A stretch of DNA of 21,977 nt, taken from positions 1 through 21,977 of the IMG/VR virus record IMGVR_UViG_3300039051_000017; one strand, written 5' to 3'. Below the pieces are notes generated by a model. It saw only the letters and a list, made by a program, of their open reading frames with translations. It was not told where the DNA came from and searched no databases. Positions 1 through 21,977 of the stretch are shown here, in pieces (within the stretch, counting starts at the first letter, position 1; each line of letters begins with the position of its first letter). Origin of the DNA: a virus. Both the position numbers and the translations under genes were made by a program.

Positions 1-1
1 G

Positions 2-541
2 CTTCAGGAAAGTTACGCGGAGGGCTTTCGGGAAGGACATCTAGAAGGGTATGGGGAAGGTTTGAGGGATGGGGGATATCTAGAGGGATATGAAGAGGGC
101 TTGAGAGAAGGATACCAGAAGGGCTTGGGGGGTGGATACCAAGGAGGTAAGTTCTTCTTTTACTATGCTCCTCTTATGGAACAGCAATATGGTGTTTCTG
201 AGCTTGAGGAGTGTTTGAGTCGGTGGAACTGGGTGGAAGGTACTTATAAGGCTGGCTCTTTTGATTGTGGTGAAATGAGTGCCTTTTTGGAGTGGTATCT
301 TGAGAACGAGGGCTGGAACACGGTGATTGTGGTTGGAGACACGCCTTCTGGCTCTGGAAGACACGCTTGGCTTCTTGTAGAGACTAGTGAAGAAGGATGG
401 ATGCCTGTAGAGGCTACGCAATGGGAGGTTGTCTATTGGGACAGTCCTCTTTTTGACGCTTATTGGGATTACGAGTACAAGTTTGAGGATATTCAGGAGG
501 CACTATCTTATGATGCTTCTGGATTTGTCTGGTGGAGCTAA
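2..541 (+). CDS. Transglutaminase-like cysteine-protease-fold protein with Gly-rich N-terminal repeat (5' partial)
   Basis: The frame is open to base 2, so the true start lies outside the window; the first in-window start codon is at 62, but the repeat it begins in continues upstream in the same frame. Residues 1-49 of the visible part are a periodic repeat (EGY-EEG-LREGY type, a Gly about every four residues). The rest looks like a small transglutaminase/papain-like domain: a Cys in FDCGEMSAFLEW, a His in GRHAWLLVET and an acidic residue in MPVEAT, in the order and spacing of a Cys-His-Asp/Glu triad. Members of that superfamily act as proteases, amidases or crosslinkers; substrate here is unknown. 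It ends in an aromatic tail (GFVWWS). There is no visible signal peptide, because the N terminus is missing. The gene downstream overlaps it by 32 bases. Fold call is fairly good, function is inference. Confidence 0.6.
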   Translation, partial: LQESYAEGFREGHLEGYGEGLRDGGYLEGYEEGLREGYQKGLGGGYQGGKFFFYYAPLMEQQYGVSELEECLSRWNWVEGTYKAGSFDCGEMSAFLEWYLENEGWNTVIVVGDTPSGSGRHAWLLVETSEEGWMPVEATQWEVVYWDSPLFDAYWDYEYKFEDIQEALSYDASGFVWWS

Positions 542-629
542 AAAGGCAAAAAGTGGAGATGTAGAGGTTACCACCACTCCTATTCCTGTAGAAGAAGCTA
601 TAAGAATGATTGAGGGTGAAGAGGATTAA
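510..629 (+). CDS. Small hypothetical phage protein (39 aa)
   Basis: Start chosen at ATG 510 because a strong AGGAGG lies at 495-500, nine bases upstream; a longer frame from 429 would sit almost wholly inside the preceding gene and has no such site. The 39-residue product is hydrophilic after the first few residues (KKAKSGDVEVTTTPIPVEEA) and ends in an acidic tail. It overlaps the transglutaminase-like gene by 32 bases and is followed two bases later by the zinc-ribbon gene, so it is probably translated as part of the same operon. No family recognised. Confidence 0.5.
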   Translation: MMLLDLSGGAKKAKSGDVEVTTTPIPVEEAIRMIEGEED

Positions 630-631
630 AG

Positions 632-982
632 ATGGTACAACCAGCACCGGCTATAGCAACGAGGGAAATCTGTAGCAATTGTGGCAGCCATAATATCTTC
701 CCGGATGATGAAGGTAGGCCTTACTGCGGTTCATGTGGCCGCCGAAAATTGACTTATGCCGACTATGGCAGAATTGGCGGACTCCAGACTGTGCTACGGC
801 ATCCCCCAGGCTATATGAGAGAGCTCGGGGCTAAAGGGGGACGGCCAAGATTACGGCAGCTACCGGCTCCTATAGTTCAATCTAAACGGAATGGAGGCAA
901 TCGGCTGCCCAATTCGCTGAAAGGACTCAAGGAGCTGTATAAACTGCAAAATAAAAGCGGGGGAAGCCTGACGGAAAGCTGA
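632..982 (+). CDS. Zinc-ribbon protein with GGRPR tail motif (116 aa)
   Basis: Residues 14-35 hold a CxxC-14-CxxC zinc ribbon (CSNC ... CGSC). It is followed by an YGRIGGLQT helix and an LGAKGGRPR stretch around residues 66-73, which resembles AT-hook-like or KGG-type basic motifs found in small DNA- or RNA-binding proteins. The C-terminal third is basic and probably disordered. The spacing to the previous gene is two bases. A nucleic-acid-binding role is inferred from the ribbon plus basic tail; no named family is assigned. Its last codons overlap one arm of an inverted repeat that precedes the next gene. Confidence 0.6.
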   Translation: MVQPAPAIATREICSNCGSHNIFPDDEGRPYCGSCGRRKLTYADYGRIGGLQTVLRHPPGYMRELGAKGGRPRLRQLPAPIVQSKRNGGNRLPNSLKGLKELYKLQNKSGGSLTES

Positions 983-1008
983 ACCCGCGGACTTCCCCCG
1001 GGAAGGAG
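958..1008 (+). promoter_or_regulatory. Two mutually exclusive hairpins around a ribosome binding site
   Basis: A perfect 9-bp inverted repeat pairs 958-966 (CGGGGGAAG) with 992-1000. The right arm can instead pair as CTTCC 992-996 with GGAAG 1001-1005, which covers part of the AAGGAG ribosome site (1003-1008) of the gene at 1015. The stop codon of the upstream gene (980-982) lies in the loop of the large hairpin. Pairings are seen directly; translational coupling or switching is inference. Confidence 0.35.
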
Positions 1009-1014
1009 TAAGAG

Positions 1015-1218
1015 ATGTTTAGGATTACTATAAGTAAAATTAGGGGGATTGGTGTTTTGTGGACTTCTCCCACATACCACGCCTTGTGGTTTGAGTGGGC
1101 CGATGGGGGACAGATAACCCCAAACAATAAACTGAAAATCCTTTGGATTAAACCTAGATTTAAATATGTAAAAGTTAAAGGGGCATATATTGAGCATTAT
1201 GAGGGAATGGAGGAGTAA
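1015..1218 (+). CDS. Small hypothetical protein (67 aa)
   Basis: Starts with ATG six bases after a clear AAGGAG (1003-1008). The 67-residue product is rich in aromatic and basic residues (WTSPTYHALWFEW; KILWIKPRFKYVKVKG) and alternates hydrophobic and polar residues, suggesting a small beta-rich fold. No cysteine cluster, signal peptide or membrane segment. The next gene starts three bases beyond its stop, which supports expression as one operon. No family recognised. Confidence 0.55.
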   Translation: MFRITISKIRGIGVLWTSPTYHALWFEWADGGQITPNNKLKILWIKPRFKYVKVKGAYIEHYEGMEE

Positions 1219-1220
1219 GA

Positions 1221-1331
1221 GTGGAGCTAGTTATGTGGGTTATACCGGGGATAGGGTTGGCAGCCCTAATTGGAGTTATTTACTTGATTATAGAGGATGA
1301 GAGGATAAAACACAAGGAAGAACGAAAATGA
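1221..1331 (+). CDS. Single-span small membrane protein (36 aa), GTG start
   Basis: A 36-residue frame beginning with GTG at 1221. Residues 4-24 (VMWVIPGIGLAALIGVIYLII) form one uninterrupted hydrophobic segment, followed by a highly charged tail (EDERIKHKEERK), which predicts an inner-membrane peptide with the basic tail in the cytoplasm. A GGAGGAGTAAGAG stretch just upstream at 1209-1220 supplies a ribosome site (GGAG). Its TGA overlaps the ATG of the next gene (ATGA), the hallmark of coupled translation. Role unknown; small phage membrane peptides often serve in lysis, exclusion or host takeover, but nothing here selects among these. Confidence 0.55.
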   Translation: MELVMWVIPGIGLAALIGVIYLIIEDERIKHKEERK

Positions 1332-1504
1332 CCATAGATGAAGCCATTAGGGTAAACACTGTTTTGAAGGAAACACAAAAGGATGACCAAAATATTGTTC
1401 AGGCTCTATCGCTAGGCATTGAAGCTCTGAAATGGAGACAGAGATTTGTAGCAGCACTACCAAGCGCAGGGCATAGACCACTACCAGGTGAGACCAAAGA
1501 CTAG
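1328..1504 (+). CDS. Conserved small phage protein, LGIEALK/LPGETK type (58 aa)
   Basis: Starts at an ATGA overlap with the membrane peptide. It begins MTIDEAIR and contains the run LSLGIEALKW and the end PLPGETKD. I recognise this pattern (TIDEAI...LGIEALKR...LPGETE) from many small proteins of unknown function in phages and prophages. It is predicted helical in the first two thirds with a Pro-rich tail. Its end lies 19 bases before the ATG of the next gene. No function is known to me. Confidence 0.6.
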   Translation: MTIDEAIRVNTVLKETQKDDQNIVQALSLGIEALKWRQRFVAALPSAGHRPLPGETKD

Positions 1505-1523
1505 AGAAAGGGGGAAAGGAGTA

Positions 1524-2177
1524 ATGGGAGAAGAGAACACAGCCCTAGTTAAAGTGAAACCTGAGCAGGATATTGAAGTCCAGTCTTTCTACGACCAAGC
1601 CCTAAAGCTCGCGGAGTATGCTGAAGCTCGAGACATCGCTATTATCGAAGACCTAAAGCCAGCTACCGATGACCTGAGCATCATCGCCAAGGTCAAGAAG
1701 GCTTTTGAGGAGAAGCGGAAGGAATATGTAAAGCCTCTCCAGGAGCATGTTCAGGAAATAAATGATGCCTTCAAGAAACTGATGGAGCCGATATTAGCTG
1801 CTGATACTATTACCCGACAGAAGATACTTGCCTTCCAGCAGGAGCAAGACCGGATACGGCGAGAGCAGGAGGAGATTAACCGAAAAAGGCAAGAGGCAGC
1901 CGAGGCCGAAATGAGGCTCAAGGGCGAGCTGACTGAATCGGTGAATCTGGTTGAGGTATTGCCCGAAGCTCCTAAGAGAGTGGAAACTGATATGGGAGCT
2001 ATAGGGCAGAGGGACAATTGGAAGTGGGAAGTAGTGGACTTTGCTCTAGTGCCAGATGACTACAAGATGATTAGCTCTGGTGTCCTAACGCCTGTCGTCA
2101 AGGCGAGCAAGGGTAAGATAATTATCCCTGGTATTAGAATTTTTAATGAGCCAATCATAGCGGTTAATGCGAGGTAG
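1524..2177 (+). CDS. Coiled-coil phage protein of the recombination module (217 aa)
   Basis: Start taken at ATG 1524 behind AAAGGAG; an alternative ATG at 1488 overlaps the preceding gene and lacks a good site. Residues about 25-130 are charged and helical with long heptad-like stretches (KKAFEEKRKEYVKPLQEHV; EQDRIRREQEEINRKRQEAAE). The C-terminal part has NWKWEVVDFALVPDDY followed by PVVKASKGKIIIPGIRIF, a pattern I associate with phage proteins encoded beside RecT- or ERF-type annealing proteins. It probably acts with the single-strand annealing protein or another recombination partner; this is guilt by association. The next gene starts three bases after its stop. Confidence 0.6.
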   Translation: MGEENTALVKVKPEQDIEVQSFYDQALKLAEYAEARDIAIIEDLKPATDDLSIIAKVKKAFEEKRKEYVKPLQEHVQEINDAFKKLMEPILAADTITRQKILAFQQEQDRIRREQEEINRKRQEAAEAEMRLKGELTESVNLVEVLPEAPKRVETDMGAIGQRDNWKWEVVDFALVPDDYKMISSGVLTPVVKASKGKIIIPGIRIFNEPIIAVNAR

Positions 2178-2179
2178 AG

Positions 2180-2599
2180 ATGGAATTACCGTTTGCTGAA
2201 GATATTGGTCATTACTGGCAGACAAGTAGTAGCTCGCCTGACCAGTGGATAGCTAAGACTAAAAAATTGATTGAAGCATTAGGTGGCAATGTCCTAGCTG
2301 AGGGTTTCGGTTCCGTTGAGGGTAAAGCTGCTTACATGATGGCCTTCAAAATCAATGAGGAAAGCTTTAAGGTCGTGTGGCCTGTTTTACCCTCTAGGGC
2401 AGGCAATACAATGGCAGCTCGAAGGCAAGCGGCTACTCTTCTTTACCATGATATTAAAGCTAAATCCATGGCTGCCAGTGTCTTAGGAACGAAGATTGCC
2501 TTCTTCTCGTATCTGATGTTACCAGACGGAAGAACAACCAGTGAATTAGCCACGCCAGAGTTATCAGGAGCATTTCCTTTGCAATTAAAGAGGGGGTAA
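2180..2599 (+). CDS. Conserved hypothetical phage protein (139 aa)
   Basis: Begins with ATG shortly after GAGGTAGAG. Notable stretches are HYWQTSSSSPDQWIAKTKKL, AEGFGSVEGKAAYMMAFKI, FKVVWPVLPSR and YLMLPDGRTTSELATPEL. I recall similar proteins next to recombination genes in uncultured phages, with no assigned function. It appears to be a mixed alpha/beta domain with no metal-binding cluster and no membrane segment. It sits between the coiled-coil protein and the RecT-type gene, three and seven bases from its neighbours, so it is likely part of the recombination operon. Confidence 0.55.
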   Translation: MELPFAEDIGHYWQTSSSSPDQWIAKTKKLIEALGGNVLAEGFGSVEGKAAYMMAFKINEESFKVVWPVLPSRAGNTMAARRQAATLLYHDIKAKSMAASVLGTKIAFFSYLMLPDGRTTSELATPELSGAFPLQLKRG

Positions 2600-2606
2600 A
2601 AAGTTA

Positions 2607-3311
2607 ATGCCAATCTATGAGGAAGAAGGAAGGTTAACCAAGGATGCCTTACTTGACCTGCGTAAGAGAAATAAGTGCAAAGAGTGCGGCGGGATGCTCA
2701 ATGTATTCCTTGATATGGAAAGTGGGAAGGCATTTTTAGCTTGTAATGATTGGCAACGAACCCATCACGAAGGGATAGAGCGAGAGGCCAGTCGCTATGA
2801 AAAAGAGGGATTAGCGTCCCTCAATATACCAACAAGGAGGGAAATTATGGACCAAGACTACGGGAGAGAAAAGACTAAGGCATTGGACATGTATATGGGC
2901 GTGGTTTCATTGACGAAGCCACAGGCTAGGGAAATTCTACAGGCGGTTTATCCTAAAGCACCGGATGATGAAATTGCCCGGGCGGTTTTGCTCTGCGCCA
3001 GCTACGGCCTAAATCCCCTAATGAAGCATGTCTTTCTTATCCCATTCAACAAGGGGAAGGACAACGAAACATGGGCTACTGTCATCGGCATCAAGGCTAA
3101 GAGGCTACTGGCATCTAGGAGAGGTAGCTACAGCTATGTGGATAATACTCCCAGAGTAATGACTGAGCAGGAGCAACGCACTACATTCGGTGAGGCTTTC
3201 ACCGATAGGCTATGGGTAATCACCAAGCTGAAAGACCCGGCCACTGGTGCTGAGGCAGTCGGCTATGGCTTTTATCTTCATAGCGATAATGGGTGCAGAC
3301 AAGGGCAATAG
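2607..3311 (+). CDS. recT: RecT/Redbeta-type single-strand annealing protein, N-terminal part (frame broken near 3291)
   Basis: This half encodes an N-terminal zinc-binding segment (C24, C27, C46 and His 53/54) and then the start of the RecT/Bet annealing core: VSLTKPQAREI, ASYGLNPLMKHVFLIPF and WATVIGIKAKRLLASRRGSY (residues about 98-175). Such proteins coat single-stranded DNA and anneal it to complementary strands during phage recombination. The frame ends only six codons after the conserved GYGFY at residues 219-223; the rest of the core (GADKGNSKFNMAAIR) continues in the +1 frame from 3292. Removing one G from GGG 3291-3293 gives one 406-residue protein. Whether that is a sequencing error, a real mutation or programmed frameshifting cannot be told here. 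Confidence 0.7.
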   Translation: MPIYEEEGRLTKDALLDLRKRNKCKECGGMLNVFLDMESGKAFLACNDWQRTHHEGIEREASRYEKEGLASLNIPTRREIMDQDYGREKTKALDMYMGVVSLTKPQAREILQAVYPKAPDDEIARAVLLCASYGLNPLMKHVFLIPFNKGKDNETWATVIGIKAKRLLASRRGSYSYVDNTPRVMTEQEQRTTFGEAFTDRLWVITKLKDPATGAEAVGYGFYLHSDNGCRQGQ

Positions 3312-3828
3312 TAAATTCAATATGGCCGCCATACGCAGTGAAAGCCAAGGAATAGACCGGCTCCGCCCTGGCGAGATGCCAATGGGTGTAGAGGTAGTGC
3401 CCGAGGAAGTTGCCGAGGCTACCATTGAAGGTAAGTATACCGAGGTTAAAGAAGAGCCTGAAAAAGTAGATGCCGCATCACCTATTACAGAGCCGAAGCC
3501 AAAAGAGCACTGGTGCGAAGAGCATAATTGCGCATTTCAGAAAAAGACTAGGGGAAGTTCAACTTGGTATGCCCACAAACTAGAAGATGGTACTTGGTGC
3601 AATGAGAGCAAAAAAAATGCTGAGGCATCAAAAAAAGAGCTTAAACGAGACCCGGACACCATCAAGACGCTTAATGACCTGTATAAAGCGTGTAATGAGG
3701 ACTTCAAGGACAAAGGTGGAGAAGGGATGCAGCCAGACCAGGTTATTAGTGAGTTAGGGTTCAGCTCTCAGAGCGATATTAGCGACACGCCGGCTGACTG
3801 CTACAGGAAGATAGCAGCAGTCAGGTAA
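3289..3828 (+). CDS. RecT/Redbeta-type annealing protein, C-terminal part
   Basis: Continuation of the annealing protein in the next frame. The reading frame is open from about 3247 (a GTG); an ATG at 3289 could give a separate product but has no ribosome site. The beginning (GADKGNSKFNMAAIRSE, then GIDRLRPGEMP) is the conserved end of the RecT/Bet core. A Pro/Glu-rich linker follows, then a probable zinc-binding motif (CEEHNC, then H and C near KLEDGTWC) and a helical C-terminal domain (LNDLYKACNEDF ... YRKIAAVR). The C-terminal regions of annealing proteins commonly contact partner nucleases or host SSB; which applies here is unknown. Confidence 0.65.
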   Translation: MGADKGNSKFNMAAIRSESQGIDRLRPGEMPMGVEVVPEEVAEATIEGKYTEVKEEPEKVDAASPITEPKPKEHWCEEHNCAFQKKTRGSSTWYAHKLEDGTWCNESKKNAEASKKELKRDPDTIKTLNDLYKACNEDFKDKGGEGMQPDQVISELGFSSQSDISDTPADCYRKIAAVR

Positions 3829-3851
3829 TAGAAGTAGGGAAAGAAGTCAAA

Positions 3852-4316
3852 ATGATTAAAATAGGAACAGCGAGAGGTTACACGATACTGTACGATGAAA
3901 AGCGCAAACTATTCGTTCTGCAAGATGCAGAGGAGAATGAAGTAGCTTCAGGTGCAACGCAGCAAGATGTGGAACTGAAAGCCGAGAAGTTGTCCAAACA
4001 GGCTTTCAAATTCCCGATACCAGCACTCAAAGTCAGCCACCTTAGCCTGGAAAAAGGACGAGTTACAAGCGTCAATGCTGATGATAGGTCAGCTTACTTT
4101 GCCCGTGATGACAAGACGTATGGTAGCCACACTAAACTTCGCTTCGCATACGACCATGCTTATGAGCTTACTGAAGCAAACAGGCGCCTATATGAGCAAG
4201 TCGAGGAATACCGCAGCCAAATCAAGCAGATTGAGGAAAAGATAAGGAACTTAATTGGCCAGCTTGAGAAGCCCATTAACTTGGAATATTTCGGGCTGAA
4301 GGCAAAGACCTATTAG
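3852..4316 (+). CDS. Hypothetical protein with C-terminal coiled coil (154 aa)
   Basis: Starts with ATG after GGGAAAGAAG. The first 50 residues (TARGYTILYDEKRKLFVLQD) look like a short beta meander. Residues about 105-143 (LTEANRRLYEQVEEYRSQI, then KQIEEKIRNLIGQLEK) are a strong coiled coil, suggesting a dimer. No metal cluster or membrane segment. Its position right after the annealing protein suggests a recombination- or DNA-associated helper, but nothing in the sequence proves it. Confidence 0.5.
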   Translation: MIKIGTARGYTILYDEKRKLFVLQDAEENEVASGATQQDVELKAEKLSKQAFKFPIPALKVSHLSLEKGRVTSVNADDRSAYFARDDKTYGSHTKLRFAYDHAYELTEANRRLYEQVEEYRSQIKQIEEKIRNLIGQLEKPINLEYFGLKAKTY

Positions 4317-4349
4317 TAGACAGATAGTGTGACTCAAGAAAGGGGGTTG

Positions 4350-4421
4350 CGCCCTGTGGGGTAGGTGCCAGGCGGCACTGGCGGGGTTGTCATGCCCCTT
4401 CCTCCCCTACTCCACGGGGCG
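4350..4421 (+). ncRNA. Candidate structured RNA: 16-bp closing stem enclosing two hairpins
   Basis: Bases 4350-4365 pair with 4406-4421 over 16 consecutive positions, two of them G-U pairs (4355-4416, 4360-4411). Inside lie two further hairpins: GCCAG 4367-4371 with CTGGC 4378-4382, and GGGG(U) 4383-4387 with GCCCC 4394-4398. This gives a compact three-way junction. There is no following T-run, so it is not an intrinsic terminator; the 85-residue gene starts 28 bases downstream after a purine-rich ribosome site. It may be a leader element of that gene or a stable small RNA. No known family is recognised. Confidence 0.45.
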
Positions 4422-4449
4422 ATTGAAAAGGAGAAGAAAGGAGTTAATC

Positions 4450-4707
4450 ATGGAAGTCAAGGTAGAAATCAAAGGCATCGAGAACCTGAAGACCAGCACC
4501 GGGGTCAAGGTGGAGAAGGACAAGGACGGGGAAGTCACCGACCGCAGGGTAGTGACTAAAATCCAGTTTGAGTGTGAGGTAGAGCCAATCCCTTTGTCCA
4601 ATATCCACCGGCTACTGGTAAGCGAAATCCCTGTCCATGTGGTCATAGGGTCTCCCCAAGCAATTATGGAGGTGCTGGAAAAAGAACACGCCTTTGCCGA
4701 GGCGTAG
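4450..4707 (+). CDS. Hypothetical phage protein (85 aa)
   Basis: Start at ATG 4450 behind GAAAGGAG (4437-4444); a longer frame from 4387 begins inside the structured RNA and is rejected. The product alternates charged and hydrophobic residues (MEVKVEIKGIENLKTSTGVK; VVTKIQFECEVEPIPLSNI; VHVVIGSPQAI), which suggests a beta-sandwich-like or ferredoxin-like fold. No domain recognised. It lies between the structured RNA and the tRNA-like gene. Confidence 0.55.
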   Translation: MEVKVEIKGIENLKTSTGVKVEKDKDGEVTDRRVVTKIQFECEVEPIPLSNIHRLLVSEIPVHVVIGSPQAIMEVLEKEHAFAEA

Positions 4708-4714
4708 ACAAGGT

Positions 4715-4796
4715 AGCGGAGTCGCGGGGAGGCTGTTGGTTGCCTGACCGGTCTCATAAGCCGGCCTACGTGGGTTCAATTCCCACCCCCGCTACC
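4715..4796 (+). tRNA. tRNA-Met-like gene, anticodon CAT, irregular 5' half
   Basis: Clear parts: anticodon arm CCGGT-CTCATAA-GCCGG (4748-4764, anticodon CAT 4755-4757), T arm GTGGG-TTCAATT-CCCAC (4770-4786), D arm AGGC-TGTTGGTT-GCCT (4730-4745, with the G18G19 pair) and 3' acceptor strand CCCCGCTA followed by CC then T, so CCA is not fully encoded. The 5' acceptor strand is ambiguous. AGCGGAG (4715-4721) pairs with one A-C mismatch but leaves an 8-base linker to the D arm; CGCGGGG (4723-4729) pairs at six positions with a C1-U72 mismatch, like bacterial initiator tRNAs, but leaves no linker. It could be Met, initiator Met, or Ile if the C is modified to lysidine. Confidence 0.7.
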
Positions 4797-4823
4797 TCTA
4801 CTCTAAGTAATGGGTAAAGAATA

Positions 4824-5021
4824 ATGTCTGGCAAATCAAGTAAATCAACAGTCGTAACCATAAGGCTACCCAATGAAGTGGTGTATACACTAAGCCGTAG
4901 AATCAACGGGAGGCGGTCTAGGTGGGGAAGTGTGGGGGAATATATCAAGGAGCGCCTAATTTACGATATAGAGCGGTCTCATGGAGGAAAGAAGGGTGAA
5001 TCGGATGGAGGTTTACTATGA
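4824..5021 (+). CDS. Ribbon-helix-helix (CopG/Arc-like) DNA-binding protein (65 aa)
   Basis: Residues 9-45 match the ribbon-helix-helix plan: a beta strand (STVVTIRLPNEVV) followed by two helices (YTLSRRINGRR, then SVGEYIKERLIYDI) with a Gly-containing turn. Such proteins dimerise through the strand and act as repressors or antitoxin-like regulators. No toxin gene is adjacent. The TGA overlaps the ATG of the radical-SAM-like gene (ATGA), so the two are translationally coupled; it may regulate its own operon. No obvious operator palindrome is seen in the 24 bases between the tRNA-like gene and the start. Confidence 0.65.
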   Translation: MSGKSSKSTVVTIRLPNEVVYTLSRRINGRRSRWGSVGEYIKERLIYDIERSHGGKKGESDGGLL

Positions 5022-5779
5022 GCCAAAGCGGTATAGAGTGGACAGACTGGACACTGAACCCGGTGAAGGGCAAGTGTCCTGTGGCTTGCGCTTATTGCTA
5101 TGCTCGGCGAATGTATGACGACTTCGGGTGGAATCCTGAGATTAGGTTTGTGCCGAGCGTTTTCAACAAGTTGCCAAAGAAGCCAGTCCGGGTGTTCGTA
5201 GGCAGCACGATGGAGCTGTTCCTCTTTGATGACTGGATGGAGTTCATACTGAATCGGTGCCAGGACTTTCCTCAGCACACTTTCCAATTCCTAACCAAGA
5301 AGCCTGAGAAGCTGCCACAGTGGAGTCCCTTCCCTGAGAATTGCTGGGTGGGGGCTACAACTACAGGTTACGATGCCTTCAATACGTCACTTGACTGTAT
5401 GAAACTCATTGAGGCTAAGGTAAAGTATTTCTCCATTGAGCCATTTCTTGAGCGCATACAATTCTATCCTGAGCGTCTGGAATACTGTGGTATAAACTGG
5501 CTCATCATCGGTGCCCTAACAGGCAGGAAGCGGGACATTATGGAGCTGTCTAAACAGTATCCCGACCTGACGCCTATGCCTTGGGGCAGCAAGTGGACGC
5601 TCCAGCCTAAGATAGAGTGGGTAGAGGAGATAGTAAGAGCTTGTGATAAGGCTGGTGTGCCAGTGTTTTTGAAGGATAACTTGATGCCCCTAATGGAAGC
5701 TAGTTTTGGGCGTGAGAATTATCTAAGTCCAGTTCTAACACCTGATGGAGAATTAAGGCAGGAGTTGCCATGTCACTAA
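5018..5779 (+). CDS. Phage Gp37/Gp68 family (DUF5131) protein with radical-SAM-type cysteines (253 aa)
   Basis: The start IEWTDWTLNPVKGKCPVACA is typical of the phage Gp37/Gp68 family (DUF5131). C20, C24 and C27 form a CX3CX2C cluster identical in spacing to the 4Fe-4S motif of radical SAM enzymes, and the following strands (VRVFVGSTMELF; TFQFLTKKPEKL; WVGATTTGYDAF; KYFSIEPFLERI; INWLIIGALTGR) fit the repeating beta/alpha plan of a TIM-type barrel. Length is normal for the family. The substrate is unknown. It starts at an ATGA overlap, with GGAGG at 5007-5011, and overlaps the LuxR-type gene by ten bases. Nearness to a tRNA-like gene is suggestive only. Confidence 0.75.
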   Translation: MSQSGIEWTDWTLNPVKGKCPVACAYCYARRMYDDFGWNPEIRFVPSVFNKLPKKPVRVFVGSTMELFLFDDWMEFILNRCQDFPQHTFQFLTKKPEKLPQWSPFPENCWVGATTTGYDAFNTSLDCMKLIEAKVKYFSIEPFLERIQFYPERLEYCGINWLIIGALTGRKRDIMELSKQYPDLTPMPWGSKWTLQPKIEWVEEIVRACDKAGVPVFLKDNLMPLMEASFGRENYLSPVLTPDGELRQELPCH

Positions 5780-5997
5780 AATATATCAACTATTATATGC
5801 CCCCTAGAGAGAAGCAAATCCTGGAACTTATCGCTGATGGTAAGACCAATAGGCAGATTGGAGCAGCTCTAAATATTAGCACGAATACTGTTAAGAACTC
5901 TGTGAGTCGGGCATTTATTAGGCTTGGTGTAGAGAGTAGAGCACACGCTGTCGCCGTAGCGATAGCGAGAGGTCTAATTAAACATAAAGGAGGGTGA
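5770..5997 (+). CDS. Minimal LuxR/GerE-type helix-turn-helix protein (75 aa)
   Basis: Almost the whole protein is a GerE domain: PPREKQILELIADGKTNRQI, then GAALNISTNTVKNSVSRAF with the recognition helix, then RLGVESRAHAVAVAIARGLI. There is no receiver or ligand-binding domain, so it is a stand-alone DNA-binding module, likely a phage transcription regulator. It starts inside the previous gene and its TGA overlaps the ATG of the next gene (TGATG), so it is expressed together with them. The target site is unknown. Confidence 0.8.
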   Translation: MSLKYINYYMPPREKQILELIADGKTNRQIGAALNISTNTVKNSVSRAFIRLGVESRAHAVAVAIARGLIKHKGG

Positions 5998-6404
5998 TGA
6001 TAACCTTTGACCTGGACAAAAGGGTAAGGCTACCGGACGGCCGTGAGGGCTTTGTCATCGGTGGCGCATACAAAGGCGGTCAGACCCTGGGCATAACGGT
6101 AATGTTGGACGACTATATAGAGGTTGAATGTCGGGAGGACCAGCTTACCAAGATAAAACGAGTCGGCGAGTTGAAAGAATATGGCCAAGAGAAAAAGAGG
6201 TTACTGCCGGTGGAAATCGCTAACCATGACAAGTTACGTTGCGCTATATGGCATGACCATTGGAGTCGCTTTGGCTTGGATACCGAGTCTGCCTTCCCGG
6301 CCTATAGCAAGGAATATAGAGAGGGTAGAATAGTACCCCTTCCCGGCAAGGAAGATATAAGAGAGACGGATTCATCGGCTACAAGGCAGCTAATATTATT
6401 TTGA
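5997..6404 (+). CDS. Hypothetical protein (135 aa)
   Basis: Start taken at ATG 5997, in a TGATG overlap with the LuxR-type gene and directly behind AGGAGG (5988-5993); GTG 5994 is the alternative. The N-terminal 60 residues (DLDKRVRLPDGREGFVIGGA ... VMLDDYIEVECRED) look like a small SH3-like beta barrel. The C-terminal part has a His/Trp-rich stretch (CAIWHDHWSRFGL) and a charged region. No family recognised. It closes the regulator block before the replication module. Confidence 0.5.
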   Translation: MITFDLDKRVRLPDGREGFVIGGAYKGGQTLGITVMLDDYIEVECREDQLTKIKRVGELKEYGQEKKRLLPVEIANHDKLRCAIWHDHWSRFGLDTESAFPAYSKEYREGRIVPLPGKEDIRETDSSATRQLILF

Positions 6405-6420
6405 AGCTAGGGGTAGATAA

Positions 6421-7170
6421 GTGGCTAGACCACATAAGCAGACAGTAGATTACTTCCCGCACGATACTGATGCCAGCGACGGTAAGACGCTGAGTATTAT
6501 CCAGTCCAAGTATGGCAATGATGGCTATGCCTTCTGGTTTAAGTTGCTCCAGTTGCTCGGCAAAACACCGGGGCATTATTATGACTTCAATAACCCCGCT
6601 GACTGGGAGTTTCTGTTAGCAAAAACCCACCAAAATGATGCAGAAAAGGCCAAGGCTATCCTGGAGACGCTTGTTGTGCTGAGCGCTATTGATGCCGAAC
6701 TCTATGCTCATGGCGTTATCTGGTGCCAGAAGTTCGTGGACAGAGTGGCAGATGCCTATAACCGGACTGTAAATGGCGCCCCCCAAAGACCAGGGTTTTT
6801 GGTTAATGTAGGAGAGAAGGGCGTTTCTGTCAGCAGAAACTCCAAAAAAGCTACAAAAATACCACAAACTAAACTAAAGGAAACTAAACTAAATAAAACT
6901 ATATATATACCCTATCCTGAATATCCCAATGTCAATAAGATGACCCAGGAAGAGCACCAAAAGTTAATAGAGAAATTCGGTGAGGCAGGAACCAGAGACC
7001 GGGTTGAGAACCTATCACTTTATATAGCCAGCAAGGGCGATAAATACAAAAATCACTACGCCACTATATTAGCCTGGGAAAAGAGAGATAAGAAAGGAGC
7101 TCAAGGTGGAGCACATCGGGATAGGCCTACCTCCTCAGACGCATTAAAGGGGGTGCAGATTGAACAATAA
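6421..7170 (+). CDS. Phage replisome organizer-like protein, DUF4373/Lin1244-type N terminus (249 aa)
   Basis: Starts with GTG at 6421, giving MARPHKQTVDYFPHDTDASD, which matches the usual start of this family. Residues 1-110 follow the winged-helix pattern of phage replisome organizers (TLSIIQSKYGNDGYAFWFKL; HYYDFNNPADWEFLLAK). A low-complexity Lys/Thr linker (residues about 140-160) corresponds to a 13-bp direct repeat and AT-rich tract in the DNA, and the C-terminal part (MTQEEHQKLIEKFGEAGTRD ... YATILAWEKRD) resembles the end of DnaD-like initiators. It would bind the phage origin and recruit the helicase loader encoded next, whose start overlaps its end by 11 bases. Confidence 0.7.
   Translation: MARPHKQTVDYFPHDTDASDGKTLSIIQSKYGNDGYAFWFKLLQLLGKTPGHYYDFNNPADWEFLLAKTHQNDAEKAKAILETLVVLSAIDAELYAHGVIWCQKFVDRVADAYNRTVNGAPQRPGFLVNVGEKGVSVSRNSKKATKIPQTKLKETKLNKTIYIPYPEYPNVNKMTQEEHQKLIEKFGEAGTRDRVENLSLYIASKGDKYKNHYATILAWEKRDKKGAQGGAHRDRPTSSDALKGVQIEQ
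6866..6909. other. Candidate phage replication origin (iteron-like repeat plus AT-rich tract)
   Basis: The 13-bp sequence AAACTAAACTAAA occurs at 6866-6878 and again at 6881-6893, with a third partial copy ending at 6900. It is followed directly by an alternating AT tract (TATATATATA around 6900-6909) suitable for unwinding. It lies inside the replisome organizer gene, a common site for phage origins. Seen: repeats and AT tract. Inferred: origin function. Confidence 0.4.
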
Positions 7171-8023
7171 TGTTGAGGTCACAAAGAGGGACTGCCTTGG
7201 GTGTGGGGAAGAGTTTGAAAGCCGAACATTCTTGGTCTGTGGGGTGCGTATCAATCTTGACCGAGGTTTTTGTCCAGCCTGCCGGGATAAAAAGGCTGCC
7301 GAGCTAGCAGCGAGAGAAGAGGCAGAGCGGTTGGCTGGTATTGCCAGGAAAAGACGAGAGTGGCGTTATGGTTGTGGGATGCCTATAAAGTTTATGAATG
7401 AAGAGTTCGGGACATTTGAGAGTGAGAGGCAGCCAAGGGCTTACAAGAAATGTGTTGCCTATGCTGAGCATTTCCCACTACTGAAGCCTAGAGGCTATCC
7501 ATCACTGGTGAGCCTCTCGGCTGGGGACTGGGGGGTGGGTAAGACTCATCTCGTCTGTTCCATAATTCACCATATCCTTAATCGTTGGAATGGAGAGGAG
7601 ATAAGCTGCCCAGTGCTATTTATCACTGAGCCAGACCTCTTCCGCAGGATTCAGGCAACCTATAATATACCGCCAGAAGAGAGGGCATGGCATGAGACGG
7701 AAAACGATGTCTTTAATCAGTTAATCAGAGTTCCCCTCCTGATACTGGATGATGTTGGTAAGGAAGAGAGAGCGGACCCTAGATTTGTGCAGAGGGTTCT
7801 GTTTGCCATTATTGACGGCCGTTACAGGCTGACACTGCCGATAGTGCTGACAACAAACCTCAGTCCTGAGCAATTGAGTGCTCATCTCGGTGGTGAGCGA
7901 GGGAACGAAGCAAGTTACGATAGACTCGTGGAGATGACTGGGGGCAAGTTTATTCAACTCAAGGGGGAAAGTTACCGGAGGCTAAAAGGTGGGACGAAGC
8001 AGGGACAAAATAGCCCTCACTGA
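7160..8023 (+). CDS. DnaC-like AAA+ helicase loader with N-terminal zinc finger (287 aa)
   Basis: Residues 12-41 contain CxxC ... CPAC (C12, C15, C38, C41), a probable zinc finger. A helical linker leads to the AAA+ core: Walker A GDWGVGKT at 122-129, Walker B LLILDDVG at 193-200, sensor TTN at 231-233 and an Arg in SYDRL near 255. These are the features of DnaC/IstB-type loaders, which place the replicative helicase on DNA. Start is TTG 7160, inside the end of the organizer gene, which suggests coupling. No phage helicase gene is seen in the window, so it may load the host DnaB. The nuclease gene overlaps its 3' end by 35 bases. Confidence 0.8.
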   Translation: MNNNVEVTKRDCLGCGEEFESRTFLVCGVRINLDRGFCPACRDKKAAELAAREEAERLAGIARKRREWRYGCGMPIKFMNEEFGTFESERQPRAYKKCVAYAEHFPLLKPRGYPSLVSLSAGDWGVGKTHLVCSIIHHILNRWNGEEISCPVLFITEPDLFRRIQATYNIPPEERAWHETENDVFNQLIRVPLLILDDVGKEERADPRFVQRVLFAIIDGRYRLTLPIVLTTNLSPEQLSAHLGGERGNEASYDRLVEMTGGKFIQLKGESYRRLKGGTKQGQNSPH

Positions 8024-8300
8024 GAAGCAATTTGAAGGTCAGGTGAAAGACTTGGCTAAGATATTTGGCTGGAAGTATTATCACACTTGGCGCAGCTTCC
8101 ACAGCCCGGCGGGGTTTCCTGATTGCGTGATGGTAAGGGGGCAGCGTATTATCTTTGCTGAGCTAAAGAGCGAGAAGGGCAGCGTATCCGAGAAACAGCA
8201 GGAGTGGCTAGACGCATTAGGTAATGTCGGGGACAAGGATGTGCAGGTCTATCTCTGGCGACCTGACGATATTGAAGAGATAGTAGAGGTGCTGAGGTGA
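7989..8300 (+). CDS. VRR-NUC domain nuclease (103 aa)
   Basis: GTG start at 7989 within the helicase loader gene. The protein is a bare VRR-NUC (PD-(D/E)XK) domain: SPAGFPDCVMVRG with D45, IIFAELKSEKG with E58 and K60, then VSEKQQEWLDAL and a YLWRPDD end. Length is typical for phage copies, which are thought to resolve branched DNA or process replication intermediates. Its TGA overlaps the GTG of the next gene. It is placed between the helicase loader and small genes, consistent with a replication/repair role. Confidence 0.85.
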   Translation: MGRSRDKIALTEKQFEGQVKDLAKIFGWKYYHTWRSFHSPAGFPDCVMVRGQRIIFAELKSEKGSVSEKQQEWLDALGNVGDKDVQVYLWRPDDIEEIVEVLR

Positions 8301-8467
8301 GGTGCTGGTATCGGTATAGGTCAAAGGATAGGAAGGTGAGGGGGATAGTCCTTACTAGGGACAAGGAGCAGGTAGCTCGCTTGGCTGGCTATCCGGTAGA
8401 GGACTTGGTGATTGAGCGGGTCAGATGGAATGGCAAGGAGTTTGTGAAGTGCAAAACAAAGGCGTGA
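8297..8467 (+). CDS. Small basic hypothetical protein (56 aa), GTG start
   Basis: Frame from GTG 8297, in a GTGA overlap with the nuclease stop, to TGA 8465-8467. The product is rich in Arg/Lys and Trp (MRCWYRYRSKDRKVRGIVL; ERVRWNGKEFVKCK), has no domain I know, and may bind nucleic acid or the nuclease. Gap-free packing with both neighbours and absence of any other frame here support it as a real gene. Confidence 0.5.
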   Translation: MRCWYRYRSKDRKVRGIVLTRDKEQVARLAGYPVEDLVIERVRWNGKEFVKCKTKA

Positions 8468-8679
8468 ATCTGATACCTTATGAGCTGACGCCACTACAGG
8501 CAGCCTTGATTGAGTGGTTCAAGCGAAATCCTTATGGTAGGATTACGATAGTGGTTCAGGATGGTGTCCCCGTCCAGGCCATAGTGCCGACAAAGGACGG
8601 AGTGGGCACGGAGACGATATTGTTTGATAAGGTGGCTAGACAACTTGGGTTATTGCCAGCTAAACGAGAGGAGAAGTGA
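8449..8679 (+). CDS. Small protein resembling DUF2292/YezD-type proteins (76 aa)
   Basis: Start chosen at GTG 8449, eight bases after AAGGAG (8435-8440); ATG 8425 lies upstream of that site and would add eight residues. The core (LIEWFKRNPYGRITIVVQDG then VPVQAIVPT) resembles the short beta-hairpin pattern of DUF2292-like proteins, where a helix precedes an R-x-G-x-I-x-I-x-x-Q-DG strand. Function is unknown. It overlaps the 56-residue gene by 19 bases and its TGA overlaps the next ATG. Confidence 0.5.
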   Translation: MQNKGVNLIPYELTPLQAALIEWFKRNPYGRITIVVQDGVPVQAIVPTKDGVGTETILFDKVARQLGLLPAKREEK

Positions 8680-9104
8680 TGAAGACTGAAATTATTGCAT
8701 ATACAGCAGGTCTATTTGATGGTGAGGGTTCTGTAAGAATTCGTAAATTAAGGAAAAACGACCGGAAGGGTGGCGTCTGTCACATGTTGGTCGTGGAAAT
8801 CTGCAATACAAACACTGAAGTCTTGGAATGGGTTAAGGAACATTTTGGCGGACTAATTTATAGAAACTCAATACGGAGTGATAATCGACACAAAAAGCAA
8901 TGTTGGACATGGACAATGGCATCACGCAAAGCCGGGAAATTCTTAGAATTAGTTATGCCTTATCTAAAAATTAAAGGGAAAGAAGTGGCTGTTGCTCTTG
9001 AATTCCAGAAGGGAGTAACAATTGGTCGCCCTTGGGCGATGACGGAAGATGAATTGATTAGACGGGAGGATTGCGCTAGGCATATTAGTGCATTAAAGAG
9101 ATGA
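8679..9104 (+). CDS. LAGLIDADG homing endonuclease, single-motif (141 aa)
   Basis: Start at ATG 8679, in a TGATG junction. Residues 7-19 (AYTAGLFDGEGSV) are a LAGLIDADG helix, with E16 in the catalytic metal-binding place. One motif in about 140 residues means it should act as a homodimer that cuts a near-palindromic site. Conserved late features: LEWVKEHFGGLIY, CWTWTMASRKAGKFL, LVMPYLKIKGKEVAVALEF. The upstream gene has a natural end and no split gene or intron core is seen around it, so it appears free-standing. An intrinsic terminator follows at 9161. Confidence 0.85.
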   Translation: MKTEIIAYTAGLFDGEGSVRIRKLRKNDRKGGVCHMLVVEICNTNTEVLEWVKEHFGGLIYRNSIRSDNRHKKQCWTWTMASRKAGKFLELVMPYLKIKGKEVAVALEFQKGVTIGRPWAMTEDELIRREDCARHISALKR

Positions 9105-9160
9105 TTATGGCGGGTAACTTAAAGTAAAGACTTAGACCTCTGACTAGGGGAAACCGGAGG

Positions 9161-9201
9161 AGGCGAACTTTGGAGCGTGAAGCTCTGGGTTCGCCTTTTT
9201 T
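9161..9201 (+). terminator. Intrinsic terminator after the LAGLIDADG gene
   Basis: AGGCGAAC (9161-9168) pairs with GTTCGCCT (9189-9196); an inner stem GAGC/GCTC (9173-9176 with 9182-9185) stacks within. A T6 run at 9196-9201 follows. This is a classical Rho-independent terminator. The rest of 9105-9160 holds a small CCTC/GAGG inverted pairing and nothing else I can support. Confidence 0.8.
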
Positions 9202-9210
9202 ATTAAGAAA

Positions 9211-9387
9211 ATGATGGCAATATGGTTTTTAATATCAGAAGAGGCCAGGCAGGAATTAGCCAAGCTCTACAGGAGGTTGGCTGGCTACAGCTTTAAGCCT
9301 CCAATCCTTAATTTCCCAAAGGTGAAGATAGACCCGAAGCTGGAGACATTGGTGAAGATTGAGCGATTAGTGAGGCGGGGCAAGTGA
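9211..9387 (+). CDS. Small hypothetical protein (58 aa)
   Basis: Frame from ATG 9211 (or the next ATG, 9214) to TGA 9385-9387. The product begins with a hydrophobic MAIWFLISEEARQEL helix, has YRRLAGYSFKPPILNFPKV and ends in a basic helix. It is separated from the terminator by ten bases, and its stop overlaps the GTG of the next gene (GTGA). The lack of a clear ribosome site lowers confidence. No family recognised. Confidence 0.45.
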   Translation: MMAIWFLISEEARQELAKLYRRLAGYSFKPPILNFPKVKIDPKLETLVKIERLVRRGK

Positions 9388-9860
9388 TTGAGAGGTGGTA
9401 TAGCTACGTTGTTTTTCGCTTTACCTTGGAGCAGATATTTTGGGCTTTGCAGAACAAAATTAGCTTTTATAACGGTGAGTGGCCACCATGTATAGGGGAA
9501 TTTATAACCGATGAATATGATAAACAGCAAAAAGAGTGGGTTGAGGTTATAAAGCAAGCTTCAACCTATACTGAGGCTCCAATTGGCAAAAGGCAGATAA
9601 AGTGTGAGGCTTATTTCGCTAAACCTGCAACTATCATTGCTGAAATAGACAAGCGCCTTGAAACTACTAGGGAAGCTGGTGAGGCTCTTTTAGATGAGAT
9701 AAATGCCGGCATAACGGATATAGACAGTCTTAGCCGTCCAGCGCGGAGGGCTTTGAATTATATATCGGGGTGGAGAAGGCGGAGACAAAGTTATTCAGAA
9801 TGGAAAAAACAGAGAACTTATAGGCAGAAAAGGGATGAAGCCGTTATATCAAGACATTAA
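9384..9860 (+). CDS. Hypothetical protein with basic C terminus (158 aa)
   Basis: GTG start at 9384 in a GTGA overlap. The N-terminal part is aromatic (WYSYVVFRFTLEQIFWALQN; ISFYNGEWPPCIGEF), the middle is helical and acidic, and the C-terminal 40 residues are strongly basic (GWRRRRQSYSEWKKQRTYRQ), which points to nucleic-acid contact. No named domain. The methyltransferase gene starts 26 bases before its end, so the two are probably translated together and may work together. Confidence 0.5.
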   Translation: MIERWYSYVVFRFTLEQIFWALQNKISFYNGEWPPCIGEFITDEYDKQQKEWVEVIKQASTYTEAPIGKRQIKCEAYFAKPATIIAEIDKRLETTREAGEALLDEINAGITDIDSLSRPARRALNYISGWRRRRQSYSEWKKQRTYRQKRDEAVISRH

Positions 9861-11643
9861 AGAAAGCGACAGATTATTTTATAAAGACCTTCATAATTGG
9901 CTCTTCAACGGTGATGCACGCAATATGTGGGAATTGCCTGACGAGTGTATCCAGATGGTTTGTTGCTCCCCACCCTACTGGGGACTTCGCAAGTATTCTG
10001 GATTAACTGACCTGGTGTGGGGAGATAAGGATTGTGAGCATCAGTGGGATACCTCAGATAGATGGTTGCATAGAGGGTCAACTAAATCGCCAATTGAAGC
10101 AGGTAGGGGAAGAATGACCGAGGCAAGAACCACAGATAACTTCTGCTCCCTCTGTGGAGCTTGGAGAGGCAGTTATGGTTTAGAGCCAACGCCGGAGATG
10201 TATATTGAGCATACCATAGAGATATTAAGGGAGATAAGAAGGGTATTGAGGAAGGACGGGGTGGTGTTCTGGAATATTGGGGATAGCTATGCTGCTGGTA
10301 AGGGTACTTGTTTTAATCCTGGTGGCGGTAAGGGTAGTTTTTCAACTCACGGAGACCGCAAGGATGCTGGTATTTATCCACTAGACAGAGGTAATGTCTC
10401 TATGCTTAGGGCATCCGGTCTCAAACCCAAAGACCTCTGCCTCATTCCTTTCCGTGTAGCCATAGCCGCCCAAGAAGATGGCTGGTGGGTAAGGTCGGTA
10501 ATAATCTGGTCAAAGCCCAATCCTATGCCGGAGAGCGTTACTGATAGACCTACGGAGAGCCACGAGTATATATTGATGCTGACTAAATCAGGCACAACTC
10601 AATATTGGACACATAGAGACCACGCCGGGACTAGAGAGAAGCCGAAGGCTGATTATAGGTGGGTGAAATATGGTGTGCCAGATGAAAAGGCTATACAAAA
10701 AGAGATTGGGGGTATGGCTCGTAGAACTGTTTGGGAAGAGCGTGATGGCGAAGATAGAGGGTGGCGTGATGCTGCCGACCGCAAACATTCAGATATTGTG
10801 GAAGAGGTAGGCATTGCGCCGGCTGACTGGAAGGTAAAGATAAAGTGTCCTCAGTGCGAGGCTACCGGTAGGATGTCAGTCTATCTGGGCTTGGATGTCT
10901 GGCAGGATATAGACTGCGATATGTGCCACGGCAAAAAGGAAACCCAGTTGTGGAAGCGGATAAACCTTTGGAGAGGACACGATTATTACTGGGATGCGGA
11001 TGCGGTGAGAGAGACATATATAGAGCCGTTAAATAGATGGGGTGGCGACACTCTCAAGAGAGATACATCAAAGACAGCAGCCTATAAAGATATGTTAAAC
11101 ATTGGCTATAGTAGTGCCTTTAGGGTAGGCAGACCAATGAGACCAAATGAAGCTGGTCGCAACATCCGCACAGTATGGGAGTTTCCAACTCAGCCCTACC
11201 CCGAAGCCCACTTCGCAGTATTCCCGGAGAAACTACCTGAAACTTGTATTAAGGTAGCCACGCCAGAAGTAGGATGCTGTAGTAAGTGTGGGGCGCCGTG
11301 GGAGAGGGTAACAAAGCCAACGGAAGGATATGCTGAATTACTGGGCAGGGATTGGAATATACAGGAGAAAGATAAAGCTGAAGGGAAGATTGCGGGGCAT
11401 CACAGGAAGCACAATGCACCATCTCTTACTGCTGAATATGAAACTCTAGGCTGGCGACCAACCTGCGACTGTAAGAAAGTAGACAGTTGTCGACCTTCTC
11501 TAGTCCTTGACCCTTTTGCTGGCACTGGCACAACTGGCTGGGTAGCAAAGAAATTGGGTCGGTACTGCGTTATGTATGATTTATCGGAAGAATATTGTCA
11601 GCTTAATGTTGAAAGGAACAGGCAACAAGTTATGGGGTTATAA
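9835..11643 (+). CDS. DNA methyltransferase, beta-type motif order, with zinc-ribbon inserts (602 aa)
   Basis: The catalytic motif SPPYWG (residues 45-50) is near the N terminus and the SAM-binding motif DPFAGTGTTG (559-568) near the C terminus, i.e. catalytic motif first and SAM motif last, as in beta-class amino-methyltransferases that modify N4 of cytosine or N6 of adenine. Between them lie LEPTPEMYIEH and GVVFWNIGDSYA, typical of phage members, and a long recognition region. Three cysteine pairs sit near residues 104-107, 338-364 and 480-484, suggesting zinc ribbons that help target recognition. It likely protects phage DNA or marks it for replication or packaging. No restriction enzyme partner is adjacent. 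It is about twice the length of minimal enzymes of this class because of the insert. Confidence 0.85.
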   Translation: MKPLYQDIKESDRLFYKDLHNWLFNGDARNMWELPDECIQMVCCSPPYWGLRKYSGLTDLVWGDKDCEHQWDTSDRWLHRGSTKSPIEAGRGRMTEARTTDNFCSLCGAWRGSYGLEPTPEMYIEHTIEILREIRRVLRKDGVVFWNIGDSYAAGKGTCFNPGGGKGSFSTHGDRKDAGIYPLDRGNVSMLRASGLKPKDLCLIPFRVAIAAQEDGWWVRSVIIWSKPNPMPESVTDRPTESHEYILMLTKSGTTQYWTHRDHAGTREKPKADYRWVKYGVPDEKAIQKEIGGMARRTVWEERDGEDRGWRDAADRKHSDIVEEVGIAPADWKVKIKCPQCEATGRMSVYLGLDVWQDIDCDMCHGKKETQLWKRINLWRGHDYYWDADAVRETYIEPLNRWGGDTLKRDTSKTAAYKDMLNIGYSSAFRVGRPMRPNEAGRNIRTVWEFPTQPYPEAHFAVFPEKLPETCIKVATPEVGCCSKCGAPWERVTKPTEGYAELLGRDWNIQEKDKAEGKIAGHHRKHNAPSLTAEYETLGWRPTCDCKKVDSCRPSLVLDPFAGTGTTGWVAKKLGRYCVMYDLSEEYCQLNVERNRQQVMGL

Positions 11644-11674
11644 TGAATACCAATCGGTCGTTTTTTAGTAAAAC

Positions 11675-11699
11675 TTGACAAAAATTATATCTATATGAT
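11675..11699 (+). promoter_or_regulatory. Possible weak promoter upstream of the packaging genes
   Basis: A perfect TTGACA (11675-11680) is followed by AT-rich DNA with TATGAT at 11694-11699. The 13-base spacing is too short for a standard sigma70 promoter and the correctly spaced hexamer (ATAGCC) is poor. It may use a phage- or host-specific -10, or be chance. Confidence 0.25.
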
Positions 11700-11700
11700 A

Positions 11701-11725
11701 GCCTTAAAAAAGGCATAGTTATGCC
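11701..11725 (+). other. Overlapping alternative hairpins before the late terminators
   Basis: GCCTT 11701-11705 pairs with AAGGC 11710-11714, and GGCAT 11712-11716 pairs with ATGCC 11721-11725. The two share bases 11712-11714, so only one can form at a time. They lie just before two terminator-like hairpins. Structure is read from the sequence; attenuation is inference. Confidence 0.3.
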
Positions 11726-11727
11726 CA

Positions 11728-11755
11728 GGCTCGGATAAGTAGTCCGAGTCTTTTT
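11728..11755 (+). terminator. Intrinsic terminator between methyltransferase and packaging genes
   Basis: GGCTCGGA (11728-11735) pairs with TCCGAGTC (11743-11750) with one G-U pair and a 7-base loop, followed by T5 at 11751-11755. This should end early/middle transcription, or act as a control point before the terminase genes. Confidence 0.7.
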
Positions 11756-11761
11756 ATATAT

Positions 11762-11795
11762 AGCCCATCGGTATATGTATATAGGTGGGCTTTCT
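11762..11795 (+). terminator. Second terminator-like hairpin before terS
   Basis: AGCCCATC (11762-11769) pairs with GGTGGGCT (11784-11791), with one G-U pair, and TTCTCT follows. The T tract is weak, so it may be a partial terminator or a leader hairpin of the packaging operon. Confidence 0.4.
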
Positions 11796-11812
11796 CTATA
11801 TAGGGGGAATCG

Positions 11813-12406
11813 GTGCCGATACTAAAGAATAATCGACATGAGAAATTTGCCCTTGCTCTATTCAAGGGTATGAGTCAAAAGGACGCTGCTATTGAGGCTG
11901 GCTATAAGGAGTCCAGGGCATACGAAACATCATATAGGCTGGTAAGAAATGGTCAGATTTTAGACCGCATTTTGCAACTCCAAAAGCAGTCTGAATCTGA
12001 TGCTGTTATGTCTGTCACGGAACGCAAGGAAAGGCTATCAGAGATAGCCAGGGCACGCCTCATTGACTTTGTAGAGGCCGGCCCTGAGGGTTCTCATATA
12101 TCTGTAGGGCTAGAGTCTACCCATAGCGCAGCTCTCCAAGAGGTAACTAGCAGGACTGAGGGAGAAGACGATGAAAAGACTCCAGCGATAATTACCAAAA
12201 TCAGACTTCATAATCCTATACCGGCTATAGCGGAGCTGAACAAGATGGAAAAGATATATGAGGCTGAAGGTGGCATGACAATTAACCAGCAGATAGTAAA
12301 TATCAATGTGCTATCAGAAAGAGCAAGGGAATTGACACAGAGAGTATTGGAAGGTGAGCGAACTGGTGGACATGACATTGACCAGAATCTACGAAGAGAA
12401 CCTTGA
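11813..12406 (+). CDS. terS: Terminase small subunit (197 aa)
   Basis: GTG start at 11813. The N terminus (RHEKFALALFKGMSQKDAAI then EAGYKESRAYETSYRLVRNG) is the helix-turn-helix found in Terminase_2-type small subunits, which recognise the packaging site and regulate the large subunit. The middle (LSEIARARLIDFVE) and C-terminal helices would build the oligomer ring. It is directly followed, with a 53-base overlap if the GTG start is right, by the large subunit, as usual in tailed phages. Confidence 0.75.
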   Translation: MPILKNNRHEKFALALFKGMSQKDAAIEAGYKESRAYETSYRLVRNGQILDRILQLQKQSESDAVMSVTERKERLSEIARARLIDFVEAGPEGSHISVGLESTHSAALQEVTSRTEGEDDEKTPAIITKIRLHNPIPAIAELNKMEKIYEAEGGMTINQQIVNINVLSERARELTQRVLEGERTGGHDIDQNLRREP

Positions 12407-13535
12407 GGCATGGCTGGGCGGTAAGCGCCGAGCTAAGAATGAGGGGGGGACTGCTTCGAGTAAAACATTCTCAATCCTTCAAGCGATTATCCTGATAGTT
12501 CAGAACGCTAAGGCTCCTCTCCTCATCTCCGTAGTAAGTGAGACCCTACCACATCTCAAGCGAGGTTGTATAAGGGACTTCTTCCGGATACTAGAGGAGA
12601 GTCCAGACGATAACCCGCGGTATAACAAGACAGAGCACACCTACACCTTTGGCAATGGTAAGGTTGAGTTCTTCGGTGCCGATGAAGCCGACAAGGTAAG
12701 AGGGCCAAGGCGTGACATTCTGTTTATCAATGAGGCCAATAACATACCCTGGGAGACGGCTAGAGGACTTGACATAAGAACGGCGCTCTTTACCTTCCTT
12801 GACTGGAACCCGGTTAGTGAGTTTTGGGCGCATGAGAACTGGCTGGAACCTGAAAACGCATACATTCATTCTACCTACCTTGATGCTATGCACGTCCTAC
12901 CCCCGGAAGTAGTAGCCAATATAGAGTCTTATAGGGATAAGGACCCTAACTGGTGGAATATATACGGCCTGGGCTTGATAGGTAAGGTAGAGGGCTTGGT
13001 TTATCCGTACTTCGACCAAGTAGATGACCTTCCAAAAGGCGACATCTTCTACGGTCTTGACTTCGGTTTTAGCGGCGACCCGGCAGTTCTAGTGGCCAAT
13101 GTCATCATAGGCGAGAACCTCTATAGCAAGGAATTGTTTTACGAACAATTGTTAACGAATGATGCAATAGCCAGAAAGATGGACTTGCTTGGAGTGAAGC
13201 ATAACTATGATGAGATATTCGCTGATTGTGCCGAACCCAAGTCAATCCAGGAGATTTACGAAAAGCAATTCAATATCAAACCAAGTGAGAAGGGGCAAGG
13301 GAGTGTAGAGTACGGCCAGCAAAAGGTTAACCAATACAAACAGCACTGGACAAAGGATTCACTTAACTGCATCAAAGAGCAAAGGAACTTTCGCTATATC
13401 CCGGATAAGAATGGCAAATTGACAGAGAAGACAACACACGCATTTTCGCATGGTATGGCAGCCAGAAGGTATGCCGTATCAACTCACATCGTACCTACTG
13501 GGCGTCAGGCTAGGAAAGCCAGTAGTTACCTATAG
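12354..13535 (+). CDS. terL: Terminase large subunit, PBSX/Terminase_3-like (393 aa)
   Basis: This is the motor that pumps DNA into the prohead and cuts it. ATPase: deviant Walker A GGTASSKT (residues 31-38), Walker B DILFINE (121-127), coupling motif TFLDWNP (147-153). Nuclease: FYGLDFGFSGDP gives D236 and EIFADCAEPKS gives D291. The C-terminal position expected to carry the third acid, in the usual N/H-H-x-x-D-A-x-R-Y pattern, reads SHGMAARRY, with Ala 369 in place of Asp. Start is GTG 12354 by frame; ATG 12372 is an alternative that would shorten it by six residues. Length is slightly short for the family. Confidence 0.9.
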   Translation: MSELVDMTLTRIYEENLEAWLGGKRRAKNEGGTASSKTFSILQAIILIVQNAKAPLLISVVSETLPHLKRGCIRDFFRILEESPDDNPRYNKTEHTYTFGNGKVEFFGADEADKVRGPRRDILFINEANNIPWETARGLDIRTALFTFLDWNPVSEFWAHENWLEPENAYIHSTYLDAMHVLPPEVVANIESYRDKDPNWWNIYGLGLIGKVEGLVYPYFDQVDDLPKGDIFYGLDFGFSGDPAVLVANVIIGENLYSKELFYEQLLTNDAIARKMDLLGVKHNYDEIFADCAEPKSIQEIYEKQFNIKPSEKGQGSVEYGQQKVNQYKQHWTKDSLNCIKEQRNFRYIPDKNGKLTEKTTHAFSHGMAARRYAVSTHIVPTGRQARKASSYL

Positions 13536-13544
13536 GAGTAATGA

Positions 13545-15257
13545 ATGGATACAACATTAGAGATTGTTGAAAAGAGGGTGGCGGAACTTCAGCCATTATA
13601 CGACCGGATGGATAAAACCAGCGCTCTCGTCTATCTTAGCCCTTTTAAGCTTGAAAACTTTAAAGGTGACCCCATAGATAATGTCGTCAATGTAACCACG
13701 AACTGGCCGGCTATATATGCTAATGCTATCATCTCAGACCTTATGGGTGCGGTATGGCAAACAGTCATTGAGAGTGAGGGCAAATTATCGGATAAGCAGA
13801 AGCACGATATAGAGAACTTCATAGATGACAATCTGGCACAGGCAGACGAACAGTTAGCACGGAAAGGTATTGCAGACTTATTTACCTGGCTCTGTAACCA
13901 TGTTTGTATCAGGAGCCTGATTGGAGCACGCTGGATTTCTCAGTTTGAAGGGGACTCTTATAAGATAGATTGCCTGCCGGTGGATATGCGCTGGTGTCCG
14001 TTTGAGTTAGGCAAAGACGGCCTAAAGTGGGCAGCACCGAAATCCACTCGCAGTAAGGCAAAAATCCTTTCAGAATATGGGATAGAGATTACCGAAGATG
14101 AGGTTGAAGTAACCGATTTTTGGGATAGTGAAAAGAACGAGGTATATCTTGGCAAGGACTTGGCTCCGGGGTGGCCAAAAAAGCACGGCTTCGGTTATCC
14201 CCCCTTCGTGATAGTAATTCCCTCTTCTGGCTTTATGCTGAGGGATAAAGGTTGGATAGAGCATGAGGCTGAGGATTTATTCTTCATGAATCGGGCTTTA
14301 TATGAGGAGCGCAGTCGTCAAATGTCTATTGAGCAAACTTTAGGCATGGATGTGCTTTTCCCTCCCTATGAACAGGAAACGGAAGAGTCTGGGACGGCAG
14401 CAGATAAGCCACCCAAAACTGGAGAAACAACAAAGGTCAGAAAGGGTGAACTGCACAAGCTTCTTCCCAGGGGAGACATAACCAATGCCTTCCGTGCCAG
14501 CCGTGCTGATATTCAGAGGGACTTACAGATGGGCGGTGTCAATGATATAGACCTGGGCAATGTGAGCCAAACAGTGTCAGGGGTGTGGATTACTGAGCAG
14601 TCAGAGATACGCAATAAGCTAATTAAACCCAGATTAAAAGCCTTGGCTGCGTTCCGTCAACAGTCAGCCCGGATGATGATTGACCAGTATATCAAGCTCA
14701 GTGAGAAGGCTAAAAAGAGTAAGTCTGAAATCTCAATCGGTGTTGCTGGCCGGAAGCGTAAGTATACTGCCCAGCAACTAGGAGACCCTGGCACCTACAC
14801 TATAACAAACCAATTGATGTCCAAAAGCAAGAAGCAGGAAATTGTTAATTTGGCAATGTTTCAGGCAGCTCGGGGAGAATTACCGCTAAGGGTGAGGCTG
14901 ACCGATATTCTAATGGCTGACGACCCAGACGGGATAATGCGGGAGCTTGACATTGAACAGGCTCGCCGTGCTGACCCAGCCCTAGCCCTATTTGAGATGG
15001 CTGTTAGATATGCTGAGGATGCGGAAGAGCTGTCAGGGCTCGATGCCGAGAAGAGAAAGATAGAATCAATGATGCTGACCGAAAGAGGATGTGCAATTAT
15101 TAGACAGCGAGCCCAAGTGCAGCAACCGTTACCAGAGGAAGCAACTGTTCCGCAGGTAGAAGGTAAGGAATCTGGTATTGAGAAGATAATGCCTTTACTA
15201 GGGGGAGGTAGACTAGGCGGTGGTAGACAACGTGAGGCACCGGAGGAGGAGATTTAG
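13545..15257 (+). CDS. Portal protein (570 aa)
   Basis: ATG 13545 lies six bases after TAGGAG. Position directly after terL, length and general pattern fit a portal: an N-terminal helical wing (NVVNVTTNWPAIYANAIISD), a central beta-rich region with PVDMRWCPFELG, a stem/crown region (RADIQRDLQMGGVNDIDLGN, SGVWITEQSEIRNKLIKPRL, KALAAFRQQSARMMIDQYIK) and a charged, Gly-rich tail. The protein forms the 12-subunit ring at the capsid vertex through which DNA passes. Its TAG shares two bases with the stop of the HNH gene on the other strand. Confidence 0.75.
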   Translation: MDTTLEIVEKRVAELQPLYDRMDKTSALVYLSPFKLENFKGDPIDNVVNVTTNWPAIYANAIISDLMGAVWQTVIESEGKLSDKQKHDIENFIDDNLAQADEQLARKGIADLFTWLCNHVCIRSLIGARWISQFEGDSYKIDCLPVDMRWCPFELGKDGLKWAAPKSTRSKAKILSEYGIEITEDEVEVTDFWDSEKNEVYLGKDLAPGWPKKHGFGYPPFVIVIPSSGFMLRDKGWIEHEAEDLFFMNRALYEERSRQMSIEQTLGMDVLFPPYEQETEESGTAADKPPKTGETTKVRKGELHKLLPRGDITNAFRASRADIQRDLQMGGVNDIDLGNVSQTVSGVWITEQSEIRNKLIKPRLKALAAFRQQSARMMIDQYIKLSEKAKKSKSEISIGVAGRKRKYTAQQLGDPGTYTITNQLMSKSKKQEIVNLAMFQAARGELPLRVRLTDILMADDPDGIMRELDIEQARRADPALALFEMAVRYAEDAEELSGLDAEKRKIESMMLTERGCAIIRQRAQVQQPLPEEATVPQVEGKESGIEKIMPLLGGGRLGGGRQREAPEEEI

Positions 15258-15787
15258 AGGAGCTGGTGTTGGTTATTAAGCATACCTTCAAGTTCCTGAA
15301 TACGCTTAGCTTTAGCTTGGAGAAGAAGGTAATGCTTCTTGTTGGGCAGGGCTTGCAGATTTACAGGTCTATTGTCGTCTGGTATTCCATTAAGATGGTG
15401 AATAATCCAGCCTTTAGGCAAGCGTTTACCGTGTGCTTGTTCCCATACAACGATATGTTCAAGGACATAGCCAGTTTTATGTGCTCTGGGGTGGTCAGGT
15501 TTAAGAATAAGAATATAACCAGCCTTATTCTTATTGCGCCCCCCTCCCCAACTGGGATTTCTTTCTCTACAGCTAGATTTCAGGACATCCATTTTGCCTT
15601 CTGCCCAACGCAATTTTGTATCGCAGGACTTACACCGTATACTCTCACCTGATTTCTTCTTTCCACAATCAGGGCATATATGCGAAAGTATTGTTCTATG
15701 TTGATACATACATTTTAAACAGCGCTGAGCATATTTGGTGATAGGCTTACCGCAGTCTATGCAAGTATTAGTTTTATTGTTGGTCAT
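15254..15787 (-). CDS. HNH homing endonuclease with two N-terminal zinc ribbons (177 aa)
   Basis: The only convincing gene on the - strand. Residues 9-26 (CIDC...CLKC) and 38-55 (CPDC...CKSC) are two zinc ribbons. The nuclease part is GYVLEHIVVWEQAHG, LPKGWIIHHLNGIPDDN and VNLQALPNKKHY, with H111, H130/H131, N139 and H152 forming the HNH metal site. Such proteins cut a phage allele lacking the insertion and spread by repair. The gene fills the space between portal and the next gene: its TAA overlaps the portal TAG, and its promoter reaches into the ribosome site of the next gene. It is transcribed against the operon, which suggests independent control. Confidence 0.85.
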   Translation of the reverse strand: MTNNKTNTCIDCGKPITKYAQRCLKCMYQHRTILSHICPDCGKKKSGESIRCKSCDTKLRWAEGKMDVLKSSCRERNPSWGGGRNKNKAGYILILKPDHPRAHKTGYVLEHIVVWEQAHGKRLPKGWIIHHLNGIPDDNRPVNLQALPNKKHYLLLQAKAKRIQELEGMLNNQHQLL

Positions 15788-15793
15788 AATACT

Positions 15794-15822
15794 ATTGTAT
15801 CATATTGTCATTTGGGTGTCAA
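15794..15822 (-). promoter_or_regulatory. Sigma70-type promoter of the HNH gene, predicted leaderless transcript
   Basis: On the - strand TTGACA (15822-15817), a 17-base spacer and TACAAT (15799-15794) make a near-perfect promoter. The ATG of the HNH gene begins six bases after the -10 box, where transcription normally starts, so the mRNA should begin at or next to its start codon. The -35 box overlaps the AAGGAG ribosome site (15821-15826) of the + strand gene at 15835. Confidence 0.8.
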
Positions 15823-15834
15823 GGAGATTGAAAT

Positions 15835-15987
15835 ATGAGTAAAATTAAATGGGATAAGACCGATGTTATACGGAAGTTCCAAGAGGCCATGTCACCTGAA
15901 CAGTCCAAGACTGGGCAGAGGTCAAATGTGCTCAAGACCTTACTGGATAAGGCAAAACTCAGAGGAGCTAAAGGGACTGCTAGATGA
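15835..15987 (+). CDS. Small basic hypothetical protein (50 aa)
   Basis: ATG 15835 follows AAGGAG (15821-15826) at eight bases. The product (WDKTDVIRKFQEAMSPEQSK, then SNVLKTLLDKAKLRGAKG) is short, helical and Lys-rich. Its TGA overlaps the ATG of the giant gene (ATGA), so it is probably the first gene of the post-portal operon. No family recognised. Confidence 0.5.
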   Translation: MSKIKWDKTDVIRKFQEAMSPEQSKTGQRSNVLKTLLDKAKLRGAKGTAR

Positions 15988-18900
15988 ATAGCAACAATGA
16001 CGATAGTATCACCAAGGTATTGCAACGTTATGGCACATCTCTAGCCGAAACGAGGCTGTTGATGCCCGAGCTGACTGAGGCTATCAAGAGGCAACGGGCT
16101 GTAAAACCACCAACTTTCCCTCAAGTGCCCCAGCTCTTTACTGCTGAAGAGATAAAAGAGTTTGGTGTGGAGCTAGAGGCTGGGTGGATGCTGAAGCTGA
16201 CCCCGGATGAAACAGAGATTGGCTTTTCTCAAAGGCTCATTAGTCCCCAGGGTGAGGAGTTGTCCTTTGAAGATGTCTTTATATCACCGGAGGGAAAGTG
16301 GGTTACAAGGGCGGAGATGGAAGCACAGTATGCCCCGGCAGTAGGGATTGAGCCAGAACTGGATGAGCTTGTAACATCCTTTAGTGAGGTGGTTGCTAGT
16401 ATAACCGATTTAGAGCAGCGACTTGCCGTGGCTGTTGGACCCCCAGAGCGGGATAGACTTGAGATGGAATTGCGCGCTGCTAATACTGAATTTGAGGAGT
16501 TTTTTCAAGGGTTAATAGAAACAGGGCGAACAGATGAAACCGAAGTCTTTTTGAGGGCATTAGGGGCTAGTGAGGCACAGATTGAGGAGTTCTTTGGGGC
16601 ACCTGCGCCTGCTGGTCAGCCATTCTCTTTTGACCTTCTAAAAGGTATTGTTCCCGAGGCAACTCAAGAGCAATATGATGAGATAGTAGCCCAAATAAAT
16701 AGATTTTGGCGCACTGACCCTGTTGAGGATGTAGCGCGTGGGCATCTAGGGGTATATTGGCGTTACCGGGTTGGCTGGGATTTAAGTGATGCTGATATAG
16801 ACATTCTGGCTAAAGCAATGGCTGAAAGCCATAGGCTTAGATTTGCGGGAACTGACCCTACTTTGTGGACTAAAGCCACCGCTTCTTTTCAGGCAGGGGT
16901 GGGCGACCTATTAAGCAATATGGGTTGGTTGATGGAATGGATGGGACGACCCGAATCAGAGTATCAAGGTTGGAAAGACCTTGGTCAAATATACCAATCA
17001 ACCTATATGCCACCAGCTAATCCACAGGAATTTACTTGGCGAAGTTTATTAGACCCTGAATGGTGGGCGACATCAGTAACCAGGGCAGTGCCTTTTACTT
17101 TATCTTTGATACCAGCGGCATTGGGGGGTGCTTATGGTGGGGCAGCTATAGCGGGGGTACTAGGGTTAGGAAAATTCGGAACACTTATCTTGGCTTCCAT
17201 TGGGGCTGGGGCAGTATCAAGACCAATGGAATCGGCAATGGAAGCTGCTGGAGTATATGAGCAAGCGTATGAACGAGCGATTGCCGAAGGGCGGTCTGAG
17301 GAAGAGGCTATTGCTGAAGGTAATGCTGCGGCTGATAAGGCTTTCCGAGAAGATATGGCACTGGTAGGGATGGATGTTGGCGAATTTGCTATGGCTTTCT
17401 TTCCAGTTAAAGGGGGAGGCTCGGCAGTTAAGCACATACTTCTCAGGAGAATAGCATCGGCTGGGGGCAAGATAGTTACAGTGGGAATAATGGAAGCTGC
17501 CGAAGAGGGGTTTCAAGATATGGTGCAGAGAAGGGCACTGGGTGAAGAGGTGGCATTAGACCCACAAATGACTGAGGCTATGGCAATCGGATTTATCTTT
17601 GGTGCTGGTATGGGTGGCACCGGTGCTGTTTACGATACTTTGATAAAACGAATTAAAAATGATATGAGTCCAGAACTATTATCTGACCTTGAGCGATTTA
17701 AGTCTGAAGGTATGGCACAGGGATTAACAGAAGACCAGGCTGAGTTACAGGCGCTTGATAAGATAGCTGAAACCCCAGAAGGGGCGGCAAGCATTGAAGA
17801 AACGATGCTGGAGATAAGGGAGAAGATAAAAGAGATAGAAGTTAAACCTAAAGAGCTTGAGCTTGATGTCTTTATGGAAATCCCAGAGTCACCGAATATT
17901 GTTGAAGGTGTTATGGCTGATAGTTGGCACAGAACCGTATTGCAGAAAGTGGGCAAAGTGCCACCTATTAAAAAGGTCATTGAGTGGGGACTGGGCACTA
18001 GGATATTGGTCAACAGGCAGTCAGAAGCCATAGAGGACATAGTGGGGCAAGGTAAATTCCTTCACACCGAGATACTCAGGAGAGGGGAAGGCAGTCGGTC
18101 CCTTGTGTATTGGACACTGTTTAATATAGACCCAAACCCGGTTAAGCTGTTCGGTTTCAACAAACAAGCTGTTTCTACGAAGGTAAAGCCGTTGACTAAA
18201 GAGGCTGATGGTACGCTGGAGGATATATTTACTCATCCTGAGAGATATTCCCTGACTTGGAAGCAGATGCAATATGTAACCAAGGTGCATCAAATAAACA
18301 CTTTAATACTAAATATGCTTAGGAAAGAGGGAGTAGCCCCTGATGTAGTCGGTGAGTCCTGGTGGGTGCATAGAGTTGTTGAGGGCAAGTATGACCCTAA
18401 TGGCGAGTTACATAAGGTTAGAGGTAAGCCGGGAGTAAGGCACGGGCGTATAGGAGCTAAGGCAGCCTTTGAGATGCACAGGAAAGCTCCGACTATGGCA
18501 GAAGGTATTAGTTGGGGTATTCAATACGGTCGCAACCCAGCGGAATATGTCAGCACCTACATGGAGGAAGCATTTAAGAAGATAGCTGACGCCAGGTTTG
18601 AGAAGTATATTGCCGAGAAGTTGGAGCCATTAGCTAAAATGGGTGTTCTGCCTACAGAGGAATTATTGAGGAAATACCCTGAGATTGTGGAAAGGGCAAT
18701 TATAACGGCTGAGGAATTAGCTGACGTTAACAGCTTTACCGATAAAATCAATAGGGCTATCAGGGGAGAGAGGATACCAGCGCAGACATTGAAGGCGATT
18801 GAAAGACGGTTCCCTGAGCTGGGTAAAAGATTCAAGGCATTGGTTGAGGCACCAGTAGTAGAGGTAAAGCAGTTAAGGGATTTGCTCACTCAACAAGCAC

Positions 18901-21900
18901 GGACTATCCAGAATTTAACAAGGAGATTAGAGAAGGTCAAGGCAGTTGATGTTGAAGCGGTAAAGGCTGAGGCAACAGCTAAGGCGAGGGCTGAAATAGA
19001 GGCTGAAGTCGGGGTTGCTATACCCAATGAGCAGAAGTTGGCTGAAGCCTTCAAGATAATGGACTACGAGGATAGGTTGGCTTTCAGGTCTACGATGGAA
19101 AGCCTCATGGCTGAAGTTGAGCAGGTGATTGCTGAACAGGAGATGGAATATCGGGGCACTTTGGAATTCTTAAGGACTGACCCAGTGGCTACTTATCGAG
19201 GGCATATAGGCAAGAGGAAAGTATCGTTAATGGCAGTGCTTGAAAAGGGTCAATTCCCTGAATCGTTTACCCTTAAAGAAGCCGAGATGCTTCTGATGGG
19301 CAAGAAGCCCAAGACGGTGATTGAGGGGAGAGTGCCTAGAAGTGTTGTGATTGATGAGCTGGCTGACCATTTTAAGATGAGTGAGCAGGAACTCATTGAC
19401 CATATAGAGTCTATTTATCAGCAGCAATTAACTGCTAAAGACCTTAAAGTGCTAATCCAGTTGGCTGATAACAGGCAGAATGCAATCAGGCGGATGTTGG
19501 GGATACTGGATAGCGTAGATACTGAGCCTGAGTTTATTCCGCAAGCTGAGATGGCTGTGCCTAGACCAGTGGAACCAATAGCTGAAGTTATTCCTTCTGG
19601 CTACGAGATAAATAAGGTCGCTGGAGTATACGACATATACCGTCCCGATGGCAAACTGATTGGCACTAGACCAACGGAAGCAGCGGCTATTAAGTATGTT
19701 CAAGGTTATGAGGCAGAATTTAAGCTAGCAATCCCGATAGCCGAACCGGGGATGCCTGAAATCGCAAGGATAGAACAGCTTGAGGCTGATTTAGCTAGGC
19801 TAGAAAAAGAGTTGGTAGAGAAGGCTAGACCGGCAGCCATAATTAAGAAGCAAATTGAGTCTGTCAAGGGTGAGTTAGCTAGATTAAGACCAGAGGTTGA
19901 GCCTGTTGAGGCTATTGAATTACGCTCATTGCATTATCACCCAGCTAGGACACAGGGGTTTAGAAATTCCACAAGAGCGGAAATTAAAGACTACCTCAAT
20001 AGACTCAAAGAATTGGCAGGGAAAGAAGCTCCAAGTGAAGTCCCCAATATCAATGAAGCTATTAGGTCTCTTGATGTCGGCGATTTAGGAGCTGCTGGCG
20101 TAGCGGCGGATACAGCACTTAGTAAAATCCATAAGCTATACAAGATTCATCATCCTGAGTTTGAACTTGTCAAAGTCCCCAAGGCCGAACCGGGTATGCC
20201 TGAAGCTGGACTACAGCAAGATATATTTGGCTATCAAACACCAGTATTCCCCAAGGGCAAGGGTGAGGTTACTCAAATCTCAATGGATGACTATGCGAAA
20301 CTGGCTGAAGTTTGGAAGAAGGCTGGTCTACCTGAAGATGCACTGCCGGTAGCCATAAAACCCAAAGTAGAAGGGATAAAGGGATTAGAGGCGGAGACGC
20401 AGTTTCTTAAAGTTAAATATGACATACCGCCAGTAGAATCGGCAGCCGAACGCAAGGCAGCACTGGAAGCCTTACGGAAAGAAGTTAGGGAACTAACAGA
20501 AGCAAGGAGAATGCCCTACTGGGAAGCCAAAGCTGAGCGAGCTTACAGGATGCAGCAAGTAAGCCAGCCCGGTATTGATGAGGGCTATATAATGCACCCC
20601 TTTGGTCAAGGTAGGAAATTTGACCAAGAATTTATTGACGCCTTTAATAAGTTCTTTGGGCACGACTCAGGACTAAAAGCACTCAGGGCTACGGCTGATG
20701 CTGCCGGCATATTGAGAATTCTAAAGGCTGCCCTAGACTTCTCTCAACCGATGATACAGGGAACACTACCTTGGGGTTTGGCACATTCTTACTTGGTAAC
20801 TAATCCCAAGATAGGCGTTAGATTAGTGGGGGCTTGGTATCAATGTTTCTTCCAACAAATAGGAGCCTTTTTCAATCCTGGCATTATGGCTCATTTTATG
20901 GAGACAAGGCAGGATACAATTAAGCAGAGGATAGGCTTTGGTGGCAGCTCCAGGGCTGTATTCCTGTTTCAGGAAATGCAAGCCGTTGTGGGTAAAGGCC
21001 AACTAGCCCGAATGGGTGAGACGGTTTTAAGCAAGATACCTTTTGACCCTTACCACAGGGCTGAGGTCTCCTTCTTTGCTGGCGGTGAGATAGTAAGAGA
21101 TACATTTTGGGAAATCCTATCACCTGACGCTATGGCTAAGGGGCAAGAGTTTGAGTTGGCACACTATCTTGATTTACTAACGGGCATTGCCGACCCTAGA
21201 GCGATGGGCGTACCTTTGACAGTAAGGCAGTTGGAGCAGAGCTTTATCTGGTTTTCATCAGCCTATACTCGGTCATACCTAACGCTTGTAGCCGAAATAT
21301 TCAGCGGTAAGTTTACCGGAGCTAAGGCGAGAAGGGCAATAGCGGGTTTCATAGTAGCTGGTGCTGCCTACTATGTGGCTGTCCAATATGCGATTTGTAT
21401 GATTGAGGGCAAAGACGATGATGAAGCCTGGGAGACAATTAGAACGGGCTTTGGTATCTATATTGACCCGATAACAGGGGAGGTTCAATGGAGACCTACG
21501 GCTTCTCTTATGAGTCTCAAGATAGGCGACAACTACTTCGGTATTGGTGGTGGTATCTATGGACTGTTGAGGCTTTTGGGCAATATCTCGGCTACAGTCA
21601 ACGAGGTAGGCGAAAGAGAGAGAATAGACCTTATTCGCATAATGAAACACGGTAGTCTTAACAAGAGGGATAACCCCTTTATAGCTTGGTGGTATGCTCG
21701 GTCATCGGCTCTGTTTAGCCCTATATATGAGATGGCAACTAAACGGGATTTCTTGGGTTATCCCATAGAGACGCCGGGGGAATATGCCAGATATATCATA
21801 AGTCTGTTTGAGCCTATCTGGGTGGAGCAGGCAATAAATCCCCTTATACCGGGCATGGCTGGGGATAGAGAGGTGCCCGAGGATGCTTTGGAGACCGCAG

Positions 21901-21977
21901 CGTGGATTGCTGGTGAGCTTCTTGGGCTGAGAGTAAATCCCGAATACAGTTGGCAAAGGTTTTACAACAAGGCGAAT
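15984..21977 (+). CDS. Giant virion-type protein with LPD38-like region (at least 1,998 aa, 3' partial)
   Basis: One frame runs from ATG 15984 to the window end with no stop: 1,998 codons. I translated it throughout. Residues 1-350 are acidic and helical. Residues 368-412 (AVPFTLSLIPAALGGAYGGA ... LILASIGAGAVS) and 533-550 are Gly/Ala-rich hydrophobic segments. Coiled coils lie near 960-1013 and 1262-1305. The motif AEPGMPE occurs twice, at 1253 and 1401, with the second continuing AGLQQDIFG. From about 1553 (FNKFFGHDSGLKALRATADA; LKAALDFSQPMIQGTLPWGL; SSAYTRSYLTLVAEIF; a hydrophobic helix near 1806-1824) it resembles LPD38-type large polyvalent phage proteins. Such giants are thought to be carried in the capsid and injected. 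Function here is inferred, and family assignment rests on recall. Confidence 0.65.
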   Translation, partial: MNSNNDDSITKVLQRYGTSLAETRLLMPELTEAIKRQRAVKPPTFPQVPQLFTAEEIKEFGVELEAGWMLKLTPDETEIGFSQRLISPQGEELSFEDVFISPEGKWVTRAEMEAQYAPAVGIEPELDELVTSFSEVVASITDLEQRLAVAVGPPERDRLEMELRAANTEFEEFFQGLIETGRTDETEVFLRALGASEAQIEEFFGAPAPAGQPFSFDLLKGIVPEATQEQYDEIVAQINRFWRTDPVEDVARGHLGVYWRYRVGWDLSDADIDILAKAMAESHRLRFAGTDPTLWTKATASFQAGVGDLLSNMGWLMEWMGRPESEYQGWKDLGQIYQSTYMPPANPQEFTWRSLLDPEWWATSVTRAVPFTLSLIPAALGGAYGGAAIAGVLGLGKFGTLILASIGAGAVSRPMESAMEAAGVYEQAYERAIAEGRSEEEAIAEGNAAADKAFREDMALVGMDVGEFAMAFFPVKGGGSAVKHILLRRIASAGGKIVTVGIMEAAEEGFQDMVQRRALGEEVALDPQMTEAMAIGFIFGAGMGGTGAVYDTLIKRIKNDMSPELLSDLERFKSEGMAQGLTEDQAELQALDKIAETPEGAASIEETMLEIREKIKEIEVKPKELELDVFMEIPESPNIVEGVMADSWHRTVLQKVGKVPPIKKVIEWGLGTRILVNRQSEAIEDIVGQGKFLHTEILRRGEGSRSLVYWTLFNIDPNPVKLFGFNKQAVSTKVKPLTKEADGTLEDIFTHPERYSLTWKQMQYVTKVHQINTLILNMLRKEGVAPDVVGESWWVHRVVEGKYDPNGELHKVRGKPGVRHGRIGAKAAFEMHRKAPTMAEGISWGIQYGRNPAEYVSTYMEEAFKKIADARFEKYIAEKLEPLAKMGVLPTEELLRKYPEIVERAIITAEELADVNSFTDKINRAIRGERIPAQTLKAIERRFPELGKRFKALVEAPVVEVKQLRDLLTQQARTIQNLTRRLEKVKAVDVEAVKAEATAKARAEIEAEVGVAIPNEQKLAEAFKIMDYEDRLAFRSTMESLMAEVEQVIAEQEMEYRGTLEFLRTDPVATYRGHIGKRKVSLMAVLEKGQFPESFTLKEAEMLLMGKKPKTVIEGRVPRSVVIDELADHFKMSEQELIDHIESIYQQQLTAKDLKVLIQLADNRQNAIRRMLGILDSVDTEPEFIPQAEMAVPRPVEPIAEVIPSGYEINKVAGVYDIYRPDGKLIGTRPTEAAAIKYVQGYEAEFKLAIPIAEPGMPEIARIEQLEADLARLEKELVEKARPAAIIKKQIESVKGELARLRPEVEPVEAIELRSLHYHPARTQGFRNSTRAEIKDYLNRLKELAGKEAPSEVPNINEAIRSLDVGDLGAAGVAADTALSKIHKLYKIHHPEFELVKVPKAEPGMPEAGLQQDIFGYQTPVFPKGKGEVTQISMDDYAKLAEVWKKAGLPEDALPVAIKPKVEGIKGLEAETQFLKVKYDIPPVESAAERKAALEALRKEVRELTEARRMPYWEAKAERAYRMQQVSQPGIDEGYIMHPFGQGRKFDQEFIDAFNKFFGHDSGLKALRATADAAGILRILKAALDFSQPMIQGTLPWGLAHSYLVTNPKIGVRLVGAWYQCFFQQIGAFFNPGIMAHFMETRQDTIKQRIGFGGSSRAVFLFQEMQAVVGKGQLARMGETVLSKIPFDPYHRAEVSFFAGGEIVRDTFWEILSPDAMAKGQEFELAHYLDLLTGIADPRAMGVPLTVRQLEQSFIWFSSAYTRSYLTLVAEIFSGKFTGAKARRAIAGFIVAGAAYYVAVQYAICMIEGKDDDEAWETIRTGFGIYIDPITGEVQWRPTASLMSLKIGDNYFGIGGGIYGLLRLLGNISATVNEVGERERIDLIRIMKHGSLNKRDNPFIAWWYARSSALFSPIYEMATKRDFLGYPIETPGEYARYIISLFEPIWVEQAINPLIPGMAGDREVPEDALETAAWIAGELLGLRVNPEYSWQRFYNKAN

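Follow-up and report, generated by a model that had tools for sequence, protein, structure and literature searches.

The closest described systems are the mobA-E genes of T4-like phages, free-standing HNH homing endonucleases which, like the gene described here, occur as a lone HNH nuclease gene between two phage genes. In the part of PMC2988022 drawn on here, the T4 homing genes are co-oriented with their neighbours except segD, seven of the free-standing set seem to be cassettes that lack a promoter, and the promoters that do serve endonucleases belong to the middle or late class, never to the early one; an incoming promoter, according to the same account, risks disturbing the neighbours or giving antisense transcripts. 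The exception, segD, also lies backwards between head genes (23 and 24), but it is a GIY-YIG gene whose own promoter was not found and whose transcript level is assumed to be vanishingly low, as far as that part of PMC2988022 goes. How a homing gene comes to be expressed once it sits in an operon not its own is still under discussion for T4, and the backwards case there is one silent-looking exception.

Three other comparisons are useful. The hidden HNH genes of the ShiLan type also encode phage HNH proteins with zinc fingers, and a leaderless start has been proposed for them because a ribosome site was not seen (PMC11855218); they differ in that they lie within a methylase gene, in a different frame, and start with GTG, and a promoter goes unmentioned in the portion of PMC11855218 used here. 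I-HmuI is likewise an HNH homing endonuclease, but an intron-encoded one (PMC2988022, same part). Morons are the third, and from these our element differs in that it has no near terminator, encodes a nuclease, and has a promoter, leaderless by its spacing, which shares bases with the ribosome site of the neighbour.

The element was found in a stretch of 21,977 nucleotides (the window), which is bases 1-21977 of a virus record of 38,846 bases. Compared to mobA-E its HNH gene is backwards and has a host-type consensus promoter that is leaderless by spacing, compared to the ShiLan type it is antisense, between genes, and has an ATG and a promoter, and compared to I-HmuI it is free-standing. We consider it likely that this is a free-standing HNH homing-type element at the portal junction, directed against the operon and expressed by the host RNA polymerase from a sigma70-type leaderless promoter of its own. 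In the open-licence literature we found no description of leaderless promoters on HNH elements that lie backwards. Only the link of leaderless promoters with backwards nuclease elements would be new here, since leaderless consensus promoters are common in phages.

The HNH gene and its surroundings

The rest of the record encodes a P22-type coat protein, a tyrosine integrase and a terminal host-like clp gene. Since the integrase lies beside the clp gene, the record is probably an integrated temperate phage plus some host sequence. The portal gene (13545..15257, + strand) is named from its fold and from its position after the terminase gene. Its protein had neither a Pfam nor a PHROG match, one of the eight members of its family had a PHROG match at chance level (E 0.098), and a sequence search against PDB gave four unrelated matches, the best of them without a passing stretch. 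Foldseek with the portal model gave 32 matches at E <= 0.001, all of them phage portal, connector or tail-complex entries and 25 titled 'portal', in agreement with the name in the first-pass annotation; the model is of low confidence (pLDDT 54) and the fold was used for naming only. A small 50-aa gene (15835..15987, + strand, ATG at 15835), which also comes after portal in relatives, has its ribosome site, AAGGAG, at 15821..15826 (+ strand). It is followed by a frame of at least 1998 aa (15984-21977) that continues past the window edge, and Pfam and PHROG searches with the first 500 aa of this frame gave zero matches.

The HNH_3 endonuclease gene (15254..15787, - strand) encodes 177 aa from an ATG at 15787 to a TAA at 15254-15256. 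The gene fits between the portal stop and the ribosome site of the next gene, as had been noted at first reading, and the claim that its stop has two bases in common with the portal stop (TAG, 15255..15257, + strand) was also correct. The start is certain, because the in-frame codons upstream are ATT, AGT, AAT and TAC and then TGA, with no alternative start between, and because the next Met, residue 27, lies past the first two CxxC pairs, which would be lost.

The protein is a member of HNH_3 by its match to PF13392 (E 3.1e-15, 56 bits against a Pfam cut-off of 24.8), with the catalytic domain at residues 111-152 (15332..15457, - strand). Residues H130, H131, N133 and N139, which we take to be the catalytic His and Asn of HNH_3, show no variation across nine aligned relatives. 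The N-terminal part is a double zinc ribbon (15623..15763, - strand) with Cys 9/12/23/26 and 38/41/52/55, for which the DZR_2 match (E 6e-4) is under the Pfam cut-off. The top fold match of the HNH model was I-HmuI (1u3e), a weak one at E 0.095, there being zero matches at E <= 0.001 in the fold search, and a search of PDB sequences with the protein did not find a related chain. Distant matches were seen in 41 named phage records, each below 60% identity, and among cellular genomes a single relative was seen (L043).

Elsewhere in the window a DNA methylase of 602 aa (9835-11643) has its N6_N4_Mtase match broken into three stretches, and several PHROG methylase matches are confined to residues 555-598, as with a mid-gene insertion.

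Empty sites and other fillings of the junction

Portal relatives were found on 10 viral contigs (L002-L011), nine of which could be followed past portal while L011 was too partial. In four of the nine loci, representing three lineages (L002/L003, L006 and L010), nothing separates portal from the small gene that follows, which the portal stop either abuts or overlaps, and in the remaining five the junction is filled by other genes: one gene of 102-104 aa in L004 and L005, two small genes in L007, and in L008 (4960-5514) and L009 a different HNH gene, forward, with stop/start overlaps at both ends. The small gene aligns across eight rows, weakly for L007 and L008 (21-23% identity to that of the window), and the next gene of L010 is like it by eye, outside the alignment. 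Portal and the next gene are thus adjacent in relatives while the filling differs, which implies that the junction is variable, and this comparison of sequences supports the HNH gene being an element inserted between the two. The first-pass annotation had proposed such an alignment in search of the empty site; its question whether the two genes were once neighbours is answered positively by these loci, but divergence among the relatives is too great for the exact borders to be read from them. A second variable junction was noted in L005, where extra small genes (7185-7711) lie between the small gene and the subsequent large gene.

An 8-bp direct repeat, AGGAGATT, lies at the two ends of the element (left copy 15247..15254, right copy 15822..15829, both + strand; p 0.027 by shuffle, uncorrected). 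When the flanks of the window are joined at AGGAGATT, portal ends in EEEIEI and its TGA overlaps the next ATG, a usual kind of phage junction. The old junction predicted in this way was seen in none of the portal relatives, and both copies overlap purine-rich ribosome-site or Glu-codon sequence. A target-site duplication as a feature of the family was rejected, as 13 of 15 elements gave nothing beyond shuffles and only the window and L164 (8 bp, p 0.037) did.

A second empty site was found by comparing L012, which has two backwards HNH genes, to its relative L165, which is without the second and has flanks that match on both sides. Occupied and empty alleles, by which homing endonuclease genes are recognised, were consequently observed at the portal junction and at L012/L165. 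The start of the neighbour gene in L012 occurs twice; MSSLIKFQYPLWQC... is present on the promoter side, running into the gene, and a stub behind the HNH stop, MNRLTCPIWE, is the gene start of L165. In this one case the duplication has the look of a repair event that was uneven and brought in flanking sequence, as happens in homing. A weaker third empty site is the record's own junction at 29262 (a TGA/ATG overlap), which resembles the site of the element in L166: the proteins downstream share 40% identity over 75 residues, and those upstream are without a significant match, only their tails being alike. Decayed copies were also seen, the first HNH gene of L165 having no in-frame start codon and L171 having lost its N-terminal part (by eye).

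It could be argued that the gene is an ordinary moron, that is, an accessory gene that has its own promoter, was inserted a single time and is retained for some use to the phage or the lysogen, and is not homing. It sits, inverted, between genes that are adjacent in relatives, at sequence level it has a sigma70-type promoter of its own, its G+C is below that of portal (0.418 against 0.473), and the phage is probably temperate. The missing terminator is no bar, since an inverted gene without one is accepted in the part of PMC2147016 consulted. However, the protein belongs to a nuclease family, and its relatives lie in other contigs with other neighbours. Some of them are decayed, and one pair of alleles differs in having or lacking the gene, all of which fits a self-spreading gene better. 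The portal junction in relatives also has other genes, including another HNH gene. We find a moron improbable, although it is the best of the alternatives to a homing-type element.

The putative leaderless promoter and its distribution

The promoter of the HNH gene consists of a -35 box, TTGACA, at 15817..15822 and a -10 box, TACAAT, at 15794..15799, both on the - strand and exact to the base as first described. The spacer is exactly 17 and ends in TGA, which places TG ahead of the -10, and the -10 ends 6 nt (AGTATT) before the ATG. The reported overlap of the -35 with the AAGGAG of the small gene is real and amounts to 2 bp (15821-15822). Counted from its first T, the -10 is 12 nt away from the ATG, with no ribosome site in the bases between; a distance of about 12 nt from the first T of the -10 to the start, with the Shine-Dalgarno sequence absent, is how leaderless genes are recognised in the part of PMC3160421 cited here. 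By spacing the mRNA would start at the A of the ATG (15787, - strand), with a base or two of offset possible. A terminator of its own was not found near the HNH stop, the closest terminator-like site on the - strand lying 1.8 kb on, at 13452-13435, and the frequency of such sites does not exceed chance. It may well be, given this distance and frequency, that the transcript runs beneath the entire portal gene.

Only two sites matching at 11 or more of the 12 positions occur in the whole 38.8-kb record, each of them 6 nt before a - strand ATG among + strand genes, while 0.15 are expected per 22 kb on both strands (first-order Markov model of the window, 60 runs). The second, TTGACA-N17-TATTAT-N6-ATG, precedes a backwards gene of 149 aa at 33221-33670 on the - strand (L231 14222-14671). 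The protein (P0005) is PD-(D/E)XK-like, its PF11645 match (E 7e-5) being under the cut-off, and has a weak N-terminal treble-clef match. Its single relative, L234, has TACAAT 6 nt before an inner ATG and a poor -35, and these are too few to count. The record also holds two forward HNH genes. The first starts at 27368 and has TTGACT-N17-TATACT at a distance of 28 nt from its ATG with AGGAGGG between, a short leader, and the other (32146-32709) has no upstream site of 10/12 or better.

To see how the layout is distributed we used a scan with nine HNH proteins, in which 80 loci were kept of 83 relatives. Together with the second HNH gene of L012 and that of the window they make 82 rows, and 70 were left when 12 copies at least 80% identical had been removed. 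Orientation was taken from the strand share of all ORFs in a locus by a simple ORF method (below 0.35 backwards, above 0.65 forward), giving 28 backwards rows, 40 forward rows and 2 mixed rows in neither class. A site was counted when it matched at least 9/12, with a spacer of 16-18, and ended 5-7 nt before the start, and the control genes were at least 330 nt and complete in the locus. Such a site stood at the start of 13/28 backwards genes, 1/40 forward genes (L032), 0/2 mixed ones and 7/294 other genes in the loci. The difference is clear between backwards and forward rows (p 1.2e-5) and between backwards rows and other genes (p 4e-11), these p values being rough since they ignore kinship among rows that are not independent and in which the trait clusters on the tree; the HNH rows have about 4.6 candidate starts against 3.5 for the control genes. 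At 8/12 or better the counts were 17/28, 5/40 and 18/294. As the pattern had been noticed in early loci ahead of testing, the rows first fetched afterwards are a fairer test, and among these 8/21 backwards and 0/34 forward rows had it (p 1.7e-4).

All 13 matching backwards genes start with ATG, 11 of them have a spacer of 17 and 6 or 7 nt to the start, and the site of L169 is 12/12. The other 15 of the 28 are without the layout at 9/12 or better, and four rows (L178, L191, L194 and L195) have instead, by eye, a ribosome site rich in purines together with a -10 that lies about 20 nt upstream. The decayed L165 and L171 were kept among the 28 as misses, and L202 (spacer 16, inner start), which may be false, as a match. 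The first-pass proposal that the gene has its own promoter, leaderless by its spacing, gains support from this repetition of the layout in relatives.

A tree was built from the last 150 residues of 65 rows, leaving out L171, L209, L200, L213, L205 and L165 and adding L019; the label 'leaderless' was set by hand, with L021 and L166 (8/12) in and L202 out, and the mixed L184 was counted as forward. The window falls in a group of 11 whose support, 85/82, is under the usual mark, with the bootstrap not settled. Ten of this group are backwards and leaderless, and the eleventh, L168, is forward (strand share 0.8); it has GGGAGG ahead of the ATG and lacks a site at 5-7 nt. Backwards and leaderless rows are also found elsewhere in the tree (L188, L214, L027, L024 and L174). 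The label changes 7 times as compared to 13.8 when shuffled, and at least four changes are forced by well-supported branches. The trait seems, from this tree, to be partly inherited with the gene and partly repeated.

Another explanation is that the leaderless layout is simply usual in these phages or in their hosts, a general habit unconnected with HNH genes or with orientation. A scan for exact TTGACA-N17-TAYAAT-N6-ATG, unrestricted by gene type, gave at least 131 matches in at least 120 loci, which among the matches listed open at least 80 frames of 60 aa or more: 62 forward, 6 backwards and 12 mixed. The HNH profile matched 0 of these 80 frames, and 80 of the 120 listed loci (91 matches) gave the same outcome as all 120. 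That a leaderless promoter marks a homing gene is thereby ruled out, as many other phage genes have it. The layout alone marks neither homing nor backwards genes, since it is found before many, mostly forward, phage genes. Leaderless genes also occur in part of the bacteria, making up on average 39% of the genes in Deinococcus-Thermus and 4.7% in those Chloroflexi genomes, 4 of 12, that had such genes at all (PMC3160421, in the part cited above). On the other hand, the layout was found in few of the other genes in the same loci, the forward HNH genes are no different from those (p 1.0), and the two genes with an 11/12 site in this record are both backwards and nuclease-like. A general habit is in our judgement a less probable explanation than a moron.

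That the promoter match is due to chance, the HNH gene being read, if at all, from distant transcripts as supposed for T4 segD, is very unlikely: looser sites do occur at chance level (5 against 4.0 expected in the window at 10/12 or better, 8 against 7.6 at 9/12 or better in 13000-18000), but here an 11/12 match with ideal spacing stands at the place where it is needed, and the layout recurs in relatives and before a second gene of this phage.

Interlaced signals and the predicted timing of expression

For the homing-type element that we favour, we propose the following course. The HNH element would have inserted itself between portal and the gene after it, opposite to the direction of the operon. 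The strong sigma70-type promoter would start the message at the AUG, or within about a base of it, and translation of this leaderless message would be initiated without the help of a Shine-Dalgarno site. With a promoter of its own and a leaderless message, the gene could be transcribed by the polymerase of the host immediately on entry of the DNA, or in the lysogen, regardless of the switches of the phage. The protein would then cut or nick unoccupied copies, and repair from the occupied copy would spread the element. As a backwards unit, its promoter would be directed away from the operon-downstream gene and its transcript would lie under portal, whose expression it might lower. The flanking genes may otherwise bear little cost, as the first-pass annotation suggested. 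The backwards HNH set would be a compact answer to the problem of expression in a foreign operon, with promoter and AUG fused, and as the gene is predicted to be expressed in the lysogen or early during infection, when homing takes place becomes a question for direct study.

The promoters are also interlaced with signals of the neighbouring gene, whose starts are here the predicted starts of the longest frames. In the window and in L166 the -35 follows CTCC and shares bases with the AAGGAG of the neighbour, the two start codons being 46-47 nt apart, and L164 has a similar TCC at the -35. In L012, L024, L027, L188 and L169 the first codon of the neighbour lies 28 nt from the HNH ATG and overlaps the -35, which is what this distance entails, as TTGACAT reversed is ATGTCAA, Met-Ser. 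The ribosome site of the neighbour lies inside the spacer between -35 and -10 in L169 (AAGGAGG-GAAC-TTG) and L188 (GGGGGG), and none was seen for the neighbour start in L024 and L027. Six loci (L021, L022, L019, L167, L170 and L214) show a clear fit to neither form.

A more speculative suggestion, which we put forward only tentatively, is that direction sets the design: elements lying with the operon would be read via a ribosome site and those lying against it would carry the 17/6 leaderless promoter, with the -35 interlaced with the ribosome site or start codon of the neighbour (L164 perhaps). The translation start of the neighbour would depend on DNA of the element because of this interlacing, and clean loss would, we propose, be penalised. 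The nuclease would be made from entry or in the lysogen, which, if true, is the opposite of the middle or late rule in T4.

Two observations concern leaderless promoters before other genes. Across L044-L163 exact ones precede genes that by eye resemble those for an exonuclease/RNase H (T4-type), a clamp loader, thymidylate synthase and GIY-YIG proteins, mostly directed with the operon. One contig of 146 kb (L101, IMGVR_UViG_3300023174_000064) has eight TTGACA-N17-TACAAT-N6-ATG sites within 14.8 kb. At four of these the ATG is preceded by ACACAC, and this may be a phage in which a group of leaderless genes shares one type of promoter.
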